NCBI RefSeq assembly: GCF_014467055.1
Contig: NZ_CP060696.1
Span: 2,170,001 to 2,234,000, forward strand
From: Caproicibacterium amylolyticum
Lineage (GTDB): Bacteria; Bacillota; Clostridia; Oscillospirales; Acutalibacteraceae
Direction of reading: 5' to 3'
DNA: 64,000 bases
Of this stretch, positions 1 to 64,000 are shown piece by piece. The notes below the pieces were generated by a model. The model ran no database searches, was not told the DNA's origin, and saw nothing but the letters and a program-made list of their open reading frames with translations. A program made the position numbers and the translations under genes. How positions within the stretch are numbered: the stretch's first letter is position 1; every line of letters starts with the position of its first letter.

Positions 1-1
1 A

Positions 2-673
2 AACAGCTATGCAGTCGATGACGGGGAGTCTGTCCTCTTGCTGGAGGCGGGCGTCCCCGCCCGGCGTATAGCCAGCAGATACTTGAAGCTGTTGCCGCGG
101 GTTGTTGGATGCCTGATTACCCATGAGCACGGCGACCATGCCAGCGGTGCAGCTGATTTATCCGGCCGTGGTATTGATTTGTACATGACCGCCGGGACGC
201 AGGCAGCGCTTGGTGAATTCAAATGTCCATACCGTATTCACAACGTGCGGGCACAGGAGCAGTTTTCAGTCGGTACCTGGAACGTGTTGCCCTTTGACAC
301 AGAGCACGACGCAGCCGAGCCTGTGGGTTTCCTGATAGTTTCCACTGTGACGCATGAAAAGCTGCTGTTTGCAACGGATACCTATTACATAAAATATCGG
401 TTCAGCGGCGTCAACATTTTCATGGCCGAATGCAACTACAGCCTGCCGATTCTGAAAGAAAATATAGAAGCCGGTTTCGTTGCGGCTTCGCAAAAGAACC
501 GCCTGCTGCACAGCCATTTCAGTTTGGAACACGTCATTGAATTTTTACAGCAGACAGACCTTTCAGCAGCACAGAAAATTTACCTGCTGCACGCTTCCGA
601 CCGCAACAGTAACGTGAAGCTGTTCAAGCAGGAAGTGCAGCGTGCGACCGGAATACCTACAGAAGTTTTATAG
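2..673 (+). CDS. MBL-fold metallo-hydrolase, phage replication module (5' partial)
   Basis: The reading frame is open from base 2, so the N-terminus lies outside the window. The metallo-beta-lactamase zinc motif THEHGDHA is seen about residue 40 of the visible part. Later fold elements follow: a TD segment after KLLFATDTYY, and an HSHFSLEH stretch near the end. Such stand-alone MBL-fold enzymes are common beside replication genes of clostridial phages. A nuclease or phosphodiesterase role is plausible from the superfamily, but the substrate cannot be told. The gene ends 16 bases before the replisome organiser and is probably cotranscribed with it. The fold assignment is firm; the function is inference. 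Confidence 0.85.
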   Translation, partial: NSYAVDDGESVLLLEAGVPARRIASRYLKLLPRVVGCLITHEHGDHASGAADLSGRGIDLYMTAGTQAALGEFKCPYRIHNVRAQEQFSVGTWNVLPFDTEHDAAEPVGFLIVSTVTHEKLLFATDTYYIKYRFSGVNIFMAECNYSLPILKENIEAGFVAASQKNRLLHSHFSLEHVIEFLQQTDLSAAQKIYLLHASDRNSNVKLFKQEVQRATGIPTEVL

Positions 674-689
674 AGAGGATGTGCATTTC

Positions 690-1562
690 ATGACAACATG
701 GCTGGAGCTACATCAGGAAATGCCCAGACATAAAAAATTACTGGTTCTTGCGCGCCTGCTGAAAGTTGACCGCCGGTATGCAGTGGGCATCATGATTGAC
801 CTCTGGACATGGAGCCTTGACAATGCAGATTCAGACGGCAATCTTTCCGGCATGACTGCGGATGATATTGAAATGGCACTTGACTGGCCTGTAAAAAAGT
901 CTGGTGATCTGATTGCGGCACTGCTCAAAGCGAAGCTGCTGGAGGATAGGGGCGGCACCTATGCCCTGCATGATTGGGCGGACTACACCGGAAAATTATC
1001 CGAGCGGCGTGAAATCAAGCGTGAGCAAGACCGGAAGCGGCAGGAAAAAAGGCGTCAAAAAAAGTGTGACACAGGAGAAAAAAAGAGCGTGACAAACGAA
1101 GAATGTCACGCACCTGTCACGCGTGACGTCACGCATGTGTCACACGAAAATCGCGGTGACTACCCCACAGTACCTGACCGTACCGTACCTGACCTTGTCC
1201 TTAAAGACCTTGACCTTAAACAAGAACCCCTCTGTCCTAAGGTACCAACCGCGGATGCGGGGGATTTTGAAGAAGTGCAAAAAGCCTTTTCCGGGAAAGT
1301 GAAGGCCGAGCCGTCTGCACTGGATGAACGCAGCTTGGCAGAACTGCTGATAAAGCATGGAAAATCCGCACTGTTGGCAGCCATTGAGGAAACCTGCGTG
1401 TGCCATGGGCACTCTGTGCAGTACGTCAAGGCAGTTCTGGAGAACAGCAGAGCAGAGTCTGGGCAACGGTTGCCTGCTGGGCAAAAGTCAAATCAATCTA
1501 GTACAGACCTGTCAGGCCCGGAGCGTTACAAGAAATTTGCGAAAGGAAGTGTGTCACAGTGA
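690..1562 (+). CDS. Phage replisome organiser (N-terminal DNA-binding domain protein)
   Basis: 290 aa. The ATG at 690 is preferred over earlier in-frame codons because GAGAGG lies about 12 bases upstream and homologous phage proteins begin with the same WLELHQ-like segment. The N-terminal 110 residues (WLELHQEMPRHKKLL, then DNADSDGNLSGMT and HDWADYTGKL) match the winged-helix organiser domain of phage initiators that bind the origin and recruit a helicase loader. A highly basic linker (about residues 110-150) and a less conserved C-terminal region follow. The helicase loader starts within its stop codon (GTGA, 4 bp overlap), which supports a joint role in replication initiation. Exact family name is uncertain. 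Confidence 0.8.
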   Translation: MTTWLELHQEMPRHKKLLVLARLLKVDRRYAVGIMIDLWTWSLDNADSDGNLSGMTADDIEMALDWPVKKSGDLIAALLKAKLLEDRGGTYALHDWADYTGKLSERREIKREQDRKRQEKRRQKKCDTGEKKSVTNEECHAPVTRDVTHVSHENRGDYPTVPDRTVPDLVLKDLDLKQEPLCPKVPTADAGDFEEVQKAFSGKVKAEPSALDERSLAELLIKHGKSALLAAIEETCVCHGHSVQYVKAVLENSRAESGQRLPAGQKSNQSSTDLSGPERYKKFAKGSVSQ

Positions 1563-2332
1563 CAGCCGAGGAAGTTAAAAAAATATCTCCAAACGTGTTT
1601 GACACCGGAAAGGTTTGCCCGAACTGTGGGGAGCACATTTTTGCGTATCGCTTTACGGCCGGAAGTTTTTCCCACGTTTATGAGCGGCCCTGCTCCTGCA
1701 AGTCTGCGGAAGTCCGCAGAGAGGACGCGCAGCGTGCAACGGAGAAAAAGGCAGAAGCGCGCAAAGCTCGGTTTGACTATGCCGGTGTGCCAAGAAATTT
1801 TGTACAGGCAAAGCTCAACAATTATCGCCGCCTGCCCGGCACGGAAGATGCCTACGCTGCCGTAAAGGACTACCTGCTGAACCGGCAGGAGAATATCAAA
1901 GCCGGAAGCGGACTCATCCTGTACGGGCCCACTGGCAGTGGGAAAACGCACCTTGGCTGTGCGGTTCTCAACTGCGTATTGGAGGACGGTTACCGCGCCG
2001 CCTACTGGTGTGTACCGCAGATGCTGGAAATGTTGATGCCGGGCGGTGACGAAGGCGAGCAGCAGATGATTCTGGACAAGGCACTGCTTTCCCGGGTGCT
2101 GTTATTGGACGACCTGGGGGCAGAAAAGTCCAGTGAATGGACCCGCAAGGAATTGACGATTATTCTGGACTCCCGTTGGCGGGAGAATCGGCCGACAATT
2201 ATCACAACAAACCTGCTGCCGGATGAGGAGCTGCGCCGTGACTGTGGCGACCGTTCCTACAGCCGCCTGATGAGCGACCACTACCAGGTAGTGTCCGTAA
2301 CAGCCGATGATTACAGGAGGGCAAGAGCATGA
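1559..2332 (+). CDS. DnaC-like helicase loader ATPase
   Basis: 257 aa AAA+ ATPase of the DnaC/IstB type, expected to load the replicative helicase at the phage origin. An N-terminal zinc-binding segment has C20, C23, C45 and C47. Walker A GPTGSGKT lies at 123-130, Walker B LLLDDLG at 181-187, and the sensor-I TIITTNL at 213-219. A conserved arginine-rich end (DRSYSRLMSD) would supply the arginine finger. Start is GTG, overlapping the organiser stop by 4 bp; the next gene overlaps its stop by ATGA. Length is normal for the family. Confidence 0.92.
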   Translation: MTAEEVKKISPNVFDTGKVCPNCGEHIFAYRFTAGSFSHVYERPCSCKSAEVRREDAQRATEKKAEARKARFDYAGVPRNFVQAKLNNYRRLPGTEDAYAAVKDYLLNRQENIKAGSGLILYGPTGSGKTHLGCAVLNCVLEDGYRAAYWCVPQMLEMLMPGGDEGEQQMILDKALLSRVLLLDDLGAEKSSEWTRKELTIILDSRWRENRPTIITTNLLPDEELRRDCGDRSYSRLMSDHYQVVSVTADDYRRARA

Positions 2333-2538
2333 AAACACCATACGAACAGAGCGTTTACGACCGTGCCACACGAAAAATTCAGCGCATTATTGCCCGCGAG
2401 GGCACCGCAGACGGGCAGCGCCTGCAGCCGTGGTACCTGGCAGAGATTGAGGACGAAATCCGGCAGGCTGACAAAATTTCGGCGTTGACTGTGCTGGCAA
2501 ACCAGTCCGAGCCGGAACTATTACCCGATGTATCATGA
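2329..2538 (+). CDS. Small phage protein, unknown function
   Basis: 69 aa, charged, predicted helical (MKTPYEQSVYDRATRK then LAEIEDEIRQADK). No recognised domain. It is kept as a gene because its ATG overlaps the helicase-loader stop (ATGA), the upstream GGAGGGCAAG gives a good ribosome binding site, and the following gene starts inside its 3' end. It may be an accessory of the replication module, but nothing in the sequence shows how. Confidence 0.7.
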   Translation: MKTPYEQSVYDRATRKIQRIIAREGTADGQRLQPWYLAEIEDEIRQADKISALTVLANQSEPELLPDVS

Positions 2539-2740
2539 AGGCCGTCCCGCCGAAACCGGTGTACTGCTGCAGCACAATCCGTGGGGCTACCAGGTGAATA
2601 TTAACCACCCGCAGGTACGGCCGATATTTGACCGGTATCTCAACTGGCGTAAAATCCCGCCGTGGTGTCCGTTGTCGGATAGTGAGCGGCGGGAGTTTGA
2701 AAATTATGTTTTGCCGAAATTGGAGGGAATGCAGAAATGA
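2528..2740 (+). CDS. Small conserved-type phage protein, unknown function
   Basis: 70 aa, start ATG 11 bases inside the preceding gene. The segment LLQHNPWGYQVNINHP followed by an RPIFDRYL helix resembles a small protein often found in clostridial phage early regions; this is recognition by memory, not a search. There is no catalytic motif or membrane segment. The next gene begins in its stop codon (ATGA). Confidence 0.7.
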   Translation: MYHEGRPAETGVLLQHNPWGYQVNINHPQVRPIFDRYLNWRKIPPWCPLSDSERREFENYVLPKLEGMQK

Positions 2741-3201
2741 CCAGATTAACGCGGAGAAACGATGCTGGAAAGGCGGCCTACAAGCCGCTTGATCCTGACT
2801 GTGGGAACTGCACATCGTGTGACAAAAGAGACTACCATATGAGTTTGCTGACTGACCGTCTTGCAGACTACGAAGACCTTGGAACGCTTACACATATTCG
2901 CAAACTGGTGCAAGCTGAAAAAGACGGCAGGGTTTTACCAAGAAAATGCTATTTTACAGTTACCGAATCCTCTATTTGCGTAGTTATCAGCAAAAAATGT
3001 GCAAATGGTTTTTCTGGAAAAGCGAATGCTGAAATTATTGACGGTCTGAAAGACCTTGTGAAAGACCGTGAAAGCTTTATTGAGGGAGACCCCGACCATG
3101 ATGAGGTGTTTTTGTACGATAAAAAGGTGCTGGAAGGGGCTATCCGGATATTGGAGGGAATGAAAAACGGCTCCGTCCAAGAAGGGCGGAGCCAGATGTA
3201 G
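2737..3201 (+). CDS. Phage protein with N-terminal CxxC segment, unknown function
   Basis: 154 aa. It begins MTRLTRRNDAGKAAYK, then CGNCTSC (possible metal site), then LTDRLADYEDLGTL. This is the 'xRLTxR...LAxYEDxG' layout frequent in small clostridial phage proteins of unknown role. The last codons form a strong inverted repeat (3169-3193) that would act as a terminator for the small antisense gene on the other strand. The gene closes a four-gene overlapping set that starts with the helicase loader. Confidence 0.75.
   Translation: MTRLTRRNDAGKAAYKPLDPDCGNCTSCDKRDYHMSLLTDRLADYEDLGTLTHIRKLVQAEKDGRVLPRKCYFTVTESSICVVISKKCANGFSGKANAEIIDGLKDLVKDRESFIEGDPDHDEVFLYDKKVLEGAIRILEGMKNGSVQEGRSQM
3164..3193 (-). 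terminator. Intrinsic terminator of the antisense peptide gene
   Basis: A 10-bp GC-rich stem (3169-3178 with 3184-3193, 5-nt loop) is followed on the minus strand by G and five T. It lies 20 bases after the stop of the minus-strand ORF at 3213. On + it falls inside the coding end of the preceding gene and has no T-run. Confidence 0.75.
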
Positions 3202-3212
3202 GCGATATTTAC

Positions 3213-3287
3213 TTATTTACAGCTGCTGCAGCTACCGCAGTTTCCGAGCATTTGCTGGAGCAGTTGGAGCAATTCCTGACATGTCAT
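3213..3287 (-). CDS. Antisense 24-residue cysteine-rich peptide
   Basis: A 24-aa ORF on the strand opposite to all surrounding phage genes. The peptide starts MTCQELLQLLQQML and ends with a GNCGSCSSC cluster plus lysine: an amphipathic Leu/Gln helix followed by three closely spaced Cys, with a fourth Cys at position 3. A consensus AGGAGG lies 8 bases before the ATG, a sigma-A promoter sits upstream (3337-3365) and a terminator 20 bases downstream. This full set of signals is why so short an ORF is called. Function is unknown. It could be a metal-binding or redox peptide, or the RNA itself could regulate the sense gene it overlaps at the 3' end. Confidence 0.6.
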   Translation of the reverse strand: MTCQELLQLLQQMLGNCGSCSSCK

Positions 3288-3336
3288 AGCAGAAGCCTCC
3301 TTTTTTAATTTTGCTGTTCCCTTTCGGAACACCTAT

Positions 3337-3365
3337 ATCATATCAGGAATTATGCATGGGTTCAA
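3337..3365 (-). promoter_or_regulatory. Sigma-A promoter for the antisense peptide gene
   Basis: On the minus strand TTGAAC (3360-3365) and TATGAT (3337-3342) are separated by exactly 17 bases. The expected start is near 3330, giving a leader of about 43 nt with a 6-bp hairpin (TGTTCC...GGAACA) before the AGGAGG. Confidence 0.65.
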
Positions 3366-3442
3366 TCCTATAATTTTGGTAAAATTGTTAATAAAACGAA
3401 TGGAAAACTTTTTAGCATTGTTTGTTTTGTACAAAGGAGAAT

Positions 3443-3631
3443 ATGATGGAAGACGAAAGAAAAGCTTGTCCTTTAAAATTTGGCGGTCAAAACAGTTTTG
3501 CACAAACGCCATGGTGCGAAAAGGAGAAATGTGCATTGTGGTGTGGTTTTGATTGCTGCTGCGCGCTAGTTTCTGTGTCAGTGGAAATTAGCAACCGAAT
3601 ACATGATTTACGAGTTACATTGGAGAGGTAA
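3443..3631 (+). CDS. Small cysteine-rich phage protein
   Basis: 62 aa. Start ATG 3443 follows AAAGGAGA with normal spacing; upstream in-frame codons lack a site. Cysteines are clustered: CPLKFGGQ, then WCEKEKCALWC, then CCC before a short hydrophobic stretch. The layout C-P-L-x-F...C...C-A-x-W-C is typical of small phage proteins thought to bind zinc. No enzyme motif. It overlaps nothing upstream and ends 4 bases before the RusA start, so the two are likely cotranslated. Confidence 0.7.
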   Translation: MMEDERKACPLKFGGQNSFAQTPWCEKEKCALWCGFDCCCALVSVSVEISNRIHDLRVTLER

Positions 3632-3635
3632 AACC

Positions 3636-4049
3636 ATGACGATTCATTTCACCGTCCCCGGCCCGCCTTTCGGAAAGCAGCGCCCGCAGCACACAAAATA
3701 TGGGCATGACTATACGCCAAAAGAAACAAGGGCTTACGAGGAATTTGCGCAGAAATGTTTTTTTGCCGCGGCTGGCAGTTCGTTCATCCCCCTGCAAGGT
3801 GCGCTGCGCATTAAAATCTTTGCTGGGTATCCGATACCGAAAAGCATTTCAAAGAAGCGCCGTGCGGCTATGCTGGCGGGCACGGAATTACCGACAAAGA
3901 AGCCGGACTGGGACAACATCGGAAAAATTATCTGTGACGCGCTGAATGGTGTTGCCTACAAGGACGATGCCCAGATTTCTGATTCAACCATGCGTAAGCG
4001 GTACATAGACGGCCCTGGGTTAGTTGAGGTCTGGATTTCGAATTTATGA
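3636..4049 (+). CDS. rusA: RusA-family Holliday junction resolvase
   Basis: 137 aa, the usual RusA length. It begins with the family-typical strand IHFTVPGPPFGKQRP. The acidic catalytic set is visible: D91 and D93 in PDWDN, D101, and D110/D111 in YKDDAQI, followed by basic K/R residues. RusA enzymes cut four-way DNA junctions; phages use them to resolve recombination or replication intermediates before packaging. Start ATG 3636 has GGAGAGG upstream, and the longer ORF start is discarded for that reason. Confidence 0.93.
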   Translation: MTIHFTVPGPPFGKQRPQHTKYGHDYTPKETRAYEEFAQKCFFAAAGSSFIPLQGALRIKIFAGYPIPKSISKKRRAAMLAGTELPTKKPDWDNIGKIICDALNGVAYKDDAQISDSTMRKRYIDGPGLVEVWISNL

Positions 4050-4070
4050 TTTTGAGAGGATGGGGAGAAT

Positions 4071-4565
4071 TTGACAGTTGAAGAAGTGAAACACCTGTTA
4101 CGAATTTATTATGATATTCCGCAGATGATTGCAGAAGAATTCGCCACCATCCGCAATTGTAGGCAAGAGGAAAGCAAGATTGAGCTGCCGGCAGTGAACA
4201 TGACCGGTATGCCGTCCGGTAAGGGGATGACCAGCGACCGCACAGCCAACCAGGCATTGTCCAGCCAGTGGCAGTATTACGAAAATGAAGTCAAAGAGTG
4301 TGGGAAACGGATTGCCCAGCTGCAGGAGCAGCAGAACTGGCTTGGTACGGCACTCAACCGCATGGATCCGATTGACCGGCAGATTTTACAGTTGGCATTC
4401 ATGGGAGACAAGCATCACCGCCGCAAGGCTTACCGGCGCCCACCATGGAAGGAGGTTGCTGACGTGGTGGGATACAGCGAAAGCCAGACGAGAGAACGTG
4501 CCAGAAATGCAGTAACAAAATTGAAACTACTGTCAAATCAAAATGTACTAGCTGGTATGGCTTAA
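4071..4565 (+). CDS. Sigma-like phage late-gene regulator (DUF1492/ArpU-type)
   Basis: 164 aa, TTG start with GGGGAGAA upstream. An N-terminal helical part is followed by a central coiled segment (CGKRIAQLQEQQNWLGTALNRM). The C-terminus resembles sigma-70 region 4: IDRQILQLAFMGDKH, then a helix-turn-helix WKEVADVVGYSESQTRERARNAVTKL split around GY. Proteins of this kind sit last in the early module of Firmicutes phages and switch on packaging and structural genes. Its position just before the cargo stretch and terminase fits. The gene ends 4 bases before a promoter for a small RNA. Confidence 0.85.
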   Translation: MTVEEVKHLLRIYYDIPQMIAEEFATIRNCRQEESKIELPAVNMTGMPSGKGMTSDRTANQALSSQWQYYENEVKECGKRIAQLQEQQNWLGTALNRMDPIDRQILQLAFMGDKHHRRKAYRRPPWKEVADVVGYSESQTRERARNAVTKLKLLSNQNVLAGMA

Positions 4566-4568
4566 TAA

Positions 4569-4597
4569 TTGACAATGATTTATTAGCGTGGTAAGAT
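4569..4597 (+). promoter_or_regulatory. Sigma-A promoter of a small RNA
   Basis: TTGACA (4569-4574), 17-base spacer, TAAGAT (4592-4597). The -35 box is perfect and the -10 box matches 4 of 6. It begins 3 bases after the regulator stop and points into a region with no convincing ORF that ends at a terminator. Confidence 0.7.
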
Positions 4598-4603
4598 GAA
4601 TTT

Positions 4604-4737
4604 GCTAATACGGAGAATTGTGAAGGCAATCTCTATATCTACAGCTATACATATCGCTTAGTTAGTTCAATGATCGTAATTTGCTGTAGAGACAGGAAAA
4701 GGACGTCTGGTCTACCAAAACCACAGACGTCCTTTTT
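4604..4737 (+). ncRNA. Candidate 135-nt phage small RNA
   Basis: Inferred from the promoter (4569-4597) and the strong terminator hairpin (4697-4737). Its body forms a perfect 8-bp stem, TCTACAGC (4638-4645) with GCTGTAGA (4683-4690). Only trivial ORFs are present (13 codons from a GTG). It converges on the minus-strand gene for a two-TM peptide, and the two 3' ends overlap across the shared terminator. It could be the antitoxin RNA of a type I pair or an unrelated regulator. Start and end are predictions. Confidence 0.5.
4697..4737. terminator. Bidirectional terminator between small RNA and two-TM peptide gene
   Basis: Arms GGACGTCTG (4701-4709) and CAGACGTCC (4724-4732) are flanked by AAAA and TTTTT. 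It therefore works on + (five T) and less strongly on minus (four T). Confidence 0.8.
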
Positions 4738-4816
4738 CATATTCATTTTGCACTCGTAGACCACCGATTATTATTTAATGTACATTAGAACAAAATTATG
4801 TCGTACAAAATGAATA

Positions 4817-4969
4817 CTATCCTATAAAAAATGGACTGTACAAAGCAACTGTCAGAATCACTATTAGAAAAGAAAGAATCCTTTTCAACTGCTTATTTTT
4901 GGCTTCAAATGATGCCAAATACGATACTACGGTTGAACAAACGATAAAAAATGCTAAATACGGTTTCAT
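4817..4969 (-). CDS. 50-residue hydrophobic peptide with two membrane segments
   Basis: Minus-strand ORF in a + strand phage region. Residues about 4-21 and 31-48 are hydrophobic helices joined by a charged loop EAKNKQLKR; no signal peptidase or lipobox site is evident. AGGAGG lies 11 bases before the ATG, slightly far, which would give weak translation. A sigma-A promoter (5019-5046) and a terminator (4697-4737) frame the gene. Size, topology, prophage location and the convergent small RNA recall TxpA/BsrG-type type I toxins. A superinfection-exclusion or anti-holin-like membrane peptide is an alternative. Function is not established. Confidence 0.55.
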   Translation of the reverse strand: MKPYLAFFIVCSTVVSYLASFEAKNKQLKRILSFLIVILTVALYSPFFIG

Positions 4970-5018
4970 GTTGTCAGTAACCTCCTAAATTGAAATAATC
5001 GGAAGCTACTTGCCATAT

Positions 5019-5046
5019 ATTATAGCATAATAAATACATAATTCAA
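5019..5046 (-). promoter_or_regulatory. Sigma-A promoter of the two-TM peptide gene
   Basis: On minus, TTGAAT (5041-5046) and a perfect TATAAT (5019-5024) are spaced by 16 bases. The start is expected near 5012, leaving a leader of about 43 nt. Confidence 0.7.
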
Positions 5047-5382
5047 CAAATAAACTGATTGTTTTTTCGGCACTTTTCATCTATTTTAAGTAAAATTCAA
5101 TAGTTACTGAAAAGATAATTGGGTTACAATATAATTACGGAATTCCGAAGAGAGATGCAGGAACCGCATATTCTTCAAAAAGAATTCCGTGTTCATGCAT
5201 TTTCCTCCAATCCATATCTGATACACACTTCGCCGCAGCGTCGGAATGATGCCGCGGTACCTATGAGCCGGTTCAGGGGCATTAACCCTGCTGGCTCAAT
5301 AACATCCTTCTTTTAATATACTTTTTTGGCAGCCGGAACAGACGGCACGAACCCGACAGTACAGCAGCTGTCGAGCTTTCAT
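5047..5382. other. Non-coding AT-rich stretch with dyads
   Basis: No gene is supported here. Visible structure: CGGAATTCCG palindrome (5138-5147) whose left half pairs again with GAATTCCG at 5182-5189, and a hairpin GAGCC...GGCTC (5265-5297) followed by a weak T-rich run. ORFs across it use TTG starts without a ribosome binding site. It may be regulatory or remnant DNA. Confidence 0.4.
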
Positions 5383-5411
5383 TTGACAAATAATATTTTG
5401 TATGCTATACT
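5383..5411 (+). promoter_or_regulatory. Near-consensus sigma-A promoter of a second small RNA
   Basis: TTGACA (5383-5388), 17 bases, TATACT (5406-5411): 6 of 6 and 5 of 6 matches. This is the best promoter match noticed in the phage part of the window. Confidence 0.75.
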
Positions 5412-5417
5412 AACTAA

Positions 5418-5598
5418 GTTGGAAATATTCAACAAGCCTATCTTTTCGTGCCAAACCGAAGGCATTAATTTCGGCGTTGAAGTCATTTATGAACTGTTCC
5501 AAAGACCAATCAACAAAAGCAGGTATAGCAGTCGATAACCCGGGCGTTACACGGGACTAAAATATTATTGGGCATCCACTTTGGTGGGTGCCTTTTTT
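5418..5598 (+). ncRNA. Candidate 180-nt phage small RNA
   Basis: Bounded by the promoter at 5383-5411 and the terminator at 5570-5598. An open frame of about 40 codons crosses it but has no start codon with a ribosome binding site, so an untranslated RNA is favoured. Local stem CCGAA...TTCGG near 5457-5475 and CCCG...CGGG near 5540-5555 are visible. It lies upstream of the NACHT gene; the terminator should isolate the two. Confidence 0.5.
5570..5598 (+). terminator. Intrinsic terminator of the second small RNA
   Basis: 9-bp stem GGCATCCAC with GGTGGGTGCC (5571-5592, 4-nt loop) and six T. Confidence 0.85.
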
Positions 5599-5629
5599 GT
5601 ATCCAAATTTTTATGGGATTTAGCCGTTT

Positions 5630-5721
5630 GCGACTAATTCGTCGCACTTTATAAAGTATGATCGATAATATCAGGTTGACGTTGTGAAATTCGGACGGTA
5701 ATTTTGTCGTATATTTCACAA
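5630..5721. promoter_or_regulatory. Two operator-like inverted repeats upstream of the NACHT gene
   Basis: First dyad 5630-5645: GCGAC and GTCGC around an AATT centre, 14 of 16 positions symmetric. Second: TTGTGAAAT (5682-5690) and ATTTCACAA (5713-5721), perfect 9-bp inverted repeat 22 bases apart. A -10-like TATACT lies at 5760-5765 just downstream. They suggest protein binding that controls the NACHT gene, but no cognate regulator is visible. Confidence 0.4.
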
Positions 5722-5795
5722 ATATGCAATATTTCCTTTTAAAATGCTGATTTTTGGGTTATACTGGAGAAAAGTATTTTAGGGAGAATGTTAAT

Positions 5796-7691
5796 ATGTC
5801 AAATGAGACACTTAGTTTACCGAGTTCAAATGTAGAAGCAGGGTCTTTAATTCCAATAGATGGTAATAAGATTGCAGCTGAAGTTATTACAAATTTAGTA
5901 AGTACAACAGCTAAAGCAATTTATAGTAAAGTCTTAAAAAAGGTAAAATCGAAAATAAATAAAAGCGAGGTTGATATTGGCTACGCTTTTGAAAAATATA
6001 TTAAATATTCGGAAAACAAATACAGAATGGTTAAAACGTTATTGTATAGACATGAATCAAGAGACCTATATTCTTTTTATGAGTGTCTAGGCGTAAGGAC
6101 TTCGAAGAAAAGGATAGATACATCAAATATTCAAAAAGTTCTTGAATTGGGTCATGAACTCATCATAACAGGAACAGGTGGAATGGGGAAAAGCGTTATG
6201 ATGAGGCACTTTTTCATTAATTCAATTAAAAATTCAAAATTCATACCAATTTTAGTCGAACTACGTGGACTCAATGACTACAAGAAAAAAGATATAGATA
6301 TTATTGATTACATATATGAAATCTTAGAAAAGTTGCATTTCCAACTTGAAAAAGAATATTTTATTTATGGAATGGAGTGCGGATGCTTTTTGATTCTTCT
6401 TGATGGGTATGATGAGGTAAAAAACAATTTGTCTCCAAAGATTACATCAGAAATTCAAAATATGTGCGATCAATATCCTCAAAATTACTATATCATTTCT
6501 TCCCGACCACTTCAGGAGTTTACTGGATGGCATAATTTCGAAGAATTAAGATGTCAGAATTTAGACAAAAGGCAAGCGATTGAATTAATTCAAAAGCTGG
6601 ATTATGAGCCAGAGGTGAAGAAAAAGTTCTGTAAAGAACTCAATTCTGATTTGTTTGATAAATATAAAACATTTGCATCAAACCCACTTTTGCTGACAAT
6701 TATGCTGATGACTTTTGAGACGCGAGCATCTATACCCGACAAATTGAATGATTTTTATGATCAGGCTTTTGTTGTGTTGTTTCACGAACACGATGCTACA
6801 AAAGGCAGTTACCAAAGAGAAATCCTTAGTAAATTAAGCTATGAGGATTTCAAAATGGTTTTTTCATATTTTTGTTTCAAATCATTTTTTATGGGGAAAT
6901 ATGAATTTAATAAGTCCCAAGTTTTAGATATAATAGAAATGTGCAAAGTTAAAAAAATAATTAACAACAATTTCAAAAGCGAGGATTTCTTGAATGATTT
7001 GACCAATGCCGTTTGTATGTTAGTTAAGGAAGGATTAAACTACAAATTTGCCCATAGATCTTTTCAAGAATATTTTGCAGCTGTGTACACTGCCCAGCTT
7101 AATGATTGTGACCAAAAAATATTCTTAGAAAATTGGATGAAACAAAAAAATTATCGACTGACAAGTAATTACTTGGATATGCTATTAGATTTAGAACCGC
7201 AACACTTTGTTAAAAATATAATTTTTCCAGGATTGCAAGAAATTAAAAATAAATATGATAAAGATGGACATTCTGAGAGTTGGGCCTTTCGCAGTATCTG
7301 CGAAGGAATTTCTATTGAAAATCGTTTTAATCCATTAACAAACACACTCTCGGCGGATAAAAAATGCTTAGCAATAATGATTAAAAGTAACTATGAGCAT
7401 CTCATCATGCACTATTCACTAATAGCTTCCTCTTATAATTTTGCTCAAGCCCAAAAAAAGCATGAAGACGCTCAAAATAAAATAATAAAGTATTTAGAAG
7501 AAAACTATAGCAATGAATTGCCGGATATTTCATATGATAGAATTCGAGAATTAGATATATGGCCACAAATAAAAGAAGGAATACAGTGGTTTACAGATCA
7601 GTTTGAATTTTGCTTACAATATTATGAGCAACTTAATCAGCAGTATAGCCGTTCGACTCGAAATTTTAATGATATGCTGCAAGAATTGTAA
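5796..7691 (+). CDS. NACHT-domain NTPase, probable phage-borne defence protein (bNACHT type)
   Basis: 631 aa. ATG 5796 has AGGGAG 9 bases upstream; the TTG 42 bases earlier has none. Residues 1-120 form an unassigned N-terminal domain. Walker A GTGGMGKS lies at 126-133, Walker B LILLDGYDE about 199-207, and a sensor ISSRP about 234. The NACHT winged-helix end FAHRSFQEYFAA is near residue 418. The remaining 200 residues are helical with no recognised effector motif. Bacterial NACHT proteins are STAND NTPases that sense phage and trigger abortive responses (known for the family). Here the gene is phage cargo, so it would guard the lysogen against rival phages (inference). Base composition is far more AT-rich than its neighbours, a sign of separate acquisition. 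Confidence 0.9.
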   Translation: MSNETLSLPSSNVEAGSLIPIDGNKIAAEVITNLVSTTAKAIYSKVLKKVKSKINKSEVDIGYAFEKYIKYSENKYRMVKTLLYRHESRDLYSFYECLGVRTSKKRIDTSNIQKVLELGHELIITGTGGMGKSVMMRHFFINSIKNSKFIPILVELRGLNDYKKKDIDIIDYIYEILEKLHFQLEKEYFIYGMECGCFLILLDGYDEVKNNLSPKITSEIQNMCDQYPQNYYIISSRPLQEFTGWHNFEELRCQNLDKRQAIELIQKLDYEPEVKKKFCKELNSDLFDKYKTFASNPLLLTIMLMTFETRASIPDKLNDFYDQAFVVLFHEHDATKGSYQREILSKLSYEDFKMVFSYFCFKSFFMGKYEFNKSQVLDIIEMCKVKKIINNNFKSEDFLNDLTNAVCMLVKEGLNYKFAHRSFQEYFAAVYTAQLNDCDQKIFLENWMKQKNYRLTSNYLDMLLDLEPQHFVKNIIFPGLQEIKNKYDKDGHSESWAFRSICEGISIENRFNPLTNTLSADKKCLAIMIKSNYEHLIMHYSLIASSYNFAQAQKKHEDAQNKIIKYLEENYSNELPDISYDRIRELDIWPQIKEGIQWFTDQFEFCLQYYEQLNQQYSRSTRNFNDMLQEL

Positions 7692-7706
7692 CATATTCTT
7701 TTATTA

Positions 7707-7740
7707 AGCGCCCCGCCCCCGCAGCAGGCGCTATTTTTAT
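7707..7740 (+). terminator. Terminator after the NACHT gene
   Basis: AGCGCC (7707-7712) and GGCGCT (7727-7732) close a 14-nt loop and are followed by ATTTTTA. Confidence 0.65.
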
Positions 7741-7766
7741 ACCCAAAAACAAAAGGAGCTGATAAC

Positions 7767-7835
7767 ATGGTGCAGGTCTGGCCGCCGGGCGAGAGTCGCC
7801 TGCTGGGCATCCGCCTCCTGGGTGGTGGTCCGTAG
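7767..7835 (+). CDS. 22-codon leader ORF overlapping terS start
   Basis: ATG 7767 follows AAAGGAGCTGATAAC, a good ribosome binding site. The peptide runs MVQVWPPGESRLLGIRLLG and ends GGP at a TAG that shares its last base with the GTG start of terS. TerS itself has only a weak GGTGGTGG upstream. The likeliest role is translational coupling; the peptide itself looks nondescript and GC-rich. It may instead be the true start of a region mis-joined to terS by a frameshift, but no shift site is evident. Confidence 0.45.
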   Translation: MVQVWPPGESRLLGIRLLGGGP

Positions 7836-8314
7836 TGGCGATTACAGAAAAGCAGAAGCGGTTTGCGGACGAATATTTGAAAGACCTCAACGCGACCGCA
7901 GCAGCGCGGCGAGCTGGATATAAGGACCCGAATTTCGGACGCCAGCTGCTAACGAAAACTAACGTTTCGGAGTACATTCAGAAGCGGATGCAAGCCCAGC
8001 AGAGCCGCACGGAAATCACGCAGGACCGGGTGCTGCAGGAACTGGCCGCTATTGGCTTTGCCCGCGGCACGGACTATGCGCAGGTTACCAAGTCCGGTGC
8101 GGTTGCCATAAAACCTACAGACCAGTTGAATGACCAGCAGAAAGCTGCCGTTACCGGTATCAAGGAAACGCAGGCGGGCGTGGAGGTAAAACTGGCCGAC
8201 AAAGTGAAAGCATTGGAACTACTGGGAAAGCACCTGGGAATGTTTGATGGCGCATCCCAGTCGGCTGACATTGAAGATTTGGCAGACCTGCGCAAGGAGG
8301 TCTTTGGAAAGTGA
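7835..8314 (+). CDS. terS: Terminase small subunit
   Basis: 159 aa, GTG start. The N-terminus ITEKQKRFADEYLKDLNATAAARRAGY is the helix-turn-helix of the Terminase_2 (SPP1 gp1-like) family. It binds the pac site and brings DNA to the large subunit. The C-terminal 60 residues include LADKVKALELLGKHLG, the usual oligomerisation region of the family. terL starts with GTGA overlap at its stop. Confidence 0.93.
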   Translation: MAITEKQKRFADEYLKDLNATAAARRAGYKDPNFGRQLLTKTNVSEYIQKRMQAQQSRTEITQDRVLQELAAIGFARGTDYAQVTKSGAVAIKPTDQLNDQQKAAVTGIKETQAGVEVKLADKVKALELLGKHLGMFDGASQSADIEDLADLRKEVFGK

Positions 8315-9648
8315 CCAGTACCAAAACACTCGACTATCAATTTGGCCAGAAGCACCGTGACTATATGCGCCGCTGCCTTGCGTCAACCATTAACGTTGCC
8401 GAAGGCGCTGTGCGTGCCGGGAAAACAGTAGACAATGTATTTGCCTTTGCCTATGCACTTGAATCTGCTCCGGACAGGATCCACCTTGCCACCGGCTCCA
8501 CAAGTGCCAACGCAAAGCTGAACATTGGCGACTGCAACGGGTATGGGCTGGAAGGCATCTTCCGTGGCCGCTGCCACTGGGGCAAATACAAAGGTAATGA
8601 AGCATTGTATGTATCTACCCCATCCGGCGAAAAAATCATTATCTTTGCTGGCGGTGCCAAAGCGGACAGCTACAAAAAAATTCGCGGCAACTCCTATGGT
8701 ATGTGGATTGCGACAGAAATCAATCTGCATCATGACAACACCATCAAGGAAGCATTCAACCGGCAGTTGGCAGCAAAAGGGCGAAAGATATTCTGGGACT
8801 TGAACCCGGATAACCCTAACTCCCCTATCTACACACAATACATAGACCTGTACGCTGAAAAACAGCGCAAAAATGAATTTCCTGGCGGATACAATTACGA
8901 GCACTTTACTATCCACGACAATGCAACCATCACACAGGAACGCATGACTGAAATCATTTCACAATATGACCAATCAAGCATCTGGTATATGCGAGACATC
9001 GAAGGACTGCGTTGCACCGCCGAAGGACTGATTTACCGGCAGTTTGCTACTGCGGCAAATTCCCAGCAAAACCGATTTGCCTACCGAGCAGAGCAAGATT
9101 TGACGTTTTTCAAAATTGTTCTGGGCGTTGACTTTGGCGGTACAGGTTCCGGTCATTCTTTCCTCGCAACCGGTATCACACCCGGATACCGCGAAGCTGT
9201 TTCACTTGCAAGTGAGCGCTTTACCGGGGACGATATTGACCCGGACAGATTGGGACAGCTGTTTGTTGCGTTCGTGCAGCGCATTCTGCACCAATACGGA
9301 CGCATTACCGCTGTGTACTGTGACAGTGCCGAGCAGGTGCTGATTCGCGGCTTCCGCAAAGCATTGCAGCAGGCGGGGCTTGGCTATGTGCGCGTTTACA
9401 ATGCGTTGAAAAGTTCCATCATAGACCGAATTCGACTAACCACCCGGCTAATGGCGCAAGGGCGGTATTTTTATGTTCCGGACCAGTGTCAGAGCCTTGA
9501 AAAGGCTTTCTGCACGGCGGTATGGAATCCAAAATCACTCACAAAAGACGACCGTCTAGACGACGGTACAAGCGACATCGACAGCTTAGATGGCTTTGAA
9601 TACACCATTGAACAGGACCGCAACCGATTTTTAAACGCAGAGAGGTGA
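8311..9648 (+). CDS. terL: Terminase large subunit (PBSX/SPP1 type)
   Basis: 445 aa, the normal length. The ATPase Walker A-like EGAVRAGKT is at about 31-39 and the Walker B region at GMWIATEIN near 131-139. The RNase H-like nuclease begins LGVDFGGTGSGHSF at about 271, with further acidic residues in YCDSAEQ and DDRLDDGTSDIDSLDGFEY. It cuts concatemers and pumps DNA into the prohead through the portal. Start GTG overlaps terS by 4 bp; the portal follows after 4 bases. Confidence 0.95.
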   Translation: MTSTKTLDYQFGQKHRDYMRRCLASTINVAEGAVRAGKTVDNVFAFAYALESAPDRIHLATGSTSANAKLNIGDCNGYGLEGIFRGRCHWGKYKGNEALYVSTPSGEKIIIFAGGAKADSYKKIRGNSYGMWIATEINLHHDNTIKEAFNRQLAAKGRKIFWDLNPDNPNSPIYTQYIDLYAEKQRKNEFPGGYNYEHFTIHDNATITQERMTEIISQYDQSSIWYMRDIEGLRCTAEGLIYRQFATAANSQQNRFAYRAEQDLTFFKIVLGVDFGGTGSGHSFLATGITPGYREAVSLASERFTGDDIDPDRLGQLFVAFVQRILHQYGRITAVYCDSAEQVLIRGFRKALQQAGLGYVRVYNALKSSIIDRIRLTTRLMAQGRYFYVPDQCQSLEKAFCTAVWNPKSLTKDDRLDDGTSDIDSLDGFEYTIEQDRNRFLNAER

Positions 9649-9652
9649 TACA

Positions 9653-11125
9653 TTGAATATCAGCGCTGTAATTGATTACTTGAACAAAACGCTCGGCTAC
9701 TCCATAGACGCTTCTTTCTATACGCACATAGCCAAATGGAAGAATTGGTGGGAGGGCTACTACAAGCCATTTCATCTGTACCACGAAAAGCTAAATGGTA
9801 AATCTACTGAGCGCCATATATACAGCTTAAAAATGGGAAAGAAAGTCTGCGAGGACTGGGCTGCCCTACTGCTCAACGAAAAGACGCAGATTGTAGTCAA
9901 TGACAAAACGAGCAGCACTTTTTTGCAGGGCGATGATCAAATCGGAGGCATTTTTGGCGAAACGCAGTTCTGGAAACATGAAAATGAACTGGTTGAAAAG
10001 GCGTTCTGGTCCGGCACCGGTGCCACTCTGCTGCGAATGGACAATATGCTGGTACAGGGCGATACCGTTGCACCTGACACAGGCACAAAAATTCGGCTCG
10101 ATTACCTCCCTGCTGACTGCATTCTGCCACTGACCGTACATTCCGGAGAAATTATTGACGTGGCTTTCATTTCCGAAGTTACCTTTCACGGCGAAACCTA
10201 TGACTATCTGGAAACGCACATCTTGGAACCAAACAAGGGCTATCACATTACAAACCAGTACTTCAAGGAAGATGCAGGAGTACTCTCCCCTGCTGCCCTG
10301 CCACCCGGTATGGTGGAAAGTTACTACACAGGTTCAGAAATTCCGCTGTTTTCCGTCCTCACGCCAAATCTTGTGAAAAACATTCGTACAGGGCCGGGCA
10401 TGGGAATGTCTATCCTACAGAATGCGTTGGATGCTCTAAAAGGTGTCGACCTGGCATTTAACAATTTCTGTCGCGACTTTCGGCTCGGCGGCAAGAAAGT
10501 TTTCTATCGGCAGGACCTTACGCAGTATGACCAGAATGGTAACATTGTTACACCAGACGACATCATGCAGCAGCTCTTCATCCAACTTGGGGATGGAGCG
10601 GACGCGGCAGGTATGCAAGGCGACCCAATCCATGAGTACAACCCGGATTTGCGCGTATCCGAAAACCGTGACGCTGTGCAAGCCATGCTCGACTATCTCA
10701 GCTTCAAAGTTGGCTTTGGCGCAAAGCACTACCAATTTAACGGCAGCACGGTTGCGACCGCCACGCAGTACATGGGGGACAAGCAAGACCTTGCGCAAAA
10801 TGCGAGCAAACACAATATCAACGTGGAATCGCACCTGCAGGGCATCTGCCGCGCAATTCTTTGGGCGGGTAAAAACATCCTTGGCCAGCCAGTCAATCCG
10901 GATGCACGGGTCACCGTAAACTTTGATGATGGCTATATCAACGATGATGATACAAAGCGTGAACGTGACCGGCAGGACGTGCGGGACGGCCTGCTGAAGT
11001 CATGGGAATACCGCGTCAAATGGTACGGCGAGGACGAGGCCACTGCAAAAGCTGTGTTGGGTGCTGCAGCCGACCTGCAAAACCCGTTTGGCTATAAACA
11101 AGGTGTTGGCAATGCTAACGCCTGA
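9653..11125 (+). CDS. Portal protein (SPP1 gp6 family)
   Basis: 490 aa, TTG start with GAGAGGTGATAC upstream. The opening NISAVIDYLNKTLGYSIDASFY, then EDWAALLLNEKTQIVV, and the C-terminal FNGSTVATATQYMGDKQDLAQNASKH region match SPP1-type portals. The portal forms the dodecameric vertex ring used for DNA entry and for neck assembly. It overlaps the minor head gene by 14 bases. Confidence 0.93.
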   Translation: MNISAVIDYLNKTLGYSIDASFYTHIAKWKNWWEGYYKPFHLYHEKLNGKSTERHIYSLKMGKKVCEDWAALLLNEKTQIVVNDKTSSTFLQGDDQIGGIFGETQFWKHENELVEKAFWSGTGATLLRMDNMLVQGDTVAPDTGTKIRLDYLPADCILPLTVHSGEIIDVAFISEVTFHGETYDYLETHILEPNKGYHITNQYFKEDAGVLSPAALPPGMVESYYTGSEIPLFSVLTPNLVKNIRTGPGMGMSILQNALDALKGVDLAFNNFCRDFRLGGKKVFYRQDLTQYDQNGNIVTPDDIMQQLFIQLGDGADAAGMQGDPIHEYNPDLRVSENRDAVQAMLDYLSFKVGFGAKHYQFNGSTVATATQYMGDKQDLAQNASKHNINVESHLQGICRAILWAGKNILGQPVNPDARVTVNFDDGYINDDDTKRERDRQDVRDGLLKSWEYRVKWYGEDEATAKAVLGAAADLQNPFGYKQGVGNANA

Positions 11126-12806
11126 ATATTTGGAGCATTGTCCCGACGACATTGTGGTACTGTACAGCGAACTTGACCAGCTGATTATGCGGGACGTTGT
11201 GCGGCGCATCATGAAAACAGGCCACATTACCAGCACCGCCGCTTGGCAAGTCCTGCGGGCGCAGGAAAGTGGGCTAATCTACGACGAAATCATTGCCGAG
11301 GCCGCCCTATACACCAATGCGTCAGAGCAACAGGTGCAGGCACTGTTTAAAGATGCCGGGTTAAAGGCTGTTGCCTACGACAGCGCCATTTACACGGCTG
11401 CCGGTCTGTCCCCGCCTCCCCTTGCCATGGTTCCAGCTGCCTTACAGGTGCTGAATGCCGGATTACAAAAAACTCAAGGCTATCTGCAGAATCTCACCAA
11501 AACAACCGCCAACGGTGCACAGCAGGCATACATACACGCGGCGACCATTGCAGAAATGCAAGTGGAAAGCGGCGCATTTGATTATGTGTCTGCTATTCGC
11601 AACGCCGTGCGCACAGCCATAGACGGCGGCGAATGGGTAACTTACCCCTCCGGCCATCATGACCGACTGGACGTTGCCACCCGCCGCGCAGTGTTGACCG
11701 GCATCAACCAGACTTCTGCCGAAGTGTCTCTCTCCTATGCGGATGACATGGAGTGTGATTTGGTGGAAACCACGGCGCACGCCGGTGCGCGGCCATCACA
11801 TATGGTATGGCAAGGACAGGTGTTCAGCCGGAGCGGTAAAAGCGACAAGTACGACGACTTCGCGGGCGCTACCGGATACGGCACGGGTGCTGGTCTTTGC
11901 GGTTGGCACTGCCGGCACAGCTTCCACCCGTTTTTTGAGGGGCTGTCCGAAAGTGCTTATCCGAAGTCAAAGCTAAAAGAGTATGAAAATCAAATCGTTA
12001 CATACAATGGTGAAAAAATTTCCTACTATGATGCGACCCAGCAGCAGCGGGCAATGGAACGTGCCATTCGCGACAGCAAGCGCAAGGCCGCAGGGTTTGA
12101 TGAAGCGGTCAAATCTGCAAAGGATGAACCAACCGCCAAGGCTATGAAGCAGGAATTTGACGCTGCTGCTGTCCGGCTAAAAAAACAGGAAGCTGCGCTG
12201 AAAGATTTTACCCAGCAGACCGGCCTGCTCCGACAGCGGGAACGTGAACAGGTTGTTGCCACAAAAACAGCCGGCAAAACCGTTTCCTTTGGCCGCAGCC
12301 CTGCTCAAAAGGCCGTGCAGGCCGCAAATAAACAATATCAGCAATGGATTCATGATGTTGGTGCATCTGATGCTGCACCGAAAACGCTTGCAAAATATTA
12401 TCAGGAGAAGTATAATAACTCTCCTGCTTACCAGTTGCTGAAAGGATACAGCCATGCAGTCGACAAAGGCGATATTCATCCGCTGGTAGGATTGGCACAG
12501 TATCAAAAATCGGCAGCAGAAATTGGGGAAAAGATTGTTGGCGTCACTACCTCAACCGGTGTTACGATTGAATCCTTTGCTACCCATTTTATCGACCGCA
12601 TTATTGGGCAAACGTCCACTCCTCACACCGATATGCGCTGCGGTGTAACCGTTGACGCGGCAGCGGATGCTTTAAAAAATCCGGTCAAGTTGGGATCTGT
12701 AAGGACATTGGATAACGGCGACATTCGGCAGACACTGTACGGAAAGCATGCAACCGTTACAATCAGCATTTGCGATAAACGGCTTATTCAAACTAATCCA
12801 CGCTAA
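11112..12806 (+). CDS. Minor head (MuF-like) protein with C-terminal Ntox50-type toxin domain
   Basis: 564 aa. ATG 11112 is chosen over the longer frame because homologues start near LTPEYLEHCPDD. The body is the phage minor capsid type 2/MuF-like fold (SGHHDRLDVATRRAVLTG, then ATGYGTGAGLCGWHCRHSF with conserved Cys/His). After a charged coiled linker, residues about 478-564 form a separate domain: FIDRIIGQ, GVTVDAAADALKNPVKLG, LYGKHATVTIS and LIQTNPR. That layout recalls the polymorphic toxin type 50 domain (recognition from memory). MuF-toxin fusions are known in temperate phages; injection with phage DNA or use in competition is proposed for the family. The following 70-aa gene is the probable immunity protein. 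Confidence 0.85.
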   Translation: MLTPEYLEHCPDDIVVLYSELDQLIMRDVVRRIMKTGHITSTAAWQVLRAQESGLIYDEIIAEAALYTNASEQQVQALFKDAGLKAVAYDSAIYTAAGLSPPPLAMVPAALQVLNAGLQKTQGYLQNLTKTTANGAQQAYIHAATIAEMQVESGAFDYVSAIRNAVRTAIDGGEWVTYPSGHHDRLDVATRRAVLTGINQTSAEVSLSYADDMECDLVETTAHAGARPSHMVWQGQVFSRSGKSDKYDDFAGATGYGTGAGLCGWHCRHSFHPFFEGLSESAYPKSKLKEYENQIVTYNGEKISYYDATQQQRAMERAIRDSKRKAAGFDEAVKSAKDEPTAKAMKQEFDAAAVRLKKQEAALKDFTQQTGLLRQREREQVVATKTAGKTVSFGRSPAQKAVQAANKQYQQWIHDVGASDAAPKTLAKYYQEKYNNSPAYQLLKGYSHAVDKGDIHPLVGLAQYQKSAAEIGEKIVGVTTSTGVTIESFATHFIDRIIGQTSTPHTDMRCGVTVDAAADALKNPVKLGSVRTLDNGDIRQTLYGKHATVTISICDKRLIQTNPR

Positions 12807-12819
12807 GGAGGGAAATGCC

Positions 12820-13032
12820 ATGCTGAAATTCACAGAGGAAGACCGTTCGTTCATTCAGAAATATTTTGATAATGCCAAAGCCTTGCTGAATGCAGAAAAT
12901 CTTAACGATGTACTAGATCCGCTCTATGACCTTATCGATGTGAAGGGCTTTGCACCTCCTAATTACGAAGAATACAACGATTTCGGACGCAAAGCACAAA
13001 AAATATACGATAGCATTTACAGCAATAACTAA
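12820..13032 (+). CDS. Probable immunity protein for the MuF-toxin
   Basis: 70 aa, acidic and helical: FTEEDRSFIQKYFDNAKALL, then NDVLDPLYDLIDVKGF and PPNYEEYNDFGRKAQKIYDSIY. Start ATG 12820 has AAGGAGGGAAAT upstream and lies 13 bases after the toxin-fusion stop. Small acidic proteins placed directly behind a polymorphic toxin usually neutralise it, so immunity is inferred from position, size and charge. A terminator follows at once, making toxin and partner the end of a unit. No structural phage role is suggested by sequence. Confidence 0.65.
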   Translation: MLKFTEEDRSFIQKYFDNAKALLNAENLNDVLDPLYDLIDVKGFAPPNYEEYNDFGRKAQKIYDSIYSNN

Positions 13033-13062
13033 GCCGCCCGGCAACAGCCCGGCGGTATTTTT
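13033..13062 (+). terminator. Terminator after the immunity gene
   Basis: GCCGCCCGGC and GCCCGGCGGT arms around a short loop, followed by ATTTTT. It would reduce readthrough from the packaging genes into scaffold and coat. Confidence 0.65.
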
Positions 13063-13197
13063 GCACCCAATTTCAGAAATTGGCAGCCTTTGCGGGCTGC
13101 TTTTTTCATACCAATTTTGACCGGCCGAAGTCGTTAAACTACGGAGCGGCAGAGGAACGGGACCTCGTAAAAAACGTGTGCCGTGAAAAGGAGCCAT

Positions 13198-13770
13198 ATG
13201 GAAAGAAAATTTTTGACCGGCCTTGGACTTGAAAAGGATGTTATTGACAAAATTCTTGACCAGAACGGCGCAGAAACTACTGCGCTGCGCACCCAGCTTA
13301 AAACCAAGGACACTGAAATTAGTACCCTACGTACTGACCTTACAACCGCAAACGACAAGGTTGCAGACCTTGAAAAGGTGGACACTGCGGGCTTGCAGGG
13401 ACAGCTTGACGCTGAAAAGGCCGGGCGCAAAAAAGACCGGCAGGGATGGAACCTAAAAGCTGCTCTCACCTCTGCCAACTGCAAGGATGCTGATTACATC
13501 ATGTTCAAACTCGGTGATACAGTGGAATTTGCAGATGACGGCAGTCTGAAAGACAAAGACAAGCTGCTGGAAACCTGCAAAAAGGACTATGCGACCATGT
13601 TTGACGAATCCAAGCCACCGGAAACCCAGCATCCCGAAAATCAGTCACAGCAGCCAGAGGGTGGCATCCGACTTGCTTCCGGCGGTGAGCATGGTAGCGG
13701 TGGCAACACAGATTACGACAGCATGAGTGACGACGAATATTATGCTGCCACAATGAAAAAAGACAAATGA
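13198..13770 (+). CDS. Phage scaffolding protein (GP20 family)
   Basis: 190 aa. It begins MERKFLTGLGLEKDVIDKILDQNG, the conserved GP20 opening. Then comes a long coiled coil (ALRTQLKTKDTEISTLRTDL...LEKV), a KKDRQGWNLKAAL segment and an acidic Gln/Gly-rich tail. Scaffold guides coat assembly and leaves the prohead. The start ATG 13198 has AAAAGGAG only 4 bases away; an in-frame GTG at 13183 is the alternative. It sits directly before the coat gene, as usual. Confidence 0.9.
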   Translation: MERKFLTGLGLEKDVIDKILDQNGAETTALRTQLKTKDTEISTLRTDLTTANDKVADLEKVDTAGLQGQLDAEKAGRKKDRQGWNLKAALTSANCKDADYIMFKLGDTVEFADDGSLKDKDKLLETCKKDYATMFDESKPPETQHPENQSQQPEGGIRLASGGEHGSGGNTDYDSMSDDEYYAATMKKDK

Positions 13771-13792
13771 TTTTTAACAGGAGGTAATTTTT

Positions 13793-14899
13793 ATGCCGAA
13801 CAATTTTCTTACGATTAAGGAAGTCGCCCGTCAGGCACTTCCCCGCCTTATGGAAAACCTTGTGTTCCCGAATCTGGTGTACAAGGATTTTTCCAATGAT
13901 TTTCAGAAGAAGGGCAACAAAATTCAGATTCGCAAACCGGTTGTACTGACCGCAAAGGACTTTGACCAGAGCAAAGGTGTGGAGCCGCAGGACTTGGACG
14001 ACAGCCAGACAATGGAAGTCACTCTGGACAAGATTGCAACGGTTGATGTAGACATTCAGGCTATTGAGGGTGCTACCAACGTAGACGACCTGAACCGCCA
14101 GTTTATTGAACCTGCTGCTGTTGCGCTGGCACAGAAAATTAACAGCGACGGTCTGGACTGCTACAAGGACATTCCGTACATTTCCGGCACAGTCGGCACA
14201 ACACCCAGCACACTGGATGACCTCGCTGCGGTGCGCAAGGTGCTGAACGCCAACAAAGTGCCAACTTCCGGCCGCGTTGCTGTGTGGGATACCGAAGCAG
14301 ATGCGAAGTTCACCACCATCCCCGCAATCGTAAATGCTGAAAAATCCGGCACCACATCCGCTTTACGTGAAGGCTCCATTGGCCGCATTTTTGGGCTGGA
14401 CAACTACATGAGTCAGGCCGTCAAGCACCACGCCGCGGGCACCCTGTCCGCTGCTGTGAAACCGAAGACCTCCGTTTTCAAGGGTGCTACTTCTCTGACT
14501 CTGTCCGCTACTGCAGTAACCGGCAAACTGGTAAAGGGTGACATCCTGACAATTCTTGGCGACAGCTATGTGGTCACTGCTGACGCCGTCGCAGACAGCA
14601 ACGAGGTCACCGTTCCGATTTACCCCGCACTGAAAAGGGACGTTACCACTGCTACTGTAGTAACTCTGACCAGCGACCACACCGCTAACCTTGCTTTTAA
14701 CCCGATGGCATTTGCATTCGTTGTCCGCCCACTGGTGCAACCGTCTGGCGTGGAAAGCTACGTTACCAGTTACAACGGCATTTCCCTGCGTGTCACAAAG
14801 GGCTACGACATGAAGTACAAAAAGGAATTGTTGTCTATGGATGTGTTGTACAGCTACGCTACGGTATACCCGGAAATGGCCGTCCGCGTGCTGGGTTGA
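13793..14899 (+). CDS. Major capsid protein (P22 coat-like)
   Basis: 368 aa, ATG with GGAGGTAATTTTT upstream, the strongest ribosome binding site in the head module as expected for coat. The opening NNFLTIKEVARQALPRLMENLVFPNLVYKDF and the segment KIQIRKPVVLTAKDF belong to the P22 coat/gp5-like group, an HK97-fold protein. Residues about 225-300 (SVFKGATSLTLSATAVTG...) look like the inserted beta domain of this family. Confidence 0.93.
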   Translation: MPNNFLTIKEVARQALPRLMENLVFPNLVYKDFSNDFQKKGNKIQIRKPVVLTAKDFDQSKGVEPQDLDDSQTMEVTLDKIATVDVDIQAIEGATNVDDLNRQFIEPAAVALAQKINSDGLDCYKDIPYISGTVGTTPSTLDDLAAVRKVLNANKVPTSGRVAVWDTEADAKFTTIPAIVNAEKSGTTSALREGSIGRIFGLDNYMSQAVKHHAAGTLSAAVKPKTSVFKGATSLTLSATAVTGKLVKGDILTILGDSYVVTADAVADSNEVTVPIYPALKRDVTTATVVTLTSDHTANLAFNPMAFAFVVRPLVQPSGVESYVTSYNGISLRVTKGYDMKYKKELLSMDVLYSYATVYPEMAVRVLG

Positions 14900-14912
14900 C
14901 GGGAGGAATCTT

Positions 14913-15293
14913 ATGTATGCCGATTATGACTACTATCAGAGCACCTACCATGGCACTTTAATCTCTGCTGCTGACTGGCCACACCGCGAACGTGAAGCAT
15001 CTGCCTTTATTGACCGCATCACGTTTGGGCGGCTGCGGCACGGCTGGGATGTCACTACGGATGTGCAAAGTGCCGTTTGCGCGGTAGCCGAAAAACTACA
15101 GTTGCTCGATACCCAAACCGCCGCGCAAGCGCAGGCGGCACGAGTGGCAGGTATTGCGTCCGAAAATACAGACGGCTTTTCTGTGTCATTTAAAACCGCA
15201 GCCGAAGCACAGCAAGCGCGCAATGCTGCACTGTTGGACGCGGCAGGCTTGTGGCTGCCAGCGGATGAACCGTTACGCTATGCGGGGGTGTGA
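14913..15293 (+). CDS. Head-tail connector protein
   Basis: 126 aa; ATG 14913 with GGGAGGAATCTT upstream. Mostly helical: YYQSTYHGTLISAADWPHREREASAFIDRIT, then AVCAVAEKLQLLDTQ, then SFKTAAEAQQARNAALLDAAGLWLPA. This is the pattern of small adaptor proteins that bind under the portal (gp6/gp15-like connectors). Placement immediately after coat agrees. The next gene starts at or just past its stop. Confidence 0.8.
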   Translation: MYADYDYYQSTYHGTLISAADWPHREREASAFIDRITFGRLRHGWDVTTDVQSAVCAVAEKLQLLDTQTAAQAQAARVAGIASENTDGFSVSFKTAAEAQQARNAALLDAAGLWLPADEPLRYAGV

Positions 15294-15295
15294 AT

Positions 15296-15643
15296 ATGCT
15301 CACAAACGCTGACTGCACTATCTACCATAAGACATATGACCCCATAACGCGTCTTGACCGCTGGGAGCGCACACAGTACCGCGGCGTCAACTGGTATGCC
15401 AAACAGGCGGCCACAGTCGGTGAAAATGGCTTAATGGCTGCCGATACGCTAACGATACGCATTTCTGTCACGATTTCTGAAACTGTCCCCGCCGCCGTGG
15501 GTGACATCATTGTGCATGGGTTACTTGACACTGACATTACACAGCCGAAAGAATTAGGTACATATGAACATTACACAATAACTGCCGTGCGCGATAATCG
15601 CCGCGGTATCTGTGGCAGACACTGGAGGATTGAGGGAAAGTGA
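15296..15643 (+). CDS. Head-closure-like phage protein (DUF6751-like)
   Basis: 115 aa from ATG 15296; a GTG at 15290 overlapping the previous stop is also possible. Beta-rich: DCTIYHK, RYRGVNWYA-like segment, DTLTIRISVTI, VGDIIVHG, YEHYTITAVRDNRRG. A small beta-barrel between connector and tail-completion genes usually seals the head (stopper). The family name is recalled, not searched. Confidence 0.75.
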   Translation: MLTNADCTIYHKTYDPITRLDRWERTQYRGVNWYAKQAATVGENGLMAADTLTIRISVTISETVPAAVGDIIVHGLLDTDITQPKELGTYEHYTITAVRDNRRGICGRHWRIEGK

Positions 15644-16032
15644 GCAAAATCCACATTGACGCGCCGCGTGACTGCAATGTAAAAGTCAATACCACATCCT
15701 GCGCATTGCGCTGGAACCCCTCCTTTGGCGCAAACTGGGGCGGGCGCTTTAACCGTGCGCAACAGTTTGTGGACAGTGAGGTTTTGCGGCTTTCCTCCCC
15801 TTATATACCATTCCGCACCGGTATGCTAGACAAATCCGGTATACTTGGCACCCAGATTGGCAGCGGAGAAGTAAACTGGATTGTACCCTACGCGGCAGCA
15901 CAGTATTACAACACTGCTGACAGCCGCAGCTATGATGCGCAGCGCGGCGGGCACTGGTTTGAGCGCATGAAAGCCGACCACCGCGACGAAATTTTGCGCG
16001 GTGCCAAAAAGTTAGGAGGCGGCAATGGCTGA
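15640..16032 (+). CDS. Minor capsid/HK97 gp10-like neck protein
   Basis: 130 aa, GTG start overlapping the previous stop by 4 bp. Features: RFNRAQQFVDSEVLRLSSPYIPFRTGMLDKSG, PYAAAQYYN, and HWFERMKADHRDEILRGAKK near the end. This is the order seen in gp10-like tail completion and minor capsid proteins (an N-terminal helix, a PxxTGxLxxS motif, then a WxxR motif). It overlaps the next gene by 8 bases. Confidence 0.8.
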   Translation: MSKIHIDAPRDCNVKVNTTSCALRWNPSFGANWGGRFNRAQQFVDSEVLRLSSPYIPFRTGMLDKSGILGTQIGSGEVNWIVPYAAAQYYNTADSRSYDAQRGGHWFERMKADHRDEILRGAKKLGGGNG

Positions 16033-16456
16033 CACAATCATTCAATCCTTGCGGGATTATTTCATCACCTGTCCACTCATGGGCGATAACAAAATCAATG
16101 TGGACTATTTACCGGAAGCGGGCATTGAATATTCCATTGACACCACGCCTGCAACAGAAATCATTAAAGAGTACACCGACGGCGGCAGTCTGCGGCAGTA
16201 CTTATTTGTCATTCGCTCAGTCAATGATTACGGTTCGGACGTGCTGCAGAACATTGCGAACTCCGGGTTTTACGAAAAGCTTTCTGAATGGATGGAACAA
16301 AATACAAAAACAGGTCTGCTGCCACAACTGCCCGCAGGCAAAACCGCACAAATTGTACAAGCACAGTCCACTGGATACCTGTTCACCACCAGTGCAGCCG
16401 CAGGGCGGTACCAGATTCAGTGCAGGCTGCAATATTTACAGGAGGCAGATAAATGA
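16025..16456 (+). CDS. Tail terminator/minor capsid protein C-like
   Basis: 143 aa. An N-terminal helix IIQSLRDYFITCPLM is followed by DYLPEAGIEYSIDTTPA, GSLRQYLFVIRSVNDYG and GRYQIQCRLQYLQ, an alpha/beta fold typical of the hexameric tail-terminator protein placed just before the tube gene. Start ATG lies inside the previous gene, and the tube ATG overlaps its stop (ATGA). Confidence 0.75.
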   Translation: MADTIIQSLRDYFITCPLMGDNKINVDYLPEAGIEYSIDTTPATEIIKEYTDGGSLRQYLFVIRSVNDYGSDVLQNIANSGFYEKLSEWMEQNTKTGLLPQLPAGKTAQIVQAQSTGYLFTTSAAAGRYQIQCRLQYLQEADK

Positions 16457-17244
16457 AAATAGAGCCAAAAGGCACACCGATTTTTCGCAATCTGATTGCG
16501 GACTATTTGGACATTTCGCAGGATGCTGCAAAGTTGGACATCCACTTGATGAACGTCTTTGAAGAAATTGACGAGTCACCGAAAGCAAAGACCGTTAGCA
16601 AGCACTACACCGCCGACAAGTCCACCAGCAATATTACAACGGGCTATGAGCCGGAATTCTCCCTCAAAGGTGACCGTTACAAAGACAATGCTGTCACCGA
16701 TTTTATTACAAAAATTGGTGAAGAAGAACTGCTGGGCATTACAGCAAATTATTATCGTGTCAGCTTGTACAAACCGATTGCAGACAAGCCGAACACCTAC
16801 TACGCACGCAAGTTTGTGGTGGAATTTGCCGTCGATAAACTGTCCGGCAAGGGCGGTGAAATTGCATCCGTGGAAGCGAACATGAACAGTCAGGGCGACG
16901 TTGTTGTTGGCGAATTCAACACCGAAACGCTGCAGTTTACTGCGAAAGATGATACCGCTCCTACACTTGGCTCACTGACTGTTACTTCTACCGCCGGAAC
17001 AAGCATCGGCGATACAAAAATCACAGTGTCCCCTGCTAAAGCATCTGGAAACAGCTACCGGTATCAGACCGTGGCATCTGTGGCACTGCCCGCTTATGGT
17101 GCAGACTGTTCTGCCTTGACAGCATGGGACGGCAGTACGGACATTACCGCGGTAACAGGAAACAAGATTTTGGTGGTTGAAACAAACAGTACAAACAAAG
17201 CCGTGGCTGCTGGAATTACAACCGTGACAAGCAAAGCAGCCTAA
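16453..17244 (+). CDS. Major tail (tube) protein with extra C-terminal beta domain
   Basis: 263 aa. Residues 1 to about 165 form the tube domain (EFSLKGDRYKDNAVTDFI, YYARKFVVEFAVDKLSGKGGE, VEANMNSQGDVVVGEFN). The remaining 95 residues (GSLTVTSTAGTSIGDTKITVSPAKASGNSYRY...) are a Ser/Thr-rich Ig- or Fn3-like domain of the kind that decorates siphophage tubes and may bind cell-surface sugars. A hairpin near 17249-17280 and a second one at 17289-17312 separate it from the chaperone genes. Confidence 0.85.
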   Translation: MKIEPKGTPIFRNLIADYLDISQDAAKLDIHLMNVFEEIDESPKAKTVSKHYTADKSTSNITTGYEPEFSLKGDRYKDNAVTDFITKIGEEELLGITANYYRVSLYKPIADKPNTYYARKFVVEFAVDKLSGKGGEIASVEANMNSQGDVVVGEFNTETLQFTAKDDTAPTLGSLTVTSTAGTSIGDTKITVSPAKASGNSYRYQTVASVALPAYGADCSALTAWDGSTDITAVTGNKILVVETNSTNKAVAAGITTVTSKAA

Positions 17245-17288
17245 TAGCCGAAAGCTCTCAGCTTTTGCCGGGGGCTTTCCTTATGTGG

Positions 17289-17312
17289 AATCTGTGCGCA
17301 TGAGCACAGATT
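17289..17312 (+). terminator. Hairpin between tube and chaperone genes
   Basis: Perfect 9-bp stem AATCTGTGC (17289-17297) and GCACAGATT (17304-17312) with only four T. It is probably a partial terminator or mRNA-stabilising element lowering chaperone expression relative to tube. A less perfect GAAAGC...GCTTTC hairpin lies just before it. Confidence 0.5.
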
Positions 17313-17342
17313 TTGCTAACTTATTATTTTGGAGGTATAGCG

Positions 17343-17714
17343 ATGAGCAAAATCACAATCAAAGATACAGAGCTTGACCTTGACATCTACGACGCAGACG
17401 AAAACGAGCGTGTGCAAACCGCCATTAACAAAGCCAAAGATGCACTCACCGGAACCGGCGGGCAGAGCACTGCCGGAAATATCCGTGACGCCTGCCATGC
17501 AGTCTTTGAGTGCTTTAATACTATCTTTGGCGAGGGTACCGACCGTAAGATTTTCGGTGACAAATGTAATCTGCGCGACGCGATGCAGGCCGTTTTTCAG
17601 CTTTGTAATGCCGTACAGGGACAGCGAGCCGAGTTTGAAGCCGAAACACAACAATTTATGCAGAAGTATAGCCCAAACCGTGCAACGCGTCGAGCAAAGA
17701 CTGAAAAGAAATGA
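17343..17714 (+). CDS. Tail assembly chaperone-like protein (DUF6673-like)
   Basis: 123 aa; ATG 17343 with GGAGGTATAGCG upstream (the in-frame TTG at 17313 has none). An N-terminal beta strand KITIKDTELDLDIYDADENER is followed by helices with DACHAVFECFNTIFG and ends basic, NRATRRAKTEKK. Position between tube and Gp15/tape measure is that of the first of two tail chaperones. The next gene overlaps by ATGA and is in the -1 frame. Confidence 0.75.
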   Translation: MSKITIKDTELDLDIYDADENERVQTAINKAKDALTGTGGQSTAGNIRDACHAVFECFNTIFGEGTDRKIFGDKCNLRDAMQAVFQLCNAVQGQRAEFEAETQQFMQKYSPNRATRRAKTEKK

Positions 17715-18286
17715 ACCTGCTGATTGATGCCGCACCGAACACAGTCATGATTGGTGGGCAGCCCTACCCCATCCGCGCGGATTTTCGCGAATCCATCCTG
17801 TTTGAGCAGCTTATGCTTGACCGTACCGTGCCGGATGAACAAAAGCTGCCACTGGCACTAAATTTGTACTACCCGGCCTGCCCGACTGATTTGTCTGCTG
17901 CTGTGGAACAAATGCTGTGGTTTTACCGCTGCGGTAAGCCACAAAAGCCCGCATTGTCCGGCGGTGCAGGTGCGGAACGGATTTATGATTATGAGTATGA
18001 TGACGGCTACATTTTTGCAGCGTTTTTAGCTGATTACGGCATTGACCTTGAGTCAGTGCCGTTTTTGCATTACTGGAAATATCGGGCGTTATTCGAGTCC
18101 TTGCGCCCGGAAAACAAGTTCTGCCGAATCCTGCAGTACCGTGCCGCCGACCTGCACGATCTGCCAGATGAACAAAAACGACTGTACCGCCGCATGAAAA
18201 AGCTCTATGCTCTGCCCCGCCCAGCAGGAGAGCAGGAGAAAATGGATGAAATTGCAGACAAGTTGATGCATGGCGGCAGGTTATAA
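17711..18286 (+). CDS. Gp15-family tail assembly chaperone
   Basis: 191 aa. The opening PNTVMIGGQPYPIRADFRESILFEQLM and the segment DYEYDDGYIFAAFLADYGIDL with FLHYWKYRALFESL are hallmarks of the bacteriophage Gp15 protein family. It is expected to coat the tape measure during tube assembly. Starts at ATGA with the preceding chaperone. It ends 14 bases before the tape measure, which has AAGGAGGTG. Confidence 0.85.
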   Translation: MNLLIDAAPNTVMIGGQPYPIRADFRESILFEQLMLDRTVPDEQKLPLALNLYYPACPTDLSAAVEQMLWFYRCGKPQKPALSGGAGAERIYDYEYDDGYIFAAFLADYGIDLESVPFLHYWKYRALFESLRPENKFCRILQYRAADLHDLPDEQKRLYRRMKKLYALPRPAGEQEKMDEIADKLMHGGRL

Positions 18287-18300
18287 GGAGGTGAAAAACA

Positions 18301-21288
18301 ATGGCCTATGATGGCTCTATCCGTATTGATACCAGTATCGACACCAGCGGATTTAACGAAGGCATTAGTAAGGTCAGTGGCACTGCCAGCGAAAAATTGG
18401 ACAAGGTGAGCGCATCCGCCGACAAAGTGAGTGGCAGTGCATCCAACGCCGGCAGTAAATTCTCTGCTGCCGGAGAAAAGATGTCCAAAACCGGCGCAAA
18501 AATGACGCTGGGCTTAACCACACCGCTTGTTGCACTAGGGCATTCTGCTGTAAAGACCGGTGCCGATTTTGAGGATACCATGAGTCAGACCGCCGGTGCT
18601 CTAAACATCCCTATGAGTCAAATGGGCAGTATGCGTAGTCTTGCCCTGAAAATGGGTGCGGACACGCAGTTCAGTGCAAAGGAAGCAGGCGAAGCCATGG
18701 TGGAGCTTGCTAAAGGTGGCCTGACCGAAGCCCAGATTAAGGGCGGTGCGCTAAAAGCCACCATGGACTTGGCCGCATCTTCTGGCATGGAACTTGGCAA
18801 CTCTGCCAACGTGGTCGTACAAGCCATGGGTGCATTTGGGCTGTCCGCTGACAAATCGTCCGTTGCTGCCAATGCACTTGCCGGTGCTGCCGCTGCATCT
18901 TCTACCGATGTTGAACCGTTGACACAGGGGCTTGCGCAGTGCGGCGCACAGGCACATTTGGCCGGATGGAACATACAGGACACAACCGCAGTACTGGGTG
19001 CATTTGCGGATGCGGGTGTAAATGGCGCCGATGCCGGTACGTCCCTAAAAACTATGCTGCAACGTTTGTCTGCACCAACCGGCAAAGCCGCAAAGTTAAT
19101 GAATAAATATGGTATTAATGTGCGTAACAGCAATGGCACCATGAAAAGTGCATCCGAAGTAGCGCAACTACTGCATGACAAGTTGGGAAAGCTCTCTCCC
19201 GCTGCGCGTGACGCTGCCATGCAGACCATTTTCGGTTCCGATGCCAGCCGTGCTGCAGCGATTATGATGAACAACGGTGCTGCGGGACTTGCCAAATACA
19301 CAAAAGCCACCTATGACCAGACCAGCGCCTCCCGCCTTGCAGACAGTCAGATGGGCGATACAAACCGTTCTATTGAGCAGATGAAAGGTTCCCTTGAAAC
19401 AGCAGGTATTGCGCTCAGTACAATTCTGAACCCCATCGTGCGGGATGTGGCCAACAAGATTCAAGACCTTACAAACAAATTTACTGCGCTGCCTGCTCCC
19501 GTACAAAAAGTGGTACTTGCAATCGCAGGAATCGTTGCGGCAGCAGGCCCCGCCATTGTGGGATTTGGCAAGTTGGCATCGGGTATTGGTGCCATCCAAA
19601 AATTGCTTGGTGGGCTCGGTGCTGGTGCAAAGGTCGTAAAAGATGTTTCAGGCTCCATTAGCACCTTGGGCAACGCCGGAACCGGCCTTGGAAAAGTCTT
19701 TAAAGGTCTTGGTTCCATTTTCAAAACAGTTGGTTCGGGAATTGGTTCTGCCGTAAAAGTCCTCGGTTCCGGCTTAAAAGTTGTTGGTGCTGGACTGCTC
19801 AAAGGCATCAAAAGCGTTGGCACCGCAGTAAAAGGACTTTTTACGTTGCTTGCTGCCAACCCCGCTGTGCTAATTATCGCCGCAATCACAGCGATTGTTG
19901 CAGCACTGATCTATGCCTATACCCACTGCAAAGCCTTTCGCGATGGTGTAAACGCGGTGTTTGGAGCAATCGGAAACTTCTTTAAAACGATTGGCACTGG
20001 AATTGCGGACTTCTTCACTAAGACCCTTCCGGGCGCGTTTACTGCAATCGGAAATTTCTTTGGCTCTATTGGTTCATCCATCGGTAATTTTGTTACAAAA
20101 ACGATTCCCTCTGCATTCAGCGCACTGCCGGGAATTGTCGGCGGCGTATGGAACAATGTAAAAGCTGGCGCATCAACAGCATGGTCAAACATTTGTACCG
20201 GTGTTACCGGTTTTGCCAACAACATCAAAAACGGTGTTTCCAGCGCTTTCAACAATCTAAAAAATGGTGCCGCCACTATCTGGGGAAATGTAAAATCTGG
20301 TGCCTCTGCTGCTTGGAGCAATATCTGCACCGCTGTGTCCGGCAAAGCAAATGACATCAAAAGCAAAGCCATTTCTGCTTTTGATACGTTGAAAACGAAT
20401 GCCTCCGGCGTTTGGAACAACATGAAAACCACTGCATCGTCTATTTGGGGCGGTATTCATTCCGCTGTTTCCACGCAGGCGAACAACATTAAAAACGGAG
20501 CAATTACGGCGTTTAACAATTTGAAAAGCGGTGCGGCAGGCATCTGGGGCAACGTAAAAAGCACTGCGGCTAATATTTGGGGCGGTATTTCCGGCGTTGT
20601 CGGCGGACTCGCCGGAAAGGCGCGGGATGGTGCGATTGGTGCATTCAATGCCCTAAAATCCGGTGTTGGCGGCATCATGGGCAAAATTGGCCCCGTTATT
20701 AAGGGTGCGTTTACAGACCCGATTGGATTTATTACTTCTCTGCCCGGCAAGATGTTCCACTGGGGCAGCGAAATAATAGGACATCTGATAGATGGTATCC
20801 GCAGCATGATTGGTAATATCGGGAAGGCAGTTGGTGACGTCGCCAATAAAATTAAATCTTTCTTACACTTCTCTATTCCGGACGAAGGCCCCCTGCGTGA
20901 CATTATGGACTGGCCGCGTGACATGATGCAACAGTATGGCGGCGGCATTACCGATAACCTTGGCTATGTTACCGCGGCTGTGTCCGGGGTAGCCGAAAAC
21001 ATGGTGCTGCGGCCGGGCGCCAGTGCGGTACACCGTATGGTGTCCGATATGTATAGTGCAGTGGGCGCGGAAGTATCCTCAGCATCTGTGCAGTATTCTG
21101 CGAACGCTGCTTTTAGCGCTGCACAGTCCTCCCCGCACATTAACCCAATCGTACAACCCGCGCCTGTCACAGTACAGACCGATGACCGACCTATCGTAAT
21201 GGACGGTAAAACGGTCGGTCGTGTACTGGCACCACATATCAACAAAGAATTCGGTCTAAATGACATCAAAGTAAAGCGGGGTGGTTAA
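18301..21288 (+). CDS. Tail tape measure protein (TP901 core)
   Basis: 995 aa. The N-terminus is IDTSIDTSGFNEGISKVSG; the TP901 core covers about residues 80-370 (GADFEDTMSQTAGAL, DTQFSAKEAGEAMVELAKGGLT). Hydrophobic stretches lie near 402-421 and 515-537, probable membrane-spanning parts used in DNA entry. Residues about 620-780 contain short Trp/Gly/Asn repeats such as AAWSNICTAVSGKANDIK and NIKNGAITAFNNLKSGA, giving the ruler its periodic helices. At this length a tail of roughly 150 nm would be expected (inference from the usual 1.5 Å per residue). Upstream AAGGAGGTG. Confidence 0.95.
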   Translation: MAYDGSIRIDTSIDTSGFNEGISKVSGTASEKLDKVSASADKVSGSASNAGSKFSAAGEKMSKTGAKMTLGLTTPLVALGHSAVKTGADFEDTMSQTAGALNIPMSQMGSMRSLALKMGADTQFSAKEAGEAMVELAKGGLTEAQIKGGALKATMDLAASSGMELGNSANVVVQAMGAFGLSADKSSVAANALAGAAAASSTDVEPLTQGLAQCGAQAHLAGWNIQDTTAVLGAFADAGVNGADAGTSLKTMLQRLSAPTGKAAKLMNKYGINVRNSNGTMKSASEVAQLLHDKLGKLSPAARDAAMQTIFGSDASRAAAIMMNNGAAGLAKYTKATYDQTSASRLADSQMGDTNRSIEQMKGSLETAGIALSTILNPIVRDVANKIQDLTNKFTALPAPVQKVVLAIAGIVAAAGPAIVGFGKLASGIGAIQKLLGGLGAGAKVVKDVSGSISTLGNAGTGLGKVFKGLGSIFKTVGSGIGSAVKVLGSGLKVVGAGLLKGIKSVGTAVKGLFTLLAANPAVLIIAAITAIVAALIYAYTHCKAFRDGVNAVFGAIGNFFKTIGTGIADFFTKTLPGAFTAIGNFFGSIGSSIGNFVTKTIPSAFSALPGIVGGVWNNVKAGASTAWSNICTGVTGFANNIKNGVSSAFNNLKNGAATIWGNVKSGASAAWSNICTAVSGKANDIKSKAISAFDTLKTNASGVWNNMKTTASSIWGGIHSAVSTQANNIKNGAITAFNNLKSGAAGIWGNVKSTAANIWGGISGVVGGLAGKARDGAIGAFNALKSGVGGIMGKIGPVIKGAFTDPIGFITSLPGKMFHWGSEIIGHLIDGIRSMIGNIGKAVGDVANKIKSFLHFSIPDEGPLRDIMDWPRDMMQQYGGGITDNLGYVTAAVSGVAENMVLRPGASAVHRMVSDMYSAVGAEVSSASVQYSANAAFSAAQSSPHINPIVQPAPVTVQTDDRPIVMDGKTVGRVLAPHINKEFGLNDIKVKRGG

Positions 21289-21988
21289 TTTGCTTGGCAT
21301 AAAAATTGGCGATAAGCACACCTGGCGGGACTGGGGGCTGCGGCTGGAATCGTATACCATCCCCATGCCGGAGCCGCAGACAAAAACGATTGAAGTACCC
21401 GGCATGAGCAGTGTGTTGGACTTGACCGAAGTGCTCACCGGCACAGTACCCTACAAGCGACGCACGCTGTCCTTTGCATTTTCCTGCAAAGATTTCAGCT
21501 ATGAAAAATGGCACGCGGTCTACACCGAAATTGCAAACGCCTGTCACGGACAGCGTCGGCGTATTGTATTGGACACCGACCCTGGCTATTACTATGAGGG
21601 CCGCTGCACGGTATCCAGCACCAAAGACAACAATGTACTGTCCGACATCACTATTACTGTAGATGCGGAACCGTTTAAACATGAGTTGGCCGCTACTACG
21701 GCGCCTTGGCAGTGGGATGGCTTCAACTTCCTTACCGGCGTTATCCGCGACTATGGCAGCATTGCTGTAAGCGGCAGCAAAACCTTAACATTGGTCGGAT
21801 TCAGCCGGCGGGAAGTTCCAACGTTCACCTGCTCTGCGGCGATTCAGATCACGCTTGGTGGCAAGACCTATTCCTTACCCGCCGGTGAATCGCAAAATTC
21901 GGATATCCTAATTTCACCGGGTGAAACGCCTGTTACGCTGACCGGCACTGGCACGGTATCTATTCTGCTGAAAGGAGATTATCTGTAA
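21281..21988 (+). CDS. Distal tail protein (Dit-like)
   Basis: 235 aa, GTG start overlapping the tape-measure stop by 8 bases; TTG 21290 is the alternative. LLGIKIGDKHTWRDWGLRL, then EVPGMSSVLDLTEVLTG and DITITVDAEPFKHEL, match the N-terminal ring domain of Dit proteins. The last 80 residues form a beta-rich galectin-like end with PAGESQNSDILISPGETPV. Dit forms the hub joining tube to tip. The Tal-like gene starts at TAATG. Confidence 0.85.
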   Translation: MVNLLGIKIGDKHTWRDWGLRLESYTIPMPEPQTKTIEVPGMSSVLDLTEVLTGTVPYKRRTLSFAFSCKDFSYEKWHAVYTEIANACHGQRRRIVLDTDPGYYYEGRCTVSSTKDNNVLSDITITVDAEPFKHELAATTAPWQWDGFNFLTGVIRDYGSIAVSGSKTLTLVGFSRREVPTFTCSAAIQITLGGKTYSLPAGESQNSDILISPGETPVTLTGTGTVSILLKGDYL

Positions 21989-24120
21989 TGTACAAAGTTC
22001 TGCTGGACGGAATTGCAATTTATGACCCCATGATTGGCATCGCATTGACAGACCCCACATTGGAACTGGCAGACGGAAAATCCGGCTCCTTTAGCTGCGG
22101 CGTGCCGCCGGGCAATCCCGGCTATGGTGAGATAAAAAAACTGGTGTCTGTTATTGAAGTGCTTCAAGATGGCGAAAGTCTGTTCTGTGGCAGAGTTGTG
22201 TCCGTTGAAAAAGACTTTTACGGCGTGGAAACCATCACCTGTGAGGGTGAGCTTGCGCTCCTGCTGGACAGCATCCAGCGGCCGCATGAGTTCCACGACA
22301 TCACGGTGCGCGGATTTTTGCAGTATCTGATTGACGTACATAATTGTCAGGTTGAAGATAACAAAAAATTTGAAGTCGGCATGGTGACGGTCACGGACTC
22401 AAATGATAGTCTGTACCGCTACACCAACTGGGAGACCACGCTGGACGACATCAACGACAAACTGGTGTCAAGGCTTGGCGGGCATATTCGTGTGCGGCAT
22501 CAGGATGGCCGCCGCTATCTTGACTATCTTGCTGGCAGTGACAATACCAACACGCAGACGATAGCCTTTGGTGAAAACCTGCTGGACTACACCGAAAACA
22601 CCACCGCCGCCGACTTGGCAACCTGCATTATCCCGCTTGGTGCTACAATTGAAAACGAATCAGCCGACCCAGCGGCACTGCAAAAGTACACGACCTGTGC
22701 GGAGGCCAATGGCGGCAGCGATTTTGTTTCAGACGCGGAGGCGGTAAAGAACTATGGCAAGCTTTTTAAAGTCGTCCATTTCGATGCCGTAACGCTGCCC
22801 GCAAATCTCAAAACGAAAGGCGAGCAGTATCTTCATGAAACACAGTTTGAACAAATGACGCTGACCGTTACCGCCGTGGATAAACATCTGCTGAATGCCA
22901 ACTTTGAGCGCATTAAAGTTGGTGACCGCATCCGCTGTGTTTCCAAGCCCCATGGCATGGATAGGTTTTTCCCGGTTACAAAGCGTACCATTCACCTTGA
23001 CGCGCCGGAGCAGGACACCATTACGCTGGGGGATACGGTATCTGTCAGCTATACGGAGCGTGCCAACAAGGACAATGGCACTATCTATCAGCGCATTGAC
23101 CGCATCCCCTCCCAATCCGCTACACTGAAACTTGCACAGGATAACGCCACCGCCCTGCTGACTGCTGCCACCACTGGTCATGTGGTCACCCGTAAAGATG
23201 AAATTTTGATTATGGATACGGACGATACGGCCACCGCCCAGCACATTTGGCGCTGGAATGTCAACGGCTGGGGGTACAGCAAAAGTGGTATCAACGGCCC
23301 TTACAATCTGGCTGCTACCATGGACGGTGCGATTGTAGCAGACTGTATCACGACAGGTACCATGAGTGCGGAACGCATCCGCGCCGGTACGCTGAAAAGT
23401 CAGGATGGCACCGTTAACTTTGACTTGGATAACGGTAAGCTGACTGTCAACGCATCTAATAACGTTTTTGCTGGAAAACTGATTTTTGGTAATCAGGGAT
23501 TACAGATGTATGATGCTGGTGGTACAAAGCCGCAGATTAGCATGGCTGGTATCGGCGCAGGCGGAAATATGCGCATCACTGCATATGATTCGGCCGGCAC
23601 AAAATCCGGCGAATTACTGTTGGACGGTCAATTTGTGGATTTATATGATACCACTGGCGCATTAGTCGGTCGGTTGTCCTCTGATGATTTGACAGTAGGA
23701 AACCAAGGCACTCCGCTCATGCGCACATATCGCGGCAGCGACGGTGCAAAACTGATGCTCGGCAACGGCAGTGAAAGCGTAACGGTATACAGTGCCGCTG
23801 ATGATCCGTCTAACCGCGACTGGACATTTATGCTGACCGGCGGCTCTGACATACAAATCGTGTGCGGTCGGGATGTAAATCTGAATGGACATACGCTGCG
23901 CAACGGCACGCTCTCGAATGTGACGCTGGAAAATGTAACCCTCAATGACGTAACATTGAACGGTGCCACTATTAAAGACGGTGCACTCAGCGGCAACACG
24001 GTTATCAATGGCGTGGATGTCAACAGCTGTCCGGATGGCGTAAATTACAACGTAAAAATGGATGATGGCACTGCCCACCGTATGTATTATAAAAAGGGCT
24101 TTACATCACAAATCGATTAA
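21988..24120 (+). CDS. Tail-associated (Tal-like) baseplate protein
   Basis: 710 aa. Residues about 1-370 form the gp27/Tal hub domain (YKVLLDGIAIYDPMI, CGVPPGNPGYGEIKKLVSVIEVLQDG, WETTLDDINDKLVSRLGGHIRVR). The remainder is a beta-helical stalk, with INGPYNLAATMDGAIVADCI and a near-repeat ending NVTLENVTLNDVTLNGATIKD. No peptidase motif was found, so wall hydrolysis by this protein is not claimed. It overlaps the Dit stop by one base and is followed by the fibre gene with GGAGGTG. Confidence 0.88.
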   Translation: MYKVLLDGIAIYDPMIGIALTDPTLELADGKSGSFSCGVPPGNPGYGEIKKLVSVIEVLQDGESLFCGRVVSVEKDFYGVETITCEGELALLLDSIQRPHEFHDITVRGFLQYLIDVHNCQVEDNKKFEVGMVTVTDSNDSLYRYTNWETTLDDINDKLVSRLGGHIRVRHQDGRRYLDYLAGSDNTNTQTIAFGENLLDYTENTTAADLATCIIPLGATIENESADPAALQKYTTCAEANGGSDFVSDAEAVKNYGKLFKVVHFDAVTLPANLKTKGEQYLHETQFEQMTLTVTAVDKHLLNANFERIKVGDRIRCVSKPHGMDRFFPVTKRTIHLDAPEQDTITLGDTVSVSYTERANKDNGTIYQRIDRIPSQSATLKLAQDNATALLTAATTGHVVTRKDEILIMDTDDTATAQHIWRWNVNGWGYSKSGINGPYNLAATMDGAIVADCITTGTMSAERIRAGTLKSQDGTVNFDLDNGKLTVNASNNVFAGKLIFGNQGLQMYDAGGTKPQISMAGIGAGGNMRITAYDSAGTKSGELLLDGQFVDLYDTTGALVGRLSSDDLTVGNQGTPLMRTYRGSDGAKLMLGNGSESVTVYSAADDPSNRDWTFMLTGGSDIQIVCGRDVNLNGHTLRNGTLSNVTLENVTLNDVTLNGATIKDGALSGNTVINGVDVNSCPDGVNYNVKMDDGTAHRMYYKKGFTSQID

Positions 24121-24135
24121 GGAGGTGCAGTACAT

Positions 24136-25089
24136 ATGGCTGATATTAGTAATAAAGTATCACAAATACGCAGCGCTGTATATGGAAAAGACGTGCGCGA
24201 AAGCATTGCAGGCGGCATTGAAGCAATTAACGCTGAAAGTGAGTCAGCAAAGAAAACATCCGAAGATGCTACCGCTGCGGTTACGCACGCGCCGCAAATT
24301 AACAGAAGCGGCCACTGGGAAGTATGGGACGCGGCCTCAAAAAGCTATAAAGACACTGACATTTCCGCTACAGGGCCAACTGGCCCCACAGGTCCTACCG
24401 GCGCAGTCGGACCGCAAGGACCCGCCGGCGAAAAAGGCGCTACTGGCGATATCGGTCCACAAGGCCCGACTGGCGAAAAAGGCAGCACCGGCAAACCTGG
24501 GCCGCAAGGACCTGTGGGACCCGCATTTTCGTTTGGCGACAGTTACAACACACTTGCTGATTTGCAGGCAGCACATCCCACAAATGACGGAAAAGGGCAC
24601 ATCGTGGCCGGCGTTATTTACGTTTGGCAAAATGACGGTTGGGGACCAACCGAAATTAAGCTGCCGAACTTGTCCCCTGTTGCTACCAGTGGAAAGTATG
24701 AGGATTTGACCGGCACGCCGAACCTTACAGCCATGGGTACCGCTGTGCAGTCCGCCACCATCGGCGGCACGGCGGTGCCAAAGGACGGCACGCAGCTGCA
24801 GTTGCCGGCATATCCAGCCGGCATTAAGTTGTTCACTGTAGCGCTCCCTGCGTCCGGTTGGAGCACTTCTGCACCTTACTCTCAAACGGTCAGTGTGGAG
24901 GGCTTGCCCGACAAAGATGGTGACTTCCGTCTTTCCTCCGCCGCTCCTGGGGCACCGACAGAAGCGGAAGAAACGGCGTTTGGCTGCATTACCGGCAGTA
25001 CTGGCAGTACCGGCAATGTCACATTTTTGTGCCGGGAAACAAAACCCGAAACGGATATTAATGTACGATTGGTGGTGTATGATACATGA
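24136..25089 (+). CDS. Collagen-like tail fibre protein
   Basis: 317 aa; ATG 24136 after GGAGGTGCAGTACAT. The N-terminal helix [27 protein letters not shown] attaches to the tail in related phage fibres. Residues about 79-130 are Gly-X-Y repeats ([20 protein letters not shown] and so on), predicted to form a collagen triple helix. The C-terminal 180 residues form a beta-rich head ([17 protein letters not shown]..., [18 protein letters not shown]). Expected to be a trimeric fibre. The next gene overlaps by 4 bp. Confidence 0.88.
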
Positions 25090-26129
25090 GTCAATTTTTC
25101 CCTACAAACGGACACATCGGGGCATCTTGCGGGTATAAAGTTGGTAGCATTATTTCCGATGATAATCTGTCAAAAGTAAATACTGTGGGAACTAAAATGT
25201 GGGCTTATACGGGAGCTGAAAATTTTGCGATAGATGCCTCGGGGAATGTATGTATAGCATATGGCTATGCCCCGAACGGTTTTAAATTATGTAAGTTAAA
25301 TTCTTCTGGAAAGATACTTTGGTCAAAGTCAAGCGATTTTTTGGCCAACTATTGGGCTTTTTATATCGCAATCTCAAAAGACGGCAGTATTTATATAAGA
25401 ACAGGGGATGCGATTGCTCCCTTAATGAAGTTAGATGGCTCCGGAAATGTACTTTGGTCTAAAAAAATTGATGACCAGACCTGGCAATCAAATCTTGCAA
25501 CAGACCGTCAAGGAAATATATACCTGTTTTGTAATACCCAAGTTCAAAAGATAGATTCCGAGGGCTCCATAATTTGGACTTATTCGGTTGTTGCAAAGGA
25601 GATCCCCCAAAGACTATCATTTGACACATTTGGCAACGTATATGTGTCAGAACGTTCAGGAAGCGTTGTAAAGCTGGGTCCAGACGGAGGCAAACTTTGG
25701 ACACTTGAAAGCAGTGCTTACCACAACGATTCAAGAGGCGTTTCAGTAGACGCAGAAGGTAATATTTACATAGTTTATTGTTCGTCACCAGGTTCATCTA
25801 CACCCGAATATATATCTGTGGAAAAACTTGACTCTGACAGAAACACCGTTTGGAAAAAAGTCGATAATAAGGCGGCAAGCGGTATTACTATAGACGCCAC
25901 AGGCAATATCTATGTAACGTATTATCAGAATACTTACGGCCGAGATAATAAGTACATCATAAAGTTTGATTCAAGTGGAAATGAACTTTGGTCCCTTTCA
26001 GATGATAGTGGAGATGCCGTAACACCCGTGTATGACCCGCAAGGATACCTACTCTTTTGTTACAGAAAATCCGGAAATTACAGCATACAAAAATTAGCTG
26101 CATCAACAACTTATAATATTATTTCATGA
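25086..26129 (+). CDS. Beta-propeller protein, probable receptor-binding tail-tip protein
   Basis: 347 aa made of about seven repeats of 40-50 residues, each with a D-x-x-GN-x-Y core and a GxxLW turn: [69 protein letters not shown], and SGKILWSK / SGNVLWSK / SGNELWSL. This is an NHL/SBBP-like propeller. It occupies the slot between fibre and endolysin where receptor-binding proteins lie, so surface recognition is inferred. It is more AT-rich than its neighbours, suggesting a swapped module. No signal peptide. Confidence 0.82.
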
Positions 26130-26146
26130 AACGAAGGTATTACAAA

Positions 26147-26977
26147 ATGAACATCACACAAAAAAGTAGCCCGAACCACTACAACGGTCGCAATGGCTGG
26201 AAACCGGACATGATTGTCTGTCACATTACAGACGGCAATTATGATGGTGCTGTTAGTTGGCTATGCAACCCGCGGGCAGAAGCTTCTGCACATTACGTTG
26301 TAAGCCGCGCCGGACAGGTTGCACAGCTTGTTAGTCTGACCGACGCGGCATGGTGCAATGGGACAAGCGCTACCGCTGGACATGCTTACCACTACAGCAC
26401 GTCTACCCTGCCGTTGGTGCGGCAGCGGGCAACCAACGCAAACTATTACACCATAAGCATTGAGCATGAGGGCATGTACAATCAGACGCACGGAACGCTA
26501 ACCGCCGCGCAGCAGGCCGCAACAGTGGAGCTGATTAAGCATATCCGTGCCGAGGTACAGCGGCTGTACGGCATCATCATCCCGGTTGACCGGCAGCACA
26601 TTGTTGGACACTGCGAAATTAGTCCTCGCGAGAAACCGACCTGCCCCGGTGAAAAGTTCCCTTGGACAGACATTTTGCGGCAGGTACAGGGTGCGTCGCA
26701 GGCCAAACCTGCCGCAATCCGCTATGCACTCAAGACGGCGACGGTACGTTCTGATACCACTATGGACATCACATTGCCACTGGTACACAGTTACATCTAT
26801 AAGCTAACCTGCGCTGCCGGTCGACCGCTTACCAACAGCTGCAACAGCAACATTATTGACATATCATTTGACCACCAGAGCGGCAATGACTATTTCTTCC
26901 GCTGCACGGCAAAGCGACGCGGCTGCGCGGGTGTGGCAGTTAATGGACACAAAATTTTCGCGGTTAAGGTGGTGTAA
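26147..26977 (+). CDS. N-acetylmuramoyl-L-alanine amidase (endolysin)
   Basis: 276 aa from ATG 26147 (GAAGGT upstream); an ATG at 26126 overlapping the previous stop is possible. The amidase_2 domain covers residues 10-185: zinc ligands in IVCHITDG and IVGHCEISPREKPTCPG, and the general TISIEHEGM segment. It cleaves the sugar-peptide bond of peptidoglycan at lysis. The C-terminal 80 residues (TVRSDTTMDITLPLVHSYIYKLTCAAGRPL... CAGVAVNGHKIFAVKVV) match no wall-binding domain I recognise. No signal peptide, so release depends on the holin. Confidence 0.9.
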   Translation: MNITQKSSPNHYNGRNGWKPDMIVCHITDGNYDGAVSWLCNPRAEASAHYVVSRAGQVAQLVSLTDAAWCNGTSATAGHAYHYSTSTLPLVRQRATNANYYTISIEHEGMYNQTHGTLTAAQQAATVELIKHIRAEVQRLYGIIIPVDRQHIVGHCEISPREKPTCPGEKFPWTDILRQVQGASQAKPAAIRYALKTATVRSDTTMDITLPLVHSYIYKLTCAAGRPLTNSCNSNIIDISFDHQSGNDYFFRCTAKRRGCAGVAVNGHKIFAVKVV

Positions 26978-26981
26978 AAGT

Positions 26982-27275
26982 ATGGGGGCAGTAGACATTG
27001 GGCTGCTGATTGCAGTGGTGGGATGCTTTGTCGGGCTTGCCGGATGGTTGTCTGGCCGTGATAAAAAGCTAACCAACGACGGCGAGTGGAAAGGCACCGT
27101 AAACACAAAGCTGGACGATATCAAATCATCCGTGACCGGCACAAATGCACAGTTAGACAAAATGGACGGTGCCATATCGACGCATGAGCAGCGATTGACC
27201 GCAGTAGAGTCCAGTGCAGCACAAGCTCACCACCGCATTGACCGGCTAGACAAAATTGTGGACGATAAAAATTAA
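26982..27275 (+). CDS. Membrane-anchored coiled-coil protein of the lysis cassette (XhlA-like)
   Basis: 97 aa; ATG 26982 with GGTGGTG upstream. One N-terminal membrane helix (DIGLLIAVVGCFVGLAGWLSG) is followed by a heptad-rich helix (TKLDDIKSSVTGTNAQLDKMDGAISTHEQRLTAVESSAAQ). XhlA-type proteins of PBSX have the same size and make-up and help the holin. It lies between amidase and holin, 4 bases after the amidase stop. Confidence 0.7.
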   Translation: MGAVDIGLLIAVVGCFVGLAGWLSGRDKKLTNDGEWKGTVNTKLDDIKSSVTGTNAQLDKMDGAISTHEQRLTAVESSAAQAHHRIDRLDKIVDDKN

Positions 27276-27290
27276 TTGGAGGTACATATC

Positions 27291-27734
27291 ATGAATGAAA
27301 TTATCAATGCAGTACAGCCCGCAGTAGCAAGTGCAGCAACCCTAATCCTGACCGCAGTTATTTCGGCCGTCGGTGCAAAGCTGGTTGCACTAATCAACCG
27401 GCGTAAGGAAAAAGTTGTCGCTGAAATCGGCGCAGCGGAGTACAACCGCAAGCTCGGCATTGCAAAGCAGGTGTGGGGAGCAGTGGACGAATATTTCCGC
27501 ATCACGCCGAATGTGCAGAAAACCGTGGACACTGCCAGTGGCAAATTTGCAGAAATGATGTGCAAAGCACTGCCAGGCATCACTACAGACGAAATCAAGC
27601 AGATGCAGGCGGTGGTTGCGGGTGAGGTTAATGCTGGCCGTGCTGCGCTGACCGCAACAGTGCCGGAGCAGGATGTGGTTGCAACTGCCGAAGCTGTTAC
27701 ATTGCCGGCGGACACGGTTACCACAACTGCTTAA
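27291..27734 (+). CDS. Phage holin, LLH family
   Basis: 147 aa; ATG 27291 with GGAGGTACATATC upstream. An N-terminal membrane helix (AATLILTAVISAVGAKLVALI) is followed by a basic NRRKEK boundary, a conserved EYNRKLGIAKQVWGAVDEYFRITP segment and an Ala/Val/Thr-rich tail. This matches the LLH holin group of Firmicutes phages. It controls the timing of lysis by opening the membrane for the amidase. A terminator follows. Confidence 0.85.
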   Translation: MNEIINAVQPAVASAATLILTAVISAVGAKLVALINRRKEKVVAEIGAAEYNRKLGIAKQVWGAVDEYFRITPNVQKTVDTASGKFAEMMCKALPGITTDEIKQMQAVVAGEVNAGRAALTATVPEQDVVATAEAVTLPADTVTTTA

Positions 27735-27751
27735 TTTAATACACATAAAGC

Positions 27752-27792
27752 AACGCTCCGGCTTACCTTTTATGGTAGGTCGGAGCGTTTTT
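27752..27792 (+). terminator. Terminator of the late (structural-lysis) transcript
   Basis: Long stem: AACGCTCCG (27752-27760) with CGGAGCGTT (27781-27789), extended inside by CTTACC/GGTAGG, then five T. Confidence 0.85.
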
Positions 27793-27826
27793 GCGTTATG
27801 AGGTAAATTGTGGTAATATACTATCA

Positions 27827-27838
27827 GCAAGCGCTTGC
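27827..27838. promoter_or_regulatory. Perfect 12-bp palindrome, operator candidate
   Basis: GCAAGCGCTTGC lies between the late terminator and the last small ORF, just after AT-rich TAATATACT. The CG-centred symmetry recalls LacI-family operators. It may repress the 42-aa gene in the lysogen; no regulator is visible. Confidence 0.4.
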
Positions 27839-27863
27839 AACTAAACTTTATGGGGGCTCAAAT

Positions 27864-27992
27864 ATGAGCGAAGTAGAAAAATTGCAAGAGACATTAGACT
27901 GTATCAATCAAAATCTGGTCGTTTTAGTGCGCGACCAGCAGCTACTTTATATGCTAGTGGAGCAGATATACAAAGAAATTAGCGGCGAATAA
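27864..27992 (+). CDS. 42-residue protein at the phage end, unknown function
   Basis: ATG 27864 with GGGGG upstream. The sequence is one predicted helix: SEVEKLQETLDCINQNLVVL then RDQQLLYMLVEQIYKEISGE. It has its own candidate operator upstream and its own terminator downstream, so it is a separate unit beyond the lysis operon, the place where lysogenic-conversion genes often lie. No known family. Confidence 0.55.
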   Translation: MSEVEKLQETLDCINQNLVVLVRDQQLLYMLVEQIYKEISGE

Positions 27993-27995
27993 AGT

Positions 27996-28044
27996 ATACC
28001 CTCAGTTGACGGCCAATGCGGCTGCCTGCTGAGGGTATTTTTTT
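27996..28044 (+). terminator. Last phage terminator
   Basis: Perfect 10-bp arms ATACCCTCAG (27996-28005) and CTGAGGGTAT (28029-28038) followed by seven T. Confidence 0.85.
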
Positions 28045-28078
28045 ATTCCTCCCGGCCAAGGGTGGCGCACTTGTTACC

Positions 28079-28106
28079 AGTTGCATTTAAGTTGCATGAG
28101 TTGTAT
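28079..28106. repeat. Three short direct repeats near the phage/host junction
   Basis: AGTTGCAT at 28079-28086 and 28090-28097, AGTTGTAT at 28099-28106. They lie between the last phage terminator and the host tRNA terminator. Arm-type integrase binding sites are a possible meaning; the att core itself cannot be identified without the other phage end. Confidence 0.35.
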
Positions 28107-28170
28107 TTTTGACAATTTCAAAGCATTATTCAAAAGTTTTCAGCACTGTTTCTAATTCATTAAAAGTATA

Positions 28171-28213
28171 GAAAAACCGCATAGCATCGGTGGTTTCCCG
28201 GTGCTATGCGGTT
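28171..28213 (-). terminator. Terminator of the tRNA operon
   Basis: Arms CCGCATAGCA and TGCTATGCGG pair across a 15-nt loop; on the minus strand five T follow. It lies about 19 bases past the CCA end of tRNA-Gln. Confidence 0.85.
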
Positions 28214-28231
28214 ATTTCAAAACTTGCGTTT

Positions 28232-28306
28232 TGGCTGGGCTGGCGGGATTCGGACCCACGCATGACGGAGTCAAAGTCCGTTGCCTTACCGCTTGGCTAC
28301 AGCCCA
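28232..28306 (-). tRNA. tRNA-Gln (TTG anticodon)
   Basis: On minus it begins TGGGCTGTAGCCAAGCGG. The acceptor stem TGGGCTG/CAGCCCA is intact, anticodon stem ACGGA/TCCGT holds loop CTTTGAC, and CCA is encoded. It is last of four tRNAs and nearest the prophage. Confidence 0.95.
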
Positions 28307-28358
28307 ATAGAAAAATACGGAGCATGGATTAAAAATTCCAGGCCCCGTACTATTTGTG

Positions 28359-28436
28359 TGGGGTGGAAGAAGGGATTCGAACCCTCGGTCTCCAGAGCCA
28401 CAATCTGGCGCTTTAACCAGCTAAGCTACATCCACC
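28359..28436 (-). tRNA. tRNA-His (GTG anticodon)
   Basis: The anticodon stem CCAGA/TCTGG holds loop TTGTGGC. The 5' end has the extra G(-1) typical of tRNA-His, and CCA is encoded (28359-28361). The acceptor stem has one T-T mismatch at the sixth pair. Confidence 0.93.
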
Positions 28437-28439
28437 ATT

Positions 28440-28516
<77 letters not shown>

Positions 28517-28528
28517 GTATCCCTTTTA

Positions 28529-28602
28529 TGGAGCGAGTGATGGGAATCGAACCCACACGACCAGCTTGGAAGGCTGGAGTTCTACCATTGAACTACACTC
28601 GC
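28529..28602 (-). tRNA. tRNA-Gly (TCC anticodon)
   Basis: Acceptor GCGAGTG/CACTCGC, anticodon stem CCAGC/GCTGG with loop CTTCCAA, encoded CCA (28529-28531). First gene of the four-tRNA operon. Confidence 0.95.
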
Positions 28603-28619
28603 AATTAGCAACGGATATT

Positions 28620-28649
28620 AATATACCACATATCCCTTCGTTTTGTCAA
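28620..28649 (-). promoter_or_regulatory. Promoter of the tRNA operon
   Basis: On minus, a perfect TTGACA (28644-28649), 18 bases, then TATATT (28620-28625), about 20 bases before tRNA-Gly. Confidence 0.75.
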
Positions 28650-28726
28650 GCAATTCGCCCGCAAAAGGAGAAATTTTTTGTGCTTTCGCTGGCTTTTCCA
28701 TAAAAGTAGAAAGAATTTCGCAGAAT

Positions 28727-30055
28727 TCAGTTCTGCACCTGTTTAAGTACGTGAAAGTATGCAGGCACCAGGAAACAGTCTGCCAGCACCCAAGCAATAG
28801 GACTTGCAAAGCAGGCCGCTGTAAAACCCAACGCCGGGACCAAAAACAAACCGGTCAGACCGCGCGCCGTCATTTCGCACACACCGGCAAAAACCGCAAC
28901 CCTGCTGTATCCCATTCCCTGTATCAGCAGGCGGAACACATTCACACCCGTCAGCGGAATATAAAACGCCGCATTGATAACCAGACATTCATAAGCGTTT
29001 GCAATAATCTGTGTCTCTGTACTGCTTACAAAAAGAGTTGTCATAGGCTTGCCAAGGAAAATTAAAACCAGCAATGCAAGAATCGAATAGCCACAGCCAA
29101 TTAACATACCGGCACGCAAACCCGGCGTAAGCCGGTCTTTGCGGCGTGCACCGACATTCTGTCCGCCGTAAGTGGACATTGCAATGCCAAGCGCATCATA
29201 TGCACAGGTAAAGAAGCAGGAGATTTTATTTGCAGCAGTCATAGAAGCAACGGCAAGCGAACCCAATGTGTTCACGGAAACCTGCAGGATGACACTGCCG
29301 ATTGCAGTGATGGAAATCTGCAGACCCATTGGCAGTCCCATGGAAAGCAGATACTTAATGTACTCCCCCCGCGGTTTCAAATCATCCTTGCTGATACGCA
29401 GAATGTCAAACCGCTTGCGGATGAACAGCAGGCAGGCAATGCCGGCAACCACCTGGGATGTAACCGTTGCAATGCCTGCGCCCGCAACGCCCATTGGAAT
29501 GACCAACACCAACAGCAAATCCAGCACGATATTAAGTGCAGAAGAAATCACTAAAAAAACTACCGGCGTTTTGCTGTCTCCCAAGGCGCGCAGAATACTG
29601 GCAAGAATATTATAGAAAAAGGTCGCTGGAATACCCGCGAAAATAATTACGATGAAAATATAAGCATTGTCAAGAATGTCTGCTGGGGTATTCATAGCAA
29701 TCAGCATTGGGCGACAGAAAATCACCGTTACAGCTGTCAACACAGCTGCCGAAATAATAGTCAGCCAAACGATATTGCCAACGTAGCGCTTCAGGTCATC
29801 AATTTGTTTGGAGCCGAAGCACTGCGCTATCGGAATGGCAAAGCCGCTGCAAATGCCCATACAAAAACCGATAATCATGAAATTCAATGAACCGGTGGAA
29901 CCAACCGCAGCCAACGCTTCTTTGCCAAGGAAGCGTCCTACAACAACCGCATCCACCATGGAGTAAAATTGTTGAAATAGGTTTCCGAAAATCAATGGAA
30001 GCGTAAAATTAAAAATCAATTTCAATGGCGAGTCTGCTGTCATATCCTTTGTCAT
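28727..30055 (-). CDS. MATE family multidrug/metabolite exporter
   Basis: 442 aa with about 12 membrane helices in two similar halves, as usual for MATE proteins. The opening SPLKLIFNFTLPLIFGNLFQQFYSMVDAVVVGRFLG is the conserved first-helix region; the second half restarts at ...YIKYLLSMGLPMGLQISITAIGSVILQ. It exports cationic compounds with Na+ or H+ influx; the substrate is not predictable. Start 30055 is chosen for AAGGAAGGCGG upstream. The gene is monocistronic with its own promoter. Confidence 0.92.
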   Translation of the reverse strand: MTKDMTADSPLKLIFNFTLPLIFGNLFQQFYSMVDAVVVGRFLGKEALAAVGSTGSLNFMIIGFCMGICSGFAIPIAQCFGSKQIDDLKRYVGNIVWLTIISAAVLTAVTVIFCRPMLIAMNTPADILDNAYIFIVIIFAGIPATFFYNILASILRALGDSKTPVVFLVISSALNIVLDLLLVLVIPMGVAGAGIATVTSQVVAGIACLLFIRKRFDILRISKDDLKPRGEYIKYLLSMGLPMGLQISITAIGSVILQVSVNTLGSLAVASMTAANKISCFFTCAYDALGIAMSTYGGQNVGARRKDRLTPGLRAGMLIGCGYSILALLVLIFLGKPMTTLFVSSTETQIIANAYECLVINAAFYIPLTGVNVFRLLIQGMGYSRVAVFAGVCEMTARGLTGLFLVPALGFTAACFASPIAWVLADCFLVPAYFHVLKQVQN

Positions 30056-30089
30056 GGTGTTCCGCCTTCCTTTCCTTTGAACAGATACT

Positions 30090-30117
30090 ATCATACACAA
30101 TATGTAGAAAAGTGCAA
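30090..30117 (-). promoter_or_regulatory. Promoter of the MATE gene
   Basis: On minus, TTGCAC (30112-30117), 16 bases, TATGAT (30090-30095), 35 bases before the start codon. Confidence 0.6.
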
Positions 30118-30199
30118 GGGCTTTTCAGAAAATAATTTTGACTTTTTCTATAAGAAACCGATTTCATAAATAGGGAAAACATTTCTAAGGGTAACGCAC

Positions 30200-30238
30200 A
30201 AAAAATCCGGCAGCAAAGCGTCGGCTTTGCTGCCGGAT
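30200..30238 (-). terminator. Terminator of the 346-aa gene
   Basis: 15-bp perfect arms (ATCCGGCAGCAAAGC and its complement, 30205-30238) with a 4-nt loop and six T on the minus strand. Confidence 0.9.
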
Positions 30239-30250
30239 CAGTATTTTTCA

Positions 30251-31291
30251 TTACACAGACTGTGCTGCTGGCGGATGCGGCAGAATCTTCTGCAGCAGAA
30301 TCTGCAGCGTATTACTTCCAAGTGCGAGGGACTGCAGCAGCGCAGCACCCGGCGCCGGAATCGCCATACCATTTTTATCAAAGGACAACACATAAGCATC
30401 TGACGAAATCACGTGATCAATAAACGCAATATCGGTGTAAAAGTCAATGCAGAAAACCGGGTCGCGCTGTGCCTGACGCGTATGAATTGTATATTCCCGC
30501 ACCTTGCTCTGACTGTCTGCAGAACAGTTTTCTGATGCGACAAAGAAAAAAAACGGTGCTTTCGCCTGCAGCACCTGCGGCAGAATCTGCTTTCTGTAGA
30601 TTTGCCCGCTGCTGCCGTCACTATATGGATACCACGCGGCAAAAAAACAGCTCCTGCTATGCAGCAGCGCTGCTTTTTCCAAAAAGCGGTTGTTGTCACA
30701 GCGAATACAGGCCAGCGTATTCTTTACTTCCAGCATCGTTTCCGCCAGCGGTTCATCCACCTGATTTTCCTGAAGAAAAGCCATAAAAGCACAGTCCCTG
30801 TATCGCCGAAACAGAGGTGCAAGCTGCAGCGGTGAATAAGATTCACTGCAAAAGAAAACATAACAGTAAATCCCCATGCTCCTGCCCTGCCGAATTACAT
30901 CGTCCAACATTTCAACGGAGAGCGTTCCTCCTTTATCCATGCGAAAAACGATGGTCCAAGGGACGTTGTGTCCCTCAGTTTGCTCCAGCGCGCGCACTGT
31001 TTTTGCACCCACCGTCCAGCTGTTGTAAGCCAAATTCATGCCAAAGGTTTTCAGTTGTTTCTGGTCAGCGTCCACCACGAGGTCATGTATCCATTTATAA
31101 TAGGAGCTGTGCTCATTACGCAGCATTTCACCAAATATATCAAAAAAATAGCGCTGAAATCTGCCTTTGGCAAAAAAAGTACCTAAATCCACCAGCTGAC
31201 GGACACTTCGTTTTGGATCCCGCTCAATATCCTTAAAGCCTTTGTCCACTGCCGCACTGATGAATGTACGTGTCATTGCATCTGATTTCAT
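30251..31291 (-). CDS. Uncharacterised protein, possibly a degenerate radical-SAM-like TIM barrel
   Basis: 346 aa, soluble, no signal peptide. The segments NVPWTIVFRMDKGGTLSVEMLDDVIRQG, MGIYCYVFFCSESY, YRDCAFMAFLQEN and TLACIRCDNN resemble strands and helices of radical-SAM proteins found singly in clostridia. The CxxxCxxC cluster motif is not present, so catalysis of that type is not supported. The N-terminal 90 residues (RDPKRSVRQLVDLGTFFAKGRFQRYFFDIFGEML) are helical. The gene stands alone between two terminators and is divergent from degV. Function unknown. Confidence 0.7.
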   Translation of the reverse strand: MKSDAMTRTFISAAVDKGFKDIERDPKRSVRQLVDLGTFFAKGRFQRYFFDIFGEMLRNEHSSYYKWIHDLVVDADQKQLKTFGMNLAYNSWTVGAKTVRALEQTEGHNVPWTIVFRMDKGGTLSVEMLDDVIRQGRSMGIYCYVFFCSESYSPLQLAPLFRRYRDCAFMAFLQENQVDEPLAETMLEVKNTLACIRCDNNRFLEKAALLHSRSCFFAAWYPYSDGSSGQIYRKQILPQVLQAKAPFFFFVASENCSADSQSKVREYTIHTRQAQRDPVFCIDFYTDIAFIDHVISSDAYVLSFDKNGMAIPAPGAALLQSLALGSNTLQILLQKILPHPPAAQSV

Positions 31292-31403
31292 ACTGTCACC
31301 CGCTTTCTGCGTCAGTTATTTTACCCAAAATCATTCCTAATCCCAACTTGCAAACCGAATAGGCAAAAAAATTTGTTTCCTGCTTTTACTTTGCCTGTGG
31401 CTC

Positions 31404-31432
31404 TTTACATCATTCGAACTGTCTATTATAAT
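31404..31432 (+). promoter_or_regulatory. Upstream promoter in the degV leader region
   Basis: TTTACA (31404-31409), 17 bases, perfect TATAAT (31427-31432). A weak 5-bp hairpin followed by seven T near 31480-31506 could end a short transcript from it. Confidence 0.6.
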
Positions 31433-31534
31433 TAACTATAAACGCTTTGCGGTCAATGCTGAATAGACAAACAACTCTATCTGTCATAAAAACAGACGCT
31501 TTTTTTCAGTTGTCATATTCCTTTGCGCATTGAT

Positions 31535-31563
31535 TTGTCAAAATGAGTTTTTTCTGATATTCT
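31535..31563 (+). promoter_or_regulatory. Proximal promoter of degV
   Basis: TTGTCA (31535-31540), 17 bases, TATTCT (31558-31563), about 86 bases before the degV ATG. Confidence 0.6.
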
Positions 31564-31648
31564 ATTATATATGACTTCTACAGAAAAATCCAGATAAATT
31601 ATTACCGGCCGGGCTTCTGTCTCTGCCGGAAAAGGAGATTTCAATCTT

Positions 31649-32536
31649 ATGGAAAACTATTGTCTGCTGACGGATGCCCCTGCAGACCTCAGCCTGCCGC
31701 TGGCACAGGAACTTGGCATTGAAATTATTCCGATGCCTTTGGATATTGACGGCAAACCCTATCTTTTTACCTGCTTTGATGAAACCCTGCGTGTTTCTGA
31801 TTTTTACAATCAGCTGCGCGACGGAAAATTTGCACATACATCTCAAATCAACGAAACCATCTACATGGACCGCTTTAAAAAGCATTTGGAGCAGGGTGAA
31901 GACATTCTGTACCTATGCTTTTCCTCTGGTCTGAGCAGTACCTACAGTGCCGCCTGCCTCTGCGTAGAACGTCTGAGCGCAGAATATCCCCAGCGCCGTA
32001 TTGTATGCATAGACACGCTCTGTGCTTCTTCCGGTGAGGGGCTGCTTGCATATACTGCCGCCAAGAAAAAGCAAGCGGGCGCTTCCCTGGACGATATAAA
32101 GGATTGGGTGCTCAGCATGCGCGACCACGTGTGCCACTGCTTTAAGGTGGAAGACCTCGATCACCTGCGCCGCGGCGGACGGATTTCCGCCACAACAGCG
32201 GTTGTTGGCTCTGCACTGCAGATTAAGCCGATTTTGGTGGTTGACCATGAGGGCAAGCTGCAAAACATTGCCAAAATGCGCGGCCGCAAACGCGCTATGG
32301 AATTTCAGCTTTCCGCACTGGAGCGCAATTTGCTGCCGGGCAGCGAAAACGACACCCTGACAATCGGTCACGGCGACTGTGAGGAAGACGCAAAGGTACT
32401 TGCTGAAGTCATTAAGCAACGCTGCCCGCAGATTAAAAATGTTATCATTCTGCCGGTTGGTGCAATTATCGGCGCACACGTTGGCCCCGGCATGATAACT
32501 GTGAATTTTTACGGCAAAGATAAAATGTGTAATTAA
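31649..32536 (+). CDS. DegV family fatty-acid-binding protein
   Basis: 295 aa; ATG 31649 with AAAGGAG upstream. Family marks: YCLLTDAPADLSLPLAQELGIEIIPMPL, TSQIN (lipid headgroup loop), CFSSGLSSTYSAA, and DHLRRGGRISATTAVVGSALQIKPIL. DegV (FakB-like) proteins bind one acyl chain and present it to a fatty-acid kinase. No fakA is nearby. It is one of the few + genes in the host part and originally ended at the terminator now split by an IS. Confidence 0.92.
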   Translation: MENYCLLTDAPADLSLPLAQELGIEIIPMPLDIDGKPYLFTCFDETLRVSDFYNQLRDGKFAHTSQINETIYMDRFKKHLEQGEDILYLCFSSGLSSTYSAACLCVERLSAEYPQRRIVCIDTLCASSGEGLLAYTAAKKKQAGASLDDIKDWVLSMRDHVCHCFKVEDLDHLRRGGRISATTAVVGSALQIKPILVVDHEGKLQNIAKMRGRKRAMEFQLSALERNLLPGSENDTLTIGHGDCEEDAKVLAEVIKQRCPQIKNVIILPVGAIIGAHVGPGMITVNFYGKDKMCN

Positions 32537-32626
32537 AACAAAACGAAAAAGCTCCGTCATGCCTTTGAACTGAACCCCATTTGTTAGACAAGTGATATAC
32601 TTGTTTAAGGAATGGGGTGTTTTTAT

Positions 32627-32974
32627 ATGCCGAAAGGACAACGCAAGCATTTTTACAGTGGTGACTTCAAATTAGAAGTAATCGAAACCATGGAGCGAGA
32701 ACATTTAAGTTTGAGTGAAGCGGCTCGGAGGTTTAGGGTTCCAGATCATACAATTGTAGCGAGATGGGAACGCCACTATCTAACAGAAGGAAAACAAGGA
32801 CTCTACATTGAACGCCGAGGAAATCCGAAAGTAGCAAGAGAAACTAAAATGCCGGATGAAACGCGCAAGGACTTAATCGCAGAAATACAGCAGTTGCGAA
32901 TGGAGAATGAATATCTAAAAAAATTGAATGCCTTGGTCTTGAAAGAGGAACAGCAAAACAAAAAGCACAAATAA
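32627..32974 (+). CDS. IS3-family transposase OrfA
   Basis: 115 aa. Helix-turn-helix region KLEVIETMEREHLSLSEAARRF then VPDHTIVARWERHYLTEG, and a C-terminal leucine-zipper-like RKDLIAEIQQLRMENEYLKKLNALV. In IS3 elements OrfA binds the ends, and a -1 shift at an A-rich site near its end (here AAAAAG at 32960-32965) makes the OrfAB transposase. With orfB broken only OrfA can be made, which usually inhibits transposition. Confidence 0.9.
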   Translation: MPKGQRKHFYSGDFKLEVIETMEREHLSLSEAARRFRVPDHTIVARWERHYLTEGKQGLYIERRGNPKVARETKMPDETRKDLIAEIQQLRMENEYLKKLNALVLKEEQQNKKHK

Positions 32975-33301
32975 TTCAGGAATTAAGGCAGACATATCCA
33001 ATAGGTAAGCTGCTGCAATTTGCAGGTATTCCTCGCAGCACCTTCTACTACTATTTGCACCAGTCGAAGCAGCCATCTCGGTACAACCAGGTAAAAGAAA
33101 AAATCCAACGAATCTATAAAGAGAACCATGACCGTTACGGTTACCGCAGAATTACCTTACTTGCAGAAATTTGATTCCATGGAGCAATTCAAGGCGGCTT
33201 TGATTGAGTATCTCGATTATTACAACAATCGCCGCATCAAGGCAAAACTAAACGGCCTGAGTCCTGTGGAGTACAGGATTCAGACCGTTCAGGTTGCTTA
33301 A
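32962..33301 (+). pseudogene. IS3-family orfB remnant, catalytic core deleted
   Basis: Two pieces remain. The N-terminal part, in the -1 frame to orfA, reads IIQELRQTYPIGKLLQFAG ... YKENHDRYGYRRIT and stops at 33174. The C-terminal part, in another frame, reads YLQKFDSMEQFKAALIEYLD ... GLSPVEYRIQ to 33301. About 0.4-0.5 kb holding the DDE integrase core is missing and the junction is out of frame, so no active transposase is possible. Confidence 0.9.
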
Positions 33302-33366
33302 TTCAAATTTTGTCTAACTTTTGGGGTTCACGTCACTTCAGGCAGACGGAGCTTTTTCGTATCTCT

Positions 33367-35676
33367 TTATACCAGCGTGCACACAGAAAGTTCATCTTCC
33401 TGCACAGTCAGGCTGACGCCTGCAAGACCAGTATCCGTTGTTTCAATGATAATCTCGGCCAGTTTATCTTCCACCTTGCGGCGAATCAAGTTGCGCAGGT
33501 CACGCGCACCGCTCTTGCCGCCGTAAGCATGCTTTGCAAGCCAGCTGACTGCTGCATCATCATAAGTGAACATGATACTGCGCTCCTTAAGTGAATCCAC
33601 ATACTCATTCAGCATCAGACGGGCAATCGCTTCAAAATCTTCGACTGTAAGCGGGTGGAACACGATCGTTTCGTCCACACGACTGAGAAACTCTGGACGC
33701 AGAAACTCTGACAGTGCTTTCAGCGCGTGTTCCTTGCTGACATCCTGTTCACTACGGTTAAAGCCAAGCGCGGACTCGTGGTTGCTGCTGCCAGCGTTGC
33801 TGGTCATGACCAAAATGGTGTTCTCAAAGTTGACATTACGGCCCTGTGCGTCCGTAATGTGGCCTTCGTCCAGTATCTGCAGCAGGATATTCATAACATC
33901 CGGATGTGCCTTTTCAATTTCGTCAAACAGCAGAACGCTGTATGGCTGGCGGCGCACCTTTTCTGTCACCTGCCCGGCCTCATCGTAGCCGACGTAGCCC
34001 GGAGGAGAACCGATGATGCGGGAAACGCTGTGTTTCTCCATAAACTCGCTCATATCCAGCCGAATCAGCGTTTCCGGCTTATCAAACAGTTCCTTGGAAA
34101 GCACCTTGACCAGTTCGGTTTTGCCGACACCGGTCGGGCCAACAAAGATGAAGGAAGCCGGGCGGCGGCGCGGGCTGATCTGCACACGGCTGCGGCGAAT
34201 AGCCGCGGAAACAGCCGCTACAGCCTCTTTCTGGCCGATAATGTGCTGGTTCAGCGTATCTTCAATATTGGAAAGCTTTTTCAGTTCGCTTTCCTGCACG
34301 CGGCTCGCCGGAATCCCCGTCCAAAGTTCAATCACGCGGGCAAGATCCTTTTCCTCAACAGGTGCTCCCAGTGCGGCAGGCGCCAGTTCCTCGGCACGCT
34401 GCTGCACACGGGACATATCGGTACGTACGCGGGCAAGCTCTTCAAAATTGGTGTTCTCGCCGTCCGCAGTCATATCGTCCTCTTCGCGGTGCAAACGTTC
34501 CAGCTCGTTTGTCAAGTGGTCATACTCTGTCATGGAAGTATTGCGCAGTGCAGCGCAGGCGCAGGATTCGTCCAGCAGGTCAATTGCCTTATCCGGCAGG
34601 AAGCGGTCATTGATGTACCGCTCCGCCAGTACCACGGTGCGGCGGGCAATCGGCTCCGAAACACGCACGCGATGAAATTTTTCGTAGTAGCCTTTGATGC
34701 CAAGGATAATATCGGCTGCTTCCTTTACGGACGGTTCCGCAATGGTGACCGGCTGGAAACGACGTTCCAGTGCAGCATCTTTTTCAATATATTTGCGATA
34801 TTCCGTGAAGGTAGTTGCACCGATGACCTGAATTTCCCCGCGGGAAAGCGCCGGCTTCAGGATATTGGCGGCGTTCATGCTGCCCTCTGCGTCACCGGTA
34901 CCGACAAGATTATGGACCTCATCGATAAACAGGATAATATTGCCCTCCTGCCGGACTTCCTCCACCAGCCCCTTAATGCGGCTTTCAAACTGACCGCGGA
35001 ACTGCGTACCCGCAACCAACGCAGTTAAATCCAACAGATGAATTTCCTTCTTCTGCAGACGCGCCGGCACCGTTCCTTCTGCAATGCGCAGGGCGAGTCC
35101 TTCGGCAACAGCCGTTTTGCCAACGCCCGGCTCACCAATCAGGCAGGGATTGTTTTTGGTTCGGCGGGAAAGGATCTGAACCACACGATTGATTTCCTTT
35201 TCCCTGCCGATAATGTTGTCAATCTCACCGGCTTTTGCTTTAGCGGTCAGGTTGGTACAGTAAGCATTCAAATGCTTACGTTTGCTTTTTGCTTTTTCCA
35301 CTTTTTCTGCTTTTTTCTTATCGGGCTTCTGCTGACTCTGCGGTGCAGAGCCGCTTTCATTCTTACTGTCAGGACTGCCGTAAATATTGCGCAAAAAGTT
35401 TGCGGGGAACAGCGCCGCGCCGCCAGGCTCAAAACCGTCTTCGCTGTCATCCTCACCGTCATCTTCGTTTTCTTCAGGATTCATGAACTCGCCGAGTTCT
35501 TCCTCCATCGCCTGCATCTGCTCATCTGTAAGACCCATTTTATCCATCAGGTCATTTACCGGCTTGATACCAAGTTCCCTGGCGCAGGTCAGGCAAAGCC
35601 CCTGTGTATCGTTTGAATCCGCGGAAGTGGAAAGGAACACAACCGCAGGACGTTTATGACATCTGGAACACATCAT
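33367..35676 (-). CDS. Clp-family AAA+ ATPase with N-terminal zinc finger (ClpE/ClpC-like)
   Basis: 769 aa. N-terminal zinc finger C3-C6...C28-C31 ([16 protein letters not shown]), then an acidic and then Lys-rich low-complexity linker to about residue 140. First AAA module with GEPGVGKT at 181-188 and a short coiled middle domain; second with GPTGVGKT at 513-520. Zinc-finger Clp ATPases (ClpE group) unfold proteins for ClpP during stress. Two adjacent ATG codons exist at 35676 and 35673; ribosome binding is weak. No ctsR or mcsB lies next to it. Confidence 0.92.
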
Positions 35677-35820
35677 CTTAAAATCACTTCACTTTCCTAG
35701 GATTCCCGAAAAACCGCAGCCAAACTGCCGCGGAAAATTCGGACGCATTCATATTATAGTCCAACTTGCAAAGATAAAGGTAAATAAATTATAAATATTA
35801 AAAATATCTTCAGATATGCG

Positions 35821-35876
35821 AAACCCCGGCAGCAGTGGAAAACCAGCCGTTCTGTTCCACCGTACGTCCGCCGGGA
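35821..35876 (-). terminator. Terminator after pgsA
   Basis: Nested hairpin on minus: outer CCCGGC/GCCGGGG and inner GTGGAA/TTCCAC, followed by TTTC. It separates the truA-pgsA operon from the Clp gene. Confidence 0.55.
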
Positions 35877-35885
35877 AAGATTGCA

Positions 35886-36500
35886 TCACTCTTTTTTTAA
35901 TCGCTTTTTCTTGTCCATCATTTCCGCTATGTCAATCTGATCCTCCGGCTCCGTACTTTTGAGAATCCGGAAAAATTCGCGGGCATACATTACCAGTGCA
36001 AAAATCATAAACGCAGCAGTAACAACCAGCAGCACAACAGCCGTGCCCTCATGGTAAAACTCAAACATATCCATCACAATTATGGTGACAAAGGTGATGT
36101 AAAACAGCACAGTCGCCAGTTTGCCGTACCACTTGGCTGCACAAGGGCGTTTGCCCTTTTTCAGCAGTACACCGCCTGCCGTCAGCATGATACATTCCTT
36201 AACCACAAAAATCATTAAAAACGGCAGCAGCACCGGATGCCGCACTGCCAAACTGATAGCCACCGCAGCCTGTGTCAATTTGTCGGAAATCGGGTCAAGC
36301 ATCTGCCCCAGCTCCGTAAACTGATTGAAATGCCTTGCTACAAAGCCGTCCAACGCGTCGGTAAGTCCCGCAATGACAAGAATTATAACCGCCGTTTTTA
36401 CATAGCCGTTGAGGTAACACGCCATAAAAGGAATTACCAAAACCATCCGCAGGACAGTCAGTGTATTGGGAATATTGAAATTCTTATTTTTGTTTTGCAT
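35886..36500 (-). CDS. pgsA: CDP-diacylglycerol--glycerol-3-phosphate 3-phosphatidyltransferase
   Basis: 204 aa, integral membrane enzyme with about 5-6 helices. The CDP-alcohol phosphatidyltransferase signature is complete: D48, D51-G52, A55-R56, G65, D69, D73. It makes phosphatidylglycerol phosphate, the committed step to PG and cardiolipin. It starts 17 bases inside the end of cvpA, so translation is coupled. The Lys-rich C-terminus is cytosolic. Confidence 0.92.
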   Translation of the reverse strand: MQNKNKNFNIPNTLTVLRMVLVIPFMACYLNGYVKTAVIILVIAGLTDALDGFVARHFNQFTELGQMLDPISDKLTQAAVAISLAVRHPVLLPFLMIFVVKECIMLTAGGVLLKKGKRPCAAKWYGKLATVLFYITFVTIIVMDMFEFYHEGTAVVLLVVTAAFMIFALVMYAREFFRILKSTEPEDQIDIAEMMDKKKRLKKE

Positions 36501-37110
36501 TCGCCTGCACTTCCCCTCTCAGCAGCTTTTCGTACAATGAATAAACAGGATTCCGAATTTCTGCCGGCAGCTGATTGAAAAAGGTTTGCACCTTTTGCTG
36601 CACTGCTGCACCACTGGCAGTGCTGCTGGAAGATGCCGCCGAAACCGGCGGTTCCTGCAGCTGCAGGACGACCGAGTCGTCAAAACTGGAAAGCTGTATT
36701 TTGTCCGGATACTTTACCGCCAGCAGCGGCAGTGCCAGCCGCAGCAGTGCACACAATACCATAATCAGCAGAACACCTTTGACTCCGCCGAGAATACCGC
36801 CGATAACGCGGTTAATGCCATGCAGCACCGGCAGCTGACAAACGATACTGAGCAGGCGGCCAACCAGCCCGGCGGCAATCAAAATCAGGACAAACGCAAT
36901 AATCGTGCAGACAATATTACCCGTCACTTTGTTTTCACTCTTGAACCATGGCAGAACACCGGCAAGCCAGCTTCCAAGACGCGGCGAAAGCAGCACCGCG
37001 GCAATCAGGCCAACCAAGCCTGCCAATGTACGCGCAGCGCCTTTGCCCGCACCAACGATAATACAGACAATGAGAATCACCAGCAGCGCAATGTCAACAA
37101 CCACGCCCAT
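36484..37110 (-). CDS. CvpA family membrane protein
   Basis: 208 aa; ATG 37110 with AGGAGG upstream (a longer in-frame start lacks a site). Four membrane helices: VVVDIALLVILIVCIIVGAG, AARTLAGLVGLIAAVLL, VTGNIVCTIIAFVLILIAAGL and GILGGVKGVLLIMVLCALL. A Ser/Ala-rich soluble tail follows. CvpA-type proteins are linked to colicin V production or envelope homeostasis in other bacteria; the role here is unknown. Confidence 0.85.
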   Translation of the reverse strand: MGVVVDIALLVILIVCIIVGAGKGAARTLAGLVGLIAAVLLSPRLGSWLAGVLPWFKSENKVTGNIVCTIIAFVLILIAAGLVGRLLSIVCQLPVLHGINRVIGGILGGVKGVLLIMVLCALLRLALPLLAVKYPDKIQLSSFDDSVVLQLQEPPVSAASSSSTASGAAVQQKVQTFFNQLPAEIRNPVYSLYEKLLRGEVQANAKQK

Positions 37111-37195
37111 AAATACGCCTCCTGAGTTCCTGCAGAACACACAGATATTGTAAGATTATACTACAATTTTTTAAGAGCCGCAAGCATGCGGCACA

Positions 37196-38458
37196 TTAAC
37201 CGGCCAGCGTTTCCAGCCGGATTGCCGAAACATCCAGAACAAAAATCTGATTGCCGCTGCGCAGCGCAACGGCACGGGCATTGTTCCCCGCACTGCAGGA
37301 GCCCGCCGCTTTCCCTGCAGTTGTAAATGCCATAACTTTGCTGCCACAAAGTGCCGCCATCGTGCTGCCGAAGCAGGAAACACTGGAAACAGAACCACTG
37401 ATGTTTGCTGTTCCGATGGCCTTTCCATCCGCACCGATTGCAGTGAGATGGCTTGCGGTCGCATTGTGGAAATTCAGCAGACCCAATACTGCAGTTCCTC
37501 CGGCAAGATACCATGCGGAAAGTTCTGCATCTCCGTAGCTGTAGCTGCCAAGGTTTTTGCCGGAGCTGTCCATAGCGGCCGTCTGCGTGTCACCTACAGC
37601 AAGAATCGTTCCATTATCTGTATAAGAAACATCCAGAAAAGTTGTATCCTTGTAAGTGGAAATCGGCTTTACCGTTTTGCTGGAGTTAAAATCCAGCTCA
37701 TATACAACACTGAGCAATGAACCACTGCTGGCACCCACCGCCGTAACCACTGCATGGCTGCCGGCTGTGTTCATTGCCACTGCAGTCGGATAATATTCGG
37801 AAAAGGAATACTGGAAAGCAATCTGCCCATCCGGCAAGTACACTGTCAATTTCCCGCAGTAGCCATCCTCTTGCGTCAGCAGCGCATACCGCCCGTTTGC
37901 ACAGACTGCACCACCCAGCAGCTTGCCGTCCGTATTGCTGCTCACCAGTGTTTTCAGCTGGTTTTCCAGCCGATAACCTGTACCACCCAAATTGTAAACC
38001 AAAACCCGGTTTCCACTGACTTTCATAACTGCATCAGAAAAACTGTGCTTGCGTGAAAACAACTGCTTTGCTGAACCATTATATGCCTGTATAGAGGTGT
38101 CACTTGTCAAAAAAACATTTTTATCCTGCGCAACAAAGTTGCGCGGCTGCACGCTTTCATTGCTGAACTGTACCGGGTAACCGCTGCCTTTACCAAGACC
38201 AAGCATCTGGGTCTGCACCCACTCGGAAATATTGGCAGGCTGCAGATTTTCACGGTTCACCCATACCACCATGACCACCGCGCAAATCAGGAGGATGGCA
38301 ATTGCCGCGTAAATTCCCTTTGGCGGTTTGCCATCACGGCGTTCCCGCCTGATTCTGCGTTTTTCTTTTCTGCGCTCCGGGTCACCAATGGGCGGCAGTT
38401 CTCCCGGCAGCGGTGAATGCTTTCCCTGCTTCCGAATACTCTGCGCTGCTTTACGCAT
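37196..38458 (-). CDS. DUF5711-like single-pass membrane beta-propeller protein
   Basis: 420 aa; ATG 38458 has AGGAGG and lies inside the end of truA. A basic cytosolic N-terminus (PERRKEKRRIRRERRDGK) precedes one membrane helix, GIYAAIAILLICAVVMVVWV (about 50-69). The remaining 340 residues form an outward domain of repeated blades (NVFLTSDTSIQAYNGS, ANGRYALLTQEDGYCG, TDNGTILAVGDTQTAAMDSSG). Function unknown; perhaps an envelope sensor or scaffold. It sits between truA and cvpA in one operon. Confidence 0.78.
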   Translation of the reverse strand: MRKAAQSIRKQGKHSPLPGELPPIGDPERRKEKRRIRRERRDGKPPKGIYAAIAILLICAVVMVVWVNRENLQPANISEWVQTQMLGLGKGSGYPVQFSNESVQPRNFVAQDKNVFLTSDTSIQAYNGSAKQLFSRKHSFSDAVMKVSGNRVLVYNLGGTGYRLENQLKTLVSSNTDGKLLGGAVCANGRYALLTQEDGYCGKLTVYLPDGQIAFQYSFSEYYPTAVAMNTAGSHAVVTAVGASSGSLLSVVYELDFNSSKTVKPISTYKDTTFLDVSYTDNGTILAVGDTQTAAMDSSGKNLGSYSYGDAELSAWYLAGGTAVLGLLNFHNATASHLTAIGADGKAIGTANISGSVSSVSCFGSTMAALCGSKVMAFTTAGKAAGSCSAGNNARAVALRSGNQIFVLDVSAIRLETLAG

Positions 38459-39209
38459 GAAGTTCCGCCTCCTCATAAAATACACGATTCAGGTACAGCC
38501 CCTGCGGCGGAGCAGTCGGCCCCGCAAGGCTGCGGTCCTTTGCCGCCAAAATCTCCGGTATCTGCTGCGGTGCAATTTTCCCTTGTGCCACATACAGAAG
38601 CGTCCCCGTCAGGATTCGTACCATGTTGTAAAGGAATCCGTCTGCCGCAACCGAAAATGTGACAAGGCTGCCCTCCCGCTTCACCTGTGCCTGCGTGACT
38701 GTGCGAACAAAGCTGCCGATTTCGCGCTTATCCTGCGTACAAAAGGAGGTGAAATCGTGGCTGCCAACATAGTGAGCCGCCGCTTCGTTCAGCTTGTCCG
38801 CATCCAGCGAATACCAGTAATGCAGCGCACGGCTGCGCAAAAAAGGCTCACGCACCGATGCGTTCCAAATTTGATAAATGTACTGCTTGCCCCTGCACGA
38901 ATACCGGGCGTGAAACGCTTCCGGCACCTCCCGGCAATTCTGTACCGCCACATCCGGCGGCAGAAAATGATTGACCGCGTTTACCAGCCGTTCGCAGGGA
39001 ATCTGCCGTTGGGTATGAAAAGAAACACAGAACATATGCGCATGAACGCCTGCATCCGTGCGGGAGCAGCCTTTCAGGTCTGGTTCTTCCTGCAAAACAC
39101 TTTTCAGTGCATTCTGCAGGACTTCCTGCACTGTCAGGGCGTTTGGCTGCACCTGCCAGCCGTGATAAGCCGCACCGTCAAAACACAGCGTTAAAAGAAG
39201 ATTGCGCAC
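38451..39209 (-). CDS. truA: tRNA pseudouridine(38-40) synthase TruA
   Basis: 252 aa. The catalytic aspartate is D52 in CSRTDAGVHA. Other family segments: FDGAAYHGWQVQPNALTVQEVLQNAL, FHARYSCRGKQYIYQIWN and DGFLYNMVRILTGTLL. It isomerises uridines 38-40 in tRNA anticodon arms. It follows the ecf genes, a linkage common in Firmicutes, and overlaps the next gene start by 8 bases. Confidence 0.95.
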   Translation of the reverse strand: MRNLLLTLCFDGAAYHGWQVQPNALTVQEVLQNALKSVLQEEPDLKGCSRTDAGVHAHMFCVSFHTQRQIPCERLVNAVNHFLPPDVAVQNCREVPEAFHARYSCRGKQYIYQIWNASVREPFLRSRALHYWYSLDADKLNEAAAHYVGSHDFTSFCTQDKREIGSFVRTVTQAQVKREGSLVTFSVAADGFLYNMVRILTGTLLYVAQGKIAPQQIPEILAAKDRSLAGPTAPPQGLYLNRVFYEEAELHA

Positions 39210-39295
39210 ACGTCTGCTCCTTTCCGTAATTGTTGTAAGTCAGAGTTATGAGCCCTGCCCCGCTGCTTTCAAAGGCAAGCACCCTTTTGTTCATT

Positions 39296-40108
39296 TTACA
39301 GTACTGCCGGCAAAAACACATTCAGCAGAATGATGACCACCAGCACCGCCGCGCCGAATCCAATGGCCACAAAATCCAGTGCCTGCACATGCAGGATCTT
39401 CATTTTCGTTCTGCCTTCACCGCCATGGTAGCACCGGCATTCCATTGCCATTGCAAGGTCATACGCGCGGCGGAACGAAGAAACGAACAGCGGAATCAGC
39501 ACCGGAACCAATGCTTTGATGCGCTGCATCAATCCGCCGGACTCCATATCGGCACCGCGCGCTTTCTGCGCGGCCATGATTTTATCGGTTTCTTCCAGCA
39601 GAGTCGGCACAAAGCGCAGTGCGATCGTCATCATCATCGCAATTTCGTGTACTTTAACATGCAGGACTTTCAGCGGCGCCATCAACCGCTCCATAGCGTC
39701 GGTCAGTTCGGTTGGCGATGTGGTAAATGTTAAAATGGAGCTAAACAGAATCAGACAAACGATACGTACCGCTATAAAGATCGCGTTTTGTATGCCGTTC
39801 ATCGTAATTTGCATAAAGCCAATCTGCACCAGCACAGGGCCACTGCCGTAGAACAGATTCAGCACCGCTGTGAACAGCACAATGAACAGAATGCCTTTCA
39901 TACTCTTGAAGTACATTTTCACCGGTACACTGGAGCCTGCCATCAGTCCCAGTGTTACCAGCACAAGGAATCCAAGTCCCCAAAAATTGTGTACCACAAA
40001 AATGTAAACAATAAATGCAATCGTCAGCACCAGTTTCACACGCGGGTCCAACCGATGCAGGGGCGATTTGCCCGGGAAGTACTGCCCGAGCGCAATATCT
40101 CTGGTCAT
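39296..40108 (-). CDS. ecfT: ECF transporter transmembrane component EcfT
   Basis: 270 aa with about 5-6 membrane helices. The start IALGQYFPGKSPLHRLDPRVKLVLTI is diagnostic. The coupling-helix motifs ARGADMESGGLMQRIKALVPVL and SSFRRAYDLAMAMECRCY contain the Ala-Arg-Gly signature that docks on the ATPases. It joins interchangeable vitamin-binding S components to EcfA1A2. Overlaps ecfA2 by 4 bp. Confidence 0.95.
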   Translation of the reverse strand: MTRDIALGQYFPGKSPLHRLDPRVKLVLTIAFIVYIFVVHNFWGLGFLVLVTLGLMAGSSVPVKMYFKSMKGILFIVLFTAVLNLFYGSGPVLVQIGFMQITMNGIQNAIFIAVRIVCLILFSSILTFTTSPTELTDAMERLMAPLKVLHVKVHEIAMMMTIALRFVPTLLEETDKIMAAQKARGADMESGGLMQRIKALVPVLIPLFVSSFRRAYDLAMAMECRCYHGGEGRTKMKILHVQALDFVAIGFGAAVLVVIILLNVFLPAVL

Positions 40109-40971
40109 GCGCCGGCACCCCCTTTCGTCAGCAGCGGAAGCAGCTGACCGACTGCCTGTTCCAGTGTCAGGCAGGTTTCCACCGGGTAGCCGTGCGCCTT
40201 TAGCAAAGACATGATCTTTGTCACCTGCGGTACCTGCAGACCGATAGACTCCAACTCACTGCTGTGGGAAAAAACTTCTTCGGTTTTGTCAAACATCTGC
40301 AGGTGCGAAGAATTCATAACCAGCACGCGGTCTGCCACACGAGCAACATCCTCCATGCTGTGCGAAACCAGCAGAACAGTATTGCCGCGCTTTTTGTGGT
40401 AACTTGTAATCTCGCTAAGCAGCACATCGCGCCCGGCGGGGTCAAGTCCCGCGGTCGGCTCATCCAGAATCAGCACGTCCGGGTCCATGGCAATCACACC
40501 CGCAATCGCCACCCGGCGTTTTTCACCGCCGGAAAGTTCAAACGGGCTTTTCTCCAGCAGGTTTTCCGGCAGTCCGACGAAATTGGCAGCATCGCGCGCC
40601 CGCTGCTCGATTTCGCCCTCGGTCAAACCCATATTGCGCGGACCAAACTGAATATCCTTAAACACAGTTTCCTCAAACAGCTGGTCTTCCGGATACTGAA
40701 ACACCATGCCGACTTTAAAGCGAATCGCACGGATTTTTTTGGGTTCCTCCCAAATATCCCTGCCGGCAAGCAGCACCTGCCCGGAAGTGGGACGAATCAG
40801 ACCGTTGAGCATCTGAATCAGCGTGCTTTTGCCGGAACCGGTGTGGCCGATTACACCGATGAACTCTCCCTGCCCGATTTGCAGGTTGACATTCTGCACT
40901 GCTTTCTTTTCAAACGGCGTTCCCACGCCATAGGTGTAGCAAAGGTCTTTTGTTTCCAGAAGCGGTGTCAT
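40105..40971 (-). CDS. ecfA2: ECF transporter ATPase EcfA2
   Basis: 288 aa; ATG 40971 with AAAGGGGG upstream. Walker [10 protein letters not shown] at 42-50, signature [13 protein letters not shown], Walker [14 protein letters not shown]. Pairs with EcfA1 to power vitamin uptake. The start lies in the stop of ecfA1 (4 bp overlap). Confidence 0.95.
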
Positions 40972-41840
40972 GCAGAAGCCCCCTTTCCGGAAAGGAGCGG
41001 TTCCAGTGCTTCTACACATTCGTCTATCGTCAGCACGCACTGCGGCATTTTGCAGCCGGCACCGCTCAAACGGAAAGAAAGCTCGGTCGCCTGCGGCACA
41101 TCCAGCTTGTGCGTTTTCAGCAGCTCCACCTGTGCAAAGACCTCCCGCGGGGTTCCCTGTGTCAGGATTTCCCCGCTGTCCATTACAATCACGCGTCCAG
41201 CCTGTACAGCTTCATCCATATAATGGGTTATTAAAATAATGGTTATTCCCTTTTCACGGTTCAGGCGCTGAATTGTTTCCATTACTTCAGCCCTGCCGCG
41301 CGGGTCCAGCATAGCCGTCGGCTCGTCCAGAACGATGCAGTCGGTTTCCATAGCAAGAATGCCCGCAATGGCGATTCGCTGCTTCTGCCCGCCGGAAAGC
41401 TTGTACGGTGCATGTGTGCGGTACTCATACATGTCTACAGCTTTCAGCGCCTCGTCTACGCGTTTGCGGATCTCGTGCGGCTCAATTCCCAGATTCTCCG
41501 GGCCGAACGCAACGTCTTCCTCCACAATGGAGGCAACCAGCTGATTGTCGGGGTTCTGCTGTACCATACCCACCCGGCGGCGGATATCGAATGTTTTGCT
41601 TTCATCTGCTGTATCCATGCCATCCACAAAGACTTTGCCCGCACTGGGGGTCAGCATGGCATTGAACATTTTTGCCATGGTTGATTTACCGGAACCGTTG
41701 TGCCCCAGCAATGCCACAAATTCGCCGTGCTCAATGGAAAGGCTGATACCTTTGAGTACGTCATGCACCGGTGCTTCCGGGTTTTCCGCGTCCGGTTCAT
41801 CGTAAGTGAAGCGGACATTTTCTGCTTTGATAAATTCCAT
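40968..41840 (-). CDS. ecfA1: ECF transporter ATPase EcfA1
   Basis: 290 aa; ATG 41840 with AAGGAG upstream. Walker [10 protein letters not shown] at 46-54, signature [13 protein letters not shown], Walker [14 protein letters not shown]. First gene of the ecfA1-ecfA2-ecfT-truA run. No S-component gene is in the window, so this is the shared (group II) energy module. Confidence 0.95.
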
Positions 41841-41941
41841 TTTTGTCTCCTTCTCGTGTCGCGCGGTCATACAGATGACCTGAACGCACTGGATAGACGA
41901 ATTTAGATTTTTTTAGATTTTTATTAATAAATCTTCAATCT

Positions 41942-42802
41942 TCAAAATTCAGCAATCGCCGTATTGCCGCAGGGCAAACTGCGCCCGGTACTGCTGACAC
42001 GCAGGCCAATTTCCTCTGCGGACACCGTTCTGCCAAAGCGCGGCTGCAGCATCACACTCAGCAGATATTCCATCACCGCCGGAGAAAGGCCGGTTGTGTA
42101 GGAATTGAGCAGGAAAAACAGCGGCTTTTCGCTGAGAATGGGAATGCACATCTGCACCAGGGAATACAGCTGTTCCTCCAGCTTCCATACTTCCCCGCCG
42201 GGACCGCGGCCGTAGCTTGGCGGGTCCATGATAATCGCGTCGTAGTGGTGACCGCGGCGCTGCTCGCGCTGCACAAATTTTACGCAGTCGTCCACCAACC
42301 AGCGAACCGGCCGGTCCGCAAGGCCGCTTGCGGCAGCATTTTCTTTTGCCCACTGCACCATGCCTTTGCTGGCATCCACGTGGCAGACGGAAGCCCCCGC
42401 CTTGGCGCAGGCCAGCGAAGCAGCACCCGTGTAACCGAACAAATTCAACACGCTAACGGGACGACCTGCTCCTTTAATTTTATCCATCGCGTACTGCCAA
42501 TTTACCGCCTGTTCCGGAAAAATGCCGGTGTGCTTAAAGCCCATGGTTTTCAGCCGGAAAGTTAAGCCCTGCCAGCCAATGTCCCACACAGGCGGCACAC
42601 TGCGCAAAACATCCCAGTGTCCGCCGCCGGAACTGGAGCGGATGTAGCGCGCGTCCGCCTGCTTCCAACGCGGGTCTTTGCGGGGTGTTTCCCAGATAAT
42701 CTGCGGGTCCGGGCGAATGAGGATAACATTTCCCCAGCGCTCCAAACGCTCTCCGCGGGAGGTATCTAGTAATTCGTAATCCTGCCAAACTGCGGTACGC
42801 AT
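41942..42802 (-). CDS. Class I SAM-dependent methyltransferase, rRNA RlmI-like
   Basis: 286 aa. SAM-binding motif I is VLNLFGYTGAASLACAKAGA, followed by a VDASKGMVQWAKENA acidic loop, and the substrate motif MDPPSYGRG typical of m5C23S-type and related RNA methyltransferases. Unlike RlmI it has no N-terminal PUA domain; the N-terminal 90 residues are different. An RNA target is likely, but the site is not predictable. It is upstream of ecfA1 on minus with 101 bases between. Confidence 0.82.
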   Translation of the reverse strand: MRTAVWQDYELLDTSRGERLERWGNVILIRPDPQIIWETPRKDPRWKQADARYIRSSSGGGHWDVLRSVPPVWDIGWQGLTFRLKTMGFKHTGIFPEQAVNWQYAMDKIKGAGRPVSVLNLFGYTGAASLACAKAGASVCHVDASKGMVQWAKENAAASGLADRPVRWLVDDCVKFVQREQRRGHHYDAIIMDPPSYGRGPGGEVWKLEEQLYSLVQMCIPILSEKPLFFLLNSYTTGLSPAVMEYLLSVMLQPRFGRTVSAEEIGLRVSSTGRSLPCGNTAIAEF

Positions 42803-42856
42803 TCTGTTTCTCCTTCGTATAGCTGCCTTAAAAATGACAGCAATCCAATAAATAGC

Positions 42857-42892
42857 TGCAGCCTGATTTTTCCAGAGTCAGGCTGCAAACCC
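42857..42892 (-). terminator. Hairpin after glmM
   Basis: TGCAGCCTGA and TCAGGCTGCA, a perfect 10-bp stem, lie about 30-65 bases after the glmM stop. The T-tract is weak, so it may be only partial. Confidence 0.5.
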
Positions 42893-42923
42893 AAGGCTTT
42901 GGCCATATCACTCAGTGGTTTTG

Positions 42924-44273
42924 TTACGCCAAACGTTCTTTCAAAACCTCTGCAACATTCTCCGCCAATTCATGAATCAATTCTTTGTCCAAGCCCTCTA
43001 CCATTACGCGCAACAGCGGTTCTGTGCCGGAGGGGCGCACGATAATACGGCCATCATTCCCCAGTTTCTGCTTTGCTGCTTCCACCGCTTTCTGCACGGT
43101 TTCATCGCCCGCAAAACGCTGTTTGCCGTCTGCGGCAACTTCCACGTTAATCAACACCTGTGGGAAACGGGTCATCAGCGTGGCGAGCGAGCTTAATTTT
43201 GCCTGACGGCGCTTGAGGATAGACAGCAGTTGTGCTGCGGTCAGCTGACCGTCACCGGTCGTTGCAAAGTCAAGGAAAATCACATGACCGCTCTGCTCAC
43301 CGCCAAAATTGTAGCCCTCCTGCTGCATTTTCTCCAAAACATAGCGGTCGCCGACTTTTGTTGCCTCAAAGTGCATTCCGTTTGCTTCACAGAAGCGTGA
43401 AAAGCCCATATTGGTCATAATCGTACCGACAGCGGTATCCTTTGCCAGCTTGCCGCGGGACTTCATATCTGCCGAGCAGATTGCCATCACAAAGTCGCCG
43501 TCCACCAAATTGCCTTTGTCATCCACTGCAAGGCAGCGGTCCGCGTCACCGTCAAATGCAACGCCGGCGTCCAAACCGTTTTCGCGCACGAAGGCCATCA
43601 GGTTTTCCATATGGGTAGAGCCGCAGTTGTCATTGACATTGACACCGTTTGGATGGTTGGAAATCATGCAGCACTGGGCACCCAGTTCCGTAAAGAGCAC
43701 CTCTGCAGTACTGGAAGCCGCGCCATTTGCGCAGTCAATGCCGATGCGCAGGCCGTCCAGAGAAAACGGAACGGTACTCTTAATGTGATTCACATAATCC
43801 CGCACTGCATTCGGTGCAGTGGTTACGGTGCCAATATCCCCGCCGACCGGCACTGGCAGCTTTTCCGCATTATGCAGGATAATATCTTCAATTTCATCTT
43901 CCAGTGCGTCCGGCAGTTTGTAGCCGTCACCGGAAAAGATTTTAATGCCGTTAAACTGGCAGGGGTTGTGGCTCGCGGTCAGCATTACACCTGCGTCCGC
44001 TTTATACTTGCCAACTAAATACGCCACTGCCGGAGTCGGGATCACACCAAGCTGCACCACATCCGCGCCAACGCTGCACAGTCCCGCTGTAATGGAAGCT
44101 TCCAGCATATCAGACGAAATGCGGGTGTCTTTGCCGATGAGTATTTTGGGGTGGCGGTTTCCGGAATCTGTCAGAACATAAGCCGCCGCGCGGCCAATTT
44201 TCAGTGCAAGTTCACAGGTCAGTTCACTGTTTGCGACACCGCGCACACCGTCTGTACCAAAAAGTCTTCCCAT
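42924..44273 (-). CDS. glmM: Phosphoglucosamine mutase GlmM
   Basis: 449 aa, the family's usual length. The phosphoserine loop is TASHNP with S101; the metal loop DGDADR lies near 240; the substrate loop is GGEQSGH; the C-terminal phosphate loop is RPSGTEPLLRVMVEG. It converts glucosamine-6-P to glucosamine-1-P for UDP-GlcNAc and peptidoglycan. Monocistronic on minus. Confidence 0.96.
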   Translation of the reverse strand: MGRLFGTDGVRGVANSELTCELALKIGRAAAYVLTDSGNRHPKILIGKDTRISSDMLEASITAGLCSVGADVVQLGVIPTPAVAYLVGKYKADAGVMLTASHNPCQFNGIKIFSGDGYKLPDALEDEIEDIILHNAEKLPVPVGGDIGTVTTAPNAVRDYVNHIKSTVPFSLDGLRIGIDCANGAASSTAEVLFTELGAQCCMISNHPNGVNVNDNCGSTHMENLMAFVRENGLDAGVAFDGDADRCLAVDDKGNLVDGDFVMAICSADMKSRGKLAKDTAVGTIMTNMGFSRFCEANGMHFEATKVGDRYVLEKMQQEGYNFGGEQSGHVIFLDFATTGDGQLTAAQLLSILKRRQAKLSSLATLMTRFPQVLINVEVAADGKQRFAGDETVQKAVEAAKQKLGNDGRIIVRPSGTEPLLRVMVEGLDKELIHELAENVAEVLKERLA

Positions 44274-44432
44274 ACCGTTTACACTCCTGTTTTTCTGATT
44301 TATTCAATGTTATAAAGTATACGTAAAATTTTCATGCAAATGCTCTGCACAGAGGAACGTTTTTGCAGACCGACCGCGCAGATTCCTATTATTATGGATG
44401 AATATGAACCTGATATAAAGAGAATGGAATTT

Positions 44433-45488
44433 TTAGAACAGCCGCTGCTGTTCCGGTGAACCCTCCGCCGGCGGCTGCAAACCAAGATGCAGGTAAGCAG
44501 CCTTTGTAGCCACACGACCGCGCGGTGTGCGCGCCAAAAAACCAATCTGCATCAGGTAAGGTTCGTACACATCCTCCAGCGTCACCGCTTCTTCACCGAT
44601 TGCGGCGGCAAGCGTGTCCAGCCCGACCGGCCCGCCATTGTAATACTGAATCATAGTGGAAAGCATCCGGCGGTCATTCGCATCCAACCCCAGTTCGTCC
44701 ACTTCCATACGGTCAAGGCCAAGCTTTGCGGAATTGTAGTCGATTACACCATTGCTGGTCACCTGTGCAAAGTCGCGCACACGCTTGAGCATCCGGTTCG
44801 CAATACGCGGCGTGCCGCGGCTGCGCGAAGCAATTTCCAGTGCACCGTCCGCTTCGATTTCAATACCGAGAATTTTTGCGGAGCGCGAAACAATCTGCGC
44901 CAGTTCCTCCGGAGAATACATTTCCAACCGCAGCACCACACCAAAGCGGTCACGCAGCGGTGCGGAAAGCTGCCCCGCGCGGGTGGTGGCACCCACCAGC
45001 GTAAACTTAGGCAGCGGCAGGTGGTAGCTTGCCGCCATTTGCCCTTTTCCGGTAATAATATCAATGGAGTAATCCTCCATTGCAGGATACAGAATTTCCT
45101 CTACAGTACGCGGCAGGCGGTGCACCTCATCAATAAACAGCACGTCGCCGGCATTCAGATTTGTCAACAGCGCTGCAAGGTCGCCCGGGCGCTCAATCGC
45201 CGGGCCGGATGTGATGCGCAGGTTGACCCCCAGTTCATTCGCAATGATGCCCGCAAGCGTCGTTTTGCCAAGCCCCGGCGGGCCATAAAGCAGCACATGA
45301 TCCAACGTTTCTTTGCGCTGACGTGCCGCTTCAATGAACACTGAAAGGTTTTCCTTTACTTTTTCCTGGCCTATATAATCTTCCAAGTGCTTTGGCCGCA
45401 GCGGATTTTCCGTTTCCTCGTCCTCCGGTGTATATTCCGGCGCAACCATGCGGTTTTCAAGGTCAAAATCATCCTCTGTATATTCCAT
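44433..45488 (-). CDS. ruvB: Holliday junction branch migration ATPase RuvB
   Basis: 351 aa. Walker [10 protein letters not shown] at 69-77, Walker B DEVH at 120-123, sensor [20 protein letters not shown], and C-terminal winged helix ([21 protein letters not shown]). It forms the hexameric motor pulled onto junctions by RuvA. It is separated from ruvAC by 0.7 kb of non-coding DNA. Upstream AGGAGG. Confidence 0.96.
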
Positions 45489-46070
45489 GTGCCTGCCTCC
45501 TTTCGTTGAATGTATTCATTCTTAAATAGAATAAAGCTATAAATTTGCTTAAAAATGTTCTATGTAAAAAACGCAGCAGGGGCGCGAAGTGCCCCGTACA
45601 GCGGCAAAGCCGGCGTTTTGCGCAAGCGAAAACGAGGTTTAGCATGCATGTTTCTCACCGGCAGAACAGCCAATTTAGAATTGTCTTTTGCGCACGCAAG
45701 CAGAAAGCCGACGTTTTGCGCCGGTTTCGGTGTTTTCTTCTTGCGCGGCCTGTAAAGCCAATTCGGCGAACTTCACGCTCGCAGGTCAAGGGCAGCAGCC
45801 CTTGTCTGTCTTTGGTACCTTTCTGCTGATACAGAAAGGTACTCAGGGCGTAGAGCAGAATGCCCCACAAGCTTAACCAACAAGCAACTGTAAATTCAGG
45901 AAAACAAACGTAGGTAAAAACCAAAACCATGCTTGCATTCCAAGGTGCAAGTACAAAAAGGCAGGCACCGGCCCCGCCGGTGCTGGAGAACCCCTTATTA
46001 GGGTTCTCCACGGGAAACGCTCCCTTTTGGAGCGTTTCCCTCCTCTCCAAAATCCTTTGCGGATTCTAAG
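45489..46070. other. Hairpin-rich non-coding block between ruvB and ruvA
   Basis: No gene is supported. Many perfect hairpins: AAGGGC/GCCCTT near 45789-45804; GTACCTTTCTG/CAGAAAGGTAC near 45819-45843; CACCGGC/GCCGGTG near 45967-45983; GGAGAACCC/GGGTTCTCC near 45984-46008; GGGAAACGCTCC/GGAGCGTTTCCC near 46011-46039. Such stacked palindromes suggest nested intergenic repeats rather than one terminator. Confidence 0.6.
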
Positions 46071-46190
46071 GGCAAAGTCAAGGAATTAAGGTCGTGGATT
46101 TCGCCCACACCTACAGCCTTGTGAACAAGGCTGGCGAAAACTTTTCTGTAAGGGCGGGCGGAACTTTTGACGAAAGGGCACAGCAGCGCA
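46071..46190 (+). repeat. Intergenic repeat family, copy A
   Basis: It shares GTCAAGGAATTAAG, then TTCGCCCACAC with copy B (about 27 of 34 positions over the common block), and CCTTGTGAACA plus TCTGGC-AAAACTT-like segments with copy C. Contains an AGCCTTG/CAAGGCT hairpin. It abuts the 3' end of ruvA. Confidence 0.6.
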
Positions 46191-46198
46191 TCGACTTT

Positions 46199-46798
46199 TT
46201 ATCCGGCAAACCCCTTCAGTGCCTGCCGAATCAGTTCTTCCACCGGCAGGCTGCTGTCCAGCCTTGCCACCGCGCTGCTGGCTTCACTGCTGCTGTACCC
46301 CAGCACGGTCAGCGCATTGACCGCCGCTTCTGCGTTGCCCGCGGCAGAGGGTACGCCGGCGGGCAGCGGCGTCATACCGGGGTCAGCTGCCTGCATGGAT
46401 TTGACTTTATCTTTCATTTCCAATACAATTCGCTGTCCAAGCTTCGGCCCGACGCCGTTTGCGCGGGTAAAAGCTTTGCTGTCCCCTGTTGCGGCAGCGG
46501 CGGCAACCTGCTCCGGTGTCAGCGCTGAAAGAATCGCCAGCCCGACTTTGGGGCCGACACCGCTGATATTGGTCAGCAGTTTAAAGCAATTCAGTTCCCC
46601 CTGCGTGGCAAAGCCGAAAAGTTCCAATGCATCCTCCCGCACATTCAGGTGCGTATAAAGCTTTGCTTCCTGCCCAATCTGCGGCAGAACTTTCTGTGTA
46701 TTCATGGTTGTACGGCACAAAAAGCCAACGCCGCCGCATTCTACCACGGCAATATTCGGCTCGGTATGTGTCAGGGTACCCTTTATACTGTAAAACAT
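46199..46798 (-). CDS. ruvA: Holliday junction DNA helicase subunit RuvA
   Basis: 199 aa. An N-terminal OB fold (MFYSIKGTL...VVECGGVGFLC), then tandem helix-hairpin-helix motifs (LTNISGVGPKVGLAILSAL and RANGVGPKLGQRIVLEMKDK), an Ala/Pro-rich linker and the C-terminal RuvB-binding domain (ALTVLGYSSSEASSAVARL). It binds four-way junctions. It follows ruvC after 11 bases. Confidence 0.96.
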   Translation of the reverse strand: MFYSIKGTLTHTEPNIAVVECGGVGFLCRTTMNTQKVLPQIGQEAKLYTHLNVREDALELFGFATQGELNCFKLLTNISGVGPKVGLAILSALTPEQVAAAAATGDSKAFTRANGVGPKLGQRIVLEMKDKVKSMQAADPGMTPLPAGVPSAAGNAEAAVNALTVLGYSSSEASSAVARLDSSLPVEELIRQALKGFAG

Positions 46799-46809
46799 TC
46801 TTTGCTCCT

Positions 46810-47319
46810 CTACTGCCGGAAAGTTTCCAGTGTACGGCGGCGCATGGCGCTGATACTGGCCTGCCCATGCGTAATCGCCATCGCCAGCGCATCCGCTGTA
46901 TCATCCGGCTTTGGTACTTCTTTCAGGTGCAGAAGCCGGCGGGTCATTTCCATGACCTGCGGCTTTTTCGCTTTGCCGTAACCGGTAACCGCCTGCTTTA
47001 CCTGCATGGGTGTGTACTCATAAACTGGGCAGTCCGCCTGCTGGCAAGCAAGCAAAATGACCCCGCGCGCTTCCGCCACACCGATGCCAGTCGTTTTGTT
47101 GTTCTGAAAATACAGCTTTTCAATCGCCGCCGCTTGTGGTTTCCACCTGGTCAGCACTGCTGTCATTTCTTCGTAAATCTGCTGCAGCCGCCTGCCGAAC
47201 TCCATGCCCGCGGGGGTCATGACCGCACCGGAAGCCAGCGGGATATAGCGCCCCGCCTGCGTGCGCAGAACGCCCCAGCCGACAATCGCGTAACCGGGAT
47301 CAATTCCCAGCACAATCAC
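46810..47319 (-). CDS. ruvC: Crossover junction endodeoxyribonuclease RuvC
   Basis: 169 aa. Catalytic residues D7 (GIDPG), E67, D140 and D143 are all present. It nicks Holliday junctions symmetrically in the RuvABC resolvasome. First gene of the ruvC-ruvA pair. Confidence 0.96.
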   Translation of the reverse strand: MIVLGIDPGYAIVGWGVLRTQAGRYIPLASGAVMTPAGMEFGRRLQQIYEEMTAVLTRWKPQAAAIEKLYFQNNKTTGIGVAEARGVILLACQQADCPVYEYTPMQVKQAVTGYGKAKKPQVMEMTRRLLHLKEVPKPDDTADALAMAITHGQASISAMRRRTLETFRQ

Positions 47320-47455
47320 GGCAGTGCCCCCTTCCCGTATCCCGTCACTTTTTCACATTCAGTTACACGTCATTATACCACATTTTTATGCAAAAGCAAA
47401 ACACAAAGCACGCTAAAGCACGGCCTGTTTGATTCGTTGTTATTTCTAAATTTTC

Positions 47456-47484
47456 TTGCAGTTTCCAGTAAATTCGTGTATACT
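47456..47484 (+). promoter_or_regulatory. Promoter of the polyphosphate:AMP phosphotransferase gene
   Basis: TTGCAG (47456-47461), 17 bases, TATACT (47479-47484). The leader to the ATG at 47561 is about 70 nt. Confidence 0.65.
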
Positions 47485-47560
47485 TATACCAATCTTTATA
47501 AATTAAACATTTTACTCTGCAGTTCACTGAAATGCTGCGTATTTGACAGGAGGCTTCCTC

Positions 47561-49075
47561 ATGCTGGAAAAAGCAAATCTGAAAAAAACCATCTCAAAAG
47601 AAAACTATAAAGAACAGGTCAAACCGCTGCAGGAGTCCCTTGCCGCACTGGACGGCCCAATGAAAGCCGCCGGGCTGCCGGTCATCATCCTGTTTGAGGG
47701 CTGGGGCGGCGCCGGCAAAGGGCGCGTCATCTCCCGCCTGATTTTAAACTTTGACCCGCGCTGGTTCACCGTGGTAAACACCCAGCCGCCCACCGAACTG
47801 GAGCGCCGCGAACCAACTATGTGGCGGCACTGGCTGACCCTGCCTGAAGCCGGACAGATGTCCATCATGGACCGTTCCTGGTATCAGGAAGTCAGTATTC
47901 TGCGTTTAGAAGACGAAGTGGACGACCTCACCAACCTGCGCCACATGAACGAAATCAACAGCTTTGAGCGCGGCCTTACCGACAACGGCTACTTAATCAT
48001 CAAGTTTTTCCTGCACATCTCTCAAAAAGAGCAGAAAGCCCGGCTGGAAAAACTGGACAGCGACAAAAACACTGAATGGCGCGTCACGCCAAGCGACTGG
48101 CGCCGCTGCCGGCAGTACGACAAATACTGCGATGCCTTTGACCAGATGCTGGAGTACACCAACACCCCCTACGCACCGTGGCATGTTGTTTCCGGCATGA
48201 ACGATGAAGTACGCACACTGGAAGTGTTCCGTATTGTAAACGATTCCGTGCAAACTGCGCTGAAGCTGCGGCAGGAGCAGGCTGCTTCTCCGCGCCCCGC
48301 CTCCAGTGTAATTCAGCCCGGGCAGTATCACTTTATTTCCATGCCGAAACTTGCGGATGTAGACCTCTCCAAGTCGCTGGGCAATGACAAATACAAAAAG
48401 CAGCTCAGCAAAGAGCAAGCTCATCTTGCAGAACTGCACAACACGATTTACCGCAAAAAGATTCCGGTCATCATTGCCTATGAGGGCTGGGACGCAGCCG
48501 GAAAGGGCGGAAACATCAAGCGCGTTGCCGAAGCGCTTGACCCGCGCGGTTACGAAGTTGTGCCGATTGCCGCACCGACAAAAGATGAAAGAGGCCGCCA
48601 CTACCTCTGGCGGTTCTGGAGGCATCTGCCCAAAGACGGCCACGTTGCCATCTTTGACCGCACTTGGTACGGCCGTGTAATGGTGGAGCGTATTGAGGGT
48701 TTCTGCGCTGCGGAAGACTGGCAGCGTGCCTACCGTGAAATTAACGAATTTGAGCGGCAGCTGTACGATTGGGGTGCAGTCATCCTGAAATTCTGGATAC
48801 ACATTGACGCGGATGAGCAGTTGAAACGTTTCGAGGACAGGCAGAACACGCCCGCAAAGCAGTGGAAAATCACGGATGAGGACTGGCGCAACCGTGAAAA
48901 GTGGCCGCAGTATGAAATTGCTGTCAACGATATGCTGCAGTACACCTCCACCGACTTTGCCCCGTGGCACATTATTGAGGGCAATGACAAAAAGTACGCG
49001 CGGATTAAAACACTGAAATTAATTAACGAAGCGATTGAAGCGCGGCTGGACGAAGGAAAAAAGCATCAACGCTAA
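47561..49075 (+). CDS. pap: Polyphosphate:AMP phosphotransferase (tandem PPK2)
   Basis: 504 aa; ATG 47561 with AGGAGG upstream. Two PPK2 domains in one chain: the first has FEGWGGAGKG (about 45-54) and MDRSWYQEV; the second has YEGWDAAGKGG (about 307-317) and FDRTWYGRV. Two-domain class II PPK2 enzymes phosphorylate AMP to ADP with polyphosphate. It is the only + gene in this part, facing the thrE operon across a bidirectional terminator. Confidence 0.93.
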   Translation: MLEKANLKKTISKENYKEQVKPLQESLAALDGPMKAAGLPVIILFEGWGGAGKGRVISRLILNFDPRWFTVVNTQPPTELERREPTMWRHWLTLPEAGQMSIMDRSWYQEVSILRLEDEVDDLTNLRHMNEINSFERGLTDNGYLIIKFFLHISQKEQKARLEKLDSDKNTEWRVTPSDWRRCRQYDKYCDAFDQMLEYTNTPYAPWHVVSGMNDEVRTLEVFRIVNDSVQTALKLRQEQAASPRPASSVIQPGQYHFISMPKLADVDLSKSLGNDKYKKQLSKEQAHLAELHNTIYRKKIPVIIAYEGWDAAGKGGNIKRVAEALDPRGYEVVPIAAPTKDERGRHYLWRFWRHLPKDGHVAIFDRTWYGRVMVERIEGFCAAEDWQRAYREINEFERQLYDWGAVILKFWIHIDADEQLKRFEDRQNTPAKQWKITDEDWRNREKWPQYEIAVNDMLQYTSTDFAPWHIIEGNDKKYARIKTLKLINEAIEARLDEGKKHQR

Positions 49076-49396
49076 ACGCTGCAAAAGATTGTTTTTCGAA
49101 AGCGACCGCCCGTGTGGTTAATCCCCTGTCAGGACAGAAAGGTGTAGGTCGCTGGGAAAGCGGTACGCAACCCCACGACCTTTTCCCTTGCCTGTAAACT
49201 GCTCCCAAGGTCTGTTTTATGCGGCGTGGCTTAGCCGCCGCAGATTAGCACTGCTGTTTTTCTTTTTCCAATGTTAAGAGCTTTACGGTCAAGGAATAAG
49301 ACCGTGGCGGGCTTCGCCCACACTCCCCCAGCCGCTTTCTAAGAAAGCGACGGAAAGTGAAGCATAAACCACTTATTTTTCCTGAACCGCAGAAAT
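49076..49396. other. Non-coding stretch after pap containing repeat copy B
   Basis: No gene is supported. It holds GC-rich dyads in the first 170 bases and the repeat copy at 49285-49370. The terminator that ends both flanking transcripts lies after it. Confidence 0.6.
49285..49370 (+). repeat. Intergenic repeat family, copy B
   Basis: The left half GTCAAGGAATAAG...TTCGCCCACAC matches copy A. The right half CGCTTTCTAAGAAAGCG with CGGAAAGT matches copy C in inverted orientation. Copy B therefore links the two others into one family. Confidence 0.65.
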
Positions 49397-49442
49397 TAAA
49401 AAACAGATAGGAAAACTAATTTCGTTTTCCTATCTGTTTTTT
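49397..49442. terminator. Strong bidirectional terminator between pap and the ThrE operon
   Basis: AAAAAACAGATAGGAAAAC (49397-49415) and its exact complement (49424-49442) with an 8-nt loop; T-runs on both strands. Confidence 0.92.
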
Positions 49443-49446
49443 GCTC

Positions 49447-49911
49447 TCATTTCTGCCGATGCAGGCAGCGTTCTGCCTGTTTCTGCCGGTGAATCGTTGT
49501 GTACAGACGCACTGTGGAAGAAACCAACAGCACCCCCAGTGCCAGCGCACCGGCAATGCCGAATGTGTGCAGGCCGGTACTCAAAAACATTTCATTGTTA
49601 CCGGATACTGCATACTCCATCGTGTGATAAATCCCTCCGCCGGGCACCATTGGCAGCATAGAAACCAGTAAAAAACCGGTGACCGGGCTTTTATTGACCC
49701 GCGCCATGATTTCCGAATAAGCGGAGGATGCCACCGCACTCATAAAGAACTGAAAAATGTCCTGATTCACAAAACCGAACAGCAAGTACACACCCCAGCC
49801 GATGGCACCTCCCAGAGATGCCCAAATCATCCGTCTTCCGCGCAGGTTAACACACAGGCAGTACGCCATGCAGGCAACGAAGCTGTAAAAGCAGGGCAGC
49901 AGCAGTTCCAT
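49447..49911 (-). CDS. Threonine/serine exporter, small membrane subunit (ThrE C-terminal/DUF3815)
   Basis: 154 aa, four to five helices. Family marks: CLCVNLRGRRMIWASLGGAIGW, ASSAYSEIMARVNKSPVTGFL and SMLPMVPGGGIYHTM. It corresponds to the C-terminal half of the single-chain ThrE exporter and works with the DUF1212 subunit encoded 3 bases upstream. Last gene of a five-gene operon. Confidence 0.9.
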   Translation of the reverse strand: MELLLPCFYSFVACMAYCLCVNLRGRRMIWASLGGAIGWGVYLLFGFVNQDIFQFFMSAVASSAYSEIMARVNKSPVTGFLLVSMLPMVPGGGIYHTMEYAVSGNNEMFLSTGLHTFGIAGALALGVLLVSSTVRLYTTIHRQKQAERCLHRQK

Positions 49912-49914
49912 GCG

Positions 49915-50679
49915 TCACACCCCCCACAGAGTTCTGAAAAAGACCATGATGGCACCAACACCCAGTGCGATTGCCATTGCCACCAGCAGGCTCTCCACAA
50001 AACGCAGCAGCCCGGAAAGGTAATCTGCGGAAAGGATGTCGCGCATAAAGCTGGTAATGGCAATACCCGGCACCAGGTTCATAACGCTGCCGATAATCAT
50101 CCGGTCGGCATTCAGATAGGGGTCTAAGTGAGCAGCAGTCAGGCACACCACGCCAATCACTGCACTTTCTAAAATCGTTGAAAAGAAAGAATTGGCGTGG
50201 TATTTCAGGAAGAAGTCCTGCAGCCAGTACACCAGCAAACCGGTAATCCCGCCCACTGCCGCATCTGCCGCATTGCCGCCGTAAAACAGTGTAAATGCAA
50301 AGGCAACCCCCGCAAAACCGAGCGCACGCAGCGTTTTGGAATTGCCGCGGTCCTGTTCAATCGCTTCCACCTCGTGCCGCAGGCGCACAAGTGAGGGATG
50401 CATTTTGCACGCGCGTCTGCACAAATCGTTGAGTCGGTCAATTTTTCCAAGGTCAATGCACCGGTCATCGATCCTGCAGATCCGGGTAATCGGCGTACCG
50501 CCTGATTGGCACACCGTTACATTAATGCAGGTCGTCAATGCAAAAACGTGGCTGTCTGCCACACCATATGCGGTAAAAAGACGTTTCATGGATTCTTCCG
50601 CACGGTAAATTTCGGCGCCGTACTTCACCAACAGCCTGCCAATCTCTGTGCCAACAGATGCCAGTTCGTTGTAGTCCAT
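49915..50679 (-). CDS. Threonine/serine exporter, large subunit (ThrE N-terminal/DUF1212)
   Basis: 254 aa from ATG 50679; an in-frame GTG 6 bases upstream is possible. The N-terminal soluble part contains LVKYGAEIYRAEESMKRLFTAYG and THVFALTTCINVTV-like segments, with TRICRIDDRCIDLGKIDRLN. Five helices follow (TLRALGFAGVAFAFTLFYGG, MIIGSVMNLVPGIAITSFMRDI). Exports small amino acids by proton antiport in characterised relatives. Confidence 0.9.
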   Translation of the reverse strand: MDYNELASVGTEIGRLLVKYGAEIYRAEESMKRLFTAYGVADSHVFALTTCINVTVCQSGGTPITRICRIDDRCIDLGKIDRLNDLCRRACKMHPSLVRLRHEVEAIEQDRGNSKTLRALGFAGVAFAFTLFYGGNAADAAVGGITGLLVYWLQDFFLKYHANSFFSTILESAVIGVVCLTAAHLDPYLNADRMIIGSVMNLVPGIAITSFMRDILSADYLSGLLRFVESLLVAMAIALGVGAIMVFFRTLWGV

Positions 50680-50704
50680 CCCCACTCAACCCCTAAAGGC
50701 TGGC

Positions 50705-51364
50705 TTACATATGCAGCCGCCGCCTTAATTCTTCTCGTACATGTCTGCCGCGGAAAATCAGCATTGCCGCCAACATAATCAGGCTGACTCCCACGCACAG
50801 CAGGCTGGGCAGCGGTACGGTAATCCAGCCGGAAAGCAGCAGCACCATCTGCACAACACCCAGCAAAAAATCGACCAGCAAGTAAACAATCAAGCTGCCG
50901 GACGGCACATGAAACAGCCGGAACATAAACACCAGCGTAACCATGGCACCCATACAGATAATCGGCATTACAAAATTAATACTCCACCGGTTCCATCCTG
51001 TGAAGTGGTCCCACAGCACACAGAGCAGAGTCGCGATAAAGACTTCCCATACCAATGTTTTGGGAATGTTCCGCTGTTTGTGCAGCGCTATACCAAGCAT
51101 CATCCACATACACAGCGTCCCACCCAGAACAAAAAAACTCCATGGGCCACGCTCGCGGAACATAAAATTCAGCAGCAAGCACACAACACACGCCGTCACA
51201 CTGACCAGCGCAAGGATTGAAATCCACAGGCGGCGGCGCTTGTGCTCATTCGGCAGTTCCGGAAAGCCGCTGGCCTCTGGTTCTCCCTGCAAAACTGCAT
51301 TGCACAGCGGACAGCGCTCTTTTTCGCCGCGCACGCTGACCCCGCATTTTTCACAGTATTTCAT
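50705..51364 (-). CDS. Zinc-ribbon membrane protein (DUF6320-like)
   Basis: 219 aa. An N-terminal zinc ribbon, CEKCGV...CPLCNAVL (residues about 4-22), is followed by six membrane helices from about 47. Proteins of this layout are repeatedly found beside the alcohol-acetyltransferase-like protein and alpha/beta hydrolase encoded here, suggesting a shared envelope or lipid task; the reaction is unknown. It lies 28 bases after the acyltransferase. Confidence 0.8.
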   Translation of the reverse strand: MKYCEKCGVSVRGEKERCPLCNAVLQGEPEASGFPELPNEHKRRRLWISILALVSVTACVVCLLLNFMFRERGPWSFFVLGGTLCMWMMLGIALHKQRNIPKTLVWEVFIATLLCVLWDHFTGWNRWSINFVMPIICMGAMVTLVFMFRLFHVPSGSLIVYLLVDFLLGVVQMVLLLSGWITVPLPSLLCVGVSLIMLAAMLIFRGRHVREELRRRLHM

Positions 51365-51392
51365 AAATATGCTCCCAAAGTGTCATTTAACA

Positions 51393-52658
51393 TTATTTCA
51401 CATCAGAAGAGTTTGTATCAATCTCCACCGGAATCCCCAAGGCTGTAAGGGAACGGAAAAAGTTTCGCTGCACATCCGCGTTCACAAAGGCAGAGGAAAA
51501 ACTGACGGTCATTTTTTCGCCAAAGGTCAGGCTGCACATCTGCAGTTTTTCTGTACTGACAAACACCTCGAATTTTTCAATAAAAGGCATCAGCTCGTCC
51601 GGCATACGCACAATGCCAACATTGGAAACCGCGCTGGTCTCCTTTTTGCTGACAATATAGTTGCCAAAACGCATCCCCTCATCCTTCAAAAAAAGCGGTG
51701 AGACACGCGCAACCGGATTTTTTATCAGAACCATGTACTGGTTCACCCGGTACTGCAGTTCCTCCGGGGAAAGCCCAGCCTTAAAACGCTCATTCAACTT
51801 CTTGGCAATGTCCTGCAGGGTGCCGCTGCCTTTTGAAAAGTCATAGCTGACCTCCATTACACCAAAGAAATTGCGCGTAGAGGCAGAGTGGAAATGATTG
51901 CGCAGATTGATTGGCACGGCCAGCACGACCGGATGTTTTTCGGCTTCCACCGGCATTTCTTCATGAATTGCCAAAATCATAAGGGAGCAAAGCAGTATGG
52001 TCAGGCTAATACCGCACTTGTGGCTTGCGTCAAGCAATTTCTGAACCGGAACAGTCCCCACAATCACATTCATGCTGTAATCCAGCGTTTTTGCGCCGCG
52101 CAGGGAAAACGCATCTTTAACCTTTGGAATCTTCGGTCCCTTCTGATGATTTGCATACCGCTCGAAGCTGTCGTCGATACTTTGTGTTTCACTGGCGTCG
52201 TAGTCCATCTCTGTCAGGGCACTCAGTTCTTTTTTGTGTATCATCTTCAGATAATGAAAAATCAGCACACGCAGAAAATGCATGGCGCCGGTGCCGTCCG
52301 AAATTGCATGAAATACTTCAAGATTGACGCGGCAGTCAAAGTAAGTGACCTCAAACAGCAGCTTCTGCACATCTTTATCATAAAGCTGTGGGCAGGGTGA
52401 GCGATATTCCTGCCGCACGACCGGCATTTTGTCAGTGTGCTCCAGATAATACCAGAAAAGTCCGCGCTTGATTACAGTTTGAAACCCCGGAAAAGAATCG
52501 ATAGTTTTATCCAATGCCTCCTGCAGCTTCTGCGGCTGAATCGGCTCTTTCAGTTCACATACGATTCGAAACACCTTGGAATCTCTGCGGCTGGTGGTAC
52601 ATGGAAAAATTTTTGCAGCCGTATCCAAACTGGCCCACTGAAATTTTGGATGGCTCAA
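51393..52658 (-). CDS. Condensation-domain-like acyltransferase (alcohol acetyltransferase-like)
   Basis: 421 aa. The catalytic HxxxDG motif is HAISDG at 117-122. Two chloramphenicol-acetyltransferase-like halves are suggested by TLDYSMNVIVGTVPVQKLLDASHKCGISLTILLCSLMILAI and the late SNVGIVRMPDELMPFIEKFEVFVS. Such stand-alone proteins transfer acyl groups to alcohols or amines; the substrate is unknown. It lies between the hydrolase and the zinc-ribbon protein. Confidence 0.82.
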   Translation of the reverse strand: MSHPKFQWASLDTAAKIFPCTTSRRDSKVFRIVCELKEPIQPQKLQEALDKTIDSFPGFQTVIKRGLFWYYLEHTDKMPVVRQEYRSPCPQLYDKDVQKLLFEVTYFDCRVNLEVFHAISDGTGAMHFLRVLIFHYLKMIHKKELSALTEMDYDASETQSIDDSFERYANHQKGPKIPKVKDAFSLRGAKTLDYSMNVIVGTVPVQKLLDASHKCGISLTILLCSLMILAIHEEMPVEAEKHPVVLAVPINLRNHFHSASTRNFFGVMEVSYDFSKGSGTLQDIAKKLNERFKAGLSPEELQYRVNQYMVLIKNPVARVSPLFLKDEGMRFGNYIVSKKETSAVSNVGIVRMPDELMPFIEKFEVFVSTEKLQMCSLTFGEKMTVSFSSAFVNADVQRNFFRSLTALGIPVEIDTNSSDVK

Positions 52659-52725
52659 TGTGGTTCACCTTCTTAAATCTCTTGAAAAATACAATAAAAC
52701 ACATCCGGCCTGCTTTCTTTGCTTT

Positions 52726-53709
52726 TCAGCAATCTCCTGTATCCACCGCAGACTTGGTGGGCGGTTCAGCTTTGGCTCTGTCTAAAAATTCATTTATGTG
52801 CCGGTATGCTTCCCGCACCGGTGCCGGCAGACCCGGCAGGGAAATGAAACCATGCAGGCAGTCCGGCACACGGTAAATAAACGTGCGGCTGCCGGCGTGG
52901 GCAAGACGCCTGCCGTACTCCTCCCCTTCATCCCGCAGCGGATCGAACTCCGCTGTAAGTACCAGAGTTTCCGGCTGAGCGGAAAGATTCTGCGCAAGCA
53001 GCGGCGCGAAGTACGGATTCTGCAAATCCGCTTCATTGCTTCTGTAAAGCGCCATGTAATCCTCAATCCGCTGTGCGGTCAGCATATTTCCCTGCCCATT
53101 GCTGCGGACCGATTCAAACGGTGAGGTTTCCGGATTATGGTCATTATAGGTGCTGGGATACAACAGAATCTGGCGGGAAGGTATAATCCCGCCGCGCTCC
53201 CGCGCAAGCAGGGACACCGCCGCGGCCAAATTGCCGCCTGCCGAGTCACCAATTAGGGTGACTTGCTCCGGGAAGGAACCAAAAGTGTCCGCATTCTGCA
53301 AAATCATCTGCGCAGCCGCGTAACAGTCTTCCAGTCCCGCGGGAAAGCGGTACTCCGGTGCCAAGCGGTAATCTACGCTGACAACGCTGCAGCCGGTCAT
53401 GCGCGTCATCATGATGCAGGAGTCACTGTAAGAATCAATATCGCCTGTCACCCAGCCGCCGCCGTGGAAAAACAACAGCAGGCTGCCGGGGCGGCGCTTT
53501 TCACCGTCTGGCGTAAATATCCGCACCGGAACTTCGTGGTCGCCGCACTGGATAGTGTGGTCCCACGGACGGTAAGATGGCTTGAGCAGCTGCGGGTGTG
53601 TGGCGCGTGTAAGCTGGCGTACCAACTCGTATTTTTCCTTGATGTCCACTTTTTCCGTTCCGCGTGTCAGCGCCGCAATTGCATAGCGCATCGGTTTTGA
53701 CAGTGCCAT
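52726..53709 (-). CDS. Alpha/beta hydrolase, hormone-sensitive-lipase family
   Basis: 327 aa. Oxyanion motif HGGGW at 82-86, nucleophile elbow GDSAGG with S156, a late acidic residue in TAEFDPLRDEGEEY and His in DCLHGFIS. This is a carboxylesterase/lipase triad on a canonical fold, without signal peptide. First of the five-gene set, 28 bases after the helicase gene, so it may be read from the helicase promoter. Confidence 0.9.
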   Translation of the reverse strand: MALSKPMRYAIAALTRGTEKVDIKEKYELVRQLTRATHPQLLKPSYRPWDHTIQCGDHEVPVRIFTPDGEKRRPGSLLLFFHGGGWVTGDIDSYSDSCIMMTRMTGCSVVSVDYRLAPEYRFPAGLEDCYAAAQMILQNADTFGSFPEQVTLIGDSAGGNLAAAVSLLARERGGIIPSRQILLYPSTYNDHNPETSPFESVRSNGQGNMLTAQRIEDYMALYRSNEADLQNPYFAPLLAQNLSAQPETLVLTAEFDPLRDEGEEYGRRLAHAGSRTFIYRVPDCLHGFISLPGLPAPVREAYRHINEFLDRAKAEPPTKSAVDTGDC

Positions 53710-53737
53710 AAAGTTCCTCCTAATTTGGAAAAAACAA

Positions 53738-55285
53738 TTACAGATGGTGTTTCAGCGGCTGGTCGGTCGGACGTTTGCGTAGCGGCTTCGGCAGATACTT
53801 TTCCAGTTCCGGACGCACCTCATGGTGCTTCGATTCATGTCTTTCGGCGGGAACACGCCCTTCTTTTCCGGTTTTTACACGCGGTGCCTTCGGCTGCTGT
53901 TTCTGCGGCGGCTGCTGCGCCGGTTTTTCTGTACGCGGGCTCTGATTTGCTTTCTGCGCGGGGCGTTTTTTCGCCTGTGCTTTTTGGCGCTGCTGGGCGG
54001 GCTCGTTTTTCTTAGCTGCGGCGTTCTGCTTTCTTTCCGGACGGCGGCTTTTGCCTGTCGTTTCTTTCTGCTGGCGGCGTTCTCTGGCGGCCCTTGCAGA
54101 CTGCTGACGCTCCAGCTGTTTCTGGTGCATCTCTTCTCTCGTCATAGGCACCAGTTCCTGCATTGGGTACGGATGCTCGTCGACTTCCGGGACTTCCTTT
54201 TTAATCAGCCTTAAAATTCCCATAAAATCCGCTTTTTCATTAATACTGCAGAAAGAAAGCGCCGTTCCGCTGTGACCGGCGCGCGCGGTACGGCCAATGC
54301 GATGCACATACGTTTCCGGCACTTCCGGAATATCATAGTTGATTACGTGGGAAAGTTCATCAATGTCGATACCGCGTGCGGCAATATCGGTAGCGACCAG
54401 CACCCGAATCTGATGATTCTTAAACTTGGAAAGTGCCGCCTGCCGTGCATTCTGTGTCTTGTCACCGTGAATGGCAGCGGCGGAGATACCGGCGTGCGTC
54501 AAATCACGCACGACACGGTCAGCACCGTGCTTGGTACGTGTAAACACCAGCGCCGAGGAAATGCGCGGGTCTTTGAGCACCCAGACGAGCAGCCGGCATT
54601 TGTTGCCCTTATCTACATAATACACACTTTGGTCGATGGCTTCAACCGTTGTTGCCGGAGGAGTTACACTGATTTTCACAGGATTCTGCAGAATACTGTC
54701 CACAAGTGCACGAATTTCCTTTGGCAAAGTTGCGCTGAACATCAGGTTCTGACGCTGCTGCGGCAGCTGGGCAATCACCTTTTTTACATCATGGATAAAG
54801 CCCATGTCCAGCATACGGTCCGCTTCATCCAGCACAAAAATTTCAAGCTGCGAAAGGTCAATATAGCCCTGCCCAATCAGGTCATTAAGCCGCCCCGGTG
54901 TCGCAACCAGCACATCCGTACCGCGCTGCAAGTTCTGCACCTGACCGTTCTGGCTGACACCTCCGAAAATGACGCAGCAGGTCTGGTGCAGCCCTTTGCC
55001 GTAGGTCCGGAAATTGTCAAAAATCTGAATTGCCAATTCGCGGGTCGGGGTCAGGATCAGCGCACGAATGGGGCGCCCGCTGACCCGGTTTTCCTCCAAA
55101 TGCTGCAGAATCGGCACTGCAAATGCAGCTGTTTTTCCTGTTCCGGTCTGCGCACATCCGAACAAGTCGCGTCCCAGCAGCACCTGTGGAATTGCCTGCT
55201 GCTGAATCGGTGTGGGTGTTTTGTAACCCTCGCGCTCCAGATTTTTAAGAATCGGCTGCATAATTTGTAATGATTGAAAATCCAT
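53738..55285 (-). CDS. DEAD-box ATP-dependent RNA helicase (RhlE/CshA-like)
   Basis: 515 aa. Q motif (TPTPIQQQAIP), Walker A AQTGTGKT at 45-52, DEAD about 152-155, SAT (MFSATLP), and HRIGRTARAGHSG. From about residue 385 a long basic Gln/Lys/Arg/Pro-rich tail binds RNA non-specifically. Roles in ribosome assembly and cold adaptation are usual. A leader of about 115 nt separates its promoter from the ATG. Confidence 0.95.
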   Translation of the reverse strand: MDFQSLQIMQPILKNLEREGYKTPTPIQQQAIPQVLLGRDLFGCAQTGTGKTAAFAVPILQHLEENRVSGRPIRALILTPTRELAIQIFDNFRTYGKGLHQTCCVIFGGVSQNGQVQNLQRGTDVLVATPGRLNDLIGQGYIDLSQLEIFVLDEADRMLDMGFIHDVKKVIAQLPQQRQNLMFSATLPKEIRALVDSILQNPVKISVTPPATTVEAIDQSVYYVDKGNKCRLLVWVLKDPRISSALVFTRTKHGADRVVRDLTHAGISAAAIHGDKTQNARQAALSKFKNHQIRVLVATDIAARGIDIDELSHVINYDIPEVPETYVHRIGRTARAGHSGTALSFCSINEKADFMGILRLIKKEVPEVDEHPYPMQELVPMTREEMHQKQLERQQSARAARERRQQKETTGKSRRPERKQNAAAKKNEPAQQRQKAQAKKRPAQKANQSPRTEKPAQQPPQKQQPKAPRVKTGKEGRVPAERHESKHHEVRPELEKYLPKPLRKRPTDQPLKHHL

Positions 55286-55409
55286 ATAATCTCTTTTCTG
55301 CCTCTTTCAATATACTTTAAGCTTCTCTACAACAGTGCAGACTGGCATTCTGAATGAATCAGGCCGCACTATGCCTGCCTGCACCGCGTTAAAAGCATCG
55401 GTTAAATTG

Positions 55410-55438
55410 ATTATACCATGCTTTCCTGTACAAGACAA
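55410..55438 (-). promoter_or_regulatory. Promoter of the helicase transcript
   Basis: On minus TTGTCT (55433-55438), 17 bases, perfect TATAAT (55410-55415). The 5' leader runs about 115 nt to 55285. Confidence 0.7.
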
Positions 55439-55491
55439 ACACATTCTGCACACATGAAAACAGTACCGTATCAGTTTACGAAGAACAACGC

Positions 55492-55531
55492 AAAAAATGC
55501 AGGTGCAGTTTTGCCTACACCTGCATTTTTT
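55492..55531. terminator. Terminator at the end of the deo operon
   Basis: AAAAAATGCAGGTG and CACCTGCATTTTTT, a perfect inverted repeat with a 12-nt loop that touches the stop codon of the phosphorylase gene. T-runs on both strands. Confidence 0.9.
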
Positions 55532-56852
55532 AAAACCGTTCCACACCAGCCGCTGAAACACGTGCGTGAACCAGTGGAACCGGCGCAGGTGCTTCCTGCC
55601 CAATGGAAACCGCACCCTCAAAAAGCTGTGCGGCGGAAACACATTTTTGCTTATCTGCTGCGTAAAAGCGTGCAATCGGCTCGCCGCGGCATACACAGTC
55701 GCCGGTCTTTTTCAGCAGCACTATACCCGCGCTGTAATCAACCGGGTCACCTTTCTGCTCGCGACCCGCGCCCAGCTCCACGGAAGCAATACCGCATTTT
55801 TCCGTGTCCATCGCGGTAATCCAACCGTCCGCTGCTGCCGGTACATCGTATTCTGCTGCCGCCTTCGGGAACAAGGCAGGATTTTCGAGCACGGCTGGAT
55901 TGCCGCCCTGTGCGGCAGCCATTTCACAGAATTTCGCAAAACCCTGCCCGTTGGCAATCTGTCCGCGGGCAAGCGCCCTGCAGGCAGTGGGAGCACCTTT
56001 TCCGGCAAGATACAGCATATTGGCGGCAAGGTCAAGACACACCTCTGTCAGGTCTTCCGGGCCTTCGCCGTGCAGCGTGCTGCACACCTCTTCTATCTCT
56101 ATTGCATTGCCGATATTGCAGCCAAGCGGTCTGTCCATATCGGTAATAAGGGCCACAGTCTGGCGGCCGACGTGTTCACCGATTTCTACCATTGCCTGTG
56201 CCAGCTTAATGGAATCTTCCACCGTTTTCATAAACGCGCCGCTGCCGGTTTTGACGTCCAGCAAAATACAGTCGGAGCCAGCAGCGATTTTCTTGCTCAT
56301 AATGCTGGAAGCAATCAGCGGAATGCAGTTGACAGTCGCCGTAACGTCCCGCAGAGCGTAAAGCTTTTTATCCGCAGGCACCAAGTTGCCCGTCTGTCCC
56401 ACCACACAGCAGCCAACGCGCCGCACGATTTCAAAAAAGCGTGCGCGGTCAAGGTCGGTGTGCAGACCGGGAATGGATTCCATTTTATCAATCGTGCCAC
56501 CGGTGTGTCCCAGCCCGCGGCCACTCATTTTGGCTACTTTCACACCAAGGGACGCAACGATTGGTGCAACAATCAGCGTTGTTTTGTCACCGACGCCGCC
56601 GGTGGAATGTTTGTCCACTTTAATTCCATCGATTGCAGACAAATCTACCATATCGCCGGAGTGTGCCATGCACATGGTCAGCTGCGCTGTTTCGTGCGGA
56701 GTCATACCCCGCAGAAAGATTGCCATCAGCAGTGCGCTTGCCTGATAATCCGGAATCTCCCCTGCAACATAACTGGTTATAAAAAACTGGATTTCCTCAT
56801 CCGACAGCACACCGCCATCCCGCTTTTTCGCGATGATATCATACATTCGCAC
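55530..56852 (-). CDS. pdp: Pyrimidine-nucleoside phosphorylase
   Basis: 440 aa from a GTG at 56852, which has AAGGAGG 8 bases upstream and gives the typical MRMYDII start. Family signature SGRGLGHTGGTIDKMESIPG and phosphate-binding KVDKHSTGGVGDKTT are intact. It splits uridine and thymidine or deoxyuridine into base and (deoxy)ribose-1-phosphate. It follows deoC after 29 bases. Confidence 0.93.
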   Translation of the reverse strand: MRMYDIIAKKRDGGVLSDEEIQFFITSYVAGEIPDYQASALLMAIFLRGMTPHETAQLTMCMAHSGDMVDLSAIDGIKVDKHSTGGVGDKTTLIVAPIVASLGVKVAKMSGRGLGHTGGTIDKMESIPGLHTDLDRARFFEIVRRVGCCVVGQTGNLVPADKKLYALRDVTATVNCIPLIASSIMSKKIAAGSDCILLDVKTGSGAFMKTVEDSIKLAQAMVEIGEHVGRQTVALITDMDRPLGCNIGNAIEIEEVCSTLHGEGPEDLTEVCLDLAANMLYLAGKGAPTACRALARGQIANGQGFAKFCEMAAAQGGNPAVLENPALFPKAAAEYDVPAAADGWITAMDTEKCGIASVELGAGREQKGDPVDYSAGIVLLKKTGDCVCRGEPIARFYAADKQKCVSAAQLFEGAVSIGQEAPAPVPLVHARVSAAGVERF

Positions 56853-56881
56853 GGCGGATTCCTCCTTTTTCACACGAAATT

Positions 56882-57547
56882 TTAATACCCGTGTGCTTCT
56901 TCTTTCTTAATGATTTTCACAATGCGGCTGGTGCCAAGGCGGCTTGCACCCAAGTTTAGAAACTTTTCGGCATCTTCCAGGGAAGCGATGCCGCCCGCAG
57001 CCTTAATGCGCACATTCCCGCCGACATGCTGATGGAACAGTTCCACATCTGCAAAGGTAGCGCCCTCGGTAGAAAATCCAGTGGATGTTTTAATAAAGTC
57101 CGCACCGGAATCCGTTACGACCTTGCACATCTTGATCTTTTCCGCATCGGTAAGCAGGCAGGTTTCAATAATCACCTTTAAAATATGGCTGCCGCAGGCC
57201 TTTTTGACCTCGCGGATTTCGTTGAGTACATCCTCAAACCGACCATCCTTTACCCAGCTGATATTGATGACCATGTCAATTTCATCCGCACCGTTTGCAA
57301 GAGCATCTTTTGCTTCAAAAACTTTTGTCGCGGTGGTGGAGTAGCCGTTTGGAAAACCAATCACCGTGCAGACCGCCATACGGCTGCCGACATACGCTTT
57401 TGCCTGTTTCACATAACTTGCCGGAATACAGACGGAAGCGGTTTTGTAGTGCATCGCATCGTCACAAATCTGCTGAATTTCCGCCCAAGTCGCCGTTTGC
57501 GTCAGCAGGGTGTGGTCAACGCAGCCAAGAATCTTTTCAATATCCAT
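56882..57547 (-). CDS. deoC: Deoxyribose-phosphate aldolase
   Basis: 221 aa; ATG 57547 with AAGAAGG upstream. Schiff-base lysine K153 in FIKTSTGF, with K182 (IKAAGGI) and D91 completing the active site. It cleaves 2-deoxyribose-5-phosphate to glyceraldehyde-3-phosphate and acetaldehyde. It is placed between the PNPOx-like gene and pdp. Confidence 0.96.
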
Positions 57548-57572
57548 AGTAGAGCCTTCTTTCCAAAAATTA

Positions 57573-57992
57573 TCATATATCAAAATCTTCTGATTTAAAA
57601 TTGCTGTAATACCTGCCCTTATCGGCAGCGAATTTCAGTACACAGTAATCCGGGTCACCCACGCCGCCGGAATAATACATAGTATCACCCTGCTGCCAGA
57701 TTTTCTGCTTTGCCTCTGGTGTTTCCAGCACTTCTACAGTCCCCGTCAAGCTAACCCCACGAAAAAAGCGCTTGTCTACAAAGTAAATGCTCGCTTTCGG
57801 GTTTGTCCGAAAACATTTTATTTTATTTGAGGAAGTATTCGTTGAAAACCAGAAAGTCTTGATTCCTTCCCGCTCACGCGGAGCCAACATTGCTTTGCTG
57901 ACAGGATAGCCATCACTGTCGATATAGCCGATTATGGTAAGTTTTGTTTTGTCAATCAGGTTTCCAATCGTTTTTTCTGAATCGCGCATCAT
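57573..57992 (-). CDS. Pyridoxamine-5'-phosphate-oxidase-fold flavoprotein
   Basis: 139 aa split-barrel protein: [32 protein letters not shown], then [24 protein letters not shown], and [15 protein letters not shown]. General-stress/PNPOx-like proteins bind FMN or F420 and act as small reductases or sensors. It is too short and lacks the features for authentic PdxH. It lies 25 bases before deoC and may be cotranscribed; a metabolic link is not shown. Confidence 0.82.
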
Positions 57993-58199
57993 ACTGCATA
58001 CCTTCTTTCTAAAAATCAGAATTTTTGTTGCTCTTTTGTTACTTTCCGTCGCTTTCTTAGAAAGCGACTAAGGGTGTGGGAGCGAAGCCTGCCGCGGCCT
58101 TGTGAACATACCCCATTCGGGGCATGCAAGTCTGGCAAAAACTTCACTGAAAGGACAAAGCGGGGCGGCTAAGGCAAAACCGTCCCACTCTTTTATTAA
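57993..58199. other. Non-coding gap with repeat copy C
   Basis: It separates the nucleoside ABC genes from the deoC operon. It contains the inverted repeat copy (58040-58185) and a CCCCATTCGGGG hairpin; no ORF is supported. Confidence 0.6.
58040..58185 (-). repeat. Intergenic repeat family, copy C
   Basis: ACTTTCCGTCGCTTTCTTAG onward matches the reverse complement of copy B, as do GTGTGGG-GCGAAGCC-GCC. CCTTGTGAACA and TCTGGCAAAAACTT match copy A on its + strand. Includes GCTTTCTTAGAAAGC and CCCCATTCGGGG hairpins. Confidence 0.65.
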
Positions 58200-59120
58200 T
58201 CAGCGTGTGCCTTTTTCGTAGGGCAGGCCGTCCGATTTCGGTGCAACGGAACGTCCAACAAACAGAATCAGCACAATGATCGTCAGAATATACGGCAGCA
58301 TTGCCAAAATCTCCGAACGAATCGGAACTTTCACAAGGCCCATGAACACCGCCAAAGCCTGTGCAAAGCCAAACAGCAGGCATGCACCGTATGCGCCCTG
58401 CGGTGTCCACTTGCCAAAAATTACAGCTGCCAGCGCAATAAAGCCCTGCCCGCTGATCGCCGTCGGCGTGAACTGCTGGATAACCGCCAGCGTCATGGAA
58501 GCGCCGCCGAAACCTGCCAGCACACCGGAAAGGATGACACAGACGTAGCGGGTGCGGGTCACGCTGATACCCAGCGTATCCGCCGCTGCGGGATGCTCAC
58601 CGACAGAACGCACACGCAGTCCCCATTTTGTGCGGTACAGCACAAACCACATGACAAGCATAGCGACAAACGCAAGGATAACCGTACTGTCAAAGTTCAG
58701 GTTCTGTGCCACTGTGTTGCTCTGCGCACCGCCCAAAATTTTCGGCAGTTTATGCGGAACCGGCTGCGTCATGGTAGCGCCTGAGAAGAACATCCGGCAC
58801 AGGAACAGTGCCAGGCCGGGGCCAATCAGGTTCAGCGCAATGCCGGAAATTGTCTGGTCGGCTTTAAACGTAATCGAAGCCACTGCGTGCAGCAGCGCGA
58901 AAAGGCCGCCCGCCAAGCCGGCTACCAGAAAGCCAATCCACGGGTTGCCGGTAAAGTAGCCGACCGCCGTACCTACAAAAGCACCAACGGTCATCATGCC
59001 CTCAATACCAAGGTTTACAACGCCGGAACGTTCTGAAATGACACCGCCCAGCGCACCGAAAATCAGTGGAGCGGAATACATGAAGGTGTTGCCAATCAGC
59101 AACGAAATATTATTTAGCAT
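58200..59120 (-). CDS. Nucleoside ABC transporter permease (second)
   Basis: 306 aa; ATG 59120, overlapping the first permease by 11 bases. Eight or more helices. The segment FGALGGVISERSGVVNLGIEGMMTVGAF is typical of the branched-chain/BMP-type nucleoside permeases (NupQ-like). It forms the channel with the permease encoded upstream. Last gene of the importer operon. Confidence 0.92.
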   Translation of the reverse strand: MLNNISLLIGNTFMYSAPLIFGALGGVISERSGVVNLGIEGMMTVGAFVGTAVGYFTGNPWIGFLVAGLAGGLFALLHAVASITFKADQTISGIALNLIGPGLALFLCRMFFSGATMTQPVPHKLPKILGGAQSNTVAQNLNFDSTVILAFVAMLVMWFVLYRTKWGLRVRSVGEHPAAADTLGISVTRTRYVCVILSGVLAGFGGASMTLAVIQQFTPTAISGQGFIALAAVIFGKWTPQGAYGACLLFGFAQALAVFMGLVKVPIRSEILAMLPYILTIIVLILFVGRSVAPKSDGLPYEKGTR

Positions 59121-60237
59121 TGCGCATCCCCCTCTTCTCAAGCCGGACTGCCAGCGCCGGAACAATCTTTGTCAGCGCGACAAAGAACACGATGGTGCCG
59201 GTCATAATATTGATAATCTCACTCGGCGCACCGATGTTTGCCTGAATGGACTGGCCGCCATACAGCAGTCCGCCGAAAAGCAGGCCGGCGAAGATGCAGC
59301 CAATCGGGGAGCTGCCCGCAATAAAGGCAACCGACAGGCCGTTGAAACCACTGTTTTCAAATGCAGAAAGCGTGGAAATACGGTGCGGGTTGGTACCGGT
59401 AATCACCAGTGCTGCAGCAAGTCCGGAAAGCGCGCCCGCAATCAGCATCGTAATTACTATGTTTTTTGCAACCGGAATGCCCGCGAATTCAGCGGCGTCA
59501 CGGTTCATGCCAACCGCACGCAGTTCATAGCCCTTGGTGGAGCGGTACAGCAGCATAGAAATGAAAATTGCCGCCGCAATCGCAACCAGGAAACCAAAAT
59601 TGACATCCGTTTTCAGCATGACTTCCCGCAGCCATTTATTGCCGCTGAGCGCCGCCAGTCCCGCGTCACTGGTCTTCCAGTTTGGCAGAAGCATAGTGTA
59701 GCTGCTTGCGTTGACCGGGTAAGCCGCTGTGGAGTTTGGCTGGTGGAACATCGTTGTATTCACAATTAGATTAGAAAGGTAGAAAGCAATCCAGTTGAGC
59801 ATAATACTGGTCAGCACCTCATGAATGCCGAATTTTGCTTTGAGCAAACCAACTATGCCGCCCCACAAAGCACCTGCTGCTGTACCAGCAAGTACAACCA
59901 GCGGGATCTGAATGATTGGCGGAAAATTGCAGAGGTAACCAACAATATTAGCAGCAGCTGCGCCAACAATGTACTGCCCTTCAGCGCCTATATTAAACAA
60001 ACCGACTTTGTAGGCAAACGCAACGCTTAAAGCGGTCAGCGTAATTGGCGTTGCCTTGATAATCACATTGGAAATGTACTTTGGCTTACCGAAAATGCCG
60101 CTGAACAGCGAGCCGAACGCCGCCCCCGGATTGTACCCGGCAACAGCCAGAATTATGGCTGCCACTGCAAAGCCGCACACGATTGCAATAATCGTGGAAG
60201 TAATCGGCTTTTTCAGGATTTTAACTGTCTTTTCCAT
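59110..60237 (-). CDS. Nucleoside ABC transporter permease (first)
   Basis: 375 aa. Helices begin about residue 13 (TSTIIAIVCGFAVAAIILAV). NIGAEGQYIVGAAAANIVGY and FGIHEVLTSIMLNWIAFYLSN are conserved in NupP-like permeases, including the EAA-type coupling loop. Its start lies in the end of the ATPase gene (17 bp overlap), consistent with equal subunit production. Confidence 0.92.
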   Translation of the reverse strand: MEKTVKILKKPITSTIIAIVCGFAVAAIILAVAGYNPGAAFGSLFSGIFGKPKYISNVIIKATPITLTALSVAFAYKVGLFNIGAEGQYIVGAAAANIVGYLCNFPPIIQIPLVVLAGTAAGALWGGIVGLLKAKFGIHEVLTSIMLNWIAFYLSNLIVNTTMFHQPNSTAAYPVNASSYTMLLPNWKTSDAGLAALSGNKWLREVMLKTDVNFGFLVAIAAAIFISMLLYRSTKGYELRAVGMNRDAAEFAGIPVAKNIVITMLIAGALSGLAAALVITGTNPHRISTLSAFENSGFNGLSVAFIAGSSPIGCIFAGLLFGGLLYGGQSIQANIGAPSEIINIMTGTIVFFVALTKIVPALAVRLEKRGMRNAK

Positions 60238-61762
60238 TCTGTTCTCCTCCCGCCATGAGCAGGCCGATGGTTTTTTCGTCTACCTCGCCCTGCCGGAAAC
60301 TGTCCACAATCTGCCCTTTATAGAGTACATCAATCGTATCGGCAACACTCATGATTTCGTCCAGTTCCAAAGAAACAAGCAGAATTGCACGGCCGCGGTC
60401 GCGCTCACGAATCAGTGTTTTGTGTACATATTCAATCGCACCGACATCCAAACCACGGGTCGGCTGCACAGCAATCAGCAAATCCGGTTCATTCGCCACT
60501 TCACGGCCAATGATTACTTTCTGCTGGTTGCCGCCGGAAAGTCCGCGGGCAGGATGCTTTGCGCAGTCCTCCGGGCGGACATCGTAATCCTTGATAAGAC
60601 CATTCGTGAAGGAAAGAATCTCCGCGCGGTTCAGCATGCCGTTTTTGCTGTACGGTTTGGTACGGTACTTTTCCAGAACTGCGTTTTCCGCAACAGTAAA
60701 GTCCATTACCAGCCCGCGCTTCTGCCTATCTTCATGTATCGTAGCAATTTTGTGGTCAATCACGTTGCGCGGGTTGGTGTTCTGAATTTCCTCACCCTTG
60801 ATTTTCACGGTGCCGCTCTCGGCTTTCGTCAGATTGGTGACTGCTTCAATCAGCTCTTTCTGGCCGTTGCCGTCAATGCCGGCAATGCCCACAATCTCGC
60901 CAGCATGCACCTGCAGCGAAAGGTTCTGCACGGCGGGCAGCCCGCGGTCATCCTTGACATTCAGGTTGTCGATTTCAAACACCACTTCGCCGGGCTGCGC
61001 CGGAGTCTTTTCCACAACCAACTGTACGGCGTGACCGACCATCTTGGAAGCAAGCTCCTCCTCGTCTTCATCAGCGACATTCACGGTGTCAATGTACTTG
61101 CCGCGGCGGATAATGGTGCAGGTGTCGGAGCTTTCCTTAATTTCTTTGAGCTTATGCGTGATGATGATAATGGTTTTGCCGTCCGCAATCAGGTTGTGCA
61201 TAATTTCAATCAAATCTTCAATTTCCTGCGGCGTCAGCACAGCCGTTGGTTCGTCCAAAATCAGCAAATCAGCCCCGCGGTACAGCGCCTTCAGAATTTC
61301 GACACGCTGCTGCATACCGACGGAAATGTCCTCCACTTTGGCATCCGGGTCTACTTCCAAACCGTACTTTTGGACCAGTCCTTCCACATGTTCCCGAGCT
61401 TTTTTCATGTCCAGTACGCCGAAGCGGCTGGTGGTTTCGTTGCCCAGAATAATGTTCTGTGTAACTGTAAAATTGTCCACCAGCATAAAATGCTGATGCA
61501 CCATGCCGATACCGTGGGCAATGGCAATGTTTGGGTTTGTGATATTTACCTTTTCTCCGTTCAGGTAAATTTCACCCTCATCCGCCTGATAAAGCCCGTA
61601 CAGCACGTTCATAAGCGTACTTTTTCCCGCGCCGTTCTCACCCAGCAAGGAGTGGATAGTCCCTTTTTTCACATCCAGGTCTACCTTGTCCAGCGCACAG
61701 AAGGTACCAAAGATTTTCGTTATGCCGTGCATTTGCACCGCATAGTCGCTGCTGACCTCCAT
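60221..61762 (-). CDS. Nucleoside ABC transporter ATPase (two-domain)
   Basis: 513 aa. The first domain has Walker A GENGAGKST at 41-49, signature VGMQQRVEILKAL and Walker [14 protein letters not shown]. The second has the degenerate GIDGNGQKE in place of Walker A, signature LSGGNQQKV and LLIAVQPTRGLDVGA; both departures are usual in this sugar/nucleoside family. It energises import with the two downstream permeases and the BMP lipoprotein. GGAGG precedes the ATG. Confidence 0.94.
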   Translation of the reverse strand: MEVSSDYAVQMHGITKIFGTFCALDKVDLDVKKGTIHSLLGENGAGKSTLMNVLYGLYQADEGEIYLNGEKVNITNPNIAIAHGIGMVHQHFMLVDNFTVTQNIILGNETTSRFGVLDMKKAREHVEGLVQKYGLEVDPDAKVEDISVGMQQRVEILKALYRGADLLILDEPTAVLTPQEIEDLIEIMHNLIADGKTIIIITHKLKEIKESSDTCTIIRRGKYIDTVNVADEDEEELASKMVGHAVQLVVEKTPAQPGEVVFEIDNLNVKDDRGLPAVQNLSLQVHAGEIVGIAGIDGNGQKELIEAVTNLTKAESGTVKIKGEEIQNTNPRNVIDHKIATIHEDRQKRGLVMDFTVAENAVLEKYRTKPYSKNGMLNRAEILSFTNGLIKDYDVRPEDCAKHPARGLSGGNQQKVIIGREVANEPDLLIAVQPTRGLDVGAIEYVHKTLIRERDRGRAILLVSLELDEIMSVADTIDVLYKGQIVDSFRQGEVDEKTIGLLMAGGEQNGKDS

Positions 61763-61796
61763 TTTGACTTACCTCCGCGTAGTCGTTCTTTTATTC

Positions 61797-61840
61797 TAAA
61801 AAAAGCGGAGCGCCCAAAAGAGAACGCCCCGCTTTTTAGG
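61797..61840 (-). terminator. Partial terminator between the lipoprotein and ABC genes
   Basis: AAAAAAAGCGG (61798-61808) pairs with CCGCTTTTT (61828-61836) around an AT/GC loop. It follows the lipoprotein stop by about 38 bases and would allow more binding protein than transporter. Confidence 0.75.
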
Positions 61841-61876
61841 GAACCCGTTTCAGGGGAGTTTCCCGATTACTGCTGC

Positions 61877-63007
61877 TTACTTTAAAGAGCTCTGATATTT
61901 TTCGAACTCTGCCTTGGTAGCCGGCGGAGTAATCTTGCCGCTCTTAATGTCAGCTTCAACCTTCAGGGCTGCGTTGTAGGTTGCGTCACCCATCAGCTTG
62001 TGCTCTTCCGGAATGCCGACAGCATCTTCTGTCAGGCCGTAGGTATAGGTCTTTCCGCCAATCTTTTCGCCGCTCATGGATTTCTTGGAAACATCCTCAA
62101 CCGCCGCGTGGACCAGCTTCAGTGCAGAAGTCAGAACATTCTGCGGAGCCAGGTAAGCCTGATCACGGTCAACGCCGATTGCATACTTGCCGGCATCCTT
62201 AGCTGCGGCAATAACGCCAACGCCAACACCGCCTGCTGCATGGAAAACGATATCACAGCCGCTGGAGAACATGCTGTTTGCGATTGCCTTGCCCTTGGAA
62301 GAATCAGAGAAGCTTTCCGCATACTGTGCATCAACGGTGATCTTCTTGTTCAGTTCCTTTGCTGCATAAGCAACACCGGCCTTGTAGCCGAACTCAAACT
62401 GGTCAATGATGTTGCTGGTAATGCCGCCGACAAAACCAACCTTACCGGTCTTAGTTGTTTTGCCTGCAATGTAGCCAACAATGAAGGAAGGCTCCTGTGC
62501 GCGGAACATAACACCTGCTACGTTAGCAGGCATGGACTTTGCATCGTAACCATTATCAACAATCGCATAATTGATGTCCGGGTTTGCCTTTGCAGCAGTG
62601 CCGATGGACTGCGCCATTGCAAAACCGATGCCCCAAATGAGCTTGGACTCGTCGTCGGCAGCCTTGTCCAGGTTGGTAGCATAGTCGGACTCCTGCTTGG
62701 ATTCAATATAATTGACATCCGCGCCTGTGTCCTTTTTCAGGTTCTGCAGACCTTCCCAGGAAGACTGGTTGAAAGACTGGTCGTTTACGCCGCCGGTATC
62801 TGTAACCATACGGATTTTGTAGCCCTTGCCGTCTACCGAAGTGGTGTTGCTGGTTGTACCTGCTGCACTTGCCACAGACGCAGTGCTTTCCGCTGCGCTG
62901 CTTCCGGCAGCAGAGCTGACGGCTGTTCCTGTGCCGCCGCAGGCACCCATTGACACAGCCATTGCACCGGCCAAAACAGCAGCCAGCAGTTTCTTCATCT
63001 TTTTCAT
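61877..63007 (-). CDS. BMP-family nucleoside-binding lipoprotein
   Basis: 376 aa. Lipoprotein signal KKLLAAVLAGAMAVSMGAC with lipidated C23, then a Ser/Ala/Thr-rich linker to about residue 55. The BMP domain follows: IRMVTDTGGVNDQSFNQSSWEGL, ESDYATNLDKAADDESKLIWGIGF, VGFVGGITSNIIDQFEFGYKAG, and IGVDRDQAY. It binds (deoxy)nucleosides outside the membrane for the ABC importer. AGGAGG lies before the ATG. Confidence 0.94.
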   Translation of the reverse strand: MKKMKKLLAAVLAGAMAVSMGACGGTGTAVSSAAGSSAAESTASVASAAGTTSNTTSVDGKGYKIRMVTDTGGVNDQSFNQSSWEGLQNLKKDTGADVNYIESKQESDYATNLDKAADDESKLIWGIGFAMAQSIGTAAKANPDINYAIVDNGYDAKSMPANVAGVMFRAQEPSFIVGYIAGKTTKTGKVGFVGGITSNIIDQFEFGYKAGVAYAAKELNKKITVDAQYAESFSDSSKGKAIANSMFSSGCDIVFHAAGGVGVGVIAAAKDAGKYAIGVDRDQAYLAPQNVLTSALKLVHAAVEDVSKKSMSGEKIGGKTYTYGLTEDAVGIPEEHKLMGDATYNAALKVEADIKSGKITPPATKAEFEKYQSSLK

Positions 63008-63124
63008 CTTGTTGCTTCCTCCTATTAGTAGAAGTAAATATCAAATCCGTGTATTTGCGGCATTCCGCCGACAGAAACACGGGTTTTCGGCGTTTAGACA
63101 GCCTCTTTCATTTTTTCCCACAGA

Positions 63125-64000
63125 TCAGCCTACAATCTCAGCCAAGCGGGAAGTTCCTGTGATTTCAGGCTGGATGCCGAATGCATCCAGTATAGTTGCG
63201 CCAATATCCGCAAAAGTCCGCAGTGTACCCAAATTGGCACCTGCCTGCACGCGCGCCCCTGCAATCACCCAAGGTGTATATTCACGTGAATGGTCAGTAC
63301 TGGGCGTAATGGGGTCACAGCCGTGGTCGGCAGTGAACATCAGCAGGTCATCCGGCCCCAAATGCTCCAGCAGGGCGGGAACAGCTTTGTCCACAGTGGT
63401 CAGCCCCTTCGCGTAACCCTCCACATCATTGCGGTGACCATAAAGCATATCAAAATCGACCAGATTCACAAAGCACAGACCATTAAAATCCCGCTTTGTC
63501 AGTTGGATGGATTGAGCGATACCATCATCGTTTCCGGTTGTTCTTGTGAACTCAGTAATACCTTTGCCCGCAAAAATATCATTGATTTTGCCGACCGCAA
63601 TCACATCTTTGCCCGCAGCGGAAAGCTGGTCAAGCATCGTGGTCTGCGGCGGCAGCAGAGAAAAGTCGTGGCGGCGGGTAGTACGGGTGTAATCCGGATA
63701 TTTGCCGGTAAACGGCCGCGCAATTACCCTGCCAACACCATGTTCGCCGACCAGCATCTTTCGTGCAATTTCGCAGTCATGGTAAAGCTCTTCCACTGAA
63801 ACTATGTCCTCATGTGCAGCCACCTGAAACACACTGTCGGCTGAAGTGTAAACAATCAGTGCACCTGTGCGCTCATGCTCCTGCCCATAGTCCTTGATGA
63901 CCTCCGTGCCGGAATACGGCTTATTGCAAAGCACTGCACGTCCGGTTTTGCGGCTGAATTCCTCCAGCACTTCTTTTGGAAAGCCATTTGGGTAAGTCGG
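63125..64000 (-). CDS. deoB: Phosphopentomutase DeoB (5' partial)
   Basis: 292 residues visible; the frame is open to the window edge, so roughly the N-terminal 100 residues are outside. Alkaline-phosphatase-like metal motifs are present: FVNLVDFDMLYGHRND, MFTADHGCDPITPSTDHSREY and a KPYSGTEVIKDYG segment. It interconverts (deoxy)ribose-1-P and -5-P, linking nucleoside phosphorylase to DeoC. It lies 117 bases upstream of the BMP lipoprotein in the same direction. Confidence 0.95.
   Translation of the reverse strand, partial: PTYPNGFPKEVLEEFSRKTGRAVLCNKPYSGTEVIKDYGQEHERTGALIVYTSADSVFQVAAHEDIVSVEELYHDCEIARKMLVGEHGVGRVIARPFTGKYPDYTRTTRRHDFSLLPPQTTMLDQLSAAGKDVIAVGKINDIFAGKGITEFTRTTGNDDGIAQSIQLTKRDFNGLCFVNLVDFDMLYGHRNDVEGYAKGLTTVDKAVPALLEHLGPDDLLMFTADHGCDPITPSTDHSREYTPWVIAGARVQAGANLGTLRTFADIGATILDAFGIQPEITGTSRLAEIVG

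Follow-up and report, generated by a model that had tools for sequence, protein, structure and literature searches.

The gene at positions 5796-7691 of the window (the whole 64,000-nt stretch of Caproicibacterium amylolyticum DNA that was analysed) is probably an exchangeable cargo of a prophage defence slot, coding for a single-protein, NLR-like immune receptor of the NACHT type that is a candidate for anti-phage activity. The slot lies between the gene for the late transcription regulator and terS (Table 1). Related viruses carry other, often anti-virus, genes in this slot, and the NACHT protein thus probably guards the lysogen against rival viruses. The reading of the gene as defence cargo, proposed earlier from the DNA letters only, is supported as a candidate function by the SNaCT7 domain and the predicted fold of the product, by the exchange of cargos at this locus, and by the defence-type alternatives found there.

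Table 1. Features of the slot, of the NACHT gene and its product, and of the carrier prophage (window positions unless a locus is given).
Feature	Position	Strand	Remarks
Integrase gene adjoining the left repeat	L240:11126-12358		PF00589, E 6.2e-16
Late transcription regulator, left slot border	4071-4565	+	PHROG 36, E 1.1e-12; PHROG 248, E 6.5e-7
Promoter-like TTGACA-17-TAAGAT (4569-4597), then possible short transcript with hairpin and T-run	4569-4742	+	10/12 consensus positions
Conserved non-coding RNA gene, RNA ~5415-5598 (~184 nt)	5382-5609	+	Promoter-like TTGACA-17-TATACT (5383-5411); terminator-like 5570-5593
Cargo gene promoter-like site TTTAAA-16-TATACT	5738-5765	+	9/12 consensus positions, weak alone
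Ribosome-binding site and leader	5781-5795	+	Shared sequence stops at the start codon (three-way alignment)
NACHT/STAND ATPase gene with SNaCT7 domain, 631 aa	5796-7691	+	Exchanged cargo
N-terminal helix, residues 23-61	5862-5978	+	Low model confidence; longer relatives carry a larger N-terminal part here
Walker A GTGGMGKS, residues 126-133	6171-6194	+	G129, G131, K132 invariant in 60 aligned sequences
Walker B LILLDGYDE, residues 199-207	6390-6416	+	D203, D206, E207 invariant in 60 aligned sequences
SNaCT7 domain (PF22712), residues 465-631	7188-7688	+	Presumed sensor end; E 1.5e-64, 217.2 bits (cut-off 27)
Terminator-like hairpin (7707-7732), then T5	7706-7738	+	Part of the shared right edge
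Possible leader ORF of 22 codons that overlaps the start of terS	7767-7835	+	Retained in L293 with a 15-bp in-frame gap
terS, right slot border	7835-8314	+	PHROG 51, E 1e-39
terL	8311-9648		PHROG 2, E 1e-30
attR, 24-bp direct repeat, 3' end of tRNA-Gln	28231-28254	.	attL at window -8977 (L240:11023)

The reading frame starts with an ATG and contains no internal stop codon. This ATG is the preferred start, given the AGGGAG sequence upstream (5781-5786) and the fact that the sequence common to two other loci, L260 and L293, stops at this codon; a TTG at 5754, in frame with it, would extend the protein to 645 aa. The GC content of the gene is 0.310 (GC3, 0.285), compared with 0.499 for terL and 0.500 for the window, which bears out the sequence-only reading in its remark that the gene is AT-rich relative to the phage. 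Its description of a lone gene between a late regulator and the terminase, with dyads and a terminator of its own, also proved correct: PHROG families matched the neighbours on both sides, the NACHT ORF was the only one longer than 70 aa between the regulator gene and terS apart from an ORF antisense to terS, and terminator-like structures were found before and after the gene (fold z-score of the downstream hairpin, -2.15). The -10 region of the cargo gene promoter, plus the GGAGAAAAGT following it, was retained in L260 and L293 in a three-way alignment. Promoter-like matches in the region numbered 17, against a mean of 14.7 in shuffled sequences. Behind the late regulator gene, the stretch 4604-4742 folds strongly (z-score -5.30) and may be a late leader or a small RNA.

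The NACHT protein, with its predicted fold and its intact ATPase motifs, is of an already known kind. The identification as a bacterial NACHT protein, made earlier from motifs, withstood the profile search, since the SNaCT7 profile and fold comparison place the product among NACHT/STAND proteins. SNaCT7 is a short NACHT-associated C-terminal domain in Pfam and covers the last 167 residues, while the general NACHT profile PF05729 scored 19.5 bits in this protein, below its cut-off of 26.7; PF05729 is among the precomputed domains of relatives such as P0002 and P0120. The HRSFQEYFAA motif corresponds to residues 420-429, of which H420, F423 and Q424 were invariant in the alignment of 60 sequences (the window protein is counted among the 60). 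A first structure model, for which 30 close homologues were used, reached a mediocre pLDDT of 71.5, and a second was therefore built from the 60 sequences; the N-terminus was poorly predicted in the latter. Comparison with the model indicated the NACHT-type fold of NLR proteins. In the VIA listing of fold matches only residues 55-547 were spanned by at least one fifth of the rows, so a missing match outside that range means nothing. The protein was 14-17% identical to the eukaryotic NLRs NOD2, NLRC4 and NLRP3 in fold alignments and differs from them in that Pfam recognised neither CARD/PYD domains nor leucine-rich repeats in it. A sequence search of solved structures returned no match. Two named systems were considered and rejected. 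EruA (NCBIfam NF058535) scored 20.6 bits against a curated cut-off of 1000. For Avs (AVAST), Avs4 ranked 50 in the fold search (E 3.9e-6), and PADLOC, which we take to include Avs models, gave 0 families at E ≤ 1 for the NACHT protein. No effector was recognised by Pfam, PADLOC or NCBIfam, so that the earlier statement that neither end carries a recognisable one stood in this respect; the C-terminal end nevertheless turned out to be a named domain.

The relatives of the protein fall into two main size classes, of ~600 aa and ~800-950 aa. Those of ~600 aa share the N-terminal helix with the window protein. The larger ones, many of them on viral contigs, are homologous to it from residue ~64 to ~498 and differ from it in their size, in the 160-360 residues that most of them carry ahead of this core, and in their SNaCT14 end; a Pfam scan of 36 of them found NACHT in all 36 and the SNaCT14 end in 35, and named no N-terminal effector in any. 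Since this N-terminal part replaces the short one of the window protein, residues 1-60 lie in the position of an effector domain. Amphipathic moments of 0.29-0.45 were obtained for windows starting at residues 23-30, compared with a protein mean of 0.26 (sd 0.12), values that are at most suggestive of an amphipathic, pore-like N-terminal helix. The best 19-residue Kyte-Doolittle window reached 0.99, indicating no clear transmembrane segment. In the viral contigs L094-L146, NACHT genes of ~800-950 aa often follow a recurring set of minus-strand genes of ~646, 190, 375 and 105 aa; Pfam gave no name to the N-terminal part of these NACHT proteins.

The genome containing the window is a single contig of 3.0 Mb, in which the pair of 24-bp repeats listed in Table 1 delimits a prophage of ~37.2 kb. 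Its genes, according to PHROG, include those for replication, RusA, the late regulator, terminase, portal and minor head proteins. To see the slot in other phages, 89 viral stretches encoding a related large terminase were collected and 80 loci were kept. Both borders, terS and a gene in the place of the late regulator, were present in 38 of the 80, separated by a gap of 105-3995 bp. The remaining 42, which include L158, L189, L190 and L205, were left out because a border was unrecognised or the two borders were out of order, and in these four the 'slot' means only the stretch before the terminase genes. Across the 80 loci, the late-regulator genes were assigned from their position and from clustering (C1, C6, C23); that of L171 had no Pfam match.

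The clearest set comprised L171, L172, L176, L177, L194, L195, L212 and L214, seven of them distinct, L171 and L214 being identical; between L194 and L212 the identity across 1089 bp of the slot region was 99.7%. Sequence on either side of the slot was 95.0-97.5% identical to L177, the left piece ending at L177 positions 5010-5141 and the right one beginning at 7205-7531. The non-matching part of L177 is filled by a NACHT gene of its own (5198-7222, 674 aa, with a SNaCT5 end), and the other members carry a DUF4145/PD-T7-4-like gene (L171/L214), a SLATT_5 gene (L176), a YjcQ gene (L172) or unnamed genes (L194/L212 and L195). Elsewhere among the 38 loci, L170 carries another PD-T7-4-like gene, L174 one of the HD/dGTPase type, L210 a PAPS-reductase gene that partly matches DndC, L220 a gene whose radical-SAM match stayed below threshold, and L163 one with DUF2806; methyltransferase genes occur as well, and the cargos of L169 and L179 had no match of any kind. 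Where the left border was unrecognised, the gene before terS coded for a resolvase/recombinase (L190) or a methyltransferase (L189), or had a sub-threshold ParB match (L205). In two annotated Clostridioides phages, whose terL is related, terS is directly preceded by a recombinase gene, not a defence gene. L158 has the most similar terL (74%); between its regulator-position gene and this terL, no plus-strand ORF of at least 50 aa was picked, and a tRNA-Gly is found there. This tRNA-Gly (L158:7501-7574), which precedes the terminase, is 85% identical to the tRNA-Gly at 28529-28603 of the window, beside the attachment site.

The check for different defence genes at this locus in other phages, proposed together with the sequence-only reading, thus returned matches to known or candidate anti-phage proteins of the PD-T7-4, SLATT_5, PDC-M67A (in L293) and dGTPase types as well as another NACHT gene. 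The same comparison bears on whether the NACHT protein might serve the phage itself, in late-gene timing, in packaging or in a superinfection exclusion tied to lysogeny. The gene does lie exactly between the late regulator and the terminase, co-directional with both. Yet the gene is not conserved here in all relatives, since near-identical flanks hold other genes, and phages that share the upstream block have either different genes there or none; it also has a promoter-like site and a terminator of its own, and its relatives come from many kinds of contig, chromosomal as well as viral. A service to the phage is therefore distinctly improbable, and a defence cargo is the preferred reading. An NLR-like protein traded as a single-gene cargo beside other types of defence makes the slot itself a searchable source of new systems, in which L195, L169, L179, L260 and others carry nameless genes.

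The sequence upstream of the NACHT gene, a conserved RNA/promoter block that the sequence-only reading had not noted, was also found beside other terminases. A DNA search with window positions 4566-5795 gave matches in 13 of 398 family genomes, its own included, and none in phage records. In a congener (G009; locus L260), window positions 5320-5795 were present at 85% identity and 7733-7770 at 95%, with a 167-aa gene between them; the large terminase of L260 belongs to the TerL_ATPase family and had no significant similarity to the window's terL. The same arrangement was seen in two viral contigs (L296 and L298). In another viral contig, L293, the matches covered window positions 5229-5789 (84%), 7706-7740 (94%) and 7735-7841 (78%), and the genes enclosed between them, upstream of the shared terminator, differ from that of the window: one of DUF6731/PDC-M67A type and one of 198 aa, as also in L295. 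The large terminase of L293 is 21% identical to that of the window. In the three-way alignment of window, L260 and L293, sharing runs through the promoter and the ribosome-binding site and dissolves at the start codons, which are in register (ATG, ATG and GTG); on the right side, sharing starts again with the terminator in L293 and just past it in L260. Little beyond the coding sequence is therefore exchanged. The exchanged cargos have a GC content of 31-34%, and the terminases one of about 50%. L268 and L297 contain the RNA gene and terminase genes without a cargo; the regulator of L268 is 55%, and its large terminase 24%, identical to those of the window, while L297 has at the regulator position a gene without clear similarity to that of the window (E 0.022). 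In L266 the slot holds a 102-aa ORF on the opposite strand. The terS genes of L266, L268 and L297 were named by position. At another site in G009, L269:4150-4300, a segment 78% identical to window positions 5176-5346 lies close upstream of another terminase; it had no match to the RNA gene, which means that a portion of the left block is also found where there is no such match.

The promoter-like site of the RNA gene fits the consensus at 11 of 12 positions. DNA matches to the range of this gene were found in 11 of 397 other family genomes, a covariance model detected it in 11 of 300 (its own included, and three of them weakly), and an exact pattern was present in six viral contigs. Its distribution is patchy (the window, L260, L261-L268, L293 and L297) and includes both prophage slots and places without visible phage genes; no phage genes were seen around it in L261, L262, L265 and L267, as judged by ORF sequence only. 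Rfam gave no match at E ≤ 1 in window positions 3000-9000, and none above the gathering score at the RNA element in eight loci. Support for base pairing was modest, with changes on both sides in five of 41 predicted pairs, four of them in the terminator hairpin (the alignment includes the promoter). Three identities for the RNA were rejected. It is not 6S RNA, as RF00013 had no match in window positions 3000-9000 and the one 6S match of the genome is at G000:C1:2454362-2454554. An antisense regulator of the cargo leader was discarded because the predicted duplexes were no better than those of shuffled sequences on three platforms (fractions 0.845, 0.82 and 0.78). Its presence in so few family genomes speaks against a universal housekeeping RNA.

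The near-exact exchange beside a conserved, nameless RNA gene raises the question of how the cargo is kept on during lysogeny and harmless to its own phage. One tentative answer, which we hold to be possible rather than probable, is that the block formed by RNA gene, promoter and ribosome-binding site, together with that formed by terminator and terS leader, might be a docking platform shared by temperate phages with different terminases, in which coding sequences are exchanged one for one, and that the RNA might take part in the control of the cargo, for example by keeping it on in lysogeny or silencing it at induction of its own phage. The slot is a variation on the known theme of prophage hotspots. 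Such hotspots for defence genes are described for P2/P4-like, Vibrio and Bacillus prophages in excerpts of PMC9122126, and share with the window slot a variable, often defensive cargo between conserved phage genes. The Tai prophage genes, mostly located upstream of the packaging module in the passages of PMC11364771 considered, occupy the same place. In contrast to both, a gene or gene pair is here exchanged nearly exactly between the two conserved blocks. The Tha/Ith pair of Staphylococcus prophages (PMC11087260, in part) likewise involves a single prophage defence protein that must spare its own phage; no linked gene for a protein inhibitor is visible in the window slot, however, where the linked conserved element is the RNA gene. 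A search of open-licence papers found no description of a NACHT gene as prophage cargo, nor of this RNA-linked slot.

The defence content of the slot was assessed with PADLOC. At least 10 of 33 non-redundant slot ORFs (≥ 80 aa) had a match: five methyltransferases, two PD-T7-4-like proteins, one SLATT protein, one dGTPase and one partial DndC. The methyltransferases account for half of the matches counted and may shield the DNA of the phage itself instead of acting in defence. No match was found for six of ten slot or slot-position proteins of one batch, the L177 NACHT protein among them, and for six of ten in another. In a control, 33 ORFs were drawn at random from 95 located upstream of the slot; they had matches to 32 families of PADLOC, and each of the 25 listed had a single member (among them helicase families, capH and PDC-M69A). 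Since these ORFs were shorter than the slot ORFs, and the control tally counts families and not ORFs, the enrichment in defence genes is indicative only. The presence of PD-T7-4-, SLATT-, PDC-M67A- and dGTPase-type genes in the slot makes it unlikely that the NACHT gene codes for a STAND regulator, or for a toxic addiction or stress protein, hitch-hiking in the prophage and devoid of anti-phage function. This alternative would fit with the Caulobacter CARD-NLR-like system that controls the release of a gene transfer agent (PMC13236601, in part), and with the literature search, in which no activity of any SNaCT7 protein turned up; it fits less well with the anti-phage activity of SNaCT bNACHT proteins (PMC12169576, in part), and Pfam finds no DNA-binding domain in the protein.

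The way in which a defence protein of this type might work can be drawn by analogy with STAND and clade-14 bNACHT proteins. Excerpts of PMC12169576 describe STAND proteins as sensing through the C-terminus, oligomerising through the centre and carrying the effector at the N-terminus, and clade-14 bNACHT proteins, anti-phage members included, as having SNaCT domains and no discernible effector; bNACHT11 and bNACHT12 are independent of DnaJ, unlike clade 6. The window protein agrees with clade 14 (bNACHT02, 11 and 12) in its NACHT core, its SNaCT-type C-terminus and the lack of a recognisable effector. It differs in being prophage cargo with a predicted anti-phage activity. The lysogen would make the NACHT protein from the slot's own promoter, and the protein would rest as a monomeric, nucleotide-bound ATPase. 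Upon infection by a rival phage, the C-terminal half, SNaCT7 included, might sense a product of that phage or a disturbed state of the cell; nucleotide exchange at the Walker motifs could then open the protein into a ring, in which the clustered N-terminal helices (residues ~23-61), or a recruited partner, would halt growth or cause cell death before the rival can multiply.

Of 7997 candidates scored in a protein search, 2595 were retained at E ≤ 1e-3; among the 120 matches listed of these, the best other protein was 54% identical and the remainder 48-51%. In the viral_contigs set, a single-sequence query found no close viral relative, and an alignment query found 77 relatives; phage records contained two distant matches, in Vibrio phages. 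A protein match at E ≤ 1e-20 was present in one of 148 genomes searched, and SNaCT7 in one of 398 family genomes, in both cases the genome of the window. This occurrence in a single genome, and the strong AT bias, might be expected of a passenger devoid of current function and caught between moves, but the intact frame of 631 codons, the presence of all invariant motif residues and the intact leader, terminator and conserved edges render this highly improbable. PHROG families 18297 and 32986, labelled as of unknown function, matched the NACHT core (E 4.8e-103 and 7.7e-40, respectively) and could be relabelled. In the congener G003 (L263:5932-6724), the RNA gene lies ~184 bp from a tRNA cluster equivalent to the one at the attachment site of the window's genome.
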